From Colwellia sp. (lineage in GTDB: Bacteria > Pseudomonadota > Gammaproteobacteria > Enterobacterales > Alteromonadaceae), in the NCBI GenBank assembly GCA_013215655.1, contig JABSOX010000012.1, positions 65,608 to 129,607 of the forward strand: a stretch of DNA of 64,000 bases. Reading direction: 5' to 3'. The notes under the pieces were generated by a model, which worked only from the letters and a program-made list of their open reading frames with translations, made no database searches and was not told the origin of the DNA. The translations under genes and the position numbers were made by a program. Every line of letters begins with the position of its first letter. Position 1 is the stretch's first letter. Positions 1 through 64,000 of this stretch are shown piece after piece.

Positions 1-351
1 AAATAGATAACGGTCTAATTGATAAAAATTAACAATGGCGATGGCTCTCGAATCAGGACGACCCGTAACATTTTTATATTCAATGCTGCCATGCTGTTCA
101 ACATCAAGGCACTGAGCAATCACCAGATCAGCACCTAACTTAATAGCATGTTCAATATATTTTCGGCCATCTTGTTCAGTGCCAATAACGGCGCAGAAAA
201 TATCATGAGCTTTAATGCAGCGCGTATCATTGACCAGATCACGCTGAGCAACTTGTTCTAGCTCAACATCTAACGGAATACTAAATTCAAGCAAGGCTTC
301 ATTGATAGATAAGGCTGGCATTGAAGAGTTGGAGCTATTAGACACTGTCAT
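1..351 (-). CDS. murE: UDP-MurNAc-tripeptide synthetase MurE, N-terminal part
   Basis: This is the first 117 codons of a Mur ligase; the gene runs off the window's left edge and is absent from the ORF track. MurE adds the third amino acid (meso-diaminopimelate in Gram-negatives) to UDP-MurNAc-L-Ala-D-Glu in the cytoplasm. The visible part holds the Mur ligase N-terminal fold, with DTRCIKAHDIF and the later GADLVIAQ segment typical of UDP-MurNAc binding. The ATG at 351 overlaps the end of ftsI by 14 bases, implying translational coupling. Position directly after ftsI is the standard dcw order. No ATP-binding or ligase motif is visible, so identity rests on the N-terminus and context. Confidence 0.9.
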   Translation of the reverse strand, partial: MTVSNSSNSSMPALSINEALLEFSIPLDVELEQVAQRDLVNDTRCIKAHDIFCAVIGTEQDGRKYIEHAIKLGADLVIAQCLDVEQHGSIEYKNVTGRPDSRAIAIVNFYQLDRYLF

Positions 352-2083
352 GCTCCAATTTTTTATTTGAGCTGATATTAGTCTGTGAGCGTAAAGTATG
401 TGCATCTGGGGTAATATTTAATAGATGTAGAGCCCCTTTCATAATACGAGCAAAAACGGGTGCGGCAACATCAACACCATGATATAAATCGCCACCGGGC
501 TCATTAATGACCACAACAACGACTAACTCAGGACGACTAACCGGTGCCATACCGGCAAATAATCCCACGTAATCGTTACCATAGCCGCCAGCTAGGGCCT
601 TAAAAGCAGTGCCTGTTTTCCCACCGACACGATAACCTTCCACTCTTGCTACTTTGTAGTGGTCATCAATAACATGCTCTAACATGCCAACAACAGCTTC
701 GGTATTTTTTTGTGAAAATATCCGTTCCGCATTTTCTTTATCGAGGGTATCTTCATCTATTTTTAAAATGCTTAACGGCATTTTAATGCCGCCATTAGCA
801 ATGGTTGAATAAAAACGAGCTAACTGTAGAGGCGTAACCGCAATCCCCATCCCGTAGGATAATGTCGCTAATTCAATTTTCGACCAGCGTTGACGATCAT
901 GCATAATGCCTGAGCTTTCACCAATTAATCCGGTACCTGTATCTTCACCAAAACCGGCATCAAAAAATTTATCAAGGAAGAATTCTTTTGGCATCGCTAA
1001 AGCAAGTTTAGTTGTGCCCATATTTGAAGAGTGTACTAAAATTTCGGTTAAGCTTAATTTACCCAAATATCTTGGATCGCTCATTCGACGACCACCTAAA
1101 CGCATTGGCGAAGTATCAATAATACTATTTTCATCAACCTCGCCAAATTCTAACGCACTCAACACCGTCATCGGTTTCATTGCCGAACCCGGTTCATAAA
1201 AATCAGTAATCGCACGATTTCTAAAGCGATGTAATGCCGTATTGCGACGATTATTGGGATTATATGAAGGGCTATTCACTAAAGCTAAAATTTCGCCGGT
1301 ATTAACATTAGTAACAACGACAGAGCCTGATGTGGCTTTAAAGGCTTTTACTGCGCCTTTAAGCTCTGAATAAGCCAAGGCTTGAATGCGTTGATCAATA
1401 CTTAAAGTGATATCTTTAGGTTGTGTTGCCTCTTCCACTTTAAGAATTTCAATCTTTCGACCTTTTGCATCTTTGCGAAATTGTTTTTTTCCGTCTATGC
1501 CGGTAAGAAGTTGATCATAAACACGCTCTACACCTTCAATACCTTTATCATCAACATCCGTAAAACCAACCACATGGGCACTAATTTCACCCGCGGGGTA
1601 AAAGCGCTTAGACTCTTTACGAAGATAAATTCCGGGTATTCTTAGCTCACGAACATAGTCTGCCATAGCAGGTGATACTTGACGCTCAACGTAAACAAAA
1701 CGTTTTGCAGGATTGCGAGCAACACGACTGGTTAACTTATTAACATCTTGTCCTAAGACATCAGCCAATGCTTGCCAATGTTCAACCATTGCTAGAGCAT
1801 TATTCTGCATTAATATTTTGGGATCAGCCCAAATGGTTTCAACGGGAACACTGATCGCCAACTCTCTACCATTTCGATCAACAATTGAACCACGCTGTAC
1901 CGTTCGAGCAGCAGTGCGTAATGAACGCATGTCTCCCTGCTTTTTTAACATGTCGGGTTCAAAAACTTGAATATAAGCACTGCGCGCTAATAAACCCGCG
2001 TAAATAAAGACAATAACACCTAACACTACGTAAAAACGCCATGTTACCGTTGTTGCTTTAAATGTATCGGCTCGTTTATCCAC
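338..2083 (-). CDS. ftsI: Septal peptidoglycan transpeptidase FtsI (PBP3)
   Basis: Class B penicillin-binding protein that cross-links septal peptidoglycan as a partner of FtsW and FtsL in the divisome. A short cytoplasmic tail is followed by one membrane anchor (about residues 15-36), the PBP dimerisation region (about 55-205) and the transpeptidase domain (about 245-550). The active-site serine lies in EPGSAMKPM (S300, K303), the SxN motif in HSSNMG (about 352-354), and the third motif is KTGTA near 490. Length of 581 residues is normal (E. coli 588). It lies 33 bases after ftsL and overlaps murE, so it belongs to the dcw operon. Confidence 0.97.
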   Translation of the reverse strand: MDKRADTFKATTVTWRFYVVLGVIVFIYAGLLARSAYIQVFEPDMLKKQGDMRSLRTAARTVQRGSIVDRNGRELAISVPVETIWADPKILMQNNALAMVEHWQALADVLGQDVNKLTSRVARNPAKRFVYVERQVSPAMADYVRELRIPGIYLRKESKRFYPAGEISAHVVGFTDVDDKGIEGVERVYDQLLTGIDGKKQFRKDAKGRKIEILKVEEATQPKDITLSIDQRIQALAYSELKGAVKAFKATSGSVVVTNVNTGEILALVNSPSYNPNNRRNTALHRFRNRAITDFYEPGSAMKPMTVLSALEFGEVDENSIIDTSPMRLGGRRMSDPRYLGKLSLTEILVHSSNMGTTKLALAMPKEFFLDKFFDAGFGEDTGTGLIGESSGIMHDRQRWSKIELATLSYGMGIAVTPLQLARFYSTIANGGIKMPLSILKIDEDTLDKENAERIFSQKNTEAVVGMLEHVIDDHYKVARVEGYRVGGKTGTAFKALAGGYGNDYVGLFAGMAPVSRPELVVVVVINEPGGDLYHGVDVAAPVFARIMKGALHLLNITPDAHTLRSQTNISSNKKLEHDSV

Positions 2084-2116
2084 GGTTTTTGCTCATTCTT
2101 TTGTTCGCTACTTTAC

Positions 2117-2431
2117 TCATTGCAAGGTAATTATTATTTCTGATTTTGCATCGGGTCGTTTCATATTAAGTTTTTTAATGGCTTTATTTTCAATGGAACT
2201 ATGTTCCGCCAAGCTATTTTGCTCTAACAATAAATTACGCCACTCAATATCTAATTCATCACGTTCGGTTAATAAGACTTCTCGTGCGCTTGTTGATTGA
2301 CGATTTAAATGGGTAAAATAAATCACTGAAAACGCAGATAAAACCACTAAAATCAATAAAATATAGACTAATATATTTCTTTGAATGTCTTGCCATATAT
2401 CAAATACAAGCACGACCTTTGCCGCAGCCAT
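2117..2431 (-). CDS. ftsL: Cell division protein FtsL
   Basis: Small bitopic divisome protein that forms the FtsQLB complex and helps activate FtsWI. The 104 residues show a short cytoplasmic N-terminus, one membrane helix (about 17-39, ILVYILLILVVLSAFSVIYF) and a periplasmic coiled-coil region rich in leucine and charged residues (about 45-95). Sequence conservation in this family is low, but size, topology and position between rsmH and ftsI are diagnostic. It starts 17 bases after the rsmH stop. No strong ribosome site is visible before the ATG, which suggests coupling to rsmH. Confidence 0.92.
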   Translation of the reverse strand: MAAAKVVLVFDIWQDIQRNILVYILLILVVLSAFSVIYFTHLNRQSTSAREVLLTERDELDIEWRNLLLEQNSLAEHSSIENKAIKKLNMKRPDAKSEIIITLQ

Positions 2432-2448
2432 TGATTAAAGCACCACGA

Positions 2449-3390
2449 CTAATGCGCCAATCTCTGCGCAATACGTAAAACAGAACTACGCGAGCGAACA
2501 TTCTCTTCAACCTCTGTTTTACTCGGTTTTAGTCTGCGTCCAACTAAAGCTAATTTTTTACCTTTTTGTAATTCAACTTCACTAATAGGTAAACCACGAG
2601 GTACCTGTTTTCCTTGTGAATGTTTTCTCATAAACTGTTTAACTAAGCGGTCTTCAAGGGAGTGAAAACTGATAACTACTAAACGTCCACCCTCAGCAAG
2701 CACGTTAAGCGATGATGCCAAAACCTTTTCAATTTGTTCAAGTTCGCTATTTATATAAATACGAATAGCTTGAAAACTACGGGTCGCAGGATGTTTTTTA
2801 ATTTCTCGTTGAGGTGCTGTGGTTTTGATCAATTTAGCTAACTGTGCGGTACGGGTAAATGGCGTTTCTTCACGTGCATCAACAATGGCGTTAGCAATAC
2901 GCCAAGCATGTTTTTCTTCACCAAAGGTACGCAATACCCAAGTAATGTCTTCAACATCTGCAACCGCTAACCACTCGGCCGCTGTTTGGCCTCGTGTTGT
3001 ATCCATACGCATATCTAATGGACCGTCTTTCATAAAACTAAAACCACGGTCGGCATCGTCAAGTTGCGGAGATGAAACACCTAAGTCTAATAATATGCCA
3101 TCAATTTTTTTTGTTAACTGGTGCTTCTCAACAATATTTTCTAGCTCAGCAAAACCATGATGTTCGATAAGGAATCGTTTATCATCAGCAAATTTTTCAG
3201 CGGCAGCAATGGCAGTTAAGTCACGATCGATAGCAATTAAACGGCCATGCTCAGATAATTGTGAAAGAATAACGCCAGAATGGCCACCACGACCAAAAGT
3301 ACAATCGATATAGATACCGTCTGGTTTAATGTCTAAACCGGAAACAGCTTCTTCAAGTAAAACTGAAATGTGAGAATTATCTATTTGCAT
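2449..3390 (-). CDS. rsmH: 16S rRNA m4C1402 methyltransferase RsmH (MraW)
   Basis: S-adenosylmethionine-dependent enzyme that N4-methylates C1402 in the decoding centre of 16S rRNA. The N-terminus [13 protein letters not shown] and the SAM site [10 protein letters not shown] (about residues 28-37) are family signatures, as are [20 protein letters not shown] and the C-terminal [15 protein letters not shown]. Length of 313 residues matches the family. It is the second gene of the dcw operon, 32 bases after mraZ, and is expected to be transcribed from the mraZ promoter. Confidence 0.97.
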
Positions 3391-3422
3391 TTTTATGGTT
3401 CTATTGGCTGTTAGTTTTTATT

Positions 3423-3881
3423 TTAAAGTGATAAATCTAATAAACGTTCAGTCAGTTGAATTTCACTCGACTGTACTTCACTAAGGTTTTGTTGCATTTG
3501 GGCTTGCCAAGCAGACTCACTCCAAATTTCAAACTTTTTCAGTTGACCCACTAAAATTATATTTTTTTCTAAGTTTGCATGTTGTCTTAATGGCCCATTG
3601 ATCAACAACCGACCACTTTTATCAATTTCACAATCATTGGCATTACCCAATAATTTTTGCTGAGCTAAACGCTCTTGTGGGTTCATGCTGGACAATTCAC
3701 ACAACTTAAGTTCTATTTCTTCCCATTCAGGAAGCGGATAAAGCAATAAACAAGCGTGTTGTATGTCAATGGTACAAACCATTTTTCCGGCACAATCAGC
3801 AAATAGCTCTTCACGATACTTAGTTGGTATCGTGATCCTATTTTTACTGTCAAGCGTAATTGCGCTGGTGCCTCGAAACAT
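3423..3881 (-). CDS. mraZ: Transcriptional regulator MraZ
   Basis: DNA-binding repressor with AbrB-like folds that controls its own dcw operon and is counteracted by RsmH levels in E. coli. The 152 residues contain two MraZ repeats: the first starts MFRGTSAITLDSKNRITIPTKYR, the second around residues 80-125 (NANDCEIDKSGRLLINGPLR). Length and position at the head of the operon are typical. Its promoter and three boxes of the MraZ type lie directly upstream (listed separately), so autoregulation is likely. Confidence 0.96.
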   Translation of the reverse strand: MFRGTSAITLDSKNRITIPTKYREELFADCAGKMVCTIDIQHACLLLYPLPEWEEIELKLCELSSMNPQERLAQQKLLGNANDCEIDKSGRLLINGPLRQHANLEKNIILVGQLKKFEIWSESAWQAQMQQNLSEVQSSEIQLTERLLDLSL

Positions 3882-3926
3882 ATTCTCAATTCTTGTTGTT
3901 ATAATTTATCAGGAAATTGTTTTTGA

Positions 3927-3951
3927 TCCACTTTTTCCCACTTTTCTCCAC
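3927..3951 (-). promoter_or_regulatory. Three MraZ-type operator boxes before mraZ
   Basis: On the minus strand three GTGGR pentamers recur at an exact 10-base period (GTGGA, GTGGG, GTGGA, each followed by an A-rich 5-base spacer). E. coli MraZ is known to bind three TGGGN-type repeats with 5-base spacers. The boxes lie just downstream of the predicted -10 element and about 45-70 bases before the mraZ ATG, where binding would block initiation. Confidence 0.8.
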
Positions 3952-3958
3952 ATTGACC

Positions 3959-3988
3959 AGTTTAGTGACTAATGTGAACCTATGTCAA
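3959..3988 (-). promoter_or_regulatory. Probable sigma-70 promoter of the dcw cluster
   Basis: The minus strand shows a perfect -35 TTGACA (3983-3988), an 18-base spacer and TAAACT (3959-3964) as a -10 element. The MraZ boxes follow at once. The spacer is one base longer than ideal and the -10 matches 4 of 6, so strength is uncertain. Confidence 0.6.
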
Positions 3989-4234
3989 GCAAAGTTTCGA
4001 AAAATCGATCTGGCTGAAGGTCAATAAAATTGAGGTCTTTAAGGAAGTTTATGAATTTGTGGGGTTTTGTGGATCTCGAGCCCAATTAATTAGAAATAAT
4101 TCGTCTAAAAAGTCGTTTTTAGCGAAAAAATAGACTATGCCTATGGATAAAGTGGTTGGTCATCCCAAGCCGAATCGATTTTTCATATGTGCTGCTTTTT
4201 AAAACATTCATGGAGTAAATAAATTTGGTAAAAA
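3989..4234. other. Non-coding gap between dcw cluster and TSUP gene
   Basis: Together with the mraZ promoter this makes a 353-base stretch without genes. Beyond the promoter it is AT-rich. The one thing seen is GTGGG-N5-GTGGA at 4059-4073 on the plus strand, two MraZ-like boxes in the opposite orientation to the operator. No terminator hairpin was recognised for the gene ending at 4235. Confidence 0.5.
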
Positions 4235-5110
4235 TCAAATTTTAATACCAACCATACCAATAATGAGTAACCAAAAAGCAAAAAATAGTTTTAGTCGAGT
4301 TGCCGATAAATAGCCGACTAAGGTTTTAGCAAATATTCCGCCTAATACGGCACCGGGTCCGGCAAATATAACCACCTGCCAATAAACTTGGAAATCCACC
4401 GCTGTATGCTGCCAAATTCCTGCCCATATCGTTATTGCCGAAACGATCACCGCAGCAGATACCGCCATGCTGATATCAAATCGTCTTAAAATAAGATATA
4501 TCGCCAATAATTCACCGACACCAACGGATAACCATGCCGTTAATGCGCCACCAAAAATGCCTATTGCTGATAAAACTAAGCCATCAAAAAGATAAAGCTG
4601 ACTACGTTCGCGGTGCGGCTTTAAAAAATAAACCGTTATTACAATGAACATCCCCAGTAATAACGAAAACCAGTTAAAACTTTGATGCAAACTCGACGGT
4701 GATGGAATATCAAAACCATAAACTAGCCAAAGACCAATAACCGAAGCAATACTGGTAATCGCAATAATCCGTTTAAAGCCCTGCCACAAACGTAGTTCCG
4801 TTTTTTGCGCTTGATAATGACTCCACCATGTTATGGCTCCAGCGGTCATGCCAAAACATTGAATAGCAAAACTAGTTGCTATCGATTGCTTATCCGTAAA
4901 TCCTAATTCATTAAACATTGGAATGAAAACAACACCACCACCCGCGCCAGTAGAATTGGCAAAGATAGCGCCTAAGATACCTAATAAGCTAAATAAAATG
5001 TAATCAAGCAATTCAGCTAAAGACGCAGGGGCAAGATATAACAATAAAAACCAACAAATTATAAACGACGATATAAAATATAGATTTGAGAGACGGATAG
5101 GGTTATTCAT
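4235..5110 (-). CDS. TSUP (TauE/SafE) family membrane permease
   Basis: Polytopic inner-membrane protein of the sulfite-exporter TauE/SafE family, whose members move small sulfur-containing or organic anions. The 291 residues contain about eight membrane helices. The first family repeat is visible as ANSTGAGGGVVFIPMF plus DKQSIATSFAIQCFG, and the second half holds the paired motif GGALTAWLSVGVGELLAIYLI. The substrate cannot be read from sequence. It lies 17 bases downstream of the 157-residue membrane protein on the same strand, so the two may be co-transcribed. Confidence 0.85.
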   Translation of the reverse strand: MNNPIRLSNLYFISSFIICWFLLLYLAPASLAELLDYILFSLLGILGAIFANSTGAGGGVVFIPMFNELGFTDKQSIATSFAIQCFGMTAGAITWWSHYQAQKTELRLWQGFKRIIAITSIASVIGLWLVYGFDIPSPSSLHQSFNWFSLLLGMFIVITVYFLKPHRERSQLYLFDGLVLSAIGIFGGALTAWLSVGVGELLAIYLILRRFDISMAVSAAVIVSAITIWAGIWQHTAVDFQVYWQVVIFAGPGAVLGGIFAKTLVGYLSATRLKLFFAFWLLIIGMVGIKI

Positions 5111-5127
5111 TAAGATGGTATCTTTAT

Positions 5128-5601
5128 TTAGTGCTTTGTCGCCAAAAATTGTTGTGCATCGCTTGAGATACAGGCATTGGAAATATAATTTTTACCTGTT
5201 GTATGAGTAATTAACCAACCTTTATCCGTAGACTTAAGCTCGGTAATGTTTTCCCATAAAATATCAAGATTCACATAATAAGACTCAGTAGAAATACCTT
5301 GTTCATTAATGGTTAGTTTTACTTCGCCTTTAGCTGACTTACCCAGCATTTGACGCATTACCCACCATGGTTTCTGATAATAAACACTTAACGCTTCTAA
5401 AATTCCCAAAGCAAAAACAAACCAAGCCGCATAAGCATTAATTTCAGTGAAGAGTACTAACACCATACCAAACAAAGTTAAAATAATAGCTTTAAGGTAT
5501 GCTTTTACGGAATAATCACTACCAACAGATTGACTATGACATTCATTAAAATGCGCTTTATCTAAGGTAAACTGGCTAACGTAAGATACGGATTCATTCA
5601 T
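5128..5601 (-). CDS. Small membrane protein with YcxB-like C-terminus
   Basis: The function is not known. The 157-residue protein has a hydrophilic N-terminus, two adjacent membrane helices (about residues 33-75) and a soluble C-terminus containing KGEVKLTINEQGISTES and VNLDILWENITEL. This layout resembles the YcxB-like C-terminal (PH-like) domain found in small bacterial membrane proteins, a similarity judged by eye. It precedes the TSUP permease by 17 bases, and may form a two-gene unit with it. Confidence 0.7.
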   Translation of the reverse strand: MNESVSYVSQFTLDKAHFNECHSQSVGSDYSVKAYLKAIILTLFGMVLVLFTEINAYAAWFVFALGILEALSVYYQKPWWVMRQMLGKSAKGEVKLTINEQGISTESYYVNLDILWENITELKSTDKGWLITHTTGKNYISNACISSDAQQFLATKH

Positions 5602-5735
5602 GTGATGATTAAATATTGATGTACTAGAATACTTGCACGCTAGTGTAACGATTAGTCTTTATTGAAGATAGCACTATCTTTCAATATTCAAGCCAGTAAA
5701 ACACCATCATATTAACAAATAACATAAGCCCATGA

Positions 5736-6044
5736 TCAAGCGCTTTGCATAACACATTGTTCAATACTTAAATTTTCAATGCTCAAATGCGGTTCTCCTT
5801 CAAACTTGATTTGTGATAACCCCAAACGCTGGCAAAGTTTCATGAAAGTAGAATAATCTTCTTGATTCAATTTTTTATCATCTTTGGTCATTAAACCATC
5901 GATGTAGACACTGTCACCATTTATACATAAGTTAGCGATAGCATTATAAGGTTCTCCGTAACTATCAACTCGAATCGCGCGAACACTTTTTAACTCAAAT
6001 ATCCAATCATCTACTTCTACATATCTTAATATAGTATCACTCAT
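5736..6044 (-). CDS. Conserved-looking small cytoplasmic protein, unknown
   Basis: The ORF track starts this frame at 6152, but the first 36 codons read through a terminator hairpin. The ATG at 6044 is preferred because AAGGA lies 8 bases before it. The resulting 102-residue protein (MSDTILRYVEVDDWIFELKS...) is soluble and acidic, with no signal peptide, cysteine cluster or known motif. I do not recognise the family. It is downstream of the EF-hand gene, with a terminator between them. Confidence 0.65.
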   Translation of the reverse strand: MSDTILRYVEVDDWIFELKSVRAIRVDSYGEPYNAIANLCINGDSVYIDGLMTKDDKKLNQEDYSTFMKLCQRLGLSQIKFEGEPHLSIENLSIEQCVMQSA

Positions 6045-6076
6045 GACAATGTCCTTAAGTTTGGGTTTATGTTTAC

Positions 6077-6118
6077 AAAAAAGGCCGATTGCAAAATAAT
6101 TTGGTTGGGGCAACCGGC
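6077..6118 (-). terminator. Rho-independent terminator after EF-hand gene
   Basis: On the minus strand GCCGGTTGC pairs with GCAATCGGC (9 bp with one G-U), followed by CTTTTTTG. It lies 40 bases past the stop of the EF-hand gene and inside the over-long ORF 5736-6152, which argues for the shorter start of that downstream gene. Confidence 0.75.
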
Positions 6119-6157
6119 ATAAAGGGAATAGATTGACTTCCCAAAAGAGCAAATACG

Positions 6158-6523
6158 TTATTTATTCAGTTTGATCTTATTAGTAAAAGCAACAAACTCT
6201 TGTTCACTAATATTATCGTCAGTATTAATATCTAATTTATTAAACGCGATATGTAAGGCTTGATTGTTACTTGCTTTGAGTTCGCTCTGACTTAATAAGC
6301 CATTATTGTCTGTATCAAATTGAGCAGTAAGTTGAGAAAATTTAATTTGCTTCTTCATTGGTTTATTAGCTTGTTTAGCTTTTTGCTTAGCGGCCTGTTT
6401 AGTGACGACAACATCCTTTACTTGCACTGTAGTAGCAATATCATCACTGGCACTCACCAGTAAGGTTGTAAAGGTGGCCGCAATAACAACCAGTGAAATT
6501 TTAGTTAATCTTAAATTATTCAT
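6158..6523 (-). CDS. Secreted EF-hand calcium-binding protein
   Basis: Small protein with an N-terminal signal peptide or anchor (about residues 1-26, hydrophobic run SLVVIAATFTTLLVSA), a lysine/alanine-rich linker and a pair of EF-hand loops near the C-terminus. The loops are DTDNNGLLSQSE and DINTDDNISEQE, both with the expected acidic positions 1, 3, 5 and 12. The ATG at 6523 is chosen over the track's 6529 because AAGGA is 6 bases before it but touches the earlier ATG. Location is probably periplasmic or outer-surface. Its promoter region carries a sigma-54-like element and two GlrR-like sites (listed separately), so it may be a target of the divergent GlrK/GlrR system. The molecular role is unknown. 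Confidence 0.85.
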   Translation of the reverse strand: MNNLRLTKISLVVIAATFTTLLVSASDDIATTVQVKDVVVTKQAAKQKAKQANKPMKKQIKFSQLTAQFDTDNNGLLSQSELKASNNQALHIAFNKLDINTDDNISEQEFVAFTNKIKLNK

Positions 6524-6576
6524 ATCCATTCCTTTTCTTAATTTGTTTTTGGTTTTTTGATGTTCAACTCAGGTGT

Positions 6577-6592
6577 TGCACAAGCCATACCA
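6577..6592 (-). promoter_or_regulatory. Sigma-54-type promoter toward EF-hand gene
   Basis: The minus strand reads TGGTATGGCTTGTGCA. It keeps the GG-N10-GC spacing and matches the TGGCACG-N4-TTGCA consensus at all but three defined positions. The predicted start of transcription is near 6566, leaving a leader of about 43 bases. The nearest bEBP gene, glrR, is in the adjacent operon. Confidence 0.6.
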
Positions 6593-6644
6593 AAATGTAA
6601 CTTATTGATATTTATAAATAATATACAAACCACACCTTAACTCG

Positions 6645-6662
6645 TGTCGCCATTTAGCGACA
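6645..6662. promoter_or_regulatory. GlrR-like enhancer site 1 (TGTC-N10-GACA)
   Basis: TGTCGCCATTTAGCGACA is an inverted repeat with the TGTC-N10-GACA form known for E. coli GlrR at glmY/glmZ. Its centre is about 87 bases upstream of the start predicted from the sigma-54 element. It agrees with site 2 at 15 of 18 positions. Confidence 0.65.
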
Positions 6663-6765
6663 AGTATAAATAATTTGATTAATTAAAAAGAAAAAAACAT
6701 CGAGACTTTACATAAAAACACCTTAAAATCAAAGACTAACAAATAACAATAACGTTAAGTAAAAA

Positions 6766-6783
6766 TGTCGCCACTTTGAGACA
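6766..6783. promoter_or_regulatory. GlrR-like enhancer site 2 (TGTC-N10-GACA)
   Basis: TGTCGCCACTTTGAGACA repeats the TGTC-N10-GACA form with the same GCCA core as site 1. Centres of the two sites are 121 bases apart. It is also about 75 bases before the glrK start, so it could additionally affect the glrK operon. Confidence 0.6.
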
Positions 6784-6857
6784 CCCTTATCTTTTCCCTA
6801 AATATCACTTAAAATACAACTTCAATTTCTCCGTAATGTTAACCATGGTAATCACCT

Positions 6858-8372
6858 GTGCAAAGCTCAAATTATATTACAAACGTCATTGTTAAGAGTT
6901 TTACAAAGATAGAAACAATATCTATAAAGAAGCTCACCCCTCTTGGCTTTGCTTTAGTTGCACTGCCGCTGGTGATTGCACTTATTTATGCGGCAATACA
7001 AGTTAATCAATTAGCTAAAAATAGTGAAGGTGCAATAAGGGATACCGCAAAAATCACTGAAAACATCGGGGAGTTAAGGGCGACTTTATCTAAAATGGAA
7101 AGATATGCCAGCCAATACATAGTGCTTAATGATCCTGAATTAATTAATAGTTACCTCCAGCAAGAACAAGTAATAATAAGCTCACTTGATAACAACTTAA
7201 TCACTCATCAGGATACTTTACTCAGTAAAAATAGCGATGAACTTAAACAAGCATTAATTACCTTACAGCAACAATTGTTACCCAACCCATCTAAAAAAAA
7301 TGCAGAACTGTCTTTAACCGAATTACAGCGTGAATTTAGCAATCTGGTTAACATCAGTCAAAAGATTACTCGCCGTAGTAATACCTTAATTTCGTTACAA
7401 GTAAACCACATCAGGGCTTCAGCAATAGCACTTAGTCAAACGATGTTAAATAGCTTGATGATCATTCCTGTCACTATAGCCATTGCGTTTTATTTTATCT
7501 TTATTATTGCTAAGCCACTTAAGAAATTAACGGCAAAAATCCAACAATTTGAACACGGAAATTTTGAACAAACCATCACACTACGCAGCTCCCCTGAAAT
7601 AAATGAAATAGTTGATGCGTTAGAAGTTATGCGTACACGCTTGCACGCGCTAGAATTACAAAAATCGAGTTTTATTCGACATATATCTCATGAATTAAAA
7701 ACCCCATTAGCAGCAATACGCGAAGGTACAGAATTACTGTATGACAACAGTGTTGGTGAATTAAATGATCAACAACAAGAAATCAGTCTCATTATCAGAA
7801 CCAGCGTTACACGTTTACAACGCCTTATTGAAGATTTGCTTAATTTCAATATTGTTTTAGATTCCACCAGCTTACAAGATTCCATCGCAATAAATGTGAA
7901 CGCTGTGCTTGAAAGTGTTTTGCTTGCTCAAAAACTTGATATTAAACGTAAACATCTTGTTATTAATAACTCACCCGTTGATATACAAGTGCAAAGTAAC
8001 GAAAAGCAGCTCAATGTCATCTTGGACAATCTCGTATCAAATGCAATCAAGTATTCACCGGACCACGGAGAAATCACCATTGATTGCAAATTAATAGGTG
8101 AACATTTAGCAATCAGTGTCATTGATCAAGGGTCAGGCATTGAAGTGACTCAACAAGAGCGAATATTTGATGCTTTTTATCAAGGGTCACCACCACAAGA
8201 TAGTCATATAAAAAGCAGTGGCTTAGGCTTAACCATCGTAAAGGAATTATTGATGAGAATTAATGGCACAATACAAATACAAAGTAAGACATCTGAAATT
8301 TCTGGTACACAAGTAACCATCATTCTACCTAAAGCACAGTACATAAATAAACAACAGACAGGAAAAAGATAA
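6858..8372 (+). CDS. glrK: Sensor histidine kinase GlrK (QseE)-like
   Basis: Membrane sensor kinase, 504 residues. Order of parts: first membrane helix (about 28-47), periplasmic helical sensor region, second helix (about 198-218), HAMP (about 214-268), HisKA with phospho-accepting H278 in IRHISHELKTPL, and HATPase_c with the N box LVSNAIKYSP, DQGSGI and SSGLGLTIV. In E. coli GlrK phosphorylates GlrR, which activates sigma-54 promoters. Identity rests on the three-gene order kinase, lipoprotein, sigma-54 regulator, the same as glrK-qseG-glrR. The only open start is GTG 6858, so the start is less secure. The stop overlaps the next start (TAATG). Confidence 0.85.
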   Translation: MQSSNYITNVIVKSFTKIETISIKKLTPLGFALVALPLVIALIYAAIQVNQLAKNSEGAIRDTAKITENIGELRATLSKMERYASQYIVLNDPELINSYLQQEQVIISSLDNNLITHQDTLLSKNSDELKQALITLQQQLLPNPSKKNAELSLTELQREFSNLVNISQKITRRSNTLISLQVNHIRASAIALSQTMLNSLMIIPVTIAIAFYFIFIIAKPLKKLTAKIQQFEHGNFEQTITLRSSPEINEIVDALEVMRTRLHALELQKSSFIRHISHELKTPLAAIREGTELLYDNSVGELNDQQQEISLIIRTSVTRLQRLIEDLLNFNIVLDSTSLQDSIAINVNAVLESVLLAQKLDIKRKHLVINNSPVDIQVQSNEKQLNVILDNLVSNAIKYSPDHGEITIDCKLIGEHLAISVIDQGSGIEVTQQERIFDAFYQGSPPQDSHIKSSGLGLTIVKELLMRINGTIQIQSKTSEISGTQVTIILPKAQYINKQQTGKR

Positions 8373-8926
8373 TGAGTACTTTAATCATTGTTAGAAAAAC
8401 CATCTTACATATCTCTTTGTTGATTTTTTTGTCACTCAATACTGGCTGCCAATTACTTAACCAAACAACAATGATAACAGCAAGCTACGGTCAATATTAT
8501 CTTTGGCTTAAAAGTCTCAATCTAGAAGAATTACAACAAGAAATTGTACAACAGAAATATAATCTAACGGAAATAAATAGCGATGCAGAGCTCTATTTAT
8601 TATTAATACATGCCTTGCCTAACTCACCTATTCATAACCCTTATACTGCCAAGGCTTTATTAAATGTTTTCCAATTGCAATATGTGAGCACCCGTTATAA
8701 TTCTGAGAATTTGGCATTTATTACTATGCTAAGAGATCAATTAAATGAACAATTACTGATCTTAGAAAAACTCAATAAGGCATCAAAAATCAACGAAGAA
8801 AATCAAATAATTCAAGCTTCACTACATAAAGAAAACGTTCAACTCCAACAAGACATAGAGCGATTAACCCAACAAATTATTCAACTCAAAAAAATAGAAC
8901 AAACCATTAATAATCACGGGCAATAG
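8372..8926 (+). CDS. qseG: QseG (YfhG)-like outer-membrane lipoprotein
   Basis: The 184-residue protein has a lipoprotein signal with lipobox SLNTGC, so it is lipid-anchored, most likely in the outer membrane. After a helical middle it ends in a glutamine/leucine-rich coiled coil (about residues 125-180). In enterobacteria QseG sits between qseE and qseF and interacts with the QseE/GlrK sensor to modulate its kinase activity. Sequence in this family is weakly conserved, so the call depends largely on gene order and topology. Its ATG overlaps the kinase stop, and the regulator begins 5 bases after it. Confidence 0.75.
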   Translation: MSTLIIVRKTILHISLLIFLSLNTGCQLLNQTTMITASYGQYYLWLKSLNLEELQQEIVQQKYNLTEINSDAELYLLLIHALPNSPIHNPYTAKALLNVFQLQYVSTRYNSENLAFITMLRDQLNEQLLILEKLNKASKINEENQIIQASLHKENVQLQQDIERLTQQIIQLKKIEQTINNHGQ

Positions 8927-8931
8927 TAATA

Positions 8932-10311
8932 ATGAAACAAACAGTAACTGAACAACGTAATGAAGTGATTAAAAATAAAATTTTAATTGTTGATGATGAT
9001 CCAAATTTATTACGTTTACTTGGTATTCGACTGTCTGCTGCTGGTTATGATGTTGAATCAGCTGCCAATGCCAAAATAGCTTTGGGAAAACTTGAAAGTT
9101 TTCATCCTCAATTGGTGGTCAGCGATCTAAAAATGGAAGGTATGGACGGTATGGCACTTTTTGAACAGATCAGGCAACGCCATGCAAATATGCCCGTTAT
9201 CATTATGACCGCCCACGGTACTATTCCTGATGCTATTAATGCCACTAAGCAAGGAGTATTTAGCTTTTTGACCAAGCCCTTTGAAAGCAAGGAACTGCTA
9301 GATACAGTTCAGCAAGCCATACGTTTACAGCCAAACGAAGAACGTCATGATAAAGAAGAAAATAGCTGGCGTGCAAAAATCATTAGTCGTAGTGCAGTCA
9401 TGGAGACTTTACTACAGCAAACTAAACAAGTTGCCAATAGTGATTTTAGTTTATTAATTCATAGCCAAAGTGGTACGGGTAAAGAGTTATTAGCAACGGC
9501 TATTCATCAAGCAAGTAAAAGACGTGATAAATCATTCACTGCAATTAATTGTGCTGCAATACCAGAGCAGTTACTAGAGTCTGAATTATTTGGTCACTGT
9601 AAAGGCGCTTTTACTGGCGCTGAAAAAAAACATATTGGCTTATTTCAAGCAAGTTGTGGTGGCACATTATTTCTTGATGAAATTGGCGATATGCCAATGA
9701 GCTTTCAAGTTAAATTATTAAGGGCGTTACAAGAAAAAGAAATAAGACCACTAGGTAGCACTCAAACAATTAAAGTTGATGTTCGGATCATTGCCGCCAC
9801 CCATAAAAATTTGCAACAAGCGATTATAGATAAAACCTTTCGTGAAGATCTTTATTATCGCTTAAATGTTGTTGAGCTTGAATTACCCCCACTATCTGAA
9901 CGCCGAGAAGATATTCCATTACTTGCCCAATATTTTTTGTCAAAAATTAACAAAAATTCAGAGAGTGCCATCAATGGATTTTCTCAGCAAGCGATGGAGT
10001 TATTAATCAGCGCGCCGTGGCCGGGAAATATTCGTCAATTACAAAACGTCGTAGAACAAAGTGTTGCGCTTTCTACAGAGTCATTAATAAGTGAAACACT
10101 GATCAAAAATGCGTTACGCGATAAAACGACTATTTTACCTTCGTTTCAACAGGCACGAGATAAATTTGAACGTGATTATTTAGCCAAACTATTAAGGATA
10201 ACAGCCGGTAATGTTTCGCAAGCAGCTCGTATTGCCCAGCGTAATCGCACTGAGTTTTACAAGCTGCTTAACCGCCATCATTTAACAGCGGAAGCTTTTC
10301 GTGATGACTAG
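8932..10311 (+). CDS. glrR: Sigma-54-dependent response regulator GlrR (QseF)
   Basis: NtrC-type activator of 459 residues. The receiver domain (about 17-130) has LIVDDD, phospho-acceptor D65 in VVSDLKMEG and the KPF lysine. The AAA+ domain (about 150-375) holds the Walker A segment SGTGKELL, ELFGHCKGAFTGAE with the GAFTGA loop that contacts sigma-54, and Walker B GGTLFLDEIGDM. A Fis-type HTH closes the protein (GNVSQAARIAQRNRTEFYKLL). It is the last gene of the glrK operon. Candidate binding sites of the GlrR type lie upstream of glrK, facing the EF-hand gene. Confidence 0.92.
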   Translation: MKQTVTEQRNEVIKNKILIVDDDPNLLRLLGIRLSAAGYDVESAANAKIALGKLESFHPQLVVSDLKMEGMDGMALFEQIRQRHANMPVIIMTAHGTIPDAINATKQGVFSFLTKPFESKELLDTVQQAIRLQPNEERHDKEENSWRAKIISRSAVMETLLQQTKQVANSDFSLLIHSQSGTGKELLATAIHQASKRRDKSFTAINCAAIPEQLLESELFGHCKGAFTGAEKKHIGLFQASCGGTLFLDEIGDMPMSFQVKLLRALQEKEIRPLGSTQTIKVDVRIIAATHKNLQQAIIDKTFREDLYYRLNVVELELPPLSERREDIPLLAQYFLSKINKNSESAINGFSQQAMELLISAPWPGNIRQLQNVVEQSVALSTESLISETLIKNALRDKTTILPSFQQARDKFERDYLAKLLRITAGNVSQAARIAQRNRTEFYKLLNRHHLTAEAFRDD

Positions 10312-10337
10312 CAAGCAATCCAATTAAAAAGAAAGCT

Positions 10338-10814
10338 CTATTCGTTAATCGCTAACAATTCCACATCAAAAATAAGTAAAGAACCTGGTGCTATTTTTCC
10401 TGAAGCTCTATTACCGTAACCTAAGTTAGCTGGAATGAAAAAACGTGTTTTATCGCCAACAACCATAAGTTGCACACCTTCTGTCCAACCTTTTATTACT
10501 TGGTTTAAGCCAAAACTTATCGGTTGATTACGTTCAACCGAACTATCAAAGACGGTGTCATCAAGTAATGTACCGTGATAATGCACTTTTACTTTATCTG
10601 TAGCATTAGGATGTTCGCTACCAGAGCCCGCAGTTAATACTTTATATTGAAGTCCTGATGATGTTTCGATCACTCCTTCTACATTCTTATTCTCTGCCAA
10701 AAAGGTCAGTCCCTTTTGAATGTTCTCTTTTGCCACTTCTTTATTATTATTGGAATTAATAAAATAATACGCTGCTAGCGCAAATATAACGGCTAATACA
10801 ATAAATTTACTCAC
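10338..10814 (-). CDS. FKBP-type peptidyl-prolyl isomerase, membrane-anchored
   Basis: Catalyses cis-trans isomerisation of Xaa-Pro bonds. The 158 residues start with a membrane helix or signal anchor (about 3-19), then a short linker and one FKBP domain (about 48-157) containing VKVHYHGTLLDDTVFDSS, VIKGWTEGVQLM and GDKTRFFIPANLGYG. The anchor places the domain in the periplasm. The start codon is GTG, overlapping the mscS stop (TAGTG) with GAG 8 bases before it. The two genes are therefore coupled, though no functional link is known. Confidence 0.92.
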   Translation of the reverse strand: MSKFIVLAVIFALAAYYFINSNNNKEVAKENIQKGLTFLAENKNVEGVIETSSGLQYKVLTAGSGSEHPNATDKVKVHYHGTLLDDTVFDSSVERNQPISFGLNQVIKGWTEGVQLMVVGDKTRFFIPANLGYGNRASGKIAPGSLLIFDVELLAINE

Positions 10815-11719
10815 TAAATATTCTCTTTACTTAAACTAGAAACAATATGTATGTCTCTTTGTGGAAACGGTATTTTAATTTTTTCTTGCTCTAGTGCAAC
10901 ATATATCGCTTCATAAGCTTTATATTTAGCGGCATACAAGCTAATTGTTGGTGTCCATAATCTTATGGCTATATTAATTGAACTATCAGCAAAAGCATCA
11001 ATACCAACCATCGGCTCTCTAATATCACTAACAATATCAAGTTCGCCTATCACCTTTTTTAATAGTTCAACCACTTCAATGGGATTATGTTGATAATCAA
11101 TACCTACGGTTAACTCAAGTAATGAGTCATTTTTTGAATTAAGTAATATTTCGCCAACAATATGTTTATTTGGAATGGTGATTTCAACGTTGTCTTCATC
11201 ACTTAAAATGGTGTAAGCGAGTAGAACTTCTTTAACAATCCCAGTTACCCCGTCAACAGTTATAGTATCGCCTACGACAAAAGGACGTATGATAATAATG
11301 TTAAAACCCGCCGCGTAGTTAGCAAGTAAACCTTGCAAAGCTAAGCCTGCACCTAAAGAAATAGCACCAATTGCGGCGATAAAGGGTGTAACACTGATAC
11401 CTAGTTTTCCTAAAGAAATAATGGTGATCATAATAACAATCAACATTTTTGTGGTATTCGCCAAGAAACGACTCAAGGTAATATCAAGCTTATTTCTTTC
11501 ACATAAACGTAGAACTAAGCCTGAGATTTTTCCGGCAAAAACATAACCGATAATGAAGATAATAAAGGCACCAACCAATTGAAAACTATAGTTGGTAAAA
11601 AATTCAATCAAGACATCATAAAATTGACTAACCTGATCAATTTCATCTTTTAACAAATCAATAGGAACAAGTTCACTGATTGTTTCACTAGTAGATTTTT
11701 CTGTAGCTGTTTCAGACAT
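10814..11719 (-). CDS. mscS: Small-conductance mechanosensitive channel (MscS family)
   Basis: Inner-membrane tension-gated channel that releases solutes on hypo-osmotic shock. The 301 residues contain three membrane helices; the pore-lining helix is visible as the Gly/Ala-rich GAISLGAGLALQGLLANYAAGF. The beta domain follows (PFVVGDTITVDGVTGIVKEV and ITIPNKHIVGEIL), then the C-terminal cage region. Size fits the single-module MscS of E. coli (286). A clear GAGG lies 8 bases before the ATG. It is co-transcribed with the FKBP isomerase. Confidence 0.92.
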   Translation of the reverse strand: MSETATEKSTSETISELVPIDLLKDEIDQVSQFYDVLIEFFTNYSFQLVGAFIIFIIGYVFAGKISGLVLRLCERNKLDITLSRFLANTTKMLIVIMITIISLGKLGISVTPFIAAIGAISLGAGLALQGLLANYAAGFNIIIIRPFVVGDTITVDGVTGIVKEVLLAYTILSDEDNVEITIPNKHIVGEILLNSKNDSLLELTVGIDYQHNPIEVVELLKKVIGELDIVSDIREPMVGIDAFADSSINIAIRLWTPTISLYAAKYKAYEAIYVALEQEKIKIPFPQRDIHIVSSLSKENI

Positions 11720-11799
11720 GATTATTTCCTCATTTTCCCTTTTCTAATAGTTTTGATCATATTGATTTTTTTGAGTAAATTAAAGAAAAATTTAAGTTT

Positions 11800-12690
11800 T
11801 CACGATAAAAGATTTTGTGCTGAACTGATAATTTCTTCTGATATTTTTTTGTTTACGCCCTTCACAAGAACCCAACTGTGCCAATATAAATTTTCAATCA
11901 AAACCTTATCAGGACACAAGTTAATCAACTGACCATTTATTAATTCATCTTTAATCTGTAATTCCGAGATCAAACTATAAGCTAAACCTCGTTTTGTTAA
12001 ATTAACAAAGGCTTCAGAAGAACGCACATTATGGCAATAATATTCACTTGCAGCCAAATTAAAATGTTTAGTAATGAAGTGCTCATGCATATCATCTTTA
12101 GAGTCGTAACTAATACCCGGTGCCATTTTTAGGCTTTGTGTCGTAACGCCATCGCTAAAATAACGGTGTCGAAACTCTTTTGATGCAACCAAAATATACT
12201 TTAATTGACCTAATTTAGAAGATTGATAACCGGGTAACGGTGTCGATTGCTTTGAAACAGCGCCAATGGCTTCACCTGAACGAAGTTTGCTTACGGTATC
12301 TTGCTCATTTTCAATCAGTATATTTAATTCAATCAGATAATTTTTAAGTAGTGGTGCCATCGCATCAAAAAACCACGTCGCAATGCTATCGGCATTAATG
12401 GCAAGAGTGATCCTTATGGGTTGCTTGGGCATATCAGGCAACAACTCTGGCAATAACTCATTCTCAAGCTGCTCAACCATTTTAAAGTGGCTCAAAAGTT
12501 TCTCGCCTGCCATCGTTTTTTTTATTGGCTGACCTCTAATGATAACCGGTTGACCAATATTTTCTTCTAAGGCTTTAATACGTTGAGATACAGCAGATTG
12601 GGTGATGAAAAGTTTTTGTGCTGCATTATCAAAACCCTGCTCTTCTACTACGGCATTTAATGCTTCTAATAACTTGTAATCGAATTTCAC
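11800..12690 (-). CDS. argP: LysR-type regulator ArgP (IciA)-like
   Basis: LysR regulator of 296 residues with an N-terminal winged HTH (about 3-62; GFDNAAQKLFITQSAVSQRIKAL) and a C-terminal effector domain. ArgP activates the divergent argO exporter in response to arginine and lysine. The call is based on the ArgP-like N-terminus (FDYKLLEALNAVVEEQGFDNAA), on length, and on the divergent argO neighbour whose start is 98 bases away. Effector preference cannot be read. The shared gap should hold the operator, but I did not identify a specific site. Confidence 0.88.
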   Translation of the reverse strand: MKFDYKLLEALNAVVEEQGFDNAAQKLFITQSAVSQRIKALEENIGQPVIIRGQPIKKTMAGEKLLSHFKMVEQLENELLPELLPDMPKQPIRITLAINADSIATWFFDAMAPLLKNYLIELNILIENEQDTVSKLRSGEAIGAVSKQSTPLPGYQSSKLGQLKYILVASKEFRHRYFSDGVTTQSLKMAPGISYDSKDDMHEHFITKHFNLAASEYYCHNVRSSEAFVNLTKRGLAYSLISELQIKDELINGQLINLCPDKVLIENLYWHSWVLVKGVNKKISEEIISSAQNLLS

Positions 12691-12787
12691 ATTAGAACCA
12701 CTAATGAATGATAAGATTTATTAATTATATTTATATTAAAATAAATTGCAAAATAATCTCATTATTTATTCGGTTGAGAGAAAAACA

Positions 12788-13408
12788 ATGGGTTTCTTTA
12801 TTTTAGTTAAAGGTTTTGCGTTAGGTTTAAGTATGATTGTGCCAATTGGTAGTCAAAATGCGATGATTTTAAATCAAGGCATTGCTCGAAATCATCACTT
12901 AACCACTGCTGCACTTTTTGCAAGTTATGATATTTTATTAATTGCTCTAGGGGTAATGGGCGGTAGTTTATTGTTATCAAGCAATAGTACCGCCTTTAAT
13001 ATACTTTCTTGGGGAGGAATAATATTTTTGCTTTGTTATGGTGCTTTATCATTTCAGCAAGCAATGAATAATTCAACAGCTAACAATGACGGTTCATCAA
13101 GTAAAAAATCATACAAAGTTGTTATTATAACCACACTCATTGTTACTTTTTTAAATCCACATGTTTATGTTGATACAGTAATGGTGATCGGTAGTGTCGG
13201 TGGGCAATATCAAGATAATAATAAGTTGTTTTTCATGATTGGTACCATGTTAGCGTCTATTGTTTGGTTTTTTGCATTAGCAATAAGTGCAGCAAAGCTA
13301 TCAGTACAGTTAAGTAAACCCAAAGTTAAACGTTTTATCGATAGTGCAGTTGCGTTCATTATGTGGGGCATTGCTTGGTCTTTATATCAGAGTTGGTTAA
13401 TACATTAA
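12788..13408 (+). CDS. argO: LysE/ArgO-family amino acid exporter
   Basis: Inner-membrane exporter for basic amino acids, with about six helices in 206 residues. The LysE signature is clear in the first half: GLSMIVPIGSQNAMILNQGIARNHH and ASYDILLIALGVMG; the second half has FLNPHVYVDTVMVIG. The track begins at a TTG (12746), but ATG 12788 gives the family's normal N-terminus, a length close to E. coli ArgO (211) and a GAGAG sequence upstream. Divergent orientation from argP supports the function. Confidence 0.9.
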   Translation: MGFFILVKGFALGLSMIVPIGSQNAMILNQGIARNHHLTTAALFASYDILLIALGVMGGSLLLSSNSTAFNILSWGGIIFLLCYGALSFQQAMNNSTANNDGSSSKKSYKVVIITTLIVTFLNPHVYVDTVMVIGSVGGQYQDNNKLFFMIGTMLASIVWFFALAISAAKLSVQLSKPKVKRFIDSAVAFIMWGIAWSLYQSWLIH

Positions 13409-13413
13409 CGCAT

Positions 13414-13727
13414 ATACCCGTTGCCATTCAAAGTGCATGATTTCAGTTGGAGTTATAAGCACTTTAAGCGAGGCATTCATTTTAGATAATGGTCATTCTC
13501 GGAAAATGCGTCCTGCGTTGCCCTAATGGTCCACATCCATGTGGAAACCTTGTCACAATGAATAACGTGGCATAAAGTGCTTATAAACCAACCCAGAGGG
13601 GACTACTGAGCAAACCATGCTCGTCGTTGTCTCTTTTTTTAAGGGAATGACCATTAATAAAAAGAGACGCCTTGACCATGAATTGCTCAGTAATCCTGAA
13701 ACATGCATCTTGATTGGCAACGGGTAT
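13414..13727. repeat. Palindromic MITE-like element, copy 1
   Basis: A 314-base element bounded by inverted ends, ATACCCGTTGCCATTCAA at the left pairing with TTGATTGGCAACGGGTAT at the right. Inside are two further inverted repeats: arm 1 (TATAAGCACTTTA with TAAAGTGCTTATA) and arm 2 (ACTGAGCAA with TTGCTCAGT, plus GTCTCTTTTT with AAAAAGAGAC). The whole could fold as a three-stem junction. Relative to copy 2 the loop of arm 1 has about 50 extra bases, including a small hairpin TCCACATCCATGTGGA. No reading frame of note is present. It fills the gap after argO. Confidence 0.85.
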
Positions 13728-13802
13728 CTACCATCTGGTCAGATCACTTTACATCAGTACAATATATTGCCATGATGAAAAAAATAATTACGAGTGTTTA
13801 TC

Positions 13803-14333
13803 ATGAAAAGTGTTGAAGAGCAGTTATCTCAATATAAAAGTGTTCACTTTAATAAAAATAATATCAAAACACATTTTGTTGGCATTCCGTTAATTATATT
13901 GGCATTAACACTTTTACTAAGCTTGTATTCATTTGATGTGAACTTACTCAGCATAAAGATAAACCTTACCCCAGCGATAATATTTTTCAGTGGCGTATTG
14001 ATTTATTATTTTGTGCTGCACTGGCGATTGGCATTAGGCATGGTTTTTTATATTATCCCAAACTTATATATTGCCAGTTTGATGGCACCCATGCCAAACA
14101 GCTATTTACTGGCAATCATTATTTTTGTGGTTGGTTGGATAATTCAATTTATTGGCCATTACTTTGAAAAAGCCAAACCTGCTTTTGTTGATGATTTAAG
14201 CCAATTTTTAATTGGCCCTTTTTTCTTAATGGCAGAGGTTTACTTTTATATAGGGCTGGAAAAAAAACTCAATGAAGACATTACGCCGCTAGCAATTAAG
14301 CGACGTCGACAGCTAGAAGAAAATAAAAGGTGA
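13803..14333 (+). CDS. DUF962/Mpo1-like membrane protein
   Basis: Integral membrane protein of about 176 residues with four to five helices. The N-terminal YKSVHFNKNNIKTHFVGIPLI and the later GWIIQFIGHYFEKAKPAF match the pattern of the DUF962 family, whose yeast member Mpo1 is a dioxygenase acting in fatty-acid alpha-oxidation. The conserved histidines of that family are present (H in NIKTH, GHYFEK). The bacterial role is not established. ATG 13803 is preferred to the track's GTG 13794 because an ACGAG sequence lies before it. It is a stand-alone gene beside the repeat element. Confidence 0.82.
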   Translation: MKSVEEQLSQYKSVHFNKNNIKTHFVGIPLIILALTLLLSLYSFDVNLLSIKINLTPAIIFFSGVLIYYFVLHWRLALGMVFYIIPNLYIASLMAPMPNSYLLAIIIFVVGWIIQFIGHYFEKAKPAFVDDLSQFLIGPFFLMAEVYFYIGLEKKLNEDITPLAIKRRRQLEENKR

Positions 14334-14352
14334 TTTCTGGTGACCGCTAGGC

Positions 14353-14616
14353 TCAATGTTTAAACTGAACCACATTACCAGCACCATTCTTAGTATTTAG
14401 GTTCACCAACGGGTTTGCAACGTTAGAGTGCCCGTTTACCTGTACTTCTAAAGAGTTAAGATACATTTGATACGCTTTTTCTGTATCTTCATTTGCCAAC
14501 ACGAGCAACTCTCCTAAACAGTCAACTATATCTAAAAATTTATTTAATTGCGGCTCTGATAATGTTTCTGAAAACTTTTGAATATTTGTAAGCATCACTT
14601 GGTTAGTAGTCGGCAT
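14353..14616 (-). CDS. Small hypothetical protein downstream of flagellin
   Basis: The track starts this frame at 14727, but a strong AGGA lies 8 bases before ATG 14616, giving an 87-residue soluble protein. Its first two thirds are helical and leucine-rich (NIQKFSETLSEPQLNKFLDIVDCLGELL), the tail is asparagine/valine-rich and ends VVQFKH. I do not recognise the family. It follows the flagellin gene by 147 bases on the same strand; a role with flagellin (for example chaperone-like) would be a guess. Confidence 0.6.
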   Translation of the reverse strand: MPTTNQVMLTNIQKFSETLSEPQLNKFLDIVDCLGELLVLANEDTEKAYQMYLNSLEVQVNGHSNVANPLVNLNTKNGAGNVVQFKH

Positions 14617-14763
14617 AGTGTTCTTCCTTTGGCATTGCGTCAAAATAATGGATAACAATTTCGTTAACCAATAGAGAGCAAATATTGAGCCAATAGGGAG
14701 GTAAAAATAAAGAAAGCTATTGGCCATACCAATAAGATTATTTAACTGATCATTTAGTGAGAA

Positions 14764-16728
14764 CTAACCACCAAGTAATTTACTAATAAAGTTACGTTCA
14801 GACTCCTGACTTTTAACAAAAAGTTTAGTACTTATCTCTTGGGAAAGGCGTGCTTGAATGAACTCAGAAATAGAACGTGCATAATCAGCATCTTGTATAC
14901 GAGAACGTGAACTCTCAGATTGGATCATTGAATCAGATAAATTGCTAATGGTGGAGATGAAACGCGATTGAGTAGCTCCTAAACTACTACGCGCTTCACT
15001 AACTTGATTGATAAGATTATCGATGCTGCTAATTAAATCCCCCGAATTTTCAACCGTAGCCACATTGCCGCCAGTGTTTGTAGAAAATCCACCAACATCA
15101 CTTAATCCTAATTTACTGATTGCTGCACTTTGTGATGATATATCAGCATTGGAACTAATATTAATTTCGCCTCCGTTACTTGCACTTAAACTCATTTCAC
15201 CACGTTGACTAAAGTTATTATTAATTGCCGTGCCATTTTGACTCAGTGCAGTTGCACCATTATCAATATTGATATCTTGCCCTGAGTTTGAGCTTAATAC
15301 TAATTCGCCATCAACATTACTACTTGCCGTAATATCGCCTATGCCTGCTGCGTTCACTTGGCTAATAACGTCACTCAATGAACTTCCAGAGAAGCTACTA
15401 AAAACGTCAACCCCATTAATCGTTAAGTTATTATTTTGTAATGCCGAAACATCTGCGCTGAATTCAACTTGTGTATTAGCCGTTGCCGTTACGCCCGTTT
15501 CATTGCTGATATTATTAATTGCTTGGCTAATGTCACTAGCATTAATTGTTGAACCGCTAGTGCCTACGCTTCCAAGTGCTACGCCATTAATTTCAATACC
15601 ATCAGCTTGACTAATACTTTGTCCTGTTACTTGACCACCAGAAAGTGATGAAGCACCTTGTTGCTGATTAAAACCAAATATTTTTAAATCATCAATACTA
15701 CCGGTATCCGTTGTGGAGATTGAGATATCATCGCCGTTTGCGCTCGATAAACTAATACTTCCAGAGTAATTTCCAGCACTTAAACCTAAGCTACCTAACC
15801 CGCCAACAGTATTATCCGCTAAAGTAATATCTTTTCCGGTGTTATTGTATATTTGCAATGAACCATCACTACCAATTTTTGCTTCAGCACCTGCAACATT
15901 AAGATTAAAGTCTTTAACAAAATCATTAAGATTCGCCGAACTGCCTAACGTCGTAGTATTACCATCAACCGTTACGCTAATGCCTTGAGTTATCGGTTGA
16001 TTGGCATTGACACTGCCGCCTTGAATGACATTACTTGCGGTCGCGGTAACGCCTGTTTGCCCCGATACTTGATTAATTAAATCGGTTTTTACATCTGCTT
16101 GTCCCGCCGTTGATGCCGCTAAAGCGCCAAGCTCAACACCATTAAGACTAATGCTTCCGGCACTAACGCCCGCAGTTGCCGCATCAACTCGGCCACTTTC
16201 TAAATCTCCCGAGGCACTATTTAATCCACTCGTTAAACTACTGCTTGAAAAACTACCCAGTTCAAGGGAAATACTTTGGTTAAAACCGACTTGTATATTA
16301 AGTGAAGTATTATTCTCAAAAACATTAATACCGTTAAATCTTGTATTTTTACCAATATCGCCAAGTTGATCAGTTAACTGATTAATTTCTTCTTGAATAT
16401 TATCGCGATTTGAATCATTTAATGTACCGTTACCCGCTTGTACCGCTAATTCTCTAATTCTTTGCAATACATCATTGGCACCACTTAAGGCTCCATCAGC
16501 GACTTGTGTTAAAGAAATCCCGTCATTGGCATTACGAATTGATTGATTATTTTCTCGAATTTGCGAAGTAAGTAGGTTAGCAATGGCCAGACCTGCGGGA
16601 TCATCTTTTGCGCTATTAATACGCTTGCCTGAGGTTAATTTTGAACTTGCATCAAATAATGCTTGTTGACTTTTTTGCAGCTGGAAAGCACCTTGCATAT
16701 TTCTAACCATAGAACCAACAGTGATCAT
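14764..16728 (-). CDS. Flagellin, large orphan copy
   Basis: Filament subunit of about 654 residues. The N-terminal D0/D1 region is canonical (SQQALFDASSKLTSGKRINSAKDDPAGLAIAN, then DGISLTQVADGAL and LAVQAGNGT). The variable middle (about 165-540) is Ser/Asn/Gly-rich with at least three Flagellin_IN-type motifs (ISLNGVELG, IEINGVALG, LTINGVDVF, each followed by an NxxxGxTA-like segment). The C-terminal D1/D0 helix is present, but the last residues, NFISKLLGG, differ from the usual QxVLxLL end. ATG 16728 is favoured over 16731 for spacing to AGAGG. No other flagellar genes are near, so this is an isolated copy. Confidence 0.93.
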   Translation of the reverse strand: MITVGSMVRNMQGAFQLQKSQQALFDASSKLTSGKRINSAKDDPAGLAIANLLTSQIRENNQSIRNANDGISLTQVADGALSGANDVLQRIRELAVQAGNGTLNDSNRDNIQEEINQLTDQLGDIGKNTRFNGINVFENNTSLNIQVGFNQSISLELGSFSSSSLTSGLNSASGDLESGRVDAATAGVSAGSISLNGVELGALAASTAGQADVKTDLINQVSGQTGVTATASNVIQGGSVNANQPITQGISVTVDGNTTTLGSSANLNDFVKDFNLNVAGAEAKIGSDGSLQIYNNTGKDITLADNTVGGLGSLGLSAGNYSGSISLSSANGDDISISTTDTGSIDDLKIFGFNQQQGASSLSGGQVTGQSISQADGIEINGVALGSVGTSGSTINASDISQAINNISNETGVTATANTQVEFSADVSALQNNNLTINGVDVFSSFSGSSLSDVISQVNAAGIGDITASSNVDGELVLSSNSGQDINIDNGATALSQNGTAINNNFSQRGEMSLSASNGGEINISSNADISSQSAAISKLGLSDVGGFSTNTGGNVATVENSGDLISSIDNLINQVSEARSSLGATQSRFISTISNLSDSMIQSESSRSRIQDADYARSISEFIQARLSQEISTKLFVKSQESERNFISKLLGG

Positions 16729-16977
16729 CATTCCCTCTTATACAAAACCAGTAGCATGTCTAACTATTATCTAGCATAATTATAGCTTATTTTTCAATCA
16801 AAATAGATTTTAATAATGCGACGGAGATAAAAAAACAATTTCAACTTTTATTCACATTAAAGTCATTGTTTAGTAATAATTTTTTATATTGGACTATAAT
16901 TTATGAGGTGTCTAAAAATGAAAGTTTACGCTCCGCTCCTATACAAAAAAACTAAATGAAAATCATGAGAAAACATT

Positions 16978-17529
16978 TTGCATAGCAATAAAATAAAAAT
17001 AGCCGTTGCTTTACTGATGTTATTTTTCAGCTTTCAAAGTACATTTGCTGCAACCAATAATATTTCCGAAGCAAAAATTAAAGCAGCGTTAATTGTCAAT
17101 TTCATTAATTTTACTCGTTGGCCAAGTACTGCCTTTTTAGACAATCCCAAAAGCTATAAATTATGTATTGCCGGTGACGATCCATATTCCAAAATATTCG
17201 ATAATTACCCAGAGCTATCCGTTAAGGGAAAGAGCTTGCAACTGCTCCATCTCGATGAAAGTCCTTCACATCTAGTCGTGCAATCTTGTCATATTCTCAT
17301 TCTCCAATTTAAAAGAAATAACAAAATTCAGGCGCTGTTGAAAAAAAGTAACAACAAGCCTGTTTTAACGATTAGTGAATCAACGCTAGACGAAGCAATG
17401 ATCATCTTTGTCAAAAATAAGGGCAAAGTTGGCTTTGCTATTAATAGAACAGTCGCACAGAAATTAGGTATTGATTTTAGCTCAAAAATGCTGCGCCTAG
17501 CCACTAAAGTTGTAGAGAATAAAGTCTAA
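16978..17529 (+). CDS. YfiR-like (DUF4154) periplasmic protein
   Basis: Secreted protein of 183 residues with a signal peptide (cleavage near FAATN). The body matches the YfiR/DUF4154 pattern: IKAALIVNFINFTRWP at the start, YKLCIAGDDPY, then VKGKSLQLLHL and SCHILILQF, and a C-terminal NRTVAQKLGIDFSSKMLRLA. In Pseudomonas YfiR is a periplasmic repressor that holds the CHASE8-containing cyclase YfiN inactive. Here it is coupled (TAATG) to a hybrid kinase instead. The only in-frame start is TTG 16978, since a stop lies at 16966, so the true start is less certain. Confidence 0.85.
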   Translation: MHSNKIKIAVALLMLFFSFQSTFAATNNISEAKIKAALIVNFINFTRWPSTAFLDNPKSYKLCIAGDDPYSKIFDNYPELSVKGKSLQLLHLDESPSHLVVQSCHILILQFKRNNKIQALLKKSNNKPVLTISESTLDEAMIIFVKNKGKVGFAINRTVAQKLGIDFSSKMLRLATKVVENKV

Positions 17530-20500
17530 TGACCTTGCTCTCAACATCAAAATCTTGGCTAGCTAAGTGCTCAATTAGCACTAAGTTAAAGCTCATCATT
17601 ATGTTTGTAAGTACTATGGGAATCGTACTGGCAGGCACTAGTTTAGCGGTTTTTCAATGGTATGACATCAGAGCAAACATGGCAAATAAACTAGTTACCA
17701 TTACTCGGATCATTGCTGATAATACAACGTCTGCCGTCTCATTTGTAGATACTCAAGATGCCAATGAGGTTTTACTATCATTAAAAAGAAACTCCGCTAT
17801 TATTGGCGCAATAATATACGATAGTTCAGGCAAGATATTAGCTCACTATGCACGAGACAAAAATGCGTTAAGCACTAAAAGCTATAGTATTTTGAAATCG
17901 TTCAAAGAATATCGATTTATCAAGCAAACGCTCGAGGTTCAACAAAATATCTATTTAGATGATGTTATTATTGGTAAGGTATTGATATGCTCCGACTTAA
18001 GTGAACTCAATAACGCATTACTACGATTAACCTATCTTTTTTTAACCATATTGGTCGTTGTCGGCTTATTTGCATATTTTTTAACCTCAATTATGCAAAA
18101 AATTATTTCCCAGCCACTTCTATCTTTGGCAAAACTCACCCGGAAAATTTCTCAACAGAAAAACTATACCTTGCGTGCAAAAAAATCGAGTGACGATGAA
18201 TTAGGTGCTTTAGCTGATGATTTTAATGAAATGATCAGCCAAATAGAAAAACGAGATAAAGCCCTAACCGAAAGTGAACACCGCTTTCATATCCTCATAG
18301 AACAAGCCGCCGATGCAATATATCTATGTGACCTTGACGGCAACATACTACATGTAAATGCCAGTGCCACAAATTCTTTGGGATTTGATAAAGATGAATT
18401 ATTACAAATGTCACTTACCGACATAGATTTAATCTTTAAACAAGTACCGCCTAAAAATCATGACTGGCAAGATCTTAAACCTGAACATTCATATATTTCT
18501 TACAGCTCTTATCAACGAAAAAATGGCGAAGATTTTCCTGTTGAAATCCACTTCGGTGCTTTACAACTCGACAATCAATCGTTAGTGCTCTCATTTGTTC
18601 GTGACATAACAGAGAGAAAACAAGCTGAGCAAGATCTTAAAAAAGCCAATGATGAACTTGAAGATAAAGTCAGTGAACGTACTATTGAACTCATTGAATC
18701 AAATAAACATCTCAAACTTGCCAAAGATCAAGCAGAAACAGCCAGCCATGTAAAGTCAGAGTTTTTAGCTAACATGAGCCACGAAATAAGAACACCGATG
18801 AACGCGGTTATTGGTTTTACCGAATTACTACAACAGTCTGAACTAGATGAAAAACAACGCTCCTATATGTATTCCATTCAAGCAGGAGCAAAAGGTTTAA
18901 TGACCATTATTAATGATGTGCTCGACTTATCTAAACTTGAAGCAGGAAAAATAAGTCTCGAATATGAAATCGTTGATTTACATAGCTTTGTCACCAGTAT
19001 TAAACAAATATTCAGCCAAGCGATGCTTGATAAAGGGCTAGCGTTTGAAATATTAATAGATGATAACCTACCCGACGCTGTGATTTTTGACCAAACAAGA
19101 GTCAGGCAAATATTGGTAAATTTAATTGGCAATGCCATTAAATTTACTGAACAGGGTTTTATTCAGGTGAGGATTATTGCCGAAATACAATCCCCGGATA
19201 AACAAATCGACCTTGAAAGTTCCATAACTCTTTTATTTTCCGTTGAAGATAGCGGTATTGGTATCAGAAAAGACCAACAGGAGCTTATATTTGAACAGTT
19301 TACCCAACAAGAAGGACAAAGCGTTAAGCAGAATGGCGGTACAGGACTTGGTTTATCTATATGCCTAAATTTAGCCCATATCATGGATGGCAGCATAAAT
19401 TTAGTCAGTGACGAAGGTAAAGGTTCGTTATTTACGCTTTATTTGCACAATGTTGAAGTTGCCAGTACTTACGATGAAACTCGCCATGAGAACGACAAAA
19501 ATCATAAGCTCACATTCAATAGTGCAACCATTTTACTGGTCGATGATATTGCCGTTAATCGCCAGCTGGTCAAAGAACAATTCAGTGACTTTACGTTTTC
19601 ATTCATTGAAGCCGAAAATGGCGTACAAGCCATAGAGCTAACAAAAAAATTCAAACCTGCCTTAATCCTAATGGACATTAGAATGCCAGTAATGAACGGT
19701 ATCGATGCCACTATCAGGTTAAAGAAAGACCCACAAACTAATCATATTCCCATTATCGCCTTAACCGCTTCAATATTGATCACCAATGCTCAAGTAGAAC
19801 TACAACAACACTTCGATATGTTGCTACACAAGCCCATTAGACGCACAGAGATCATTAACGCTTTTAAACAATATTTACCCTACCAAGAAGTTTTAAATAA
19901 TACTGAGTTCAATAAAAAATCAGAGGGAAGCCCTTCTAGTGAAATACCAAATGACTTTAATCATCAAAAAGTTCTAGTTGTTGATGATTTTGAGCTCAAC
20001 AGAGAGCTGTTTATCGAGCAGTTTGAAGAAAGTAATCTGAAATTTATCCAAGCTGAAAATGGTAAACAAGCTATAGAAATTTGCTTAAGTGATAAACCTG
20101 ATGTTGTGTTCATGGATTTAAATATGCCAATAATGAGCGGCCAAGAAGCTTGCGAAAAATTAAAAAGACATGAACAAACCCAATCAATTCCTATCATTGC
20201 CATGACCGGGCATATTCTGGGGTCTGATGATGCTAAACAATTTGACCAAGTACTTACCAAGCCGATCAAAAAATCTGATTTTGAAGATGCATTAAACAAC
20301 GCTTTTTTAAAAAATAAAAAACGACAAGCTGAGCAGAATTTGGAAAAACAAAAATTATCGCCAACAGATCAAATAAAACTACTAAAAGAGCTTAATAGTA
20401 TTCTGGAAAGCTCATATCAGAAAGCATCCACCAGTGGCTTAATGGATGATATTGAAATATTTACAACAATGTTAGGTGAACTAAGTCTACAATTTAGTCA

Positions 20501-20648
20501 GTTAGAGATAAGCAATTACAGTGAAAAACTAGTAAATTATGCTAACCTTTTTGATATCAAGGAAATAGAAAGATTACTAGCTCAATATCCCGCATTAATT
20601 GAGAGTATTTCGCCAAGAGTAAGCCCCAAGGATAGTAAAAATGTGTAA
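17529..20648 (+). CDS. Hybrid histidine kinase: CHASE8-like, HAMP, PAS, HK, two REC
   Basis: Membrane sensor of 1039 residues. Order: membrane helix (about 19-42), periplasmic CHASE8-like sensor (about 43-165, ITRIIADNTTSAVSF), second helix (about 168-190), HAMP (190-245), PAS (250-367), HisKA with H418 in NMSHEIRTPMNAVIG, HATPase_c (about 510-640, GTGLGLSICLNLA), receiver 1 with D716 (LILMDIRMPVMNG) and receiver 2 with D863 (VVFMDLNMPIMSG). The final 100 residues are helical but lack an HPt-type histidine, so phosphotransfer must use another protein. It is translationally coupled to the YfiR-like gene and overlaps the HD-GYP gene by 8 bases. Confidence 0.93.
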   Translation: MTLLSTSKSWLAKCSISTKLKLIIMFVSTMGIVLAGTSLAVFQWYDIRANMANKLVTITRIIADNTTSAVSFVDTQDANEVLLSLKRNSAIIGAIIYDSSGKILAHYARDKNALSTKSYSILKSFKEYRFIKQTLEVQQNIYLDDVIIGKVLICSDLSELNNALLRLTYLFLTILVVVGLFAYFLTSIMQKIISQPLLSLAKLTRKISQQKNYTLRAKKSSDDELGALADDFNEMISQIEKRDKALTESEHRFHILIEQAADAIYLCDLDGNILHVNASATNSLGFDKDELLQMSLTDIDLIFKQVPPKNHDWQDLKPEHSYISYSSYQRKNGEDFPVEIHFGALQLDNQSLVLSFVRDITERKQAEQDLKKANDELEDKVSERTIELIESNKHLKLAKDQAETASHVKSEFLANMSHEIRTPMNAVIGFTELLQQSELDEKQRSYMYSIQAGAKGLMTIINDVLDLSKLEAGKISLEYEIVDLHSFVTSIKQIFSQAMLDKGLAFEILIDDNLPDAVIFDQTRVRQILVNLIGNAIKFTEQGFIQVRIIAEIQSPDKQIDLESSITLLFSVEDSGIGIRKDQQELIFEQFTQQEGQSVKQNGGTGLGLSICLNLAHIMDGSINLVSDEGKGSLFTLYLHNVEVASTYDETRHENDKNHKLTFNSATILLVDDIAVNRQLVKEQFSDFTFSFIEAENGVQAIELTKKFKPALILMDIRMPVMNGIDATIRLKKDPQTNHIPIIALTASILITNAQVELQQHFDMLLHKPIRRTEIINAFKQYLPYQEVLNNTEFNKKSEGSPSSEIPNDFNHQKVLVVDDFELNRELFIEQFEESNLKFIQAENGKQAIEICLSDKPDVVFMDLNMPIMSGQEACEKLKRHEQTQSIPIIAMTGHILGSDDAKQFDQVLTKPIKKSDFEDALNNAFLKNKKRQAEQNLEKQKLSPTDQIKLLKELNSILESSYQKASTSGLMDDIEIFTTMLGELSLQFSQLEISNYSEKLVNYANLFDIKEIERLLAQYPALIESISPRVSPKDSKNV

Positions 20649-21669
20649 AAACAACTTCAGAATATTAGTCGTTGATGATAACCCCACCAACATTCAGCTT
20701 ATTGCTCAAGTACTTAAAATTAAAAACTATCATATTGCTTATGCTACTAGTGGTGCAAAAGCGTTATCCTCACTTAAAGAGAATGACTTTGACTTAGTAC
20801 TTCTTGACGTCATGATGCCAGGGCTAAATGGCTATGAAACGTGTAAGGAAATAAAAAAACAGCCAAAACATGAACATCTACCGATTATTTTTCTTACGGC
20901 AAAAACAGACGACGAAAGCATTATTGCGGGATTTGATTGTGGTGGTGTTGATTATGTTGCCAAACCTTTTAATCAACGTGAACTATTAGCCCGCATAGAA
21001 ACACATTTAAAGTTAAAGGATTACGAAGACAATTTAGAATATAAAGTGCTACAACTCACCCATGAAATTGAAGCAACTCAACGCGAAGTTGTTTTTACCA
21101 TGGGTGCTATCGGTGAAACACGCTCAAAAGAAACCGGTAATCATGTTAAACGGGTAGCAAAATACAGCTATCTGTTTGCAATAAAGTCAGGACTATCGGA
21201 ATCGGAAGCGCAACTATTGAAAGAATCGTCACCTATGCATGACATAGGTAAAGTTGGTATTCCTGACTCCATATTAAACAAACCGGGCAAGTTAACCGCC
21301 GATGAGTGGCAAGTTATGATGACTCATGCACAAATAGGCTACGATATGTTAAAAATGTCAGAACGCCCTATTCTTAAAGCTGCTGCAACGGTAGCCATTA
21401 TGCATCATGAAAAGTATGACGGTAGTGGTTACCCCAATGGACTAGCCGGGGAAGCCATTCATATTTATGGACGTATTACTGCAATTTCAGATGTTTTTGA
21501 TGCTCTTGGTAGTGCCCGCTGCTATAAAGAAGCGTGGCCAGATCAGGATATATTTAATTTAATGAAAGAAGAACGAGGTAAACACTTTGACCCTCAACTT
21601 ATTGATATTTTCTTTGAAAATTTAGATGAGTTTTTATCGATCAGGAATAATTTAAAGGATAGTGATTAA
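20641..21669 (+). CDS. Response regulator with HD-GYP c-di-GMP phosphodiesterase domain
   Basis: Two-domain protein of 342 residues. The receiver (about 6-120) has VDDNPTN, phospho-acceptor D56 in LLDVMMPG and the KPF lysine. A short coiled linker leads to the HD-GYP domain (about 145-335) with HDIGKVGIPD, HHEKYDGSGYPNGLAGE and the metal-binding aspartates intact, so c-di-GMP hydrolysis is expected. Overlap of 8 bases with the upstream hybrid kinase strongly suggests it is that kinase's output. Together with the YfiR-like protein it makes a sensor-to-c-di-GMP pathway. Confidence 0.95.
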   Translation: MCKNNFRILVVDDNPTNIQLIAQVLKIKNYHIAYATSGAKALSSLKENDFDLVLLDVMMPGLNGYETCKEIKKQPKHEHLPIIFLTAKTDDESIIAGFDCGGVDYVAKPFNQRELLARIETHLKLKDYEDNLEYKVLQLTHEIEATQREVVFTMGAIGETRSKETGNHVKRVAKYSYLFAIKSGLSESEAQLLKESSPMHDIGKVGIPDSILNKPGKLTADEWQVMMTHAQIGYDMLKMSERPILKAAATVAIMHHEKYDGSGYPNGLAGEAIHIYGRITAISDVFDALGSARCYKEAWPDQDIFNLMKEERGKHFDPQLIDIFFENLDEFLSIRNNLKDSD

Positions 21670-21738
21670 CTTTAACCTCCCTATTTATACTTAAAAGTTA
21701 TACCAATAACATTGCCTATAAACTTCCAAAAAATAAAA

Positions 21739-21772
21739 AAGCCTTATTGTGTTCACACAACAAGGCTTTTAT
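21739..21772. terminator. Bidirectional terminator between HD-GYP and TonB-receptor genes
   Basis: AAGCCTTATTGTGT pairs with ACACAACAAGGCTT (one mismatch, 2-base loop), flanked by T residues on the right and A residues on the left. It can stop transcription from both convergent genes. Confidence 0.85.
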
Positions 21773-21808
21773 AAAGATTGTTTACTTAACAACATTACCT
21801 AAGTAAGT

Positions 21809-24505
21809 TTAAAACTCTTTCGCTACACCTAAGTAGAAAAAGCGACCACGTAGTGAGTAGGTATTGAAGTCGACACCGTTAGTACCTTCATAGCGTAGAG
21901 GTGGTTCTTTGTCCCACAAGTTTTTAATACCTAAGTTAAAATCAATACCTAAGTTTTCATAATGATAATCGACCTGCGCATGATGAAAATTAGTTGCTCC
22001 CATTTCATGTCCGCCCGGCTCCGTTGTTGCTGAAATATATTCAACATTGTAAGAAGCTGACCAGTCATCATTCTTCCAACCTGCGGTGAAATTAGCACGG
22101 TCTTCTGGAATGTTACCAAAGGAATTATCATATTCACCGATGATTGAACGTGACGGTGAGTCCGCCGTATCTTGCACATCAAAAGTAAGGAAGTGAGATA
22201 CTTCCAAATTAACGTCAAATTCGCCATATGATGTATCAAAGGCATACATTACGGCGATATCTAAACCATCAAGAGTACGCTCAGCAATATTGTCATTTGG
22301 AGCATAAACCGAGACAATGTAACCTTTACCCGCTTCAGCACGTGTAACTGAATTTGCATACGCTGGGTTTTGTGCAACATAGGCTTGATTAATAACATAT
22401 TCAGGACTTTGAAAAACAACGTTTTCTTGACTAATGCGGAAATAATCCAAGGTAAAAGAAAGCTTATCTGTCGGCTGGTAAACTAAACCAAGTGTTAAGT
22501 TTTCAGCTTCTTCAGGCTTAAGCTCTGGGTTGCCACCGGAAGTAACATTAAAGCCTTTAACTGTGTTTTGAACAAGACCATCAACTAAACCTGAACAGCC
22601 CGGTAAGCTTGCAACTACGCCTGTACCTGTTGGATCACATGGGTCTGCAATTCCTTCGGTAAAGTTGGCTGCTTGACCAGAATACATTTGCAACATGGTA
22701 GGCGCTCTAAAACCAGTCGAATAACTACCACGTACGGTAACTTCTTCAATAGGTTTCCAAATAACACCAAACTTAGGGTTAGTGGTGGTTTTATCAAGGT
22801 CGCTGTACTCAGAAGTACGCACAGCCAGTTCCACTTCTAAATTGTCTAAAATAGGGATAACCACTTCGGCATAAAATTCATCAATTTTACGAACCGGCGT
22901 TATGACATCTGGTGATGCGCCGCCCCACGAAACATCAAACGTCTCTGTTTGTTGGCTGATATCTGCTCGCTGTGTCGCTTGCTCTTCACGATGTTCATAA
23001 CCCACAGCAAATTGTATCGAACCTGCTGGTAAGTCCATTACTGGTCCCGCTAAACTTGCCTGATAATAATCAAGGCTATTGTCATTAATCACAAAAGGTT
23101 TAGTGGTATTGATGTAATCAAGCATATCTGTAGTAATTGAACCTGGAGGACCAAATACATTTAGAGGTACACAAGATGGATCTGCTGTAGTTCCACAAGC
23201 ATCAGATAATGCAGCATCAATGCGCATTAGTGAAGGCTGACGGCCACCGTCAGTAGTAACACGACCATCTTGAGCAGAATAGGTGACGTTCCAATCATAA
23301 TCACCAAAGGTACCATTTAGGCCTAAAGTATAACGACTGATATCTGTTTCAGTTGAATAAATTCGCGGACCATATTCAACAAAACGACGTGATACATTAC
23401 CCGATACACCAAACGGATTGTAAAATTGATTGGCACCGATACCAAACTGCTTACCGTCTGCATCATTATGATGAAATGCAGGTGTTTCCGTACCACCACC
23501 GTACCAACCGGTATCAACACCAGGAGGTGCCTGATTTCCCTGGTTCCAGCCTTGGAAAGAACTTACTTCCGCAAAAAATTGAATGTCATCAGTTAAATCG
23601 TATTCTGCGGTTAAAAACATCGTGGTGTTTTTAATACTGTTTGAACCTGAAGTTACGCTGTGATAATTATAGCCCATCTCATCATAATTCCATGGCACAA
23701 CGTTACTTGGATTATTTGCATCCATTATTGTCCAATTGCCATCACCCAAACCGAAACCTGATAACTTAGAATTTGGTGCAGTTCCTGAACGTTGGTTTTG
23801 TCCGCCAACATGCCTAAAATCAGCATCTTGTGTACGTTTACGATCTTTCGATAACCAACCATCAGTATTATTATGTGATAACGCTAACATTAAACTACCA
23901 CGGTCACTACTTGTGCCGATGGTTAAACCAACACGTTTTTCCGCACCATCATTTTCGCTAGAAACCCCATAACTACTATTAAAACTAACACCATCAAAAT
24001 CAGTTTTGGTGATAATATTAACAACACCAGCAATAGCATCTGAACCATATATTGCTGAAGCGCCGTCTTTTAATACTTGAATTTGTTCAACGGCTTCAAA
24101 AGGAATAGACAATAAATCTACTTCATTACGCGCATTAGCGGCAATTGTGCGGCGACCATTGATCAGAATAAGGGTATTACTTGCTTCAATGCCACGCAAA
24201 GTCACGGTTGCTGTTGAACCATTACCGCTATCCGATTGTGAATTGGCTGTATTCCCCGTTAGCGCTGGCAATTTACGCAATGCTTCCCCTATATCCGTAA
24301 TACCTAATCGTTCCATCTGCACTTTAGTCACTACGGTGATCGGAGAAGACGAGGCAAGTTCGGTACGAGCAATTCTCGAACCAGTAACCATAATTTTTTC
24401 AATTTCTTCTTCTTCAGCCGCATATGCTGGCGTAACGATAGCAGGTACTGATGCAATAACAGCAAGCGCAAGTGCTGAATATTTGAGTTCTTTTATTGTT
24501 TTCAT
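21809..24505 (-). CDS. TonB-dependent outer-membrane receptor
   Basis: Outer-membrane active transporter of 898 residues. A signal peptide ends at AYAAEEEE; a TonB box-like segment (IEKIMVTGSRI) follows, then the plug domain (about 50-165, LGITDIGEALRKLPAL and VEQIQVLKDGASAIYGSDAIAGVVNIITK) and a beta-barrel ending in aromatic-rich strands (FFYLGVAKEF). Tryptophan- and aspartate-rich loops are typical of Alteromonadales receptors for oligosaccharides or peptides, but the substrate cannot be inferred. AAGGT lies 9 bases before the ATG. It stands alone in its orientation; the nearest transporter is the NSS symporter on the opposite strand. Confidence 0.95.
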   Translation of the reverse strand: MKTIKELKYSALALAVIASVPAIVTPAYAAEEEEIEKIMVTGSRIARTELASSSPITVVTKVQMERLGITDIGEALRKLPALTGNTANSQSDSGNGSTATVTLRGIEASNTLILINGRRTIAANARNEVDLLSIPFEAVEQIQVLKDGASAIYGSDAIAGVVNIITKTDFDGVSFNSSYGVSSENDGAEKRVGLTIGTSSDRGSLMLALSHNNTDGWLSKDRKRTQDADFRHVGGQNQRSGTAPNSKLSGFGLGDGNWTIMDANNPSNVVPWNYDEMGYNYHSVTSGSNSIKNTTMFLTAEYDLTDDIQFFAEVSSFQGWNQGNQAPPGVDTGWYGGGTETPAFHHNDADGKQFGIGANQFYNPFGVSGNVSRRFVEYGPRIYSTETDISRYTLGLNGTFGDYDWNVTYSAQDGRVTTDGGRQPSLMRIDAALSDACGTTADPSCVPLNVFGPPGSITTDMLDYINTTKPFVINDNSLDYYQASLAGPVMDLPAGSIQFAVGYEHREEQATQRADISQQTETFDVSWGGASPDVITPVRKIDEFYAEVVIPILDNLEVELAVRTSEYSDLDKTTTNPKFGVIWKPIEEVTVRGSYSTGFRAPTMLQMYSGQAANFTEGIADPCDPTGTGVVASLPGCSGLVDGLVQNTVKGFNVTSGGNPELKPEEAENLTLGLVYQPTDKLSFTLDYFRISQENVVFQSPEYVINQAYVAQNPAYANSVTRAEAGKGYIVSVYAPNDNIAERTLDGLDIAVMYAFDTSYGEFDVNLEVSHFLTFDVQDTADSPSRSIIGEYDNSFGNIPEDRANFTAGWKNDDWSASYNVEYISATTEPGGHEMGATNFHHAQVDYHYENLGIDFNLGIKNLWDKEPPLRYEGTNGVDFNTYSLRGRFFYLGVAKEF

Positions 24506-24748
24506 TAGTAAAACCTTATGTTTTTAATCTCATGTTTTTAACTATTCATTAAATTCCTTGTAGCTAGACTTGTATCTCCATATAACAAAGTATAATGTAT
24601 ACAATATATCGCACTTAGATCAAGGATAATTTTTGTCCGTCCCTATAATTAATAAACATAAGAATGACAAGTTAAATTTATTACTATAAAAAACAACCTG
24701 TTAACAATTGAAAACTAATTGAAACAAATAATTAATGAGGTATTAAAA

Positions 24749-24895
24749 ATGAATACACAAACACCGCCCTTGTTTGTTATAGAAGAAGAGTTGGAAAGTA
24801 AATTAATAACTACTAATGAAAAAAACAATGAAGAGCCTACAAACCTTTATGAAAAGGAAGGTGATGAAAAGTTTTTTATTAAGGGGTACAACTAG
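24749..24895 (+). CDS. Possible 48-residue peptide gene
   Basis: An ATG preceded by TGAGG at 8 bases opens a 48-codon frame ending in TAG, too short for the ORF track. The peptide is acidic in the first two thirds (FVIEEELESKL, NNEEPTNLYEKEGDE) and ends in an aromatic/basic KFFIKGYN. It has no membrane segment and no cysteines. It lies between the TonB receptor (divergent) and the NSS symporter, with a repeat element after it. Such a leader-like acidic peptide could be a small regulator or modified-peptide precursor, but no modifying enzyme is nearby. It may also be a chance frame. Confidence 0.45.
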   Translation: MNTQTPPLFVIEEELESKLITTNEKNNEEPTNLYEKEGDEKFFIKGYN

Positions 24896-24904
24896 TTGAG
24901 TTAT

Positions 24905-25166
24905 ATACCCGTGATACTTCAAACTGCATGATTCAGTTGGAATTAGAAACGTTTTAGGCAAGGCATTGATTGTAGAGAATGGTTATTCCCTTATCAAAAT
25001 CTATAACGAAGCATAAAGCGTTTATAAACCAACCCGTAGGGGACTTCTGAGTAAATCATGCTCGTCGTTGCATCTATTTAAAGGGAGCAACCATTAATAA
25101 AAAGATGCGCCTTGATCATGAATTACTCAGCAGTCCTGAACAAGCATTTTGAAGTAACACGGGTAT
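24905..25166. repeat. Palindromic MITE-like element, copy 2
   Basis: A 262-base relative of the element at 13414. Ends ATACCCGTGATACTTCAAA and TTTGAAGTAACACGGGTAT pair with one mismatch. Arm 1 is AAACGTTTTA with TAAAGCGTTT; arm 2 is TGAGTAA with TTACTCA plus GCATC with GATGC. The shared unpaired core includes AAACCAACCC and ATGCTCGTCGTTG. Paired segments that differ from copy 1 have changed on both sides. It ends 42 bases before the NSS symporter ATG, so it lies within that gene's upstream region. Confidence 0.85.
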
Positions 25167-25208
25167 AGATAATTAATAACAATAAAAAATATCTAACGGG
25201 TGGTAATA

Positions 25209-26594
25209 ATGTCAGCTATAGCAAAACGAAATAATAATGAAAATTGGTCATCACGACTCACCTTCTTAATGGCCTCAATTGGTTTTTCAGTTGGTTTGGG
25301 CAATATATGGCGCTTTCCTTATATCGTCGGTGAAAATGGTGGGGCAGCATTTGTACTAGTATATTTAGCCTGTGCATTATGTATTGGTGTGCCCTTAGTT
25401 ATGTCAGAGTGGGCTATTGGTCGACGCGCACGTAACGCATCATCAGCCGTAAGCTGTTTTGCAGAACTCAGTAAAGATAATAAATTATCAAGACACTGGT
25501 CACATGTTGGAGGAATGGCAATAGCCGCTGTTTTTTTATTGATGTTAACTTATACCGTGATCACTGGCTGGACACTCGATTATTTTGTCAAAGCAATTTC
25601 CGGCGAACTTAACAATGTTGATGCGACAACCTCAAAAGGCATATTCGATAATCTGTTGGCAGACCCTGTTAGATTATTGTTTTGGCATACCTTTGTTGTA
25701 GCTATCACAATATTCATCAGTGCCAAAGGACTAAAGGGCGGGATAGAAAAAGCGGTTAATTTTTTAATGCCAGCATTATTCATTTGTTTAATTATCATGG
25801 TTATCTATTCAAGTATTGTCGGTAATATGAATGCAGCAGTGCATTTCTTGCTGACACCTGACTTTAGCCAAATCACCGCAGATACATTCTTGTTGGCGCT
25901 AGGACAAGCATTTTTCTCAATTGGTATTGCTATGGCAGTGATGATTACCTACGGTTCATACTTAAGTGACGACTCCCCTATCACCCAAAATGCCTTTATT
26001 GTTGTATTTGCTGATACTTTTGTAGCCATGTTAGCCGGATTTGCAATATTTCCGTTAGTGTTTGCCCATGGGCTAACACCTGATGCTGGCGCCGGTCTAG
26101 TATTTCAAGTACTTCCTATTGCATTTGGCAACTTAAATGGTGGGCAAATTTTTAGTGCGGTATTTTTTTTCTTGTTAGTTGCTGCCGCCTTAACCTCTTG
26201 TATTGGTAACTTTGAACCCATAGTTGCTTGGACCAAAGAACGCTTTAAACTTAGTAGAACTAAAGCTACCTTAGTCTGTGGTACAACAATCTGGCTGTTA
26301 GGCATCTTGTCCATATTGTCACTTAATATTTTAAAGGATTTTCATCCTTTTGATTTTATTAGCCTGTTAAAAGGTAAAACTATCTTTGAAAGTCTAGATT
26401 ACATATCTGCTGCTATTCTTCTTCCTCTAGGTGGATTATTAACAGCTATATTTGTCGGTTGGCGATTACCATTAAAAGAAATCAAAGCTGAGCTAAAAAT
26501 TAGCGGTTGGAAGTTTAATCTCTGGAAAATATTAATACGTTATGTAGCCCCTATTGCTATTGGACTTGTTTTCATCGTCGGTATAACTAAATAA
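25209..26594 (+). CDS. Neurotransmitter:sodium symporter (NSS/SNF) family transporter
   Basis: Inner-membrane sodium-coupled transporter of about 461 residues with eleven to twelve helices. The NSS hallmark lies in helix 1 (IGFSVGLGNIWRFPYIVGENGGAAF), and further conserved segments are GQAFFSIGIAMAVMITYGSYL (helix 6) and LVAAALTSCIGNFEPIVAW (helix 8). Bacterial members import amino acids such as tryptophan, leucine, tyrosine or alanine. ATG 25209 is used rather than the track's GTG 25200, since GGTGG is 6 bases before it. It is a single gene behind a repeat element; the receptor divergent from it may or may not feed it. Confidence 0.93.
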   Translation: MSAIAKRNNNENWSSRLTFLMASIGFSVGLGNIWRFPYIVGENGGAAFVLVYLACALCIGVPLVMSEWAIGRRARNASSAVSCFAELSKDNKLSRHWSHVGGMAIAAVFLLMLTYTVITGWTLDYFVKAISGELNNVDATTSKGIFDNLLADPVRLLFWHTFVVAITIFISAKGLKGGIEKAVNFLMPALFICLIIMVIYSSIVGNMNAAVHFLLTPDFSQITADTFLLALGQAFFSIGIAMAVMITYGSYLSDDSPITQNAFIVVFADTFVAMLAGFAIFPLVFAHGLTPDAGAGLVFQVLPIAFGNLNGGQIFSAVFFFLLVAAALTSCIGNFEPIVAWTKERFKLSRTKATLVCGTTIWLLGILSILSLNILKDFHPFDFISLLKGKTIFESLDYISAAILLPLGGLLTAIFVGWRLPLKEIKAELKISGWKFNLWKILIRYVAPIAIGLVFIVGITK

Positions 26595-26821
26595 CCTCAA
26601 CACGGGATAAGCAGCACTTGCTCAATATTCGCCTTTATTCGATCCTCTGCGTTAAAACGTCGATAAATAGCTCGCTATTCATAAACGTTTTTCCTTGATA
26701 ATTGAATAAATTGAAACATCGATTGAGTTGTTATTACCCTTAATTAACCTGCTAAAATTGAGCTTATAGTCAACTTGTTGATTTTACTTAGATATCAAGC
26801 ACTCATTATCCCGAGTTCAGG
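26595..26821. repeat. Second type of inverted-repeat element (MITE-like)
   Basis: A 227-base segment bounded by CCTCAACACGGGATAA and, inverted at the right end, CCTGAACTCGGGATAA, with partial continuation (AGCACTTG against AGTGCTTG). The inside is AT-rich without a frame. It occupies the space between the convergent NSS symporter and the hybrid kinase. Its ends differ from the ATACCCG elements, so it is a separate family. No clear terminator was seen in the 311-base gap. Confidence 0.65.
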
Positions 26822-26905
26822 TTAAATGAACTTTGTCGAAAGTGGGAGTACTAAACTTGGAAAGATAATATGTGTGAACAAAAATAATTCACACATAAGG
26901 TGTCA

Positions 26906-29902
26906 CTACTGCTCTATATTTTGAATACTTTTAGTTTCGGTTAATAAAACCTGTAACCTCTGCAATAACTCTTGAGCTTTATAAGGTTTATGCAGAACAT
27001 TTTCTTGTAAGGTTTTTCCAACTAAATCTATATGACTGCTCTCACTGAAACCACTAGCGAGTTGTATTTTTATATCTGGATAGTGTTTTCGCACTTCAGT
27101 TGCCAGTTGGTAACCATTCATTTCAGGCATAATAATGTCAGAAAAAACCAAATCGATTTTTTCTTTAGATAAAAGTTCTAAAGCCAACATTGCATTTTCA
27201 GCCTTAAAAGTTACATAACCATGTTGATTTAATATTTCACAAGAAAGGTTAAGTAATGCCAGTTCGTCATCCACAACTAAAATTATCTCGCCATTACTTT
27301 TTTCCGCTAAAGCGACTGTCTCGATTGCTTTTTTATCATTATTCTCACTTTGATGATAACGAGGAAAATATAATGAAAACCGAGTACCTACTCCTACTTC
27401 TGAATATACATTAATAACACCGCCACAACGTTCAACAAAGCTGTATACCTGACTTAACCCTAGGCCTGTACCTTTTTCACCTTTCGTTGAAAAGAAAGGG
27501 TCAAAAATCTTTTCTACAGTTTCTTTTGTCATACCACAACCAGTATCAGTGATATTAAGTAATACATAATCGCCAGCATCTACTTGCGATATTTTTGCAT
27601 CAACTTCATTAATATGTTCATTACTGGTTTGTATAGTCAAACAACCACTTTCCTTAATTGCATGCATGGCATTGATACTTAAGTTAATCACGGTATCTTC
27701 AAAATCGCCGCTATCCACTTTAACCGACCATAAATCGTTACTTAATTGATGTTCTAGCGCAATACGTGCTGTTAACGTTTTCTCCATCATTTCTTGTTCT
27801 TCTTTAAGAAGATCATTAATATTTATCGGCTTAACATTGGCGCTACGTTTACTTGAAAAAGCTAACAATTTTTTTGTTAAATCGGCACTTCGTTCACCTG
27901 CATGAATAATTTTCTGACAGAATTTTTCAAGTTTAGGTTGATCAGATAAAGAGCGTTCAAGTAATTCAGCAAAACCCAGAATAACCCCCAACATATTATT
28001 ATAATCATGTGCTATACCACCGGTTAGTTTGCCTAGGGCTTCCATTTTCTGGCTACGACGTAACTTCTCTTCTTGTTGATTACGTTCACTCAAATCAATA
28101 ATAAAAACGATAAACTCATCACCATCATCACGATATCTTGAACCGCCAATTAAAATAGGAATACGATAGCCATCTTTGTGATAATACTCTTTTTCAAATG
28201 GCGTCCAAAAGCCTCTACTTTGTGCTTCTATAATCGCTTTTTCGTCAAGAGGAAAATATTCTTCAGGTGTTAACGTCCTCCAGTCAATACTTCCTTCTAA
28301 TAACTCTTGTTTGGTGTAACCTAGCATATCAAGCATCATTTGATTTGCTTCAATTATTCGACCATCAGACCAGGTATGTAAAATTCCAATAAAGTTAGAT
28401 TCTTTCCAGAGCTCAAAGCGTTTAGCGTTTTCTCTGAGCATATTTTCCATTTTTTTACGCTCAGTTATATCGGTTGAAATACTACATACGGTATTTTCTT
28501 TTTCAGTATCTCCTGATATTAGGAACTTAACCGAAACATAAGTATGCACGCCATCTTCCTGAGGAATTAACTCCTCAACTTCCAAGGACTGTTCAGACTC
28601 TAGTACATTACTATCGTGGCTTTGTAGCATTTGAACTATATCTTCAGGAAAGATCTCATGCTCAGTTAAACCGATAATTTTTTTTCTTTCAATGTTATAA
28701 AGCTGTTCAAACCTTTTATTAACAAAAGTAAAACGTCCTTTTATATCTTTAACATAAATAACCGCGGGAGAATTATCCATAATCGCTTGTAAATGCTTTT
28801 TATTTCTTGTTGCAGCTTGGCGTAGTTGGTACTGCTCAGTAATATCATTAAAAACTAATACCATGCCTAAAATGACACCCTCTTCATCTCGAATAGGTGC
28901 AGCAGAGTCGGCAATTTGATACTCCTTACCATCTTTAGAAATAAGCGTTGTATGGTTACTTAAATAGACGGTTTCTCCTGATTTCAATACTTGTTCAACA
29001 GGATTACTGACCATTCTTCGTGTAGAAACATCCATAATAGGAAAAATCACACTTAAAGACTGTTTTTGTGCTTCAGCAAATGACCACCCCGTCAAAATTT
29101 CTGCAACGGGATTCATGCGCGTAATGTTACCTTTTTCATCTGTCGTAATAACCGCATCACCAATACTATTAAGTGTCGTTTTTAAGTCTTGCTCACTTTC
29201 AACAACTTCTTGAGTTGCCTGTCGTAAGTTATCTTGCATTTGCGATAAAGCAATTTGCAACATATCCAATTCATCATAATATTTTTTACTATTAACTGGT
29301 CGATTTAAAACAAGCTCTTGATGTAACGTATTTAAATTTAGGTTTTGTGAAAACATTGCAATTTGATTTAAATGACGAGCCACTAATCGGTGAAAAATCA
29401 ATAGAATTAATCCTGCAACAATAAACGTTTTAATGGCATTAGTAAGCAGAATAAATACCGCTCGGTTGATCATGTTTTGATATATATCATCGAGTGTGGC
29501 TTGTACAACAAGTTCACCTATCAATCTGTTTTGCTCGTTAAAGCGATGAAAGAGAGGGTATCTCTTTACGATAATATTATCTTTGTGACTAACACCTGTA
29601 GATAAGAGCAATTCATCATCGGCATAAATGGTAACAGACTGGATATAGGGAAGGTCTAATAAACCTTTTAAGGTGATCTTCAAATCTTCTGTTTCTAATT
29701 GCCAAACACGTGAAGATATATTTGAAAGATGGGTTTTCTCAATTTGTTCAAGCCCTAAATGTACTACATCAAGATCGTTTTGAAATTCCGAATAAATTTG
29801 TAACGATGTGGTAAAAATAGCGATAATGGTACTGGCAAAAATAACATATAAGCTTAACTTCCGAGCTAAGCGGCCTTTGATAAACTGAACTTTATCTTTC
29901 AT
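26906..29902 (-). CDS. Hybrid histidine kinase with three PAS domains and REC
   Basis: Membrane sensor of 998 residues. Two membrane helices (about 15-35 and 150-172) flank a periplasmic region. Three PAS domains follow (about 235-355, 365-490, 500-615), recognised from segments such as TTDEKGNITRMNPVAEILTG and MLDMLGYTKQELLEG. The kinase core has H632 in GGIAHDYNNMLGVILGFAELL (the GIAHDxNN subclass), ATP site GCGMTKETVEKIFDPFFSTK and GTGLGLSQV. A C-terminal receiver (about 870-990) has SDIIMPEMNG. ATG 29902 is favoured over TTG 29905. It is 12 bases after the binding-protein gene, which is probably its periplasmic partner. Confidence 0.92.
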   Translation of the reverse strand: MKDKVQFIKGRLARKLSLYVIFASTIIAIFTTSLQIYSEFQNDLDVVHLGLEQIEKTHLSNISSRVWQLETEDLKITLKGLLDLPYIQSVTIYADDELLLSTGVSHKDNIIVKRYPLFHRFNEQNRLIGELVVQATLDDIYQNMINRAVFILLTNAIKTFIVAGLILLIFHRLVARHLNQIAMFSQNLNLNTLHQELVLNRPVNSKKYYDELDMLQIALSQMQDNLRQATQEVVESEQDLKTTLNSIGDAVITTDEKGNITRMNPVAEILTGWSFAEAQKQSLSVIFPIMDVSTRRMVSNPVEQVLKSGETVYLSNHTTLISKDGKEYQIADSAAPIRDEEGVILGMVLVFNDITEQYQLRQAATRNKKHLQAIMDNSPAVIYVKDIKGRFTFVNKRFEQLYNIERKKIIGLTEHEIFPEDIVQMLQSHDSNVLESEQSLEVEELIPQEDGVHTYVSVKFLISGDTEKENTVCSISTDITERKKMENMLRENAKRFELWKESNFIGILHTWSDGRIIEANQMMLDMLGYTKQELLEGSIDWRTLTPEEYFPLDEKAIIEAQSRGFWTPFEKEYYHKDGYRIPILIGGSRYRDDGDEFIVFIIDLSERNQQEEKLRRSQKMEALGKLTGGIAHDYNNMLGVILGFAELLERSLSDQPKLEKFCQKIIHAGERSADLTKKLLAFSSKRSANVKPININDLLKEEQEMMEKTLTARIALEHQLSNDLWSVKVDSGDFEDTVINLSINAMHAIKESGCLTIQTSNEHINEVDAKISQVDAGDYVLLNITDTGCGMTKETVEKIFDPFFSTKGEKGTGLGLSQVYSFVERCGGVINVYSEVGVGTRFSLYFPRYHQSENNDKKAIETVALAEKSNGEIILVVDDELALLNLSCEILNQHGYVTFKAENAMLALELLSKEKIDLVFSDIIMPEMNGYQLATEVRKHYPDIKIQLASGFSESSHIDLVGKTLQENVLHKPYKAQELLQRLQVLLTETKSIQNIEQ

Positions 29903-29914
29903 CAATACATGCCC

Positions 29915-30688
29915 TTATGATGTATATTTATCACGTAATCTCTCAAGTTCACCACGGAGAAGTATTTTCTGAAAAGATTTATATAACTGATTTATAAATG
30001 CTTTGTGTTGACTCTTTTTAGATATTTGTAACCAAGGAATACGCTCAGAAACAACTAAAGGTTTACCCAAGTTTTTATTCGAAAAACCTACCTCTTTTGC
30101 TGCTTTCAATAATGCCTCATAAGGACCAATCATGGCGTCAACACGTCCAGCTACCAACATTTCTGCAGCCTTTTTAAAATTCTGTGTATAGTGCTTTTTA
30201 ATGCTGGGATCATTGTCAATTGCCTGACTAAATTTAGCGCCTCGTAAATAGGCAATACTTTTCCCCTTCAATGCATCAATTGATGTAAAAGAATTCATTT
30301 TTAAACCAATCACTACATTTTTGATCGGTGGCAATGGTGCTATATAAGTTACAAACTCTTCAAGCTCTTGATATTTAAACATAATAGTAATATCAGTTTG
30401 ACCCGATTTTAGTTCATGAATAATTCTAGCGTAGGGGTAAATGTAATGTTCTACATCAATATCAATATCATTCGCCAACATTTCGGCTAGATCATAATAT
30501 ATACCACTAGAGTTACTTGAACTTGTAATCCCATAGGGGGATACCCCAATTGTCCTTACCTGCAATAAAGCAGTATCTTGACTAAAGGTCATATTCGAAA
30601 AAAGTAACAAGAAACAAAGTAACAGTATGAAGCTTTTATTAATTGAGCTTTTATTAATTGAGCTTTTTATAAGTAAGTAAGCTAACAA
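29915..30688 (-). CDS. Periplasmic SBP_bac_3-type binding protein
   Basis: Secreted protein of 257 residues resembling family-3 solute-binding proteins (DIDVEHYIYPYARIIHELKSGQTDITIMF, then LKGKSIAYLRGAKF and LVAGRVDAMIGPY). No ABC permease lies beside it; the gene is 12 bases before a hybrid kinase, so it likely senses rather than transports. The start is TTG 30688 with AAGGA 5 bases before it. The n-region of the signal peptide is lengthened by a repeated SINKS pentapeptide encoded by a 15-base tandem repeat (listed separately). Confidence 0.85.
   Translation of the reverse strand: MLAYLLIKSSINKSSINKSFILLLCFLLLFSNMTFSQDTALLQVRTIGVSPYGITSSSNSSGIYYDLAEMLANDIDIDVEHYIYPYARIIHELKSGQTDITIMFKYQELEEFVTYIAPLPPIKNVVIGLKMNSFTSIDALKGKSIAYLRGAKFSQAIDNDPSIKKHYTQNFKKAAEMLVAGRVDAMIGPYEALLKAAKEVGFSNKNLGKPLVVSERIPWLQISKKSQHKAFINQLYKSFQKILLRGELERLRDKYTS
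30632..30670. repeat. 15-base tandem repeat in signal-peptide coding region
   Basis: The unit AGCTTTTATTAATTG occurs twice in full and once in part. It encodes the in-frame repeat SINKS-SINKS near the start of the binding protein. Slippage would add or remove five residues without changing frame. Confidence 0.85.
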
Positions 30689-30850
30689 CCTTTTCCTTAA
30701 GTATTAACAAATTAAGTTAGCTTAACTGTTAATTTTATTCATTTTATTTGAACTAAACGTTATTGATAAAAGTGTAGCTTATTTTTATAATTAACGCACT
30801 AAAGGAACGAACTAGTGATTTATATCAAAAATTTTATTGAAGTATAGTCT

Positions 30851-31462
30851 TTATAAGGCTAGCCAAGACGCGGATAATATTTCACGATGATGTTGAAATA
30901 CACGAACAGAAAACTTAGCATCAGGAAGAATAGTACCAACACCTTTAGGGGTTCCCGTCATAACTATATCGCCATCTTTTAAGGTAATAAAACGTTCCAA
31001 TTCGGCTAAAATTTTTCGCGGTTTATAGATCATCAGCTCAATAGCTCCCATTTGTACTACTTTATTATCAATGCACAATTCAAAAGATAGTGAAGCGTCA
31101 ACATCATCAATTGCAACAAAGTCACTAAAAACGGCCGAACCATCAAATGACTTAGCGCGCTCCCAAGGTAACCCCTTCACTTTAAGTTTGCTTTGTAAAT
31201 TACGCTTAGTTATATCTAAGCCAAACCCAACGGCAGCAAAGCCCCCATTTTGATATAAAAAGCACAGTTCTCCTTCAAAATGGAGTTGCTCTTGATGAAA
31301 CGATCGAAGCTCAGTAGAAATAGCGGAATTGGGTTTTATGAAAACAACCATTTCATCAGGAACTTCATTACCTAATTCTTTAATATGTTCTACATAATTT
31401 CGACCAATGCAGATGATTTTTGAAGGTATTATATTTTGATTATTAAGATTTATTGAAGACAT
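30851..31462 (-). CDS. Fumarylacetoacetate hydrolase (FAH) family protein
   Basis: Cytoplasmic hydrolase/decarboxylase-type enzyme of 203 residues. Family marks are KIICIGRNYVEHIKELG at the N-terminus, the metal-binding acidic residues in HFEGELCF, FDGSAVFSDF and the C-terminal VMTGTPKGVGTI. FAH-fold proteins of this size include acylpyruvases and oxaloacetate decarboxylases; the particular substrate is not readable. It is a single gene lying between sensory genes on the same strand, with a 162-base gap to the binding protein. Confidence 0.9.
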   Translation of the reverse strand: MSSINLNNQNIIPSKIICIGRNYVEHIKELGNEVPDEMVVFIKPNSAISTELRSFHQEQLHFEGELCFLYQNGGFAAVGFGLDITKRNLQSKLKVKGLPWERAKSFDGSAVFSDFVAIDDVDASLSFELCIDNKVVQMGAIELMIYKPRKILAELERFITLKDGDIVMTGTPKGVGTILPDAKFSVRVFQHHREILSASWLAL

Positions 31463-31562
31463 TTTTTCTTAAAAATAGAACGATAAAGGTTTTATGATTA
31501 TAAAAGATAAGTATGGTTAAGGACAATAACAGTGGTGAATACTAGTTATCTGCTTTAAATGA

Positions 31563-31919
31563 CTAAAACAATACTTCAGCACTTGAAATGTTATTAAAAT
31601 GGTTGATTTTTAGTTCGTGAATGGCGAGTGTACTTTCAAAAATACTTAAGTCACTTTGGGTATCTTGGCTTACTATAGCTATTCTCCAAACACATTCCAT
31701 TAAATCAGAAAACAACATCGATATATCCAAGACACTTTCCATACTTCGATTAAAAATACTCTCCTTTGATGTTATTAATAGGTTTTTAACCTTAGCCGAC
31801 ATCGCAATAACTTTTGCTTTACGTAATGATCGCTCTAGATGTTGTAAATCCCAATGACTCGGTAGCGTTAATAAGATATACCGACCATTTTCCGAAATAG
31901 TTACGCTATCAATATTCAT
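31563..31919 (-). CDS. Small STAS/SpoIIAA-like protein, unknown role
   Basis: Soluble 118-residue protein. Alternating beta and helical segments (ISENGRYILLTLPSHWDLQHLERSLRKA, then KVKNLLITSKESIF) resemble a degenerate STAS or SpoIIAA-like fold, judged by eye only. It overlaps the start-proximal end of the REC-AraC gene's stop by 11 bases, so both are made from one message. A role in partner switching with that regulator is possible but unproven. No serine in a recognisable phosphorylation motif was noted. Confidence 0.65.
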   Translation of the reverse strand: MNIDSVTISENGRYILLTLPSHWDLQHLERSLRKAKVIAMSAKVKNLLITSKESIFNRSMESVLDISMLFSDLMECVWRIAIVSQDTQSDLSIFESTLAIHELKINHFNNISSAEVLF

Positions 31920-32730
31920 AATTTTCTTTGCTTGATTGCACGTTGTCAGGTTTTACTTTGTCGGATAAAAATTTCTTAAAAACTTGGTTAAAATGCGCAG
32001 TATCTTTATAGCCTATTTTTGCACTGATTTCTTTGGCTGAATACCCTTTACCATTCAATTCCTGTGCATAATTCATTCGGATTTTTAGAATGTATTCGCT
32101 ACATGAACAATTCAAATATTGTTTAACTTTTCGTTGTAATTGCCTTTTACTATGAGCCATTTCACTGGCTAAATGGTCAATTGAAAGGCTATTCTTGCCA
32201 ACTAACAATCCTACAACATGTTGCAATTTTTCAACAAATATCTCGCTTTTACTTAGCAGCGATTCAGAGAACTCGGAATTGGCTAACGTTGGTACCACAG
32301 TGTTATTACGACACCAATCAACCACTCGTTGTCGATTTTTTAGTTGCGAATCAATTCGATGTAGAAGTTCGTTGTTTGACCACGGTTTTTTTATATAATC
32401 GTTAGCCCCAAATAAAAGCCCTTTAGTGATAGCGCTTTCAGAGTTGAAACCAGAAATAATTATTATTGGGATGTGTGAATATTCATCGCTAGATTTTAAC
32501 TCTTGGATAATATCTAAACCACAGCCATCAGGTAACTTTAAGTCACATAAAATAAGATCAGGAGTGACCTCTTTGAATAGCTTGAAAGTACTTTTAATAT
32601 CAATGGCAATATATAAAAAGTACGTGTCACAAAGTAAGGCAACTAGTGCATCATAAACGATAGGATCATCATCAATGATAAATAACGTCTTTTTACTTCT
32701 TTGGTCAAAAGCTAAATTATTAAACTCCAA
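31909..32730 (-). CDS. Response regulator with AraC-type DNA-binding domain
   Basis: Regulator of 273 residues: receiver (about 14-130) with IIDDDP, phospho-acceptor aspartate in LILCDLKLPDG and KPWSNNELL, then an AraC/XylS double HTH (about 165-262; HLASEMAHSKRQLQRKVKQYL and YSAKEISAKIGYKDTAHFNQVFKKFL). The start is TTG 32730 with AAGGA 8 bases before it. No histidine kinase is adjacent in the same operon; the hybrid kinase at 26906 is 2 kb away. A tandem repeat lies just upstream. Confidence 0.9.
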   Translation of the reverse strand: MEFNNLAFDQRSKKTLFIIDDDPIVYDALVALLCDTYFLYIAIDIKSTFKLFKEVTPDLILCDLKLPDGCGLDIIQELKSSDEYSHIPIIIISGFNSESAITKGLLFGANDYIKKPWSNNELLHRIDSQLKNRQRVVDWCRNNTVVPTLANSEFSESLLSKSEIFVEKLQHVVGLLVGKNSLSIDHLASEMAHSKRQLQRKVKQYLNCSCSEYILKIRMNYAQELNGKGYSAKEISAKIGYKDTAHFNQVFKKFLSDKVKPDNVQSSKENYEY

Positions 32731-32742
32731 AAATACTTTCCT

Positions 32743-32796
32743 TAATATCTAACTAATATCTAACTAATATCTAACTAATATCTAACTAATATCTAC
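32743..32796. repeat. 11-base tandem repeat upstream of REC-AraC gene
   Basis: The unit TAATATCTAAC is repeated four times in full and once nearly so, with no spacer. It begins 13 bases before the TTG start and overlaps part of the ribosome-site region. The 11-base period is close to one DNA turn. Confidence 0.9.
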
Positions 32797-33326
32797 GTCG
32801 CTATAATTAAATTACACGAAAAGTACATAAAATATTATAGATATTGAAATATTGGCACAAATTCCGCATTTTTTGACACTCTTTTCACTACTTGACTAAA
32901 ATTAGACTATAAAACATTCAATAAAACAGTACTCTTATTGCAAAAAAATAGAATAATACCATTTTCATTAGGTTCAAGATCTTGTAGTGCGCAGGAAAAA
33001 CATTTCAAGGCAAGGCATTAGATTGACCAATAGTTGGCCTATTGCGATTGATAGCAACGCAGCCATGGACTATTTTAACTAACACAAGGGCAATATTGGT
33101 ATAAGACTGTCTTATCAGCTAGAGCTGTTATTACAGCGTATTTTTAATCAGCCCATTTCTGTACATCATTGTTTATAAATTAAAGTGAATAGCACAGTGA
33201 AATTATTTGGACAATAATGTCTAGAAAAGATTTATACCAAGTTAGCAGATGAACGAGGTAATTTAAGTTTGCAACTCCAACAAAGGAAAAATTTGGAAGG
33301 ATGAATAAAGTTTTTGCAAAGATTCT
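32797..33326. other. Long non-coding stretch with repeat-like debris
   Basis: Roughly 530 bases without a supportable gene. A segment at about 32955-33106, bounded by ATACCA and TGGTAT and containing CAAGGCAAGGCATTAGATT, shares a short core (GGCAAGGCATT) with palindromic element copy 2 and may be a decayed relative. A closed 28-codon frame around 33215-33300 (KLADERGNLSLQLQQR) could be a gene fragment but has no start or ribosome site. Confidence 0.4.
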
Positions 33327-33362
33327 CATAATAAAATCGGCTAAAAAACCGATTTTATTATG
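33327..33362 (-). terminator. Terminator hairpin after the PDZ gene
   Basis: CATAATAAAATCGG and CCGATTTTATTATG form a perfect 14-bp stem with an 8-base loop, 31 bases beyond the stop at 33394. The 3' arm is T-rich in the minus reading, fitting an intrinsic terminator, though a T run outside the stem is lacking. Confidence 0.65.
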
Positions 33363-33393
33363 AACTATGGAGATACTTTTATTGCTGGATAAG

Positions 33394-34527
33394 CTAACGT
33401 CTTGGCGCTTTATCTTTGTCTATCGCACCTAGTCCTCGCCATAACACTGCATTTTCTTTATCAATATCAACTTGTGTACGACAAATAGTTTTTCTAATTC
33501 TAGAGCCTGTTTGAGTTACCGCTTTACATACCAGATCATCTGCGTAATCAGTTTCTATCTTAGTCTCTGCGCTTGAAAGCATGCTTGAACAACTTTCATT
33601 TTTTGTTTTAATTATACTAGGTCCTGAATAGGGCTCTCTATCAATTCGACCAACACCACTGTCTTCCCACTCAGCATTACGAACATAGCCAATATAATAA
33701 GTAATATTCGGTTCAACAGTTAAACTAATAATATCTTTAATACTATTAGAATAACGTTTGTTAACTTTTAAGGTATGCTCACCAACAGCTAAACGATGGC
33801 TCAAGGTTTGTACACTTACATTTTGACCATCAATATTAGATATTGCAGCGGTTCCCGAAAGACGAGAAAATTCTGATAAATATCGACCAACAATCACTCG
33901 ACCACAAGATGCATATAAATCACTGTCTGCCGATGTAGGAGGGACGTTAACCGGATTGTTTTCTAATATCAGTGAACTACTACTCAATGACCATTGTGGA
34001 ATATATTTAGGTTTTAAAGTCCCAATAAGTAATAAATCTTTGGAACTATTTAGCTGCCATTGGGGTGTATATTTAGCTTTAAATGCACCACCTAACATTA
34101 ATTCTTGATTGTTTCTTTGTACCTTTAAAGTCAAGTCGGTATTTGCTTCAGCATATTGTAATTGCTTATGCCAATCGTTTTTTGATAGTAAAATTGGCGA
34201 GTTATTAACTTCGAGAATGATATCACCCGACTGTAAACCTAATGTATATGCAGGACTTCTTGGCGTTATTGATATAATTTTCCCTTGAATACGAGCATCA
34301 AGGATAGCGCCAAATCGACCACTGTCATAGCGTTCAGTTTGACTTAGATCTATCTTTATATCTTCAGGCTCAGCGCCAGCAGCAATTTCCAAAGCGGCTA
34401 TTTCAGCTAATTTTTGATTAATAGAACGAACAAGTTGATCTGCAAGTCGCTGTGATTTGGCAGATAAAAACTCATGAGCCAATAAAGGAAAATTAATGAG
34501 CAGTAAACAACATATTATTTTTTTCAT
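33394..34527 (-). CDS. Secreted PDZ-domain protein
   Basis: Periplasmic protein of 377 residues with a signal peptide (MKKIICCLLLINFPLLAHEF). A PDZ domain lies at about 70-135 (GAILDARIQGKIISITPRSPAYTLGLQSGDIILEVNNSPI). The rest is beta-rich with internal near-repeats (LLIGTLKPKYIPQWSL and LGGAFKAKYTPQWQL) and a later region on which no domain was recognised. No protease catalytic site is visible. It is third in an operon after an ECF sigma factor and its likely anti-sigma factor, 9 bases after the latter, so it may take part in the envelope signal. Confidence 0.8.
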   Translation of the reverse strand: MKKIICCLLLINFPLLAHEFLSAKSQRLADQLVRSINQKLAEIAALEIAAGAEPEDIKIDLSQTERYDSGRFGAILDARIQGKIISITPRSPAYTLGLQSGDIILEVNNSPILLSKNDWHKQLQYAEANTDLTLKVQRNNQELMLGGAFKAKYTPQWQLNSSKDLLLIGTLKPKYIPQWSLSSSSLILENNPVNVPPTSADSDLYASCGRVIVGRYLSEFSRLSGTAAISNIDGQNVSVQTLSHRLAVGEHTLKVNKRYSNSIKDIISLTVEPNITYYIGYVRNAEWEDSGVGRIDREPYSGPSIIKTKNESCSSMLSSAETKIETDYADDLVCKAVTQTGSRIRKTICRTQVDIDKENAVLWRGLGAIDKDKAPRR

Positions 34528-34536
34528 CTAGCTTCT

Positions 34537-34983
34537 CTATATTTCGTGCATTTCAAAAGGATGTACATAAAAATCAATCATCTGTGTTAATAGTTGCGTA
34601 CGACTTGACCACAAATTCAAATCAAATAATTCAAGTTCTTGGTGTTCTATGTTTTGGTCAATAAGTTCTAATTCAGCATACCAATTACTCATAATCATCT
34701 GTTGACCATCTGTCAATGACATAAAAGAAACCTGAGCAAGTTTAATTTCTAAGGCTTGGTTTTGCGCAACCAAATGAGTTGAGTCAAATTCTCTTGGTAC
34801 ATCTACAAACCATAATAAGAAACAAACTAAGGTGATACTGGCTGCTACAGCGATATGTCGTAAATTCTTTTTCTGCTGATAACGACGCCAAATTTTATGT
34901 GAAAAGTCGGGTGCTTTATGAATGGTCATCACGTCTTCACTAGCATCTAAATAGTCGTTGATTTGCTGTTCAATACTATTCAT
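34537..34983 (-). CDS. Putative anti-sigma factor (single-pass membrane protein)
   Basis: The 148-residue protein has a cytoplasmic N-terminus (about 1-50), one membrane helix (about 52-70, IAVAASITLVCFLLWFV) and a periplasmic helical C-terminus. Such topology next to an ECF sigma gene is that of an anti-sigma factor, although no zinc-binding HxxxCxxC motif is present. ATG 34983 is preferred to the track's GTG 34992 because AAGGTG is 6 bases before it. Its start overlaps the sigma gene's end by 8 bases, giving coupled synthesis. Confidence 0.7.
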   Translation of the reverse strand: MNSIEQQINDYLDASEDVMTIHKAPDFSHKIWRRYQQKKNLRHIAVAASITLVCFLLWFVDVPREFDSTHLVAQNQALEIKLAQVSFMSLTDGQQMIMSNWYAELELIDQNIEHQELELFDLNLWSSRTQLLTQMIDFYVHPFEMHEI

Positions 34984-35542
34984 TATTTTCACCTTGTTTT
35001 TTTAAACAAGACCTCATTTGTTTCAATGCTCGGCGGTATAATTGCCTACTGTTACTTTCTTCAATGCCCAAATTAGGGGCGATCTCACTATGCTTTAAGT
35101 CTTTAACCGTATGTAAATAAACCACTGAACGGGAAGTTGATGACAACTGTTCTAATGCAGAATTAACTGTAACATCGCTACTTTCATCTCTAGCATATTG
35201 TTGTTCTGCTGAATTATTAACAACATGCAAAGGACTATTGAAAAATATATTATCGCGCTTAGTTTGCCTAAAGTAATTCATACATGCATTAACCGAACAT
35301 TTTTTTAGCCAAGGACCAAATGTTTCTGCTCCTTGTAATTTCGATGACTTATTTAGTAAGGTTTCGAATACAGCTTGCAATAAATCAGATGAAACTTGTT
35401 CATTACCCACAATATGAAAACACAGAGAATAGACATGATCAGCATACAGCTTATATGCAGCATTAAATCCATAGTGTTTCCCTTTTTTCAGTGCGATAAA
35501 GTCAATTTCTGACAGTACCTGACCGAAGCCCTTTTTGATCAT
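34976..35542 (-). CDS. ECF-type RNA polymerase sigma factor
   Basis: Alternative sigma factor of 188 residues. Region 2 is at about 25-95 (FNAAYKLYADHVYSLCFHIVGNEQVSSDLLQAVFETLL) and region 4 at about 125-180 (ALEQLSSTSRSVVYLHTVKDLKHSEIAPNLGIEESNSRQLYRRALKQM). It heads an operon with the membrane protein and the PDZ protein, the classical order for envelope-stress sigma systems. Sequence divergence in region 2 is notable, so the promoter it reads cannot be guessed. Confidence 0.88.
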   Translation of the reverse strand: MIKKGFGQVLSEIDFIALKKGKHYGFNAAYKLYADHVYSLCFHIVGNEQVSSDLLQAVFETLLNKSSKLQGAETFGPWLKKCSVNACMNYFRQTKRDNIFFNSPLHVVNNSAEQQYARDESSDVTVNSALEQLSSTSRSVVYLHTVKDLKHSEIAPNLGIEESNSRQLYRRALKQMRSCLKKQGENNE

Positions 35543-35847
35543 GAAAATCCAATTTTATTTTTAATTGATTATTATATTAATTTTTTCGATCTTATATTAG
35601 ATGTTCTAATAAAAGAAAGTGTGACAAATTATTTTAAATAATTTATTCAGCCGCATTAATAGCATATTTACAGGTGATGGAATTATTATTTCACGATTTA
35701 AAGAGTAACAAATCATTAACATTTTGCTAAAACTGGCAATTTCGGGCATAGTAATCATAATCAATGTAAGCAATATTGCCTCTTATAATTTGTAATTCAT
35801 TGAAAAATTAAATAAGTTTATTTCAACGCTGTAAATTATTAGCTTAT
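35543..35847. other. Divergent gap between sigma operon and PilZ gene
   Basis: A 305-base AT-rich stretch that must hold both divergent promoters. I see no strong -35/-10 pair, no repeat and no small frame. An autoregulated ECF promoter is expected here but cannot be located without the consensus. Confidence 0.5.
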
Positions 35848-38256
35848 ATGACTAAAGATTATTCTCGATACCAAAAAATCATCACTCAATTTCGTGGTCA
35901 AGTACACAACAACGATTTTGATAATACATTTTCGCTTGTAGCAAAACATATCCCAAAAACTGAACGTTTTTTATTAAAAATGGAATTAAAACGCTTAGCA
36001 ACTCCGTGTGTTCGCTCTTTGGATTTACGAGAATATGTAGAAGACAAATGTTTATTTTTTGAATATGGCGAACAACAACATATTCTTAACCAAGACGCTA
36101 TCAATATATTTGAAGATAACGTCAATGCTTATGGAGGATATACCTTCGGTGTATACGAATCCGTAATAAAATCGGCAACAAGTTCCCGTTATAATATTCA
36201 GGCAGAAAGCTCTGCAGCTGCCCCAAAAAACAAAACAAATTTCTTAGTTAAATTTTACCAATTTGGCCCATATTTTAATCGAAGCCAAGAACGTATGAAT
36301 TACGCTACCTCCTTACAGTTAACACTAAATGACAAATACGTTGTTGAGGCGATAAGTTCAGATATTAGCGAAAGTGGTTGTAAAGTACGTTTTAACAAAA
36401 CACAAAACCTGCGTATTGGGCAAATAATAAATATTAGATTTTCAAAATTCAAAACAGACTTCCCTGTAGATGTTGACAATAAATATGCCTATCAAGTTTG
36501 TAATATTTACTTTAGCAATGACATGCAATTTGTCGGTTTATCTCGAGTCTATAAAAATGAAGCCACCGACAGTCTAAGGATTTTTCTTCGCGACTATATT
36601 CAAAATAATAAAAGTCGTTACAAAATAAATATGGATAATACGCTAAATGCCATCCGCTCACGGAGCTTTGAACATTTTAGTTTACCGAAATCGAATGAAT
36701 TAGCTGTTTTTATTGAACATGATAAAAAAGATATGCGCCCTCGCTATGCGTTGACAACCAACAACAACGAATCTGTTTATAGATACTGGAAAAATGAAGA
36801 CAACAAGTCACAATTACATTGTTTAATAACCCCAGAACGCATTGCTCTTTTAAAGAAAGCGGCAACACTTGGACGTACATTACTGGTTTATAGTTTTATT
36901 CATATAAACCAAGGTAAATGCTATTTTTATACTGCTGATGAGAAACAGTTAACCGAAGAGCCAAACTTAATGGCAAAGTTTTTGAGTTTTGCAGCATCAA
37001 AAACTTCTTTTGCTATAACCAACTTAACTATCATTAAAACCAATGATAGATTAGCACATTCACCTTTGACCTTAACTGACACATTATCTGATAATACTTT
37101 ATCAAAAGAGGTTGAAGTAACATTATCTAATTTGCCTTATATTATTGTCACCAATGCCATTAATCATGAAAATGTAATTGATGAATACACTAAACTCCCT
37201 TTTGATAAAAGCAATTTAGCAAATCTAAAGAAGTTTGGTCATCAAAGAACCTATGACAATAAAATTGATGAAGTATTTATTAACTATAATGAACAAGAAT
37301 TTGAACCTCGTTATCATTATAAAACATCTGTTCTTATCACATCATCGAAAAAAGACATTAAAGGGCAGTCTCAAGATATCTCAATTTCTGGTTTAAAAAT
37401 AATATTGGATGAAGCGGTAACATTACAGAAAGGTGACATGGTTAGTTTGACTCTGCCAGAATTGCAAAAACTAACCGTTAGCTACAACTTAAAAAAATTA
37501 TCTTATAGGGTTGTACAAATCACAAAAGCAGAACAAGTGGTACACTTAGAGGCTATTGATAAAAGATCACCACATCAAGGAAAACTCTTCTTTAAACAAC
37601 TTATTGAAAAAAATAAGGCACAACTTGCCACAGAGTTATGTGAAACAATTATTCCAGGTTTAGCAAAAGCTTTACGCAACATTTATAGCCAAAGCCTAAT
37701 AAATCCGGCATTAATGATTCAAGCTGATGGTAATGGTTATAACATTGAAGCACTGGTTAGTGGTGCTGAACAAGGTAAAATTTTATCGCATATGCGTCAT
37801 TTGAGCACTCAGCAGTCATTTTACAATTTATATCCAATCTTAAATAAAATTCAAATGTTCGACTTAATGATCACTGAATTAAAAACTATGCATGAGAATG
37901 ATGCGCCATTGGTTAATACATTATATATTGCAATAAACCCCAATGGTGAAACAATTGAACGTTCAGTAACCACAAAACTAGAAAGTGAGTTAACTTCACA
38001 AAAGCTCAAACAAATATTCATTAATAACGCCCTAAAACGTGGTCACTTCTTTTGCTTACAAATTAAATTATCACGTACAGAAAAACCAGAGATGAGCTAT
38101 CTTGCTCCCGAGTTGAAATACATCAGTACTTACTTCAAACAAAAAGCGAAAGAAATAGAAATTGAAAATTCCAAAGTTATTGGGGTTATGCAGTTGTTTG
38201 ATATTACTCAAGAAGCTCTTATTCGCCATAAATGCATGACTACTATCGCTAAATAA
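35848..38256 (+). CDS. Large protein with two PilZ domains
   Basis: Soluble protein of 802 residues without signal peptide or membrane helices. Two PilZ-like domains are seen: about 150-245 (RMNYATSLQLTL, DISESGCKVRF) and about 490-590 (RYHYKTSVLITS, DISISGLKIIL). PilZ domains bind c-di-GMP through an RxxxR and a D/NxSxxG motif; the second motif is present in both (DISESG, DISISG), the arginine pair is weak. Proteins of this build are common in Alteromonadales, with unknown outputs. It is monocistronic and divergent from the sigma operon. Two large spacer regions have no recognised domain. Confidence 0.85.
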   Translation: MTKDYSRYQKIITQFRGQVHNNDFDNTFSLVAKHIPKTERFLLKMELKRLATPCVRSLDLREYVEDKCLFFEYGEQQHILNQDAINIFEDNVNAYGGYTFGVYESVIKSATSSRYNIQAESSAAAPKNKTNFLVKFYQFGPYFNRSQERMNYATSLQLTLNDKYVVEAISSDISESGCKVRFNKTQNLRIGQIINIRFSKFKTDFPVDVDNKYAYQVCNIYFSNDMQFVGLSRVYKNEATDSLRIFLRDYIQNNKSRYKINMDNTLNAIRSRSFEHFSLPKSNELAVFIEHDKKDMRPRYALTTNNNESVYRYWKNEDNKSQLHCLITPERIALLKKAATLGRTLLVYSFIHINQGKCYFYTADEKQLTEEPNLMAKFLSFAASKTSFAITNLTIIKTNDRLAHSPLTLTDTLSDNTLSKEVEVTLSNLPYIIVTNAINHENVIDEYTKLPFDKSNLANLKKFGHQRTYDNKIDEVFINYNEQEFEPRYHYKTSVLITSSKKDIKGQSQDISISGLKIILDEAVTLQKGDMVSLTLPELQKLTVSYNLKKLSYRVVQITKAEQVVHLEAIDKRSPHQGKLFFKQLIEKNKAQLATELCETIIPGLAKALRNIYSQSLINPALMIQADGNGYNIEALVSGAEQGKILSHMRHLSTQQSFYNLYPILNKIQMFDLMITELKTMHENDAPLVNTLYIAINPNGETIERSVTTKLESELTSQKLKQIFINNALKRGHFFCLQIKLSRTEKPEMSYLAPELKYISTYFKQKAKEIEIENSKVIGVMQLFDITQEALIRHKCMTTIAK

Positions 38257-38277
38257 GAATTTGCTAACTCGATACGT

Positions 38278-38358
38278 TTAAACAATAAAACAAATAGTAA
38301 TTTGGGTTCCTTCACCTTCGCCCGACTCAATATCAATACTGCGTGTGTCAGTAACATA
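38278..38358 (-). pseudogene. Remnant of a histidine kinase C-terminus
   Basis: The minus strand encodes RSIDIESGEGEGTQITICF followed by IV and a stop, the usual final strand of a HATPase domain (GxGTxxxxxFP-like). An in-frame stop lies just upstream, so only about 25 codons survive. No start or kinase body exists. It sits between the convergent PilZ gene and the tRNA terminator, suggesting a deletion scar. Confidence 0.65.
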
Positions 38359-38411
38359 TTATGACGATTGAATACGAATATAAATTAGCAGCATCATCAA
38401 ATTTCAGGCAT

Positions 38412-38432
38412 AAAAAAACGACTCGAAGTCGC
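38412..38432 (-). terminator. Terminator of the tRNA-Leu transcript
   Basis: On the minus strand GCGACT-TCG-AGTCGT is followed by seven T residues. It lies about 45 bases beyond the tRNA 3' end. Confidence 0.85.
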
Positions 38433-38477
38433 TTATATCTACAATAACACTTAAAAACTCTTTTAAAAACAAAGGAA

Positions 38478-38563
38478 TGGTACCAGTGGCCGGACTCGAA
38501 CCGGCACGCTTATTCAGCGGGGGATTTTGAATCCCCTATGTATACCAATTTCATCACACTGGC
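38478..38563 (-). tRNA. tRNA-Leu (CAA anticodon)
   Basis: An 86-base class II tRNA. The acceptor GCCAGTG pairs with CACTGGT, followed by A and an encoded CCA. The anticodon stem GGGGA/TCCCC holds the loop TTCAAAA with anticodon CAA, decoding UUG. The variable arm is CGCTGAATAAGCG and the T arm GCCGGTTCGAGTCCGGC. All stems pair well, so it should be functional. Confidence 0.96.
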
Positions 38564-38611
38564 ATTCCAAGTTTTATTTTCTACTACTTTTCAAAATTTA
38601 TGCTGTCCATG

Positions 38612-38657
38612 CAAAGGATTTTGAATTCGTCATGCATACCAATTTCACCAAACCGAC
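38612..38657 (-). pseudogene. Decayed tRNA-Leu copy (5' half)
   Basis: Reading GTCGGTTTGGTGAAATTGGT and onward, the 46 bases align with the 5' half of the functional tRNA-Leu 48 bases downstream, at about three quarters identity, keeping the D-loop and the TTCAAAA loop. The anticodon stem is broken and no T arm or 3' acceptor strand can be found. It lies between the promoter and the working tRNA. Confidence 0.75.
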
Positions 38658-38703
38658 GATGAAATCACTTCAAATTGCTGTAAAACATCATGAAGTGGCA
38701 GGC

Positions 38704-38731
38704 ATTATACGAAATTTATTTCTCTTGGCAA
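38704..38731 (-). promoter_or_regulatory. Promoter of the tRNA-Leu locus
   Basis: The minus strand shows TTGCCA (38726-38731), a 16-base spacer and a perfect TATAAT (38704-38709), followed by GC-rich GCCTGCC as expected for stable-RNA promoters. Transcription would begin near 38697 and pass through the decayed copy into tRNA-Leu. Confidence 0.75.
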
Positions 38732-38778
38732 TAGTTTTTATCATTCAAGCGTTTGTTTGTTGATAATTTAGCCAATAC

Positions 38779-39177
38779 TTAAGATAGCAATTGTTCAAGC
38801 CATGATTTGGCATCTTTCGTATTATCAAAAAAAGCGTGCTTTAAGCCCGTTTTTTCATAAACTTGCCTAAACATGCTTTCGCCACTTAAAGGCGTACTAC
38901 TATATTGTAAATTAATAGCTATACCTTTGGCGTTGCCTTGTAAAACAAATGATTCGTGTAAAGTAAGCGCTTCTGATATTGCTATAGTTTCACCGTGAGG
39001 AATAAACAATATCGCATAATTATTTTTATCTAACTGGTGATAAGCGGCTCTAAAATCATCATGCATTTGTTGAAAAAACTCAAGATTCCATGGTCCCTCT
39101 GCTTCAATAACAATGATATTATCGCTCGTTGATAATTTATATTGTCCGTGTATTGCAAATTTATTATTAGTCATCAC
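38779..39177 (-). CDS. STAS-like small cytoplasmic protein, unknown
   Basis: Soluble 132-residue protein with the alternating pattern of a STAS or SpoIIAA-like fold: strand (DNIIVIEAEGPWN), helix (LEFFQQMHDDFRAAYHQL), strand (YAILFIPHG) and a terminal helix (TKDAKSWLEQLL). I do not recognise a named family. It stands alone between the tRNA locus and the RDD gene, which is divergent. Function unknown. Confidence 0.7.
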   Translation of the reverse strand: MMTNNKFAIHGQYKLSTSDNIIVIEAEGPWNLEFFQQMHDDFRAAYHQLDKNNYAILFIPHGETIAISEALTLHESFVLQGNAKGIAINLQYSSTPLSGESMFRQVYEKTGLKHAFFDNTKDAKSWLEQLLS

Positions 39178-39290
39178 TTATCAACATCATCTGTTAAAAT
39201 AAAACGCCTACTAACAATGATACAACAACAGATAAAAATTCGCGCTTATACTTTACTACCCACTTTTGCTAAACTACCGAAAATTACTTA

Positions 39291-39803
39291 ATGATGTGTT
39301 GTATAAGATTGTCTAATTCTGAATCATTCCCCCGCGCTGGCTTTCGACGTCGTTTCGCTTCATGGATATATGATGTACTTGTCGCTTTTGCTGTTTATAT
39401 GACAGCAGGCGCTTTGTCATTTCTATTTATGTATTGTTGTTATTACTTTGGTTTATTTGATATGCAAGGTTATGAACATTTCTCTGACACTATCGCAAAT
39501 ACCTACTGGTTAAAGTGGCCTAACGAAATGTGGAAACTTGGTTGGGTTGCCTTTTTCTTTGTATGGTTTTGGTCTAAGAGTGGTCAAACTATTGGTATGA
39601 AAGCATGGCGTTTACGTGTGCAAAATACTGATGGTTCACGTATATCTATACTTACAGGTGTGAAGCGGTTAATTCCAACCTTAATGGGGCTAGGTAATAT
39701 ATTAGTTATTTTTGATCGAAAAAATAAGTTAAGTTTACAAGATAGATTAACAAAAACCGAGATTGTTTTATTAACATTAGACGCTAATAGAGGCCGACTT
39801 TAA
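39291..39803 (+). CDS. RDD family membrane protein
   Basis: Inner-membrane protein of 170 residues with an RDD domain: GFRRRFASWIYDVLVAF at the start gives the family's arginine and aspartate positions in helix 1, and GQTIGMKAWRLRVQNTDGS is the usual segment before the last helix. About three membrane helices are present. RDD proteins have varied or unknown transport roles. It converges on lptG with a terminator between. Confidence 0.88.
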   Translation: MMCCIRLSNSESFPRAGFRRRFASWIYDVLVAFAVYMTAGALSFLFMYCCYYFGLFDMQGYEHFSDTIANTYWLKWPNEMWKLGWVAFFFVWFWSKSGQTIGMKAWRLRVQNTDGSRISILTGVKRLIPTLMGLGNILVIFDRKNKLSLQDRLTKTEIVLLTLDANRGRL

Positions 39804-39830
39804 CATTCTGGTTTAACTACTAAACTGTTT

Positions 39831-39868
39831 GACCACAAATTTAATCTTATACCCTTTGTGGTCTTTCT
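39831..39868 (+). terminator. Terminator after RDD gene
   Basis: GACCACAAA pairs with TTTGTGGTC (9 bp, 15-base loop), followed by TTTCT. It lies 28 bases after the RDD stop and just before the end of lptG on the other strand. Confidence 0.65.
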
Positions 39869-39873
39869 CCCCG

Positions 39874-40935
39874 CTATGTCGGGCGTTTATTCATAAAATA
39901 TAATGCCACACTAACAAACAATATACTTGGCATTATAGCGCCCATAAAAGGGTGTAATTGATATACTAAACTCATTGACCCCATCACTTGATTGCTAATA
40001 TGAAAAAGTATGCCCGTTGCAACTCCCATCATAATGCGAGCCCCCATGGATACACTTCTTAATGGGCCAAAAATAAAGGATAAAGCAACAAATAACATTA
40101 CAGCGACAGTAAAGGGTTGCACAACCTTACGCCAAAAGGCTAATAAATAACGACTAGTATCTTGGTCATTATCAGCTAAGTAGTCTAAGTATTCAGAAAG
40201 GCCACTTAAAGATAACGATTCAGGAGTGATCACACTTAGTTTATTTGGCGTTAACGAAGACTGCCAAATTTTTTCATCTATTTTCTCAGAAACAACTTGT
40301 TGCTCTTTGACCGTTGTTTCAACTACATTCAGTAAACGCCAATGGTTATCATCATAGAGTGCACTTTGTGCAGATATCCAACTATCCAGTTTCAGTTCTT
40401 CGTTGAAGCGGTATATTTGAATATCTTTTAAAACGCCCTGCTCTTGCACTTCACCGATATGAACAAAATAATCACCATCTTTAGCCCACATACCATTTTT
40501 AGAGGAAACTAAACTACCACCCGAAATTGCTTGTGCTCGAACTTGTCTTGAGGCAGCTTCTCCTTGTGGTGCTAACCATTCACCAATAGCCATACTTACA
40601 AAAATCATAATCACTGCGGTTTTCATCACGGATTTAATAATATCTAAGCGTGATAAACCAGCAGACTGCATAATGATAAGTTCACTATTACTTGCCATCA
40701 TACCAATACCAATCAAACCACCAATTAACGTCGACATTGGAAAGAATATTTCAACATCACGTGGTACCGCGTATAAAACAAATAAGGCAACATGAGAAAT
40801 ATCATAGTTACCACGACCAACCAAATTCATTTGCTCAACAAATTTAATGATGCTACTTAAACTAACAAATACTGCAAGTGTTAAAAAGGTCGTAGAAGCG
40901 ATCACTTTACCTATGTAAATATCAAGGATACGCAT
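39874..40935 (-). CDS. lptG: LPS export permease LptG
   Basis: Permease of the LptB2FG ABC transporter that extracts lipopolysaccharide from the inner membrane. The 353 residues have six helices with a large periplasmic beta-jellyroll between helices 3 and 4 (about 130-265). The YjgP/YjgQ family pattern is clear (RILDIYIGKVIASTTFLTL and MMASNSELIIMQSAGLS). It overlaps the last base of lptF, so the two subunits are co-translated. No other lpt genes are present in the window. Confidence 0.95.
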   Translation of the reverse strand: MRILDIYIGKVIASTTFLTLAVFVSLSSIIKFVEQMNLVGRGNYDISHVALFVLYAVPRDVEIFFPMSTLIGGLIGIGMMASNSELIIMQSAGLSRLDIIKSVMKTAVIMIFVSMAIGEWLAPQGEAASRQVRAQAISGGSLVSSKNGMWAKDGDYFVHIGEVQEQGVLKDIQIYRFNEELKLDSWISAQSALYDDNHWRLLNVVETTVKEQQVVSEKIDEKIWQSSLTPNKLSVITPESLSLSGLSEYLDYLADNDQDTSRYLLAFWRKVVQPFTVAVMLFVALSFIFGPLRSVSMGARIMMGVATGILFHISNQVMGSMSLVYQLHPFMGAIMPSILFVSVALYFMNKRPT

Positions 40936-42068
40936 TATTGTACTCCCTGATTGTTACGATAATTCATCAGTCTTGTAAGTATTTTTTTTCCCTTTGGTCG
41001 ATCTTTACTCAATAATACTCCACCCAAAATTAAAGCAGATAAATGTATCGGCCATAAACCAATTAAGCTTGGCATAGCACCACTTTCGATACCTGAACGC
41101 AACGCGGTTAACATTAAAAAATAACTGAGAAATAAAATAAGTGCTGGCAGCATTTTTGCAAATTTACCCTGTCGAGGGTTTACAACACTCAGCGGTACCG
41201 CAATAAAAGTAACAATGAGACACACCAAAGGAAAAGCAATACGCCAATGAATTTCTGCACGATAATTGGCGCTATCATCATCAAAGAGTTGATGAGTAGG
41301 AATAGCCCTTAATTTTCGCCGTTTATGTTCAACTTTTTGGTCTTCAATTTGAATGTAGTATTTACTGAAAGCAACTTCTCTAAATTCATTGTTTTTTATA
41401 TCATTTTGATAGCGTATGCCATCTGTAAGAATGAGCCGCTGCAAACCGTTATCTTCTTCAATTATCTGCCCTTTAGCAGCATATACTAAACTAGTATTTA
41501 TAATGCTTTGCTGATCACCATGATTTTTAGGTAGTTGGGCGACAAATACTTTTTCTAGTGAGCCATCATCTCGGTTTTTATTATGAATAAATACCACCGC
41601 TTTTTTATTACCCGTTTTTTGAAAACGCCCAGCAGTTAAAGCACTTAAACCTGAGTCTGCCGCGAGTTTATCTTTTACTTGATATTCATATTCGGCCGCT
41701 AAAGGGGTGAGGTATAGCGTAAACATTCCGGTCAATAATGCAGTAATAAAGCCAAGAATTAAGGTTATACGCACCACATACCATTCACTAATACCACAGG
41801 CATGTAACACCGTCATTTCACTGTCAGCATAAATACGCCCGTAGGCTAGCAATACACCAAGAAAAAAACTCAGCGGTAAAATCATACTGGCCAATTCAGG
41901 AATTCTCAGTGCAATAAAAATCATCACCAATTGTCCGGGAATACCACCTTCGGTAGCCTTACCCAGTACATTAACAAATTCGTTACTAATAAAAATTGCC
42001 ATTAATATGATGAACACAGCAAACTCAGCTTTGGCAACTTCTTTAAGTAAATAACGAAAAATAATCAT
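40935..42068 (-). CDS. lptF: LPS export permease LptF
   Basis: Partner of LptG in the LPS transporter. The 377 residues start IIFRYLLKEVAKAEFAVFIILMAIFISN and show the same architecture: three helices, a periplasmic beta-jellyroll (about 135-270), three helices. The family segment YADSEMTVLHACGISEW contacts LptB. The gene is divergent from pepA, with 241 bases between their starts, matching the gene order of E. coli and many gammaproteobacteria. Confidence 0.95.
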   Translation of the reverse strand: MIIFRYLLKEVAKAEFAVFIILMAIFISNEFVNVLGKATEGGIPGQLVMIFIALRIPELASMILPLSFFLGVLLAYGRIYADSEMTVLHACGISEWYVVRITLILGFITALLTGMFTLYLTPLAAEYEYQVKDKLAADSGLSALTAGRFQKTGNKKAVVFIHNKNRDDGSLEKVFVAQLPKNHGDQQSIINTSLVYAAKGQIIEEDNGLQRLILTDGIRYQNDIKNNEFREVAFSKYYIQIEDQKVEHKRRKLRAIPTHQLFDDDSANYRAEIHWRIAFPLVCLIVTFIAVPLSVVNPRQGKFAKMLPALILFLSYFLMLTALRSGIESGAMPSLIGLWPIHLSALILGGVLLSKDRPKGKKILTRLMNYRNNQGVQ

Positions 42069-42309
42069 ATGTATATCCTACAAAAACTTAGTTTTTTTCT
42101 GACAATTGCTCTATTTTTAAGTAAACTGGTCGTTTTCATATATATAATATTTATTCGCATTAGAGTGAAGGTTGGTCAATCCAGCGTTTATTATAGCCTT
42201 TAGCTGAATAGATTTAAAAGTAAGCTTATCTATTAATTGTAGATTTAAGCAAGTTAAAGTACATTTTTTACAATGAAAAGTGCTTTTATTGAAATATTTA
42301 GGAGATCTC

Positions 42310-43818
42310 ATGGAGTTTAGTGTTAAAAGTGGTAGCCCAGAAAAGCAACGTAGCGCATGTATTGTTGTTGGGGTATTTGAACCACGTCGACTTTCAGCAA
42401 TAGCTGAACAACTAGACGAGATCAGCGAAGGTTATATTAGTAACTTACTTCGTCGCGGCGACCTAGAAGGAAAATCAGGACAGATGTTATTGTTACATCA
42501 GGTACCAAATATTCTTAGCGAACGTGTATTATTAGTAGGTTGTGGTAAAGAAAGAGAATTAGACGAACGTCAATATCGTCAAATAATCAGTAAAACAATT
42601 AACACCTTAAATGAAACCGGTTCAATGGAAGCGGTTTGTTTCTTATCTGAATTACATGTTAAGGGACGAGATACTTATTGGAAAGTTCGTCAAGCTATTG
42701 AAGCAACACAAGATTGTTTATATAGCTTCAATAGCCTTAAAACACGCAAAGAAGAAGCCCGTCGTCCATTACGAAAAATTGTTTTTAATGTGCCAACACG
42801 TCGTGAATTACCCATTGGTGAACGTGCAATAAATCATGGTTTAGCTGTTTCAGAAGGTGTCAGTACCTGTAAAAATGTAGGGAATATGCCACCTAACATC
42901 TGTAATCCAGCCTATTTAGCTGAACAAGCAAAAATTCTCGAAAATGACTATGAAAAAGTCAGTACACACATAGTTGATGAAAAAGAAATGGAAGAATTAG
43001 GTATGGGCTCATACCTTGCTGTGGGTAGAGGTTCGGTAAATGAATCGATGATGAGTGTCATTAAATATAATGGCGCTGGCGATGATTCAAACCCGATTGT
43101 ATTTGTAGGCAAAGGTGTAACGTTTGACAGCGGCGGTATTTCTCTCAAACCTGGCGAAGCCATGGACGAAATGAAATATGATATGGGTGGTGCTGCCAGT
43201 GTTTTAGGGGCAATGCATTCTTTAGCAGAACTTAATTTACCCCTCAATGTCATTGGCATATTAGCGGGTTGTGAAAATATGCCCGGCGGCAATGCTTATC
43301 GTCCGGGAGATATATTAACGACGATGTCAGGGCAAACTGTAGAAGTATTAAATACTGATGCTGAAGGCCGTTTAGTATTATGTGACGCCTTAACTTATGT
43401 AGAACGTTTTGAACCAGATACTGTAATAGATGTAGCAACACTAACCGGTGCTTGTGTGGTTGCTTTAGGTAAACATGCAACGGGTTTATTAAGTAGCCAC
43501 AATCCACTGGCTCATGAGTTACTCAATGCATCAGAGCAGAGTGGTGACAGAGCTTGGCGTATGCCGCTTTGGGATGAATACCAAGAACAACTAGAAAGTC
43601 CGTTTGCTGATTTTACCAATTTAGGTGGTCGTGGCGCGGGTACTATTACAGCCGCATGCTTCTTATCTCGTTTTACCAAGAAATATCATTGGGCACATTT
43701 AGATATTGCGGGTACAGCATGGCGTAGTGGTGGTAAAGATAAAGGTTCAACAGGTCGTCCAGTAAGCATGTTAACCCAATTTTTATTAAACCGCTCAGGT
43801 GCAGAACAAGGCGAATAA
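42310..43818 (+). CDS. pepA: Leucyl aminopeptidase PepA
   Basis: Hexameric M17 zinc/manganese aminopeptidase that removes N-terminal residues; in E. coli it also binds DNA in cer recombination and carAB control. The 502 residues contain the catalytic segments [16 protein letters not shown] (metal lysine and aspartate) and [10 protein letters not shown] (signature). ATG 42310 is used because AGGAG stands 6 bases before it and it yields the family length (E. coli 503); the track's start at 42280 adds a spurious leader. It is followed by holC and valS, the conserved order. Confidence 0.96.
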
Positions 43819-43873
43819 GCCGATAACCTTAGTTATCCTATTATTATAATAAATTTAAATGTAAGAATTTAAA

Positions 43874-44365
43874 ATGCAAACACAGGTTATGTTTTATCTG
43901 CTCAATGAAAATGAGCAACCCCAATTAGTATCGGATAAAAACAAACCTTTTTATCCTGTTTGCCTGCATGCATGTCAGCAAGCTGCAAAGTTTTATCGCA
44001 ATAACCAACGTGTTTTTATTTACACTGAAAATCAGCAAGATGCTCACGACATTGATGAAATGTTATGGGCATTTGAACCGGACTCTTTTGTTCCTCATAA
44101 CCTTACAGGTGAAGGGCCAAGAAACGGTGCTGCGGTTGAAATTAGCTGGCAAATGCCAACAAATCGTCGACCCATATTAATTAATTTGACTAGCACAGTG
44201 CCAAATTTTGCTAGTCAATTTTCAACCATTATTGATTTTGTTCCCACTGATGAAACATTAAAACAACAAGCAAGAGAACGATTTCGAACTTGTCGACAAT
44301 GGGGGTTTGCCGTTGATAATCAAGCAGTCCCACAAATCATTATTGAAAGTACAATATCTCAATAG
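43874..44365 (+). CDS. holC: DNA polymerase III chi subunit HolC
   Basis: Clamp-loader accessory subunit that binds SSB and, through psi, the gamma complex. The 163 residues carry the family pattern: VMFYLLNE at the start, VCLHACQQAAKFYRNNQRVFIYTENQ, the central DEMLWAFEPDSFVPHNL, and the C-terminal ARERFRTCRQWGF. It is slightly longer than E. coli HolC (147). It lies between pepA and valS, 55 bases after the former. Confidence 0.93.
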   Translation: MQTQVMFYLLNENEQPQLVSDKNKPFYPVCLHACQQAAKFYRNNQRVFIYTENQQDAHDIDEMLWAFEPDSFVPHNLTGEGPRNGAAVEISWQMPTNRRPILINLTSTVPNFASQFSTIIDFVPTDETLKQQARERFRTCRQWGFAVDNQAVPQIIIESTISQ

Positions 44366-44403
44366 ACCTCTTAAATTGATAAAATATTCTGACGGAAAAT
44401 CTG

Positions 44404-47289
44404 ATGGAAAAAACGTTTACCCCCTCTGACATAGAACAATCCCTGTACAAAAGCTGGGAAGAACAAGGTTATTTTAGCCCAACGGGCGAAGGCGAAGGTT
44501 ATTGTATCGCCATTCCACCACCCAATGTCACGGGTAGTTTGCATATGGGTCATGCCTTTCAACAAACGATCATGGATACTTTAATTCGTTATCAACGTAT
44601 GCAAGGAAAAAACACCTTATGGCAGTCTGGTTGTGATCATGCTGGTATTGCTACACAAATGGTGGTTGAACGTAAAATAGCAGCTGAAGAAGGTAAAACT
44701 CGCCACGATTATGGTCGTGAAGCGTTTATCGATAAAGTTTGGCAATGGAAAGAGGAATCTGGCGGCACCATAGGTACACAAATGCGCCGTTTAGGAAATT
44801 CAATTGATTGGAGCCGCGAGCGCTTCACCATGGATGAAGGCATGTCTGAAGCGGTGCAAGAAGTTTTTGTACGTTTATTTGAAGACGACCTAATTTACCG
44901 TGGTAAACGACTCGTCAATTGGGATCCAAAATTTCATACCGCTATTTCTGACTTAGAAGTTGAAAATAAAGATAAAAAAGGCCACATGTGGCACTTGCGC
45001 TACCCATTAGCAGATGGCGCTAAAACAGCAGACGGTAAAGACTATATTGTAGTTGCAACAACTCGCCCAGAAACCATGTTAGGTGATACTGGCATTGCCG
45101 TTAACCCTGAAGATGAACGTTATCAGCACCTAATTGGTAAACACGTATTACTGCCACTGGTTAATCGTTTGATTCCTATTGTCGGTGACGATCATGCTGA
45201 TATGGAAAAAGGCACGGGTTGTGTAAAAATCACCCCAGCCCATGACTTTAACGATAATGAAGTGGGTAAACGTCATAACTTACCTTTGATCAATATATTA
45301 GATAAAAATGCTGCCATTTTAGCAACCGCTGAAATTTATAGTGGCAACGGTGAAGTTAGTGATGCTTATGATCCTAGTTTGCCCCCTGAATTTGCAGGCC
45401 TTGATCGTTTTGTTGCTCGTAAAGCTATTGTTGCACAATTTGATGAATTGGGACTTTTAGTTGAAGTTAAAGAACATGACTTAGTCGCGCCATATGGCGA
45501 TAGATCGGGCGTTATCATTGAGCCACTACTAACCGACCAATGGTATGTACGTGTGGAAAAGCTTGCCGGTCCAGCCGTTGACGCGGTAAAAGATGGACAA
45601 ATCGAATTTGTACCAAAGCAATATGAAAACTTATATTTCTCTTGGATGAAAGATGTTCAAGACTGGTGTATCTCTCGCCAACTTTGGTGGGGACATCGTA
45701 TCCCGGCATGGTATGACGAAAACGGTAATGTGTATGTTGGTCGTAACGAAGACGAAGTTCGTGCTAAACATGCTCTTGGCGCAGATATTAAACTGAGCCA
45801 AGATGACGATGTATTAGATACTTGGTTTTCTTCTGCACTATGGACATTTTCCACATTAGGTTGGCCTAAAGAAACAGAAGACTTAAAGAATTTTCATCCT
45901 ACTGATGTTTTAGTAACGGGTTTTGACATTATCTTTTTTTGGGTTGCACGTATGATCATGATGACCATGCATTTCAACAAAGACGAAAAGGGTAAACCAC
46001 AAATTCCTTTCAAAAAAATCTACATGACGGGTCTTATTCGTGATGAAAATGGCGATAAGATGAGTAAGTCTAAAGGTAACGTGATTGATCCTCTCGATAT
46101 GATTGATGGTATATCTTTAGAAGACTTATTGAAAAAGCGTACCGGCAATATGATGCAGCCAAAAATGGCGGCAAAAATTGATAAGTTAACCAAAAAAGAA
46201 TTTCCTAACGGTATTGAAGCACACGGCACTGATGCCTTACGTTTTACACTCACGTCAGTTGCCACGACAGGCCGAGATATAAGTTGGGATATGAAACGAC
46301 TTGAAGGTTACCGTAACTTTACTAATAAATTATGGAATGCCAGTCGTTATGTATTAATGAATACCGAAGAGCATGATTGCGGTAAACCTTCACCACAAGG
46401 AAAGAGTGCTGAAATGGAGTTTTCACTCGCTGACCGTTGGATATTAGGACAATTCCAACAAACGGTTAAAACCGTGCATGAGGCATTTGATACTTTCCGT
46501 TTCGACTTAGCGTCACAAGCCTTGTATGAGTTTACTTGGAATCAATTCTGCGACTGGTATTTAGAATTAACTAAACCGGTACTCTTCAAAGGTAATAAAG
46601 CTCAGCAACGAGCAACTCGCCATACCTTAGTTAACGTTTTGGAAGGTTTATTACGCTTAATGCACCCAATAATGCCTTACATTACTGAAACGATTTGGCA
46701 GCGCGTAGCTCCTCTAACTAACTTTATCAAAGAAAATGGCAGTAAACATGGTGACAGCATCATGGTGCAAAGTTTCCCTCAATTTGATGAAAAGCAATAT
46801 GACCAACAAGCCATTGATGATTTAGAGTGGGTTAAGCAATTTGTTGTTGCTATTCGTAATATCCGCGGCGAAATGGATATATCTCCTGCTAAAACCCTGC
46901 CCGTTTTATTGAAAAATGTTAATGCTGAAGATCAACGTCGCTTAAATGAAAATCAACAATTTTTAAGTGCTCTTGCAAAACTCGAAAGCATTGATATTTT
47001 AGCTAATGATGATAATGGCCCTTTATCAGCCACTGCCGTAGTAGGCGATTTATCGATATTAATTCCAATGGCAGGTTTGATTGATAAAGATGCTGAAATT
47101 GCACGTTTAAATAAGACGATAGATAAGTTAAATGCTGATGCACAACGCACCCGTGGCAAGCTAAGTAATGAAAAGTTTGTTAGTAAAGCGCCTGAAGCAG
47201 TTATTAATAAAGAAAAAACCAAATTAACTGAAACTGAATCAGCCTTAACTAAAATGATCGATCAAAAAGCCCAAATTGAAGCGCTTTAG
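44404..47289 (+). CDS. valS: Valyl-tRNA synthetase
   Basis: Class I aminoacyl-tRNA synthetase that charges tRNA-Val and edits mis-activated threonine. The 961 residues show the HIGH motif as HMGH (47-50) within [15 protein letters not shown], the CP1 editing domain (about 200-340, [15 protein letters not shown]), the KMSKS motif (552-556), an anticodon-binding domain (about 680-830) and the C-terminal coiled-coil arm (about 895-960). All key residues are present. It ends the pepA-holC-valS operon and is followed by a strong terminator. Confidence 0.98.
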
Positions 47290-47350
47290 TTTATTAATTA
47301 GTGGTCAACCTCTTTTAAAGTTAGTTTTGTAAAGTACATAAAATTGTGCA

Positions 47351-47376
47351 AAGCCAGCGATTTAGCTGGCTTTTTT
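47351..47376 (+). terminator. Terminator after valS
   Basis: AAGCCAGC-GATTTA-GCTGGCTT followed by a T run. The stem is a perfect 8 bp, 61 bases past the valS stop. Confidence 0.92.
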
Positions 47377-47630
47377 ATTGTAAAAAAATAAAGAAACATG
47401 GGAACTAATATGTTACCATGCGGTCGCGTTGAGTTTTTGCGTTTCGGGAGAGGGATGAATTTTCTTAAGTTGTTTAGTAATAGATAACTAAGTTGATTAA
47501 CCCAGACGCTTTAGTATTGTGTTAGTAGAAACTTTCTTTATTAGCATTTGTTAATGAAGAGCATTTACTCCGTATTTATTGTAACCATTTTGGTTATATT
47601 TTTAATTTTTGACCTGCGAGAAATGCAAGT
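47377..47630 (+). promoter_or_regulatory. Upstream region of the cold-shock gene
   Basis: About 250 bases lie between the valS terminator and the csp ATG with no gene. Cold-shock genes of the cspA type have long structured leaders, and the space and T-rich segments here would fit one. I could not place the promoter or a cold box with confidence. Confidence 0.4.
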
Positions 47631-47840
47631 ATGTCTGATACAGTAACTGGTAAAGTAAAATTTTTTAACGAATCTAAAGGATTTGGTTTCATCGAGCAAG
47701 AAAACGGTCCTGACGTTTTTGTTCACTTCAGCGCAATCTCTGGTGACGGTTTCCGTACATTAGTTGATGGCCAAGCAGTAACTTTTACAGTAAAACAAGG
47801 CCAAAAAGGTCCTGAAGCTGAAAACGTTATAGCACAATAA
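47631..47840 (+). CDS. Cold-shock protein (CspA family)
   Basis: Single OB-fold nucleic-acid chaperone of 69 residues that melts RNA structure in the cold. RNP1 (KGFGFIEQ) and RNP2 (DVFVHFSAI) are intact, with the usual start [14 protein letters not shown] and the C-terminal GPEAENV. Which of the several Csp paralogues it corresponds to cannot be told. It is monocistronic, between two terminators, with a long upstream region. Confidence 0.95.
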
Positions 47841-47890
47841 TTAGTACTTTCTTTATCAATTAAAGAAATACGATTAAAGTAACAAATTCA

Positions 47891-47926
47891 AAAAAAGGTG
47901 AACAGAATTTCTGTATCACCTTTTTT
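47891..47926 (+). terminator. Terminator after the cold-shock gene
   Basis: AAAAAAGGTGA and TCACCTTTTTT enclose a smaller stem CAGAA/TTCTG. The T run follows at once, 50 bases past the stop. A run of A before it allows action on both strands, so it may also serve hemH. Confidence 0.85.
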
Positions 47927-47979
47927 ATTGTCTATTTTTTATGGCACAAAATTTTAGTAAATGAGATATACCCATTCGA

Positions 47980-48996
47980 TTAATTAATTGATGGCTCTAT
48001 AATAGCTAATAACGCTTCAATATGATCATCACGATCATTTAATGCCGCAATATATCGATATTCCTGTCCACCCTCATTAATAAAAACATCACGATTTTCC
48101 TTTTCTAGCTCTTCAAGTGTTTCTAAACAATCGGCACTAAAAGCAGGGCTGATAATCGCTATATTCTTACACCCTTGCGCAGGTAGCCCCGCTAGCGCTT
48201 CATCCGTATAGGGTTTTAGCCATTCAGCCTTACCAAACCTTGATTGAAAGGTCATTACAAAGTCGTCTTGTTTAAGATCAAGTTTCTCAACTAACAACTC
48301 GGTCGTTTTATGACAAAACTCAAAATATGGGTCACCCCATTGATGAAAGAGCTTCGGCATACCGTGGTAAGATAAAACTAACTTATCAGGTTTACCGTGT
48401 TCTTTAATATGCTCTTCTATACTATTAGCAAGTGCATTGATGTAAAGCGGATGATCGTGATAACTACTGATAAAATGTAAACTTGGTACCCAACGCCATT
48501 GCTTAAGCTCATTGGTCACCTCTTCAAAAGTTGAACCTGTTGTTGGCCCTGCATATTGAGGATACAAGGGCATAACAACGATATTATGTACGTTAAGCTC
48601 TCGAAAACGCTCTAACGCAGCAGTTATAGAAGGTTTTCCATAACGCATCGCCAATTCAACAATAACATCATCGCCAAATTTTTTGGCTAACTGTACTTCA
48701 ACTTTCTGCTTTTGCTGTTCACTGATCACCAATAATGGCGAGCCAGCTTCGGTCCATATCTTTTGATAAAGTTTTGCAGACTTGGCCGGACGAAATCGTA
48801 AAATAAACCCATGTAAAATAACCATCCAAATAAAACGTGGAATTTCTACAACACGGGGATCAGATAAAAATTCGCTAAGATAATGACGTAATGCCGAGGG
48901 TGAAGGTTGTTCAGGCGTGCCTAAATTAGTTAACAATACACCAGTACGTTTATTATTTACACCTGAAAGATCACTACTACCTTTATATCTAGACAC
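47980..48996 (-). CDS. hemH: Ferrochelatase
   Basis: Inserts Fe2+ into protoporphyrin IX to make heme, the last step of heme synthesis; acts at the inner face of the membrane. The 338 residues carry GVLLTNLGTPEQPSPSALRHYLSEFLSDPRVV near the N-terminus, the catalytic histidine in LSYHGMPK and the acidic cluster in SPAFSADCLETLEELE. It follows the ccmFGHI operon on the same strand by 54 bases, a fitting neighbour since Ccm proteins consume heme. Confidence 0.96.
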   Translation of the reverse strand: MSRYKGSSDLSGVNNKRTGVLLTNLGTPEQPSPSALRHYLSEFLSDPRVVEIPRFIWMVILHGFILRFRPAKSAKLYQKIWTEAGSPLLVISEQQKQKVEVQLAKKFGDDVIVELAMRYGKPSITAALERFRELNVHNIVVMPLYPQYAGPTTGSTFEEVTNELKQWRWVPSLHFISSYHDHPLYINALANSIEEHIKEHGKPDKLVLSYHGMPKLFHQWGDPYFEFCHKTTELLVEKLDLKQDDFVMTFQSRFGKAEWLKPYTDEALAGLPAQGCKNIAIISPAFSADCLETLEELEKENRDVFINEGGQEYRYIAALNDRDDHIEALLAIIEPSIN

Positions 48997-49021
48997 TTAT
49001 TTTTATCTCAGTATTTATGGC

Positions 49022-49057
49022 ATTAAATTCATTTATTGCGTTAAATTCATCTATTGC
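49022..49057. repeat. 18-base tandem duplication across the ccmI stop
   Basis: ATTAAATTCATTTATTGC is followed by GTTAAATTCATCTATTGC, differing at two positions. The second unit includes the ccmI stop codon (TAG in the minus reading); in the other unit it is TAA-like. Confidence 0.7.
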
Positions 49058-50319
49058 ACTATATCATTAATCAGTAAACTTAAAGGCTCAGCTGATTTAA
49101 CATCAACACCAAGCATTTCAGCTTTATAATCACCTGGTTTTATACCTGCGCCGCCACTCGCAGAAACAATGGCATAAACATGCACACGCTCAACATCACT
49201 TAATTTTGCTTGTGGCGTCATAGCACGGCTATCATTAAGTATTATAGTTGTTGGTAAATCACTGATGTTCATTTTAATTGCTGCAACAGGCATGCGCCCT
49301 TTTGATGAATCGGCAGGAATTGCATAAATAAAGACAACTTTATCTTCGCCCTGCTCTAATTTAGCCTGTAACGCATCACTCAACTTAACCGTTATTTTTA
49401 ATTGCGGTCCTTGGCTTTCGTCAACATTTGAAGACGGTGTATTGGCTACGCCGGATTGTCTTTGTTTAGCCTCTTCAATAGCTTCAATTAATGCTGGTGA
49501 ATTAACATTACTACGATCCGAGTCTACCACTAGCTGCCAGTGCTTTATTGCCTTAGCATAATCGCCAGCAATGAAACTATGCATGCCAATTAAAATATTG
49601 GTTGATGGATCTGCAGGGTCCATTGTTAGCGCTTTATCAATTAATGATTGTACAACCTCATCAATTTTCTGATCATTTTTATAATAATTTGCTTGCGCCT
49701 TTGCGCCAAGTAAATCTGCTGTTTCGCCCTCGATACGAATTACTTGATCATAAGCATTTAAGGCTTGCTGATATTCGCCCATGCCTATATATGATTGCCC
49801 TAAACTATACCAAGCATCAGAATTTTCAGGCTCTTGTGCCGTTAAGGTTAATAATGACTTAACTTGCTGCAGCGCTTGTTGTTGAGCTTTTTGTTGCGAA
49901 TTAACGGGCGCTTGTGCCGTCGGTATTGGTTTACTGAGCTGTTGATAAGCACCATTTTTACTATAAAGCATAAAGCTGAAAATAATAATGAACAAACTAA
50001 GTGTCGCAGGCCATAACATCGATATCGGCTTATCAACAATCTGCTCTTTAGCCGATGCTATTTTATTTACTTCAATATCTTGTATAAGGCTTTTATCTAG
50101 TTCCGACAATAGATACTGATAATTTTCATCGTCGATAGTACCTTGTGAGAAGTCTTTTTCAATTTCTTGTTTATGCTCGTGATATAAACGTATATTGGTA
50201 TCGTCACGCTGGCTATTATCAACAAGTCCAACTTTTTGACTTTGTCGTAAAACAGGTAACCATACAATAACGAGAATGAATAAAACAAAGGCAACAATTA
50301 ATATAATGAGTTCTAACAT
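49051..50319 (-). CDS. ccmI: Cytochrome c maturation protein CcmI
   Basis: Holds apocytochrome c for heme ligation by CcmF/H. The 422 residues show two membrane helices (about 3-22 and 105-123) separated by a charged cytoplasmic loop with the family segment YHEHKQEIEKDFSQGTIDDENYQYLLSELDKSL, then TPR repeats (about 155-290, NSDAWYSLGQSYIGMGEYQQALNAY) and a C-terminal beta domain. It lies directly after ccmH (1 base gap). An 18-base duplication crosses its stop codon. Confidence 0.92.
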   Translation of the reverse strand: MLELIILIVAFVLFILVIVWLPVLRQSQKVGLVDNSQRDDTNIRLYHEHKQEIEKDFSQGTIDDENYQYLLSELDKSLIQDIEVNKIASAKEQIVDKPISMLWPATLSLFIIIFSFMLYSKNGAYQQLSKPIPTAQAPVNSQQKAQQQALQQVKSLLTLTAQEPENSDAWYSLGQSYIGMGEYQQALNAYDQVIRIEGETADLLGAKAQANYYKNDQKIDEVVQSLIDKALTMDPADPSTNILIGMHSFIAGDYAKAIKHWQLVVDSDRSNVNSPALIEAIEEAKQRQSGVANTPSSNVDESQGPQLKITVKLSDALQAKLEQGEDKVVFIYAIPADSSKGRMPVAAIKMNISDLPTTIILNDSRAMTPQAKLSDVERVHVYAIVSASGGAGIKPGDYKAEMLGVDVKSAEPLSLLINDIVQ

Positions 50320-50320
50320 A

Positions 50321-50794
50321 TTATTCTTTATCTTTTAAAATATTATTAAGCTGATTTTTTTGTTCTGCACTCAGAGCTTGCTCGGATTGAACCGCGGGTT
50401 TTTTACGTAAAATAACAATAACGATAATCACACCAAACAATAATAAGAGCGCAGGACCAAACCATAAAACATAGGTGAGACTAGATACGCGAGGACGATA
50501 TAACACAAAATCACCGTATCGTTTCACCATAAAATCTACAATTTCTATATCCGCTTTACCCTGTTGCAGTAATTCATATACTTCTCGACGTAAGTCTGCC
50601 GCAATAGGAGAATTAGAATCAGCTAAATTTTGATTTTGACACTTCGGACAACGTAACTCTTTGGTCAGCGCATTAAAACGAGTCTTGGTTACTTCGTTTT
50701 GAAATTCATACGTATCAACCGGACTGGCGTAAACAGGTACATTACTTATAAAAAGCAATGAAAATAAAGCCAACACAATAACCTTATGCAACAT
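50321..50794 (-). CDS. ccmH: Cytochrome c maturation protein CcmH (thiol reductase)
   Basis: Membrane-anchored periplasmic protein that reduces the apocytochrome CXXCH cysteines and works with CcmF and CcmI in heme ligation. The 157 residues have a signal peptide, the diagnostic LRCPKCQNQNLADSNSPIA with its CxxC pair (about residues 48-51), and one C-terminal helix (about 110-130). This is the short CcmH form; the TPR half found fused in E. coli is the separate CcmI here. It is 2 bases after ccmG. Confidence 0.95.
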   Translation of the reverse strand: MLHKVIVLALFSLLFISNVPVYASPVDTYEFQNEVTKTRFNALTKELRCPKCQNQNLADSNSPIAADLRREVYELLQQGKADIEIVDFMVKRYGDFVLYRPRVSSLTYVLWFGPALLLLFGVIIVIVILRKKPAVQSEQALSAEQKNQLNNILKDKE

Positions 50795-50796
50795 AA

Positions 50797-51348
50797 TTAA
50801 TTGCTCCTTTGCTTACGTTCTTTTTCTATTTGAATGATAAGTGGTTCAAATTCTCGACGCCAAACACGCGCATCAATAGGACCAGCAAAACGTTTACGAA
50901 TAATCCCTAAATCATCAACTACAAAAGTTTCTGGTGCAGCGTATACACCTAAATTCATACTGAGCTTACCTTGTTCATCAAAAGCAGAAAACTCATAGGG
51001 ATCACCTAATCGAGCTAACCACTGTTGAGCAAGCCCTCTTTCATCATCGTAATTTAAACCATATAAACTAAAACGTTTACTTTTTGACAGTTCAAGTAAA
51101 AAAGAATGTTCAACTCGACAAGACGGACACCATGTCCCCCAAACATTGACGAGTTTAATACCACTTTTTAAATCAGCTTTGGTGACCGTACGTTGTGCAT
51201 CATTCACCACTGCCAATGAAAACTCAGGAAAAGGCTTGCCAATTAATGCCGAAGGTAATGACGTTGGGTCTAATGATAAACCTCGAAATAATACAATACC
51301 CAAGGCAACAAACAAAACTAACGGTAGAAAACGAATAACTTTATTCAT
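50797..51348 (-). CDS. ccmG: Thiol:disulfide interchange protein CcmG (DsbE)
   Basis: Membrane-anchored periplasmic thioredoxin-like reductant for the Ccm pathway. The 183 residues contain an N-terminal anchor (about 6-22), then a thioredoxin fold with the active site WGTWCPSCRVEHSF (CxxC near 72-75) and the cis-proline region YAAPETFVVDD. The CPSC pair replaces the more common CPTC. It overlaps the ccmF end by 4 bases (ATGA-type coupling). Confidence 0.95.
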   Translation of the reverse strand: MNKVIRFLPLVLFVALGIVLFRGLSLDPTSLPSALIGKPFPEFSLAVVNDAQRTVTKADLKSGIKLVNVWGTWCPSCRVEHSFLLELSKSKRFSLYGLNYDDERGLAQQWLARLGDPYEFSAFDEQGKLSMNLGVYAAPETFVVDDLGIIRKRFAGPIDARVWRREFEPLIIQIEKERKQRSN

Positions 51349-53387
51349 GATTGCTTTCCTACTGATTGAGCCATAGATTCAGTCATTGAGGATTGAAGAA
51401 TAACGTCATCGTTACATTTTTCAGTAGATAGCGACGCTTTAGTTGGTATCACTTTTTCTTTTTTACGACGATAACGTTTATCCATCACTGCACACACACC
51501 TCCCAAAGCCATCAACATTGCTCCGAACCAAATCCAGCGTACAAAAGGTTTAAAATGCACACGTATTGCCCAAGCATTTCCTGATAAGGGATCTCCCAAG
51601 GCAATATATACATCTCTAAATAAACCGGCATCCATCGCAGCTTCAGTCATGCCCATCGTTTGCACAAGATAAGTTCGCCTTTCAGGTTGTAACAAACTAA
51701 TGAAATCACCATTTTTTGATAAGGTTATTTGTCCTTGGTCGGCACTGTAATTGGGTCCTTGAACTTGTTTAACGCCATCAAAACGAATATCAAAACCGGC
51801 AACAGTAACACTTTCACCGGCTATCATTTTGACATTAGTTTCTGTTTCATAAATAGACACTAATGTTATACCGACAATTGTCATGGCAATACCGCTATGC
51901 GCTATTGTCATACCCCACTGACTCAAGGTTAAACGAGCAAAACTACGTCTGCCGTTATTTAATTTGGTTTGATTAAAAAGCTCTTTTAAAACGACAAGTT
52001 GTACCCAGCAAGCTAAAGTGATCCCCATAGTTACCCATGCATTAAATTCGCCACCGTAAACAAAGGGAAAAGCAAGTCCAATGAATATACTCATAACTGA
52101 TGGTGAAGATAGCTGTTTACGTAGCTCACCTTTTTTGGCTTTTTTCCAGCGAATTAAAGGGCCTATGCCCATCACGATAAACAACAAACTCATAATGGGA
52201 ACAAATACCGCATTAAAGTAAGGAGGACCAACGGACATTTTCCCTAAACCCATAGCATCTACGAGTAGTGGATATAAAGTACCTAAGAGCACAGTAATAC
52301 AAGCAATAACTAAAATAATATTGCAGATTAATATTGCCGTTTCTCTTGAGTACAATGCAAAACGACTAAAGCTAGCAACATTTGAAGCCCTAAAAGCAAA
52401 CAAGGTAAGTGAACCACCTACAGTGATAGCTAGTAGATATAAAATAAACATACCGCGGCTAGGATCAGCTGCAAATGAATGTACCGAGGTGATGATCCCT
52501 GAACGAACAATAAAAGTACCTAATAAACTTAAGCTGAAAGCAAAAATAGCTAATAAAACTGTCCAGTTTCTAAAGGCACCGCGTTTTTCAGTTACCGCTA
52601 AAGAATGAATAAGCGCAGTACCAATTAACCATGGCATAAAGGAGGCATTTTCAACAGGATCCCAGAACCACCAACCGCCCCAACCTAATTCGTAATATGC
52701 CCACCAACTGCCAAGGGCAATACCTACGGTAAGAAAAACCCAAGCAGCAACTGTCCAAGGTCTTGCCCAACGCGCCCAAGCAGCATCTAGTTTCCCGCAC
52801 ATTAATGCGGCGACAGCAAAAGCAAAGGCAACAGCAAAACCAACATAGCCCATATATAATATTGGCGGATGGATCAAAAATAATACATCTTGTAGTAATG
52901 GATTTAAATCTCGACCTTCCATAGGAACATTTGGCCATAAACGGTCAAAAGGATTGGAAGTTAAAATGGTAAAAGCAATAAAACCAACAACAATCATGCC
53001 TAAGACCGCGAGTACTCGCGCAATAAAAACATCTTCAATGTCTTTACTGAATTTAGCTACCGCTGCTGTCCATATCGTTAAGGAAAAAACCCATAATAAT
53101 AAAGAACCTTCATGCCCACCCCATATGGCACTCATTTTAAAATAATAAGGTAGATGAGTATTAGAATGACTGGCAACATATTTCACCGAGAAGTCATCGG
53201 TTACAAAACTATAAGCCAAAATGATAATGCTGATCGCGGTAAATGAAAACATACCAAAAGTTAATGGCTTAGCATAAGTGATTAACTTTTGATGATTACT
53301 GATGATGCCAACCAAGGGCACAATACTTAGGCAAATTGCAAAAGCTAAAGCGATAATAAGAGCAAAGTGCCCTAACTCAGGTATCAT
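51345..53387 (-). CDS. ccmF: Heme lyase subunit CcmF
   Basis: Integral membrane component that attaches heme to apocytochrome c. The 680 residues include about fifteen helices, the tryptophan-rich WWD motif WGGWWFWDPVENASFMPW (about residues 233-250) and conserved histidines such as in SAIWGGHEGSLLLW. Length is slightly above E. coli CcmF (647). It heads the ccmFGHI operon and is divergent from ccmABCDE across a 434-base gap. Confidence 0.97.
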   Translation of the reverse strand: MIPELGHFALIIALAFAICLSIVPLVGIISNHQKLITYAKPLTFGMFSFTAISIIILAYSFVTDDFSVKYVASHSNTHLPYYFKMSAIWGGHEGSLLLWVFSLTIWTAAVAKFSKDIEDVFIARVLAVLGMIVVGFIAFTILTSNPFDRLWPNVPMEGRDLNPLLQDVLFLIHPPILYMGYVGFAVAFAFAVAALMCGKLDAAWARWARPWTVAAWVFLTVGIALGSWWAYYELGWGGWWFWDPVENASFMPWLIGTALIHSLAVTEKRGAFRNWTVLLAIFAFSLSLLGTFIVRSGIITSVHSFAADPSRGMFILYLLAITVGGSLTLFAFRASNVASFSRFALYSRETAILICNIILVIACITVLLGTLYPLLVDAMGLGKMSVGPPYFNAVFVPIMSLLFIVMGIGPLIRWKKAKKGELRKQLSSPSVMSIFIGLAFPFVYGGEFNAWVTMGITLACWVQLVVLKELFNQTKLNNGRRSFARLTLSQWGMTIAHSGIAMTIVGITLVSIYETETNVKMIAGESVTVAGFDIRFDGVKQVQGPNYSADQGQITLSKNGDFISLLQPERRTYLVQTMGMTEAAMDAGLFRDVYIALGDPLSGNAWAIRVHFKPFVRWIWFGAMLMALGGVCAVMDKRYRRKKEKVIPTKASLSTEKCNDDVILQSSMTESMAQSVGKQS

Positions 53388-53821
53388 TTAATTCTCCACG
53401 TTATACCAAATGAAATAATGATTTGATCAATTCTTGAATTCAATTGGTATTACCCAATTAGGTAAAATATAACAGTTTCAACGAATACCTTGGATGACTT
53501 CAGGGTAAATATTAATGTCACTATAGGTGACTTAATTAGCATTAAAACGAATATTGGTACGATTAGTTGGGAAGTAACAAACTAACAACTAAAAATTGCG
53601 GTTATTCTAGCACTAAGTGATCCTAATATTCATCAAAGTTGAAAGGATTAATAATTATTAATATTCTCCGGTCGTATAACTAGCCTTTATTGGTTGCTAT
53701 AGTATGATAAGTACCGCATTGTTTGTGCGATCTAAATCAACTGTTGCATAAGATTATTCGGTTATTATAAGTATATAGATAAATACAAACCGCCTTACGC
53801 AACTCACTACATATAGGTTCA
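53388..53821. other. Divergent control region between ccmF and ccmA
   Basis: A 434-base stretch without a gene that must contain promoters for both ccm operons. Seen in it: an inverted repeat at 53403-53450 (ATACCAAATGAA against TTCAATTGGTAT) right before ccmF, and a 15-base near-palindrome GTCACTATAGGTGAC at 53517-53531. A half-matching CRP/FNR-like sequence, TGTGCGATCTAAATCA near 53727, is too weak to call. No sure -35/-10 pair was placed. Confidence 0.5.
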
Positions 53822-54478
53822 TTGTTGAATAATCCCGAAGTCTATTCTCCCCTACCATTAATCACTGCAAGCGGTTTAACCTGTATCCGTGAAGAGCGTA
53901 TCTTATTTGAATCATTAGATTTAGAAGTGAAAGCGGGTGATATTGTACAAATTGAAGGACCCAATGGTGTTGGCAAAACAAGTTTATTACGAATACTTGC
54001 GGGACTATCAATGCCCTATGATGGCGATGTTCACTTTCAAGGAACATCAATCTCATCAGTAAGAGATGACTTTCATCAAAATTTACTCTATTTGGGGCAT
54101 TTACCCGGCGTAAAAGGGGAAATGACCGCACAAGAAAATTTAGAATTTAACTTATCTATGCATGGACTTAATCCCGAATATGCGGAAGCAACATTGCAAG
54201 AAGTTAACTTATTAGGTTTTGAAGATGCCCTTGCCTCTCATTTAAGTGCAGGACAACATCGACGTATAGCACTTGCTAAATTATGGCAAAGCAATGCTCC
54301 TATTTGGATCCTCGATGAACCTTTTACTGCCATAGATAAATTAGGGGTTAAAAAATTAGAGCAGTTATTCATTGACCATGCCAAACAAGGCGGCTGTGTG
54401 ATACTTACTACTCATCAAGACTTAGCCATTCCTGAGACACTTTTAAAGAAAGTCACTTTAGCCTATCGGTTTTATTGA
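53822..54478 (+). CDS. ccmA: Heme exporter ATP-binding subunit CcmA
   Basis: ATPase of the CcmABCD complex that releases holo-CcmE. The 218 residues have the Walker A motif [11 protein letters not shown], the signature [14 protein letters not shown] and Walker B IWILDEPF with its glutamate. The start is TTG 53822 (TTG TTG AAT) with AGG before it; no ATG gives a complete N-terminus. Its end overlaps the region before ccmB. It is the first gene of ccmABCDE. Confidence 0.95.
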
Positions 54479-54486
54479 GAATAATA

Positions 54487-55215
54487 ATGAATAACAATAA
54501 TTCAATAACAACGATTAATCAGGAAAAGATAAAAAATAATTTGTCTTATCGCGCGGCTTTTATGTTGATATTAAAACGTGATATCACCATAGCTTTTCGT
54601 CATCGGGATGACATTATCAACCCACTATTATTTTTTGTTATTGTGGTCACCTTATTTCCTTTAGGCATAGGTCCTGAATCATCAACTCTGTCACGTATTG
54701 CCCCCGGAATTATTTGGGTAGCGGCATTACTTTCTACGCTATTATCTTTAGATAGGTTATTCAAATCAGATCATGATGACGGTTCATTAGAGCAAATGTT
54801 ATTAAGCCCTCATCCGGTATTTATTTTAGTTTTAGCAAAAATTGTGGCTCATTGGTTATTAACAGGTTTACCTTTAATTTTTATTGCTCCGTTATTAGCG
54901 GTATTACTGCATCTAAATGAAAATAGTTATGGGGCATTAATGCTAACCCTTTTACTTGGTACGCCCATTTTAAGCCTGATCGGCGCTATAGGTGTCGCTT
55001 TGACTGTCGGCATTAAAAAAGGCGGTGTATTGCTAAGTTTGCTGGTCTTGCCGTTGTATATTCCCGTACTTATTTTCGCGACCAGCGCCATCGATACAGC
55101 AGCAATGAATTTACCCTTTAGCGGACAACTTGCTATAATCGCCGCACTATTTTTTGGCTCTTTAACCTTAGCCCCTTTTGCTGTTAGCGCGGCCTTAAAA
55201 GTGAGTACCAACTAA
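54487..55215 (+). CDS. ccmB: Heme exporter membrane subunit CcmB
   Basis: Membrane partner of CcmA with six helices. After a polar N-terminus the family segment FMLILKRDITIAFRHRDDIINPLLFFVIVVTLFPLGIGP is evident, then DRLFKSDHDDGSLEQMLLSP and the glycine-rich C-terminal helices. ATG 54487 (242 residues) is favoured over the track's TTG 54475, with GAGA before it. Length is a little above E. coli CcmB (220), owing to the extra N-terminus. Confidence 0.94.
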   Translation: MNNNNSITTINQEKIKNNLSYRAAFMLILKRDITIAFRHRDDIINPLLFFVIVVTLFPLGIGPESSTLSRIAPGIIWVAALLSTLLSLDRLFKSDHDDGSLEQMLLSPHPVFILVLAKIVAHWLLTGLPLIFIAPLLAVLLHLNENSYGALMLTLLLGTPILSLIGAIGVALTVGIKKGGVLLSLLVLPLYIPVLIFATSAIDTAAMNLPFSGQLAIIAALFFGSLTLAPFAVSAALKVSTN

Positions 55216-55958
55216 TGTGGAAATGGTTACATCCTTATGCTAAACCTGAAATTACCTATCACTTTACCGGTAAAATATTGCCTTGGTTTTCCTATCTAGC
55301 AACCATATTACTTTCAATTGGTATTGTTTGGGCACTTCTTTTTGCTCCAGCAGATTACCAACAAGGTGATAGTTTTCGAATTTTCTATCTACATGTACCA
55401 GCCGCATCACTTTCGATGGGCATATATGTAGGCATGGCTACTGCTGCATTATGCAGTTTAGTATGGCAATTAAAATTGGCTGATGCTTCAGCCGCTGCTA
55501 TGGCACCCGTTGGCGCCACATTTACCTTAATAGCCCTAATAACAGGTGCTGCTTGGGGAAAACCTATGTGGGGCACATGGTGGATTTGGGATGCACGGTT
55601 AACCTCAGAGCTTATTCTATTATTTTTATATTTAGGTGTTATTGCACTACACAATGCTTTTGAAGATAAAACACTGGCAGGTAAAGCCGCAGCAATATTG
55701 ACACTAGTTGGTGTGATTAATATACCCATTATTAAGTATTCCGTTGAGTGGTGGAATACCCTTCATCAAGGCGCCACCGTGAGTAAGTTAGGAAAGCCAT
55801 CCATGACCATGGATATGTTTTGGCCGTTTGTTTTTTGTTTTTTAGGTTTTGCTTTATTAGTAGCAACCATTATTTGTATTCGCTTTCGAACAGAGATATT
55901 AGCGCGCAATAGCATGCGTCCCTGGGTTCGTGAACTTGTCGAAAAAGTAGAGGGGTAA
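55215..55958 (+). CDS. ccmC: Heme handling protein CcmC
   Basis: Six-helix membrane protein that loads heme onto CcmE. The WWD motif MWGTWWIWDARLTSEL (about residues 116-131) and flanking histidines (YLHVPAASLSMG and WWNTLHQGATVS) are intact. The 247 residues match E. coli CcmC (245). The ATG overlaps the ccmB stop by one base (TAATG). Confidence 0.96.
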   Translation: MWKWLHPYAKPEITYHFTGKILPWFSYLATILLSIGIVWALLFAPADYQQGDSFRIFYLHVPAASLSMGIYVGMATAALCSLVWQLKLADASAAAMAPVGATFTLIALITGAAWGKPMWGTWWIWDARLTSELILLFLYLGVIALHNAFEDKTLAGKAAAILTLVGVINIPIIKYSVEWWNTLHQGATVSKLGKPSMTMDMFWPFVFCFLGFALLVATIICIRFRTEILARNSMRPWVRELVEKVEG

Positions 55959-55960
55959 CC

Positions 55961-56233
55961 ATGCAGTTTGACAGTATCAATGCATTTTTTAATATGGGTG
56001 GCTATGCCTTCTATGTTTGGTTATCTTACGGCGTTAGCACTTGTTTGCTCGTTGCCTTATTTTTCTCTAGTAAGGCTAACAACCAAAAAATAATTAAAAA
56101 AATAGCACAACGTCAAAAACGTGAAAATAAACTACGACAAGCAGCAAAGCTTCAAAATGAACAAAATAAACAAAATAAACAAAATAAACAAAATGAGAAA
56201 AATACTATTACATCCTCAGAGGAAAAGTCATGA
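55961..56233 (+). CDS. ccmD: Cytochrome c maturation protein CcmD
   Basis: Small single-helix protein that helps release holo-CcmE from CcmABC. The 90 residues have the family N-terminus ([18 protein letters not shown]), one membrane helix and a long charged cytoplasmic tail. The tail carries a QNK tripeptide repeated four times, encoded by a 9-base tandem repeat, which makes the protein longer than E. coli CcmD (69). It overlaps ccmE by 4 bases. Confidence 0.93.
56161..56196. repeat. 9-base tandem repeat inside ccmD
   Basis: The unit ACAAAATAA occurs three times and once more with a single change (ACAAAATGA). It is in frame and encodes repeated QNK. Copy-number change would only lengthen or shorten the CcmD tail by three residues. 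Confidence 0.92.
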
Positions 56234-56742
56234 ACCCACGTCGTAAAAAACGACTTACCATTGTCACCGCTATTATTATTGGTTTAAGCCTAGTTACCGG
56301 ACTAGTACTTTATGCTCTAAGCCAAAATATCGATCTTTTCTACAAACCTTCAGAAATTTACTTAGGTAAAGAAGATACTGGAATTAAACCCATTAATGGT
56401 CAACGACTACGTATCGGTGGTTTAGTTGTACCGGGCAGTGTGCACAGAGATGAAGACAGCTTAAAAGTAAACTTTAAGTTAGCTGATATGAAAATGCCGA
56501 TCACTTTCAACGAATCAGATCCTACGGTCACTGTAAGATACGATGGCATATTGCCTGACTTATTTAGAGAGGGACAAGGCATTGTCGCTAATGGTGTCTT
56601 AGTCGATGGTAAGTTTATTGAAGCAAGTGAAGTTTTAGCTAAGCATGATGAAAACTACATGCCAAAAGAGTTAGCTGAGGATGCTGGTGAACAACACGAA
56701 AAACCAAGCTACAGTCAAGAGCAGCTGAAAAAGGATAATTAA
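56230..56742 (+). CDS. ccmE: Heme chaperone CcmE
   Basis: Periplasmic OB-fold chaperone that carries covalently bound heme to CcmF/H. The 170 residues begin with a membrane anchor (about 8-29), followed by the beta-barrel ([22 protein letters not shown]) and the heme-binding histidine in [14 protein letters not shown]. The C-terminal tail is flexible and acidic. It closes ccmABCDE and is followed by a terminator. Confidence 0.96.
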
Positions 56743-56758
56743 GAGTTTGAATTACACT

Positions 56759-56785
56759 GCGCCTTGAATTTTAAGGCGCTGTTTT
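56759..56785 (+). terminator. Terminator after ccmE
   Basis: GCGCCTT-GAATTTT-AAGGCGC followed by TGTTTT; a 7-bp perfect stem, 16 bases past the ccmE stop. Confidence 0.88.
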
Positions 56786-56861
56786 AAAGAGATGTATACT
56801 GAAAAGGCTATTCTGTAAATGATTAACTTTATAGATGATTATTTGTATACTTGAGAAAAGA

Positions 56862-57083
56862 CTACGCGACAAAATCCACCGATAAGATCCTATCACCCAC
56901 TTTATTTAATATCTCAACTTCACCATCACAAACAGCAATAATTGATTTATGTTCTTTATATAATTCAGGGATGATGACACGACCATTTTTATTTTCATCA
57001 AAATCGAGTACTTCATGTACTAATTCAAGAGAGCCTTCTCTATAGTATATAACTGTAACGGTACGGCGTTGCACGTCAACCAT
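56862..57083 (-). CDS. Small conserved protein, TIGR02922-like
   Basis: Soluble 73-residue protein (MVDVQRRTVTVIYYREGSLELVHEV...). Size, the VTVIYY strand and the GRVIIPELYKEHKSIIAVCDGEVEILNKVGDRI body resemble the small Alteromonadales family TIGR02922, from memory and not checked. Function is unknown. It has its own gene orientation between ccmE and nagP, with a good GAGG before the ATG. Confidence 0.75.
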   Translation of the reverse strand: MVDVQRRTVTVIYYREGSLELVHEVLDFDENKNGRVIIPELYKEHKSIIAVCDGEVEILNKVGDRILSVDFVA

Positions 57084-57394
57084 AATACTTCCTCGCTTTA
57101 TTTATTTTTTTATACTAAAAAATACTACAAACAATGACAAGTTCTAATATGCATTAAATATTGTATATAAGTTAATATGCTCACATTTATTAACTTAATT
57201 TTTATCAAACGCATCATACCTGTTTTTTTATTTAAGACAAAACTCAATACTGATGTTATTTTGTACATAGTTAGAGTGTTTTGTAAACATACGATGACAA
57301 TGATGTCTTTATTTGCACTGTATTGATAAGTCCTTTTAATATAACAATGACTTATGCTCTTTACTATATTTTTTAGTATTAACTATAATTTTGA
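57084..57394. other. Non-coding stretch upstream of the small protein
   Basis: About 310 AT-rich bases that should contain the promoter of the 73-residue gene. I see no repeat, no RNA-like structure and no other frame. The nagP terminator follows on its right. Confidence 0.5.
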
Positions 57395-57424
57395 CAAAAA
57401 AAACCCTGAGCATAAACTCAGGGT
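57395..57424 (-). terminator. Terminator of the nag operon
   Basis: In the minus reading ACCCTGAG-TTTATG-CTCAGGGT is followed by eight T residues. It lies 97 bases past the nagP stop and closes the nagK-B-A-P unit. Confidence 0.9.
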
Positions 57425-57521
57425 CGATCAAAATAGACCGTTTAACGCACCCTCAACAAGTGAGATCGAATATCCTTACGGATAAATATTTTACAAAAAC
57501 TTAACAATTCGCTTGGCGACT

Positions 57522-58862
57522 TTATTTCCAACTTTTCATTTTATGACCTTTAATGGCATAAAATAAGATGAAGCCATAAATAGGTACTACCATCCAATAA
57601 GCTGACTGCCCATCAATAGACTCTGACAACATGCCATAAATAAGAGGCAACAAGGCTCCGCCTGATATGCCCATAATAAGTAGTGCAGAACCTTTAGACG
57701 TGAACTTACCTAAACCTTCTAGCGCTAATGGCCACACTGCAGGCCAAACCAATGCATTAGATAAACCAAGTAGAGCGATAAAGGTAATGGTATCGGGCAA
57801 CGTTGGAATACCCGTCCAGCCCCATAGAACTTCTGAAACCATATAGCTTTCAGTACTACTGAATACAATAAACATGGAAAAAATCAAACCTGAAATTGCC
57901 GAAGCAATCAACGCTTTTTCTTGATTAATAAAGCGAGGAATTAGTGCAATGCCTAAGGTATAACCAATTAACATAAATGCCATGGTATAAGATGTTAAAG
58001 AAGTCGCATTGGCCACACCTAAATTTGAAGCAAATAAACCAATAGTATCACCAGCAATAACCTCAGTACCTACATAAACAAAGATAGTTATCGCACCTAA
58101 AACTAGACTTGGAAAATGCATAATAGATGTTTTACTTTTACCATTGCCATTATCCAAATCTTCTTCATGTGTATTAACATTTGGTAACTCAGGTAATGAT
58201 GATGCTTTCAGCAAAGCGGCTATTACGATGAAGACAACTGCCATACCAATATAAGGATTAATTAAACCTTCAGATAACTGAGTGATCATTGCTGATTTTT
58301 CAGGTTCAACCATAGCAGCTACACTAACAGCAGTAATGCCGGTCATATCACCTAAAACAACAGCAGTGAAAGCAAGAGGAGCAATAACACCTGCACCTTT
58401 ATTCATTAGCCCCATAAACATAATGCGTACAGCGGCACTTTCGCTAGGACCAATTTTAACTACATAGGGATTTGCAGCCGTTTGCAATAAGGTTAAACCG
58501 CTACCTATAATGAATTGCGCCAGCAAAAACAGTCCAAATTCTTGGCTACTTGCTGCGGGTATATAAGCCAAAAAGCCTACAACTAAAATAAGTAAACCAA
58601 CAGCCATGCCGTTTTTATAGCCGATTTTCTCTAATATAGATGCAGAAGGTAAAGCCATTAATGTAAAAGCAAAATAAAACGTTACTGCAACGAGTAAAGC
58701 TTCAGTATCAGTTAATTGGCAAACAATTTGTAAATAAGGAACCAATGCACCATTTTGCCAAGTAACAAAACCAAAAATAAAAAATAACGCACCAATAATG
58801 GCGAGTGGTCCCAAATTGCTTTGGGTTTGTGTCATATCATCTGTCATAACTGTAGTACTCAT
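57522..58862 (-). CDS. nagP: N-acetylglucosamine MFS transporter NagP
   Basis: Inner-membrane sugar:proton symporter of the FucP/glucose-galactose MFS family, 446 residues and twelve helices. The N-terminus GALFFIFGFVTWQNGALVPYLQIVCQLTD is characteristic of this family, as is QTAANPYVVKIGPSESAAVRIM. It lies in the cluster with nagA, nagB-II and nagK, where Alteromonadales use NagP instead of a phosphotransferase system, so free GlcNAc enters unphosphorylated. It is last in the operon, 91 bases after nagA. Confidence 0.92.
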   Translation of the reverse strand: MSTTVMTDDMTQTQSNLGPLAIIGALFFIFGFVTWQNGALVPYLQIVCQLTDTEALLVAVTFYFAFTLMALPSASILEKIGYKNGMAVGLLILVVGFLAYIPAASSQEFGLFLLAQFIIGSGLTLLQTAANPYVVKIGPSESAAVRIMFMGLMNKGAGVIAPLAFTAVVLGDMTGITAVSVAAMVEPEKSAMITQLSEGLINPYIGMAVVFIVIAALLKASSLPELPNVNTHEEDLDNGNGKSKTSIMHFPSLVLGAITIFVYVGTEVIAGDTIGLFASNLGVANATSLTSYTMAFMLIGYTLGIALIPRFINQEKALIASAISGLIFSMFIVFSSTESYMVSEVLWGWTGIPTLPDTITFIALLGLSNALVWPAVWPLALEGLGKFTSKGSALLIMGISGGALLPLIYGMLSESIDGQSAYWMVVPIYGFILFYAIKGHKMKSWK

Positions 58863-58953
58863 AAAGCTTCCTATTAATTACTCAATTTAGTGTAAACTCA
58901 ATATCAATACAACGATAATTTGCTCTTTGTTCAACTAATTAGAGTGTTTCTTA

Positions 58954-60093
58954 TTATATAATTTTTTTATAAACTTGCTGTCCTGCAATCCATGTTGATA
59001 GCACTTTAAGTTTTTCATTAAGGACTACAAAATCGGCCTGATACCCTATTGTTAATTCACCGCGAATACCTGACTGATTGATATAATTTGCCGGGTATTG
59101 AGTTGCCATTCGAATCGCTTCATCTAAAGGTAAATTTACACCCAAATGTGCATTTTCAACAGCAGTCGACATTTCAAGAGCAGCCCCCGCTAACTCTCCT
59201 GTAGTAGAAGTTAATCTGCCATCTTTTAAATAGACGGTGCGATCAAAAAACGAAAATTCAGTTTGGTCAGTACCAATTGTTGACATCGCATCAGACACTA
59301 AAAAAACTTTGCCCTTAGGCTTTGTTTTTAATGCTAGTTTCACAGTTTCATAATCAACATGATGACCATCAATAATAATGCCACATGCTGTATGATCATT
59401 TAATAATGCACACCCTACTACGCCAGGCTCTCTGCCTTGCAGAGGTGACATCGCATTAAACAAATGCGTAAAACCATCAGCACCTGCATCAATAGCAGCT
59501 TGCGCGGTTTGGAAATCTGCATTGGTATGACCTAAACAAACTTTAATACCTAAAGAAACCATACGTTCAATATCATTAGGTGTAACAGACTCTGGCGCTA
59601 ACGTGACTAAAATTTGACCTATATCTTTACGCTCAAGTACTCGCCACTCGTCATCTGAAATAGGACGAATATGTTCTTCTGGATGAGTGCCTTTTTTAGC
59701 AAAAGACAGGTGTGGTCCTTCAAAATGAATACCTAAAATACCGGGAACATTTTCTGCAATAGCCTGCGCCATAGCATCCGCGGCTGCGGCCATCACTTCA
59801 ACTTTATCGGTGATCAGTGTTGGCAACATACCGGTTGTGCCAAACTGAGAATGAGCGGTGATGATGGTTTTCAAACCATGCAATGTGGGAGAGACATTAA
59901 ATAGTTTTCCACCACCACCATTAACTTGTAAATCGATATACCCCGGAACAACTAAACCCTCAGCAACAACATCACAACGCGAAATATCAGCGTCGATTGC
60001 AACAATTTTACCATCAGCAATTGTTAATACTTGATCATCACTGTAGCTCTGCCCATCAAATAGTCGTTGAGCATGAAGGCGAAGTTCTTTCAT
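58954..60093 (-). CDS. nagA: N-acetylglucosamine-6-phosphate deacetylase NagA
   Basis: Amidohydrolase-fold enzyme that removes acetate from GlcNAc-6-P. The 379 residues show the metal site in GIHFEGPHLSFAKKGTH, HTNADFQTAQAAIDAGADGFTHLFNAMSPL, IIDGHHVD and the catalytic aspartate in FLVSDAMSTIG. All are intact. Its start overlaps the last base of nagB-II (coupled). It feeds glucosamine-6-P to NagB-II. Confidence 0.97.
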   Translation of the reverse strand: MKELRLHAQRLFDGQSYSDDQVLTIADGKIVAIDADISRCDVVAEGLVVPGYIDLQVNGGGGKLFNVSPTLHGLKTIITAHSQFGTTGMLPTLITDKVEVMAAAADAMAQAIAENVPGILGIHFEGPHLSFAKKGTHPEEHIRPISDDEWRVLERKDIGQILVTLAPESVTPNDIERMVSLGIKVCLGHTNADFQTAQAAIDAGADGFTHLFNAMSPLQGREPGVVGCALLNDHTACGIIIDGHHVDYETVKLALKTKPKGKVFLVSDAMSTIGTDQTEFSFFDRTVYLKDGRLTSTTGELAGAALEMSTAVENAHLGVNLPLDEAIRMATQYPANYINQSGIRGELTIGYQADFVVLNEKLKVLSTWIAGQQVYKKII

Positions 60094-61091
60094 TATAAAG
60101 TCCGTGTTACCTTTTTAAGGCCTTTAGGCTCATCAGGATTAAAACCACGGGTAACTGCAACTTCAGCGACATCAAGATAAAAACGTTGTAAAACAACTAA
60201 TGGTGCTAAACGAGGATGAACATTTAAGTCTGTTTGACGCATATGTACTAAGTCTGCACCACGGTCTTTCATTTCTTGAATTTGTTCTTGATGAGACGTT
60301 GCACTTTCATCATTTACTTCACAGTTTAAAATAGCTAAGCCCTGCTCAACTAATGTCACCGGACCATGTAAAAATTCTGCACTACTGAAGGCTTCAGCAT
60401 GAATACTGCTGACTTCTTTTAGTTTAAGCGCCATCTCTTTAGTGATTGCATAACCTAAACCACGGCCTAAAATCACCATATTTTTAACACCAGCGATAGA
60501 TTGTGATGTTAGTTGAGGCTCTGAATCGATGATAGTTTGTAATGCAGCAGGTAATGTATCTAATGCAGAAATTAGCTCTTCGTTTTCAGTCCAGTAAGCA
60601 GTTAATTGCAACAATGCTGATAAGGTTGCCAAATAACTCTTTGTCGCAGCAACTGATATTTCTGCGCCCGCTTTAAGTGGTAATACTTCATCAACAATAT
60701 CTTTTAACGGTGACGTTTCATCGTTAACCAAGGCGATACAAAATGCACCAGCTGCTTTCGCCATTTTTGCTTGCGCTAAAATATCTGGACTACGACCTGA
60801 TTGAGAAATAACAATCACTAAAGCTTGTTCAAGTTTAAGTTGTTTACCATAAACACTAGAAACAGAAGGTGCCGCTGCAAATGTTGGTACTCCCGCTTCA
60901 ATTTCAATAAGGTATTTACCAAATACACCCGCATGATCAGATGAACCACGTCCAATGATCATTACCATTTTAGGGTTAAATTCACGCAATTTAGCACCGA
61001 TAGATTCGGCTAAGTCTTTGTTTGTCTTTAATTGGTTTTTTATAACAACAGGCGTTTGTTTTGCCTCTTGTTCCATAATTGTTTGTGTCAT
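60093..61091 (-). CDS. nagB-II: Glucosamine-6-phosphate deaminase, SIS type (NagB-II)
   Basis: Converts glucosamine-6-P to fructose-6-P and ammonia. Unlike E. coli NagB it belongs to the SIS (GlmS-like isomerase) family with two SIS domains (about 40-165 and 200-320). Segments seen are IIGRGSSDHAGVFGKYLIE, ISQSGRSPDILAQ, SVAATKSYLATL and AEAFSSAEFLHGPVTLVEQG. The 332 residues lack a glutaminase domain, so it is a deaminase, not GlmS. It is typical of Shewanella-like nag clusters. Confidence 0.93.
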   Translation of the reverse strand: MTQTIMEQEAKQTPVVIKNQLKTNKDLAESIGAKLREFNPKMVMIIGRGSSDHAGVFGKYLIEIEAGVPTFAAAPSVSSVYGKQLKLEQALVIVISQSGRSPDILAQAKMAKAAGAFCIALVNDETSPLKDIVDEVLPLKAGAEISVAATKSYLATLSALLQLTAYWTENEELISALDTLPAALQTIIDSEPQLTSQSIAGVKNMVILGRGLGYAITKEMALKLKEVSSIHAEAFSSAEFLHGPVTLVEQGLAILNCEVNDESATSHQEQIQEMKDRGADLVHMRQTDLNVHPRLAPLVVLQRFYLDVAEVAVTRGFNPDEPKGLKKVTRTL

Positions 61092-61125
61092 GTTTTAACC
61101 TTTATATAATCTTAAAATTTTTAAA

Positions 61126-62022
61126 TTACACTAATGCCAGTTGCTGTTGAGCAAACAGTATCGAACCAATTTCTGGTGGGCTTAGTGGCTCTAAGAGCTT
61201 ATCTTGTATTTCTTGAGCTAACCATGGTTTAAGCCTTGGCGTTAAACCACCGATCATCGACATGCGCGGGGGATTTTGTCGCCATAATTGACGGGCGACG
61301 TTATTGATGTATTCAGAACCTTCTGCAACAATTGAGGCGGCTAGTTCATCACCTTGTTCTGCACAATCAAATACTAAGTTTGCCATACGCGCATAAAATG
61401 CGGCAGGCTTACCAGCAATTGCTTCAACTAATTCAACGCCATTAGTAACACTGAGTAAATCTAATACTTTGTCATTCATTAGTGATAAGGGGATCAAACC
61501 ATCTAATGATAATAAAACTTGTTTTGCAGCTTGTAGGCCAAACCATGCGCCGCTGCCTTTATCTCCATGAGGAAAACCATGAGCACCAACAATAAACGGA
61601 TGACCATCTACATTGGAAAAACCGCAAGAACCGGTTCCGGTGATCATCACAGCTCCATCTGCACCTTGATGTGCACCTAAACAAGCAATCAGTAAATCAG
61701 TTGCCAAAAACATACGTTTAAAAGGATGTTGCCAATTGGACATCTGCTCAAACAATACCGGTAAATTCACACCGGCTAATCCTACACCAGCGACAACTTC
61801 AGATAATGCGATATCTTCGAGCCCTGCATCTTTTAAAGCCAAAAGTGCAGATTCAGTTATTGAATTAACGGCTTGGTCGTAACCATGTCCTGGATTTGCA
61901 GGTCCAGAAATTCCTGTGCCTAAAATTTTGTTATCTGTTGATGTAATTATGGCTTTACATTTACTTCCACCACCATCAATACCTAAAAAATATTTATTGT
62001 TCTTGTCACTGCTACTAAGCAT
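61126..62022 (-). CDS. nagK: N-acetylglucosamine kinase (BadF/BadG type)
   Basis: ATP-dependent kinase of the BadF/BadG/BcrA/BcrD ATPase family that phosphorylates GlcNAc after import by NagP. The 298 residues contain phosphate-1 motif LGIDGGGSKCKAIITS, the phosphate-2 region VMITGTGSCGF and the adenosine motif SMIGGLTPRLK. It is the first gene of the nag operon and lies directly downstream of the GlcNAc operator. Confidence 0.92.
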   Translation of the reverse strand: MLSSSDKNNKYFLGIDGGGSKCKAIITSTDNKILGTGISGPANPGHGYDQAVNSITESALLALKDAGLEDIALSEVVAGVGLAGVNLPVLFEQMSNWQHPFKRMFLATDLLIACLGAHQGADGAVMITGTGSCGFSNVDGHPFIVGAHGFPHGDKGSGAWFGLQAAKQVLLSLDGLIPLSLMNDKVLDLLSVTNGVELVEAIAGKPAAFYARMANLVFDCAEQGDELAASIVAEGSEYINNVARQLWRQNPPRMSMIGGLTPRLKPWLAQEIQDKLLEPLSPPEIGSILFAQQQLALV

Positions 62023-62100
62023 GCCGACCTCATGTTTACTACAATTCGATTTAGGATTTTTAACATTCCTTAAATCTGACTTGTTTTCATCTTAACTATA

Positions 62101-62118
62101 AATGACAGCGTTGTCATT
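62101..62118. promoter_or_regulatory. Operator for the N-acetylglucosamine regulator
   Basis: AATGACAGCGTTGTCATT is an 18-base palindrome (16 of 18 symmetric positions). It fits the AATGACARCGYTGTCATT form that I recall for LacI-family NagR/NagQ regulators of GlcNAc genes. It lies 79 bases before the nagK start. No second copy was found before nagP. Confidence 0.8.
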
Positions 62119-62221
62119 TATTTTTTTAACAAAACGCATATTTTTTAATTAATCCGTTTCTGCTCATTTATAACGCACTGGTTACACTACAAAAAGTTAA
62201 TAACGAGTACTCAAAGTAATA

Positions 62222-64000
62222 TTATTTACTCGCGCTAACTTTACTAATACGACCTGTTCTTTGACCATTATGACTACGACTTCGAACCAAAATCTTACTA
62301 GAAACCTTATCAGAAACCTTGCTCGGTTCTTTATAAGTAAACCACTGACCACCGTTTTCTTGGTACTCAATAGTAAGACCCGGAAAAGCAATATTGGCAT
62401 GTAACAGGCCATCTTTTATTAGCGCGCCAACAGTAGGTAAACGATAATCAATATTAAACTGCTCAAGCTTTATTAGCTCTTTCTGCCCTAAGGCATTCGC
62501 AAATAGTTTCCATTTAACATCACGATTTGCACGTAATTCATCGTTAAATTCATTGGTATTTTGACTGTACTTAGCGCCTTGATAATTATAAGGAACTGCC
62601 CAGTCAGCTAAATGCCATGCTCGTTCAGCTAAGGCATGTAAACGAGGAAATACTTTATATTCAGCCATAGTGTCATTACGAGTATTTTCACTCCATAATT
62701 GCCCTTGAATACCTAAAAATTTACGATTAGCATCTAGCGGCGTTTTAGTATCATCAGTTTCGTAAGCATTATCTTGTCGATCTAACCAAAACTCGGCATG
62801 CACAGGTAGATTATCAGGCATAAACTGGAATACTTTTTCAGTATTGGTGTGTCGTGATGCCCAATAATAACCATGTTCTTTAGGATCAGCTTCATAAGGG
62901 AAATCAAAATATAAAACATCAGGACTAGAGATAACCACTTGCCAGTCACGATTCGCTATTTGATGCACCTTATTTTGACCATTCCAAAATAGCGCATCCC
63001 AAGCATTTGACTGCACAATAGCAGGCATATTTTCTTTACGAGTATGTTCTAAACCATCACTCCAACCTGCTGTTTCAATATTTAAATCAGATAAAATTCC
63101 CGCAACACGTTCAATAAAGTAAGCGCCTAATTCGCTCATTTCTTTAACGCCTTTATCATTATTGGCAATAAAATCTTTACAGGCTTGTGACTCTAACCAT
63201 GCACCGGCTGTTTCATCAGCACCAATGTGGTAGCGAGTTAATGGTTGACCTGCATCCGCATGAATTTGTTTTACTTGTGTCATCACTTCAGTAACAAAGG
63301 CATAAGAGGACTCCAAACAAACATTAATAGTATTATCGTTGTAATACTGAACTGATGAGTACACGGTAGGATCATTTTTATCGTATAAATTAAATTGCAG
63401 AGCTTTATCGTCTTGTTCTGCAATAGAGTATTTTTTAGTACGTGCTGCCATGGCTTTTATTGCGGCTCTCGAATGGCCCGGCATATCAAGTGAAGGGATC
63501 ACTTGGATATGTCTTGCCGTTGCCGCTTTTAAAATTTCTTGATAATCAGCGACCGAATAAAAACCATTAACTTCAGTTGTTTTATCAACACCGGCTCCTA
63601 GCTGAGAGACTAAACATTGTTCATCATTTATATCAAAACAACGGGTAGAGCTTAGTTCTGTTAATTCAGGAAGACTGGGTATTTCCAAACGCCAACCTTC
63701 ATCATCACCTAAATGCAGATGTAATTTATTAAGTTTATAGGCAGCCATTTGCTCAAGCATGTCTAAAATAAATTCTTTACTATGAAAGTTGCGTGCAACA
63801 TCAATTAACAAGCCACGGAAGGCGAAATGAGGTTCATCAATTGCAGTTAATACCGGTAACGTATTTGAACCTAATGTTACTAAGCTAGCTAACGATTGCA
63901 GACCATTAAAGACACCGTTATCATCAACACCTTGTATTGAGATTTCAGACTTACCTACTGTTAATTGATAACTACCAATAGGTTTATCATTATCTTTAAC
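62222..64000 (-). CDS. Family 20 beta-N-acetylhexosaminidase, C-terminal part
   Basis: The last 592 codons of a chitobiase-type enzyme; the frame stays open to the window end, beyond the track's start at 63811. It removes GlcNAc from chito-oligosaccharides. Visible are the end of the N-terminal domain (VFNGLQSLASL), the GH20 barrel start FRGLLIDVARNFHSKEFILDMLE, the catalytic pair in YHIGADETAGAW, substrate loop segments such as QGQLWSENTR, and a C-terminal beta domain (LPTVGALIKDGLLHANIAFPGLTIEY) like CHB_HEX_C. The signal peptide is outside the window. It lies upstream of the nag operon on the same strand, with a separate promoter expected. Confidence 0.95.
   Translation of the reverse strand, partial: VKDNDKPIGSYQLTVGKSEISIQGVDDNGVFNGLQSLASLVTLGSNTLPVLTAIDEPHFAFRGLLIDVARNFHSKEFILDMLEQMAAYKLNKLHLHLGDDEGWRLEIPSLPELTELSSTRCFDINDEQCLVSQLGAGVDKTTEVNGFYSVADYQEILKAATARHIQVIPSLDMPGHSRAAIKAMAARTKKYSIAEQDDKALQFNLYDKNDPTVYSSVQYYNDNTINVCLESSYAFVTEVMTQVKQIHADAGQPLTRYHIGADETAGAWLESQACKDFIANNDKGVKEMSELGAYFIERVAGILSDLNIETAGWSDGLEHTRKENMPAIVQSNAWDALFWNGQNKVHQIANRDWQVVISSPDVLYFDFPYEADPKEHGYYWASRHTNTEKVFQFMPDNLPVHAEFWLDRQDNAYETDDTKTPLDANRKFLGIQGQLWSENTRNDTMAEYKVFPRLHALAERAWHLADWAVPYNYQGAKYSQNTNEFNDELRANRDVKWKLFANALGQKELIKLEQFNIDYRLPTVGALIKDGLLHANIAFPGLTIEYQENGGQWFTYKEPSKVSDKVSSKILVRSRSHNGQRTGRISKVSASK

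Follow-up and report, generated by a model that had tools for sequence, protein, structure and literature searches.

The cpxP gene of E. coli lies divergent from its own two-component operon and is controlled by that operon, and CpxR is not a sigma-54 activator. The product, CpxP, is a small periplasmic protein and an inhibitor of the kinase CpxA (PMC6075780). In the zraP-zraSR system of E. coli, the spacer between zraP and zraSR is bound by ZraR, and ZraP is described as the accessory protein in the periplasm (PMC8249747). The published direct targets of GlrR (QseF) are sRNA genes (PMC4585118) and rpoE (PMC6075780). Specifically, QseF uses TGTN12ACA sites and IHF assistance at glmY, while rpoE P2 of E. 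coli, the other published target and a protein-coding one, has similar upstream sites (PMC6075780). The natural stimulus of GlrK/QseE in E. coli is described as unknown (PMC6075780). The literature searched contains no paper that brings GlrR and an EF-hand protein together.

In the 64,000-nt stretch of Colwellia sp. DNA analysed here (the window, to which coordinates refer unless another locus or contig is named), the sequence between a small EF-hand gene and the glrK-qseG-glrR operon predicts a promoter of the glmY type, from which GlrR-dependent sigma-54 transcription of the EF-hand gene very probably makes a protein-coding transcript. In particular, a pattern search of the window for exact TGTC-N10-GACA returns two sites and no others, both between the divergent EF-hand ORF (minus strand) and the operon (plus strand): a promoter-proximal site, TGTCGCCATTTAGCGACA (6645-6662), and a promoter-distal site, TGTCGCCACTTTGAGACA (6766-6783), which lie 121 bases apart, are identical at 15 of 18 bases, and are assigned from the sequence and from relatives. 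The distal site is about 75 bases before glrK. A sigma-54 -24/-12 element, TGGTATGGCTTGTGCA (6577-6592, minus strand), starts 70 bases from the start of the proximal site and reads toward the EF-hand gene, and an IHF-like site, TATCAATAAGTTA (WATCAANNNNTTR; 6598-6610, minus strand), matches the consensus exactly and sits between enhancer and promoter. The consensus matrices for sigma-54 and IHF were the familiar ones. The first-pass annotation had described the two sites, their spacing and similarity, and a sigma-54 element aimed at a small secreted EF-hand gene; all of these are present where it had placed them, and the gene's product has a Pfam EF-hand_1 match of 30.9 bits against a cut-off of 25.4.

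The divergent operon comprises genes for a sensor kinase, a lipoprotein, and a sigma-54-dependent response regulator. The kinase gene glrK (qseE; 6858-8372, plus strand) encodes a protein with HisKA, HATPase_c, and HAMP domains that shares 29% identity with E. coli GlrK across 401 aa. The regulator gene glrR (qseF; 8932-10311, plus strand) encodes a protein 55% identical to E. coli GlrR, matched by the NCBIfam GlrR model at 1e-185 and 617.8 bits, under the model cut-off of 763, and its recognition segment, RNRTEFYKLL, is identical to that of E. coli GlrR; the genome thus contains a cognate GlrR with a conserved DNA-binding segment. These two assignments of the first-pass annotation stand. Its third, QseG, is weak by sequence: the similarity of the qseG-like product (8372-8926, plus strand) to E. 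coli QseG amounts to a BLAST E of 0.09 and 78% in HHalign, and its identity comes mainly from gene position and a lipobox.

The same promoter model applied to the E. coli K-12 control region finds three exact sites, spaced by 33 and 63 bases, then TGGCACAGTTACTGCA, then glmY; this recovery of the known glmY promoter supports the model. The two loci are alike in having TGT-N12-ACA sites (the upstream activating sites of GlrR-type promoters; two here, kept in relatives), a -24/-12 element, an IHF site (here predicted from sequence), a place beside glrK-qseG-glrR, and the same GlrR recognition segment. They differ in that E. coli has three co-directional sites leading to an sRNA, whereas here two sites lead to a predicted divergent protein-coding transcript. 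The rpoE P2 target differs in another way, in that it codes for a sigma factor and is at an unlinked locus, and its layout is absent from all exact sites inspected in this genome. Searches with the Rfam models of GlmY and GlmZ (RF00128 and RF00083) gave no match in this genome at E values up to 10, the same search being positive in E. coli; RapZ is present.

Single sites are near chance in this genome, in which pattern searches find 39 exact TGTC-N10-GACA sites and 33 matches to a reversed control pattern, but the arrangement of sites and sigma-54 element is far beyond it. Specifically, about 0.04 site pairs no more than 150 bases apart are expected by chance in the whole genome, and a compound pattern, in which a site is followed after 35-65 bases by TGG-N9-TGC, matches at two places in 5.56 Mb: the promoter described here and one in a chemoreceptor coding sequence, so that the architecture occurs once outside coding DNA. 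Inspection of 35 of the 39 exact sites revealed no further GlrR target, the window pair alone being intergenic and accompanied by a sigma-54-like element. A look-alike, TGTCGCCCTTTAGTGACA, on contig C84 falls inside a gene and was rejected as a further target. Across 150 genomes of the same family, a strict compound pattern has 38 matches (23 of this promoter, 1 of a relocated promoter described below, and 14 others), against 5 for the reversed control.

GlrR is present in 103 of those 150 genomes, and the regions upstream of glrK were collected from them, with a close clade of 39 loci in 14 genera. In 35 of the 39 loci, a site lies 55-115 bases ahead of an aligned sigma-54 element, with a divergent gene for an exported EF-hand protein downstream (0.01 in shuffled regions), and in 34 of those 35 a second site is present (0.00 in shuffled regions). 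The loci below threshold are four of the 39 (L071, L075, L088, and L093), together with the named locus L164. A scan of genome contigs, in which Colwellia were few and most matches were remote paralogues, added three loci from named Colwellia; these have the divergent EF-hand gene and the sites, and the unit of C. chukchiensis is also over threshold. The first-pass annotation had proposed checking conservation in relatives, the lack of which it took as refuting its reading, and scanning the genome for further sites and for glmY and glmZ; the outcome is that sites, spacing, sigma-54 element, and EF-hand target are kept across 14 genera, that the window pair stands alone, and that both sRNAs are absent here.

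The spacing of the elements in relatives is phased with the DNA helix. The start-to-start distance from proximal site to sigma-54 element, 70 bases here, falls into clusters of 68-71, 80-83, 91-93, and 102 bases, with a step of one DNA turn from each cluster to the next, and within each of the genera g1, g9, g16, and g63 some members are offset from others by about one turn. The site-to-site distance is mainly 121-123 bases, with others of 111, 133, and 141-142. Such repeated one-turn shifts inside genera are hard to explain without protein contact, although the uniform null used for this comparison ignores phylogeny. A perfect IHF consensus is common in the window (10 occurrences, 8.6 expected), and one occurrence alone is unremarkable; within the enhancer-promoter gap, however, the strict consensus is present in 14 of 54 loci against a shuffle mean of 0.36. 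A relaxed form, picked after the sequences had been seen, is present in 32 loci, including most of the close clade, at a constant distance of 18-19 bases ahead of the -24 element. On these elements, phosphorylated GlrR would bind both TGT-N12-ACA sites, which lie some 70 and 190 bases ahead of the -24 element; IHF would bend the AT-rich spacer between them and the promoter; and GlrR would remodel sigma-54 polymerase on TGGTATGGCTTGTGCA, resulting in transcription of the EF-hand gene and, at a lower level, of a second gene beyond a terminator hairpin.

The EF-hand gene occupies 6158-6529 (minus strand), with the second ATG, at 6523, favoured as the start by the N-termini of homologues and by an AAAGGA ribosome site. 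The protein has Pfam EF-hand_1 and EF-hand_6 matches above cut-off and a hydrophobic, signal-like N-terminus, and is predicted to be exported; its gene lies beside the GlrR operon and is predicted to be under GlrR control. It contains two canonical 12-residue calcium loops, DTDNNGLLSQSE and DINTDDNISEQE, with acidic or amide residues at positions 1, 3, and 5 and an acidic residue at position 12, conserved across loci. In the close clade, the first divergent gene encodes a small EF-hand protein in 41 of 41 loci, with two canonical loops in 40 of them; the homologues are mostly 27-43% identical to the window protein, and the calcium-ligand positions are conserved. Tandem copies of the gene are present at L064, L072, L077, L083, and L085 (two to four beside glrK, counting also L118). 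At L118, three copies persist although GlrR sites are undetectable.

The second gene of the pair (5736-6044, minus strand) encodes a 102-aa protein in which no signal peptide is seen, and which belongs to an unnamed family of proteins of about 110 aa that we term WIFE, after a DWIFE motif. Pfam, NCBIfam, and PHROGs contain no family to which WIFE belongs, and the PDB contains no sequence relative of it. Structures predicted from three or four sequences are of low confidence for both WIFE (pLDDT 55) and the EF-hand protein (pLDDT 48), and a fold search with the WIFE model returned only non-significant, acetyltransferase-like matches; we therefore claim no function. WIFE is present in 72 of the 150 genomes, and GlrR in 67 of these 72 against 36 of the 78 others (p = 2e-10, without correction for phylogeny); in an order-level sample, GlrR is present in 13 of 13 WIFE genomes. 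In family f9, WIFE directly follows the GlrR/sigma-54 unit, with sites 121-122 bases apart. Several genomes have WIFE at a distance from glrK, with GlrR sites and a sigma-54 element of its own: L283 has two exact sites with the element 68 bases on, L284 has two sites 120 bases apart with the element 72 bases on, and L280 and L282 have promoters like these. No such unit was found at WIFE paralogues or at the WIFE genes of GlrR-less genomes. The second WIFE gene of this genome, considered as a second target, has no sites and was rejected; it is one of four paralogues without GlrR sites (L273, on contig C1 of this genome, G000, at 17299-17598; L274; L275; and L292). A WIFE paralogue lies just upstream of a cysteine-desulfurase-like gene in several genomes.

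Between the two genes is an intrinsic terminator hairpin (6076-6118, minus strand) with a C-rich loop (GCCGGTTGC-CCCAACC...-GCAATCGGC-CTTTTTT), a terminator being present at this place in 27 of 29 scorable loci. In 16 aligned hairpins, 97% of stem positions are paired and six pairs have changed on both sides; double-change cells number 24, against 9.1 in shuffles, and sliding the alignment by one column lowers pairing to about 34%. The predicted GlrR output is an operon-like pair consisting of the EF-hand gene, the terminator hairpin, and then WIFE. Read in this way, the first-pass claim that the target is the EF-hand gene holds for that gene as part of a pair; in some lineages the target is only WIFE, and in some it is a small exported protein of another kind, unrelated to these.

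More distant family members, with GlrR about 55% identical, form a second clade with an EF-hand gene placed after the sites and before glrK, co-directional with the operon (31 of 50 loci), the position and orientation that glmY has in E. coli. A GlrR/sigma-54 unit is detectable in 24 of the 50 loci (0.27 in shuffles and 1 on the opposite strand); many of these read GT in place of GC at -12, and some are detected only with GT accepted, a choice made after the data were seen. The -12 part is often TTGT for TTGC (TGGCAC-N5-TTGTA), consistently across genomes of the co-directional clade (L108-L110, L113, L114, L116, L117, L304, L307, L310, and others).

The second clade bears on the question of which gene of the pair GlrR serves. 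WIFE is the sole GlrR-linked target in f9, retains its own unit when relocated, and shows stronger sequence conservation than the EF-hand protein, as would be expected if GlrR really served WIFE and the EF-hand gene were a replaceable passenger of the leader. We consider this unlikely, given that the glrK-side unit of the second clade has the EF-hand gene alone, with WIFE elsewhere under its own unit, that the close clade keeps the calcium ligands in 41 of 41 loci and amplifies the EF-hand gene in tandem in several, and that a terminator separates the two genes. The relocated WIFE units speak, in turn, against the sites serving mainly autoregulation of glrK-qseG-glrR with the EF-hand gene as a bystander. 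A regulator bound at the distal site could influence a glrK promoter; no sigma-54 element in the window reads toward glrK, however, and the phased series of proximal site, IHF-like site, and sigma-54 element faces the EF-hand gene, making such a role very unlikely as the main one.

Nor is another regulator probable. Bacteria have several sigma-54 activators, and the GlrR sites here are predicted, but they match E. coli GlrR sites and the recognition segment is identical; in addition, such sites adjoin glrR or occur in genomes with glrR and are absent from the WIFE promoters of GlrR-less genomes, leaving use by a different activator highly improbable. Shared ancestry of close strains without function would be a concern, the statistics not being phylogeny-corrected, had the background not diverged: the target proteins are mostly 27-43% identical, and the gap sequences differ strongly, yet the elements stay and insertions come as whole helical turns. 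Ancestry alone is contradicted already by that diverged background and is scarcely credible. GlrR-dependent transcription of the EF-hand gene, with WIFE downstream, is accordingly the reading adopted below.

By analogy of layout with ZraP and CpxP, the EF-hand protein may bind calcium in the periplasm and act there as an accessory to, or in feedback on, the GlrK-QseG envelope sensor, a role that we offer tentatively as the likeliest one but hold to be less probable than not. The likeness to zraP-zraSR lies in a sigma-54-type regulator, a spacer, and a divergent gene for a small metal-binding periplasmic protein, here predicted; the differences are that ZraP binds zinc, whereas the protein here has calcium-type EF-hands and, in Pfam, EF-hand-type matches only, with none to the ZraP or CpxP families. 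CpxP, likewise, is no EF-hand protein. The locus suggests that envelope calcium is tied to what the GlrK sensor reads or corrects, and it supplies, for marine bacteria, two named and testable candidate GlrR targets and thereby a handle on the purpose of a poorly understood sensor.

The hairpin may have a role beyond termination. Stem covariation is expected of a terminator, but the conserved loop (CYCCCARCC) is not accounted for by termination. A hairpin model searched against the whole genome has one strong site, the one after the EF-hand gene (E 2e-4; the next match is at 0.1), and in relatives it matches the equivalent place of other EF-hand loci and not WIFE loci that have no EF-hand gene. 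The hairpin is a possible 3'-end small RNA or attenuator. That the GlrR target transcript serves as EF-hand mRNA and also gives rise to a small RNA from its 3' end is a long shot; if it were so, a regulatory RNA output of GlrR would be common to enterobacteria (GlmY) and this marine lineage, by convergence or descent.

In Colwellia and its marine relatives, GlrR appears to turn on the EF-hand protein and WIFE, and not an sRNA as in E. coli. The first-pass annotation held that a calcium-binding protein had taken the place of glmY and that the GlrR regulon output differs in this lineage. The EF-hand gene does lie beside glrK, but divergently, whereas glmY is co-directional; and as the data do not order the outputs by ancestry, "differs" is safe and "replaced glmY" is not. 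Other products also occupy the slot: a single-pass membrane protein of 58-66 aa instead of the EF-hand protein at L108-L111, and small exported proteins, Lys/Glu-rich or acidic and unrelated to EF-hand proteins, on the divergent side at L098-L100, L104, L106, and L107. The target is likewise not an EF-hand gene at L101-L103, L105, and L121-L126, so the EF-hand protein is not indispensable to the GlrR circuit. The varied products beside glrK indicate an enhancer slot that is kept while its output changes: with one regulator, one enhancer code, and one neighbourhood, the output in sister lineages is variously an sRNA, WIFE, an exported EF-hand protein, or another small protein, exported or in the membrane, making the slot a clean comparative case of evolving regulon output. 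Deeper glrK-qseG-glrR loci (Nitrococcus, Hahella, Woeseiaceae, and others) are mostly without adjacent sites. At one betaproteobacterial glrK locus, that of Aromatoleum toluolicum (L175, 4686-4858), two GlrR-like sites lie 67 bases apart, and the sigma-54 element reads to an unrelated divergent gene.
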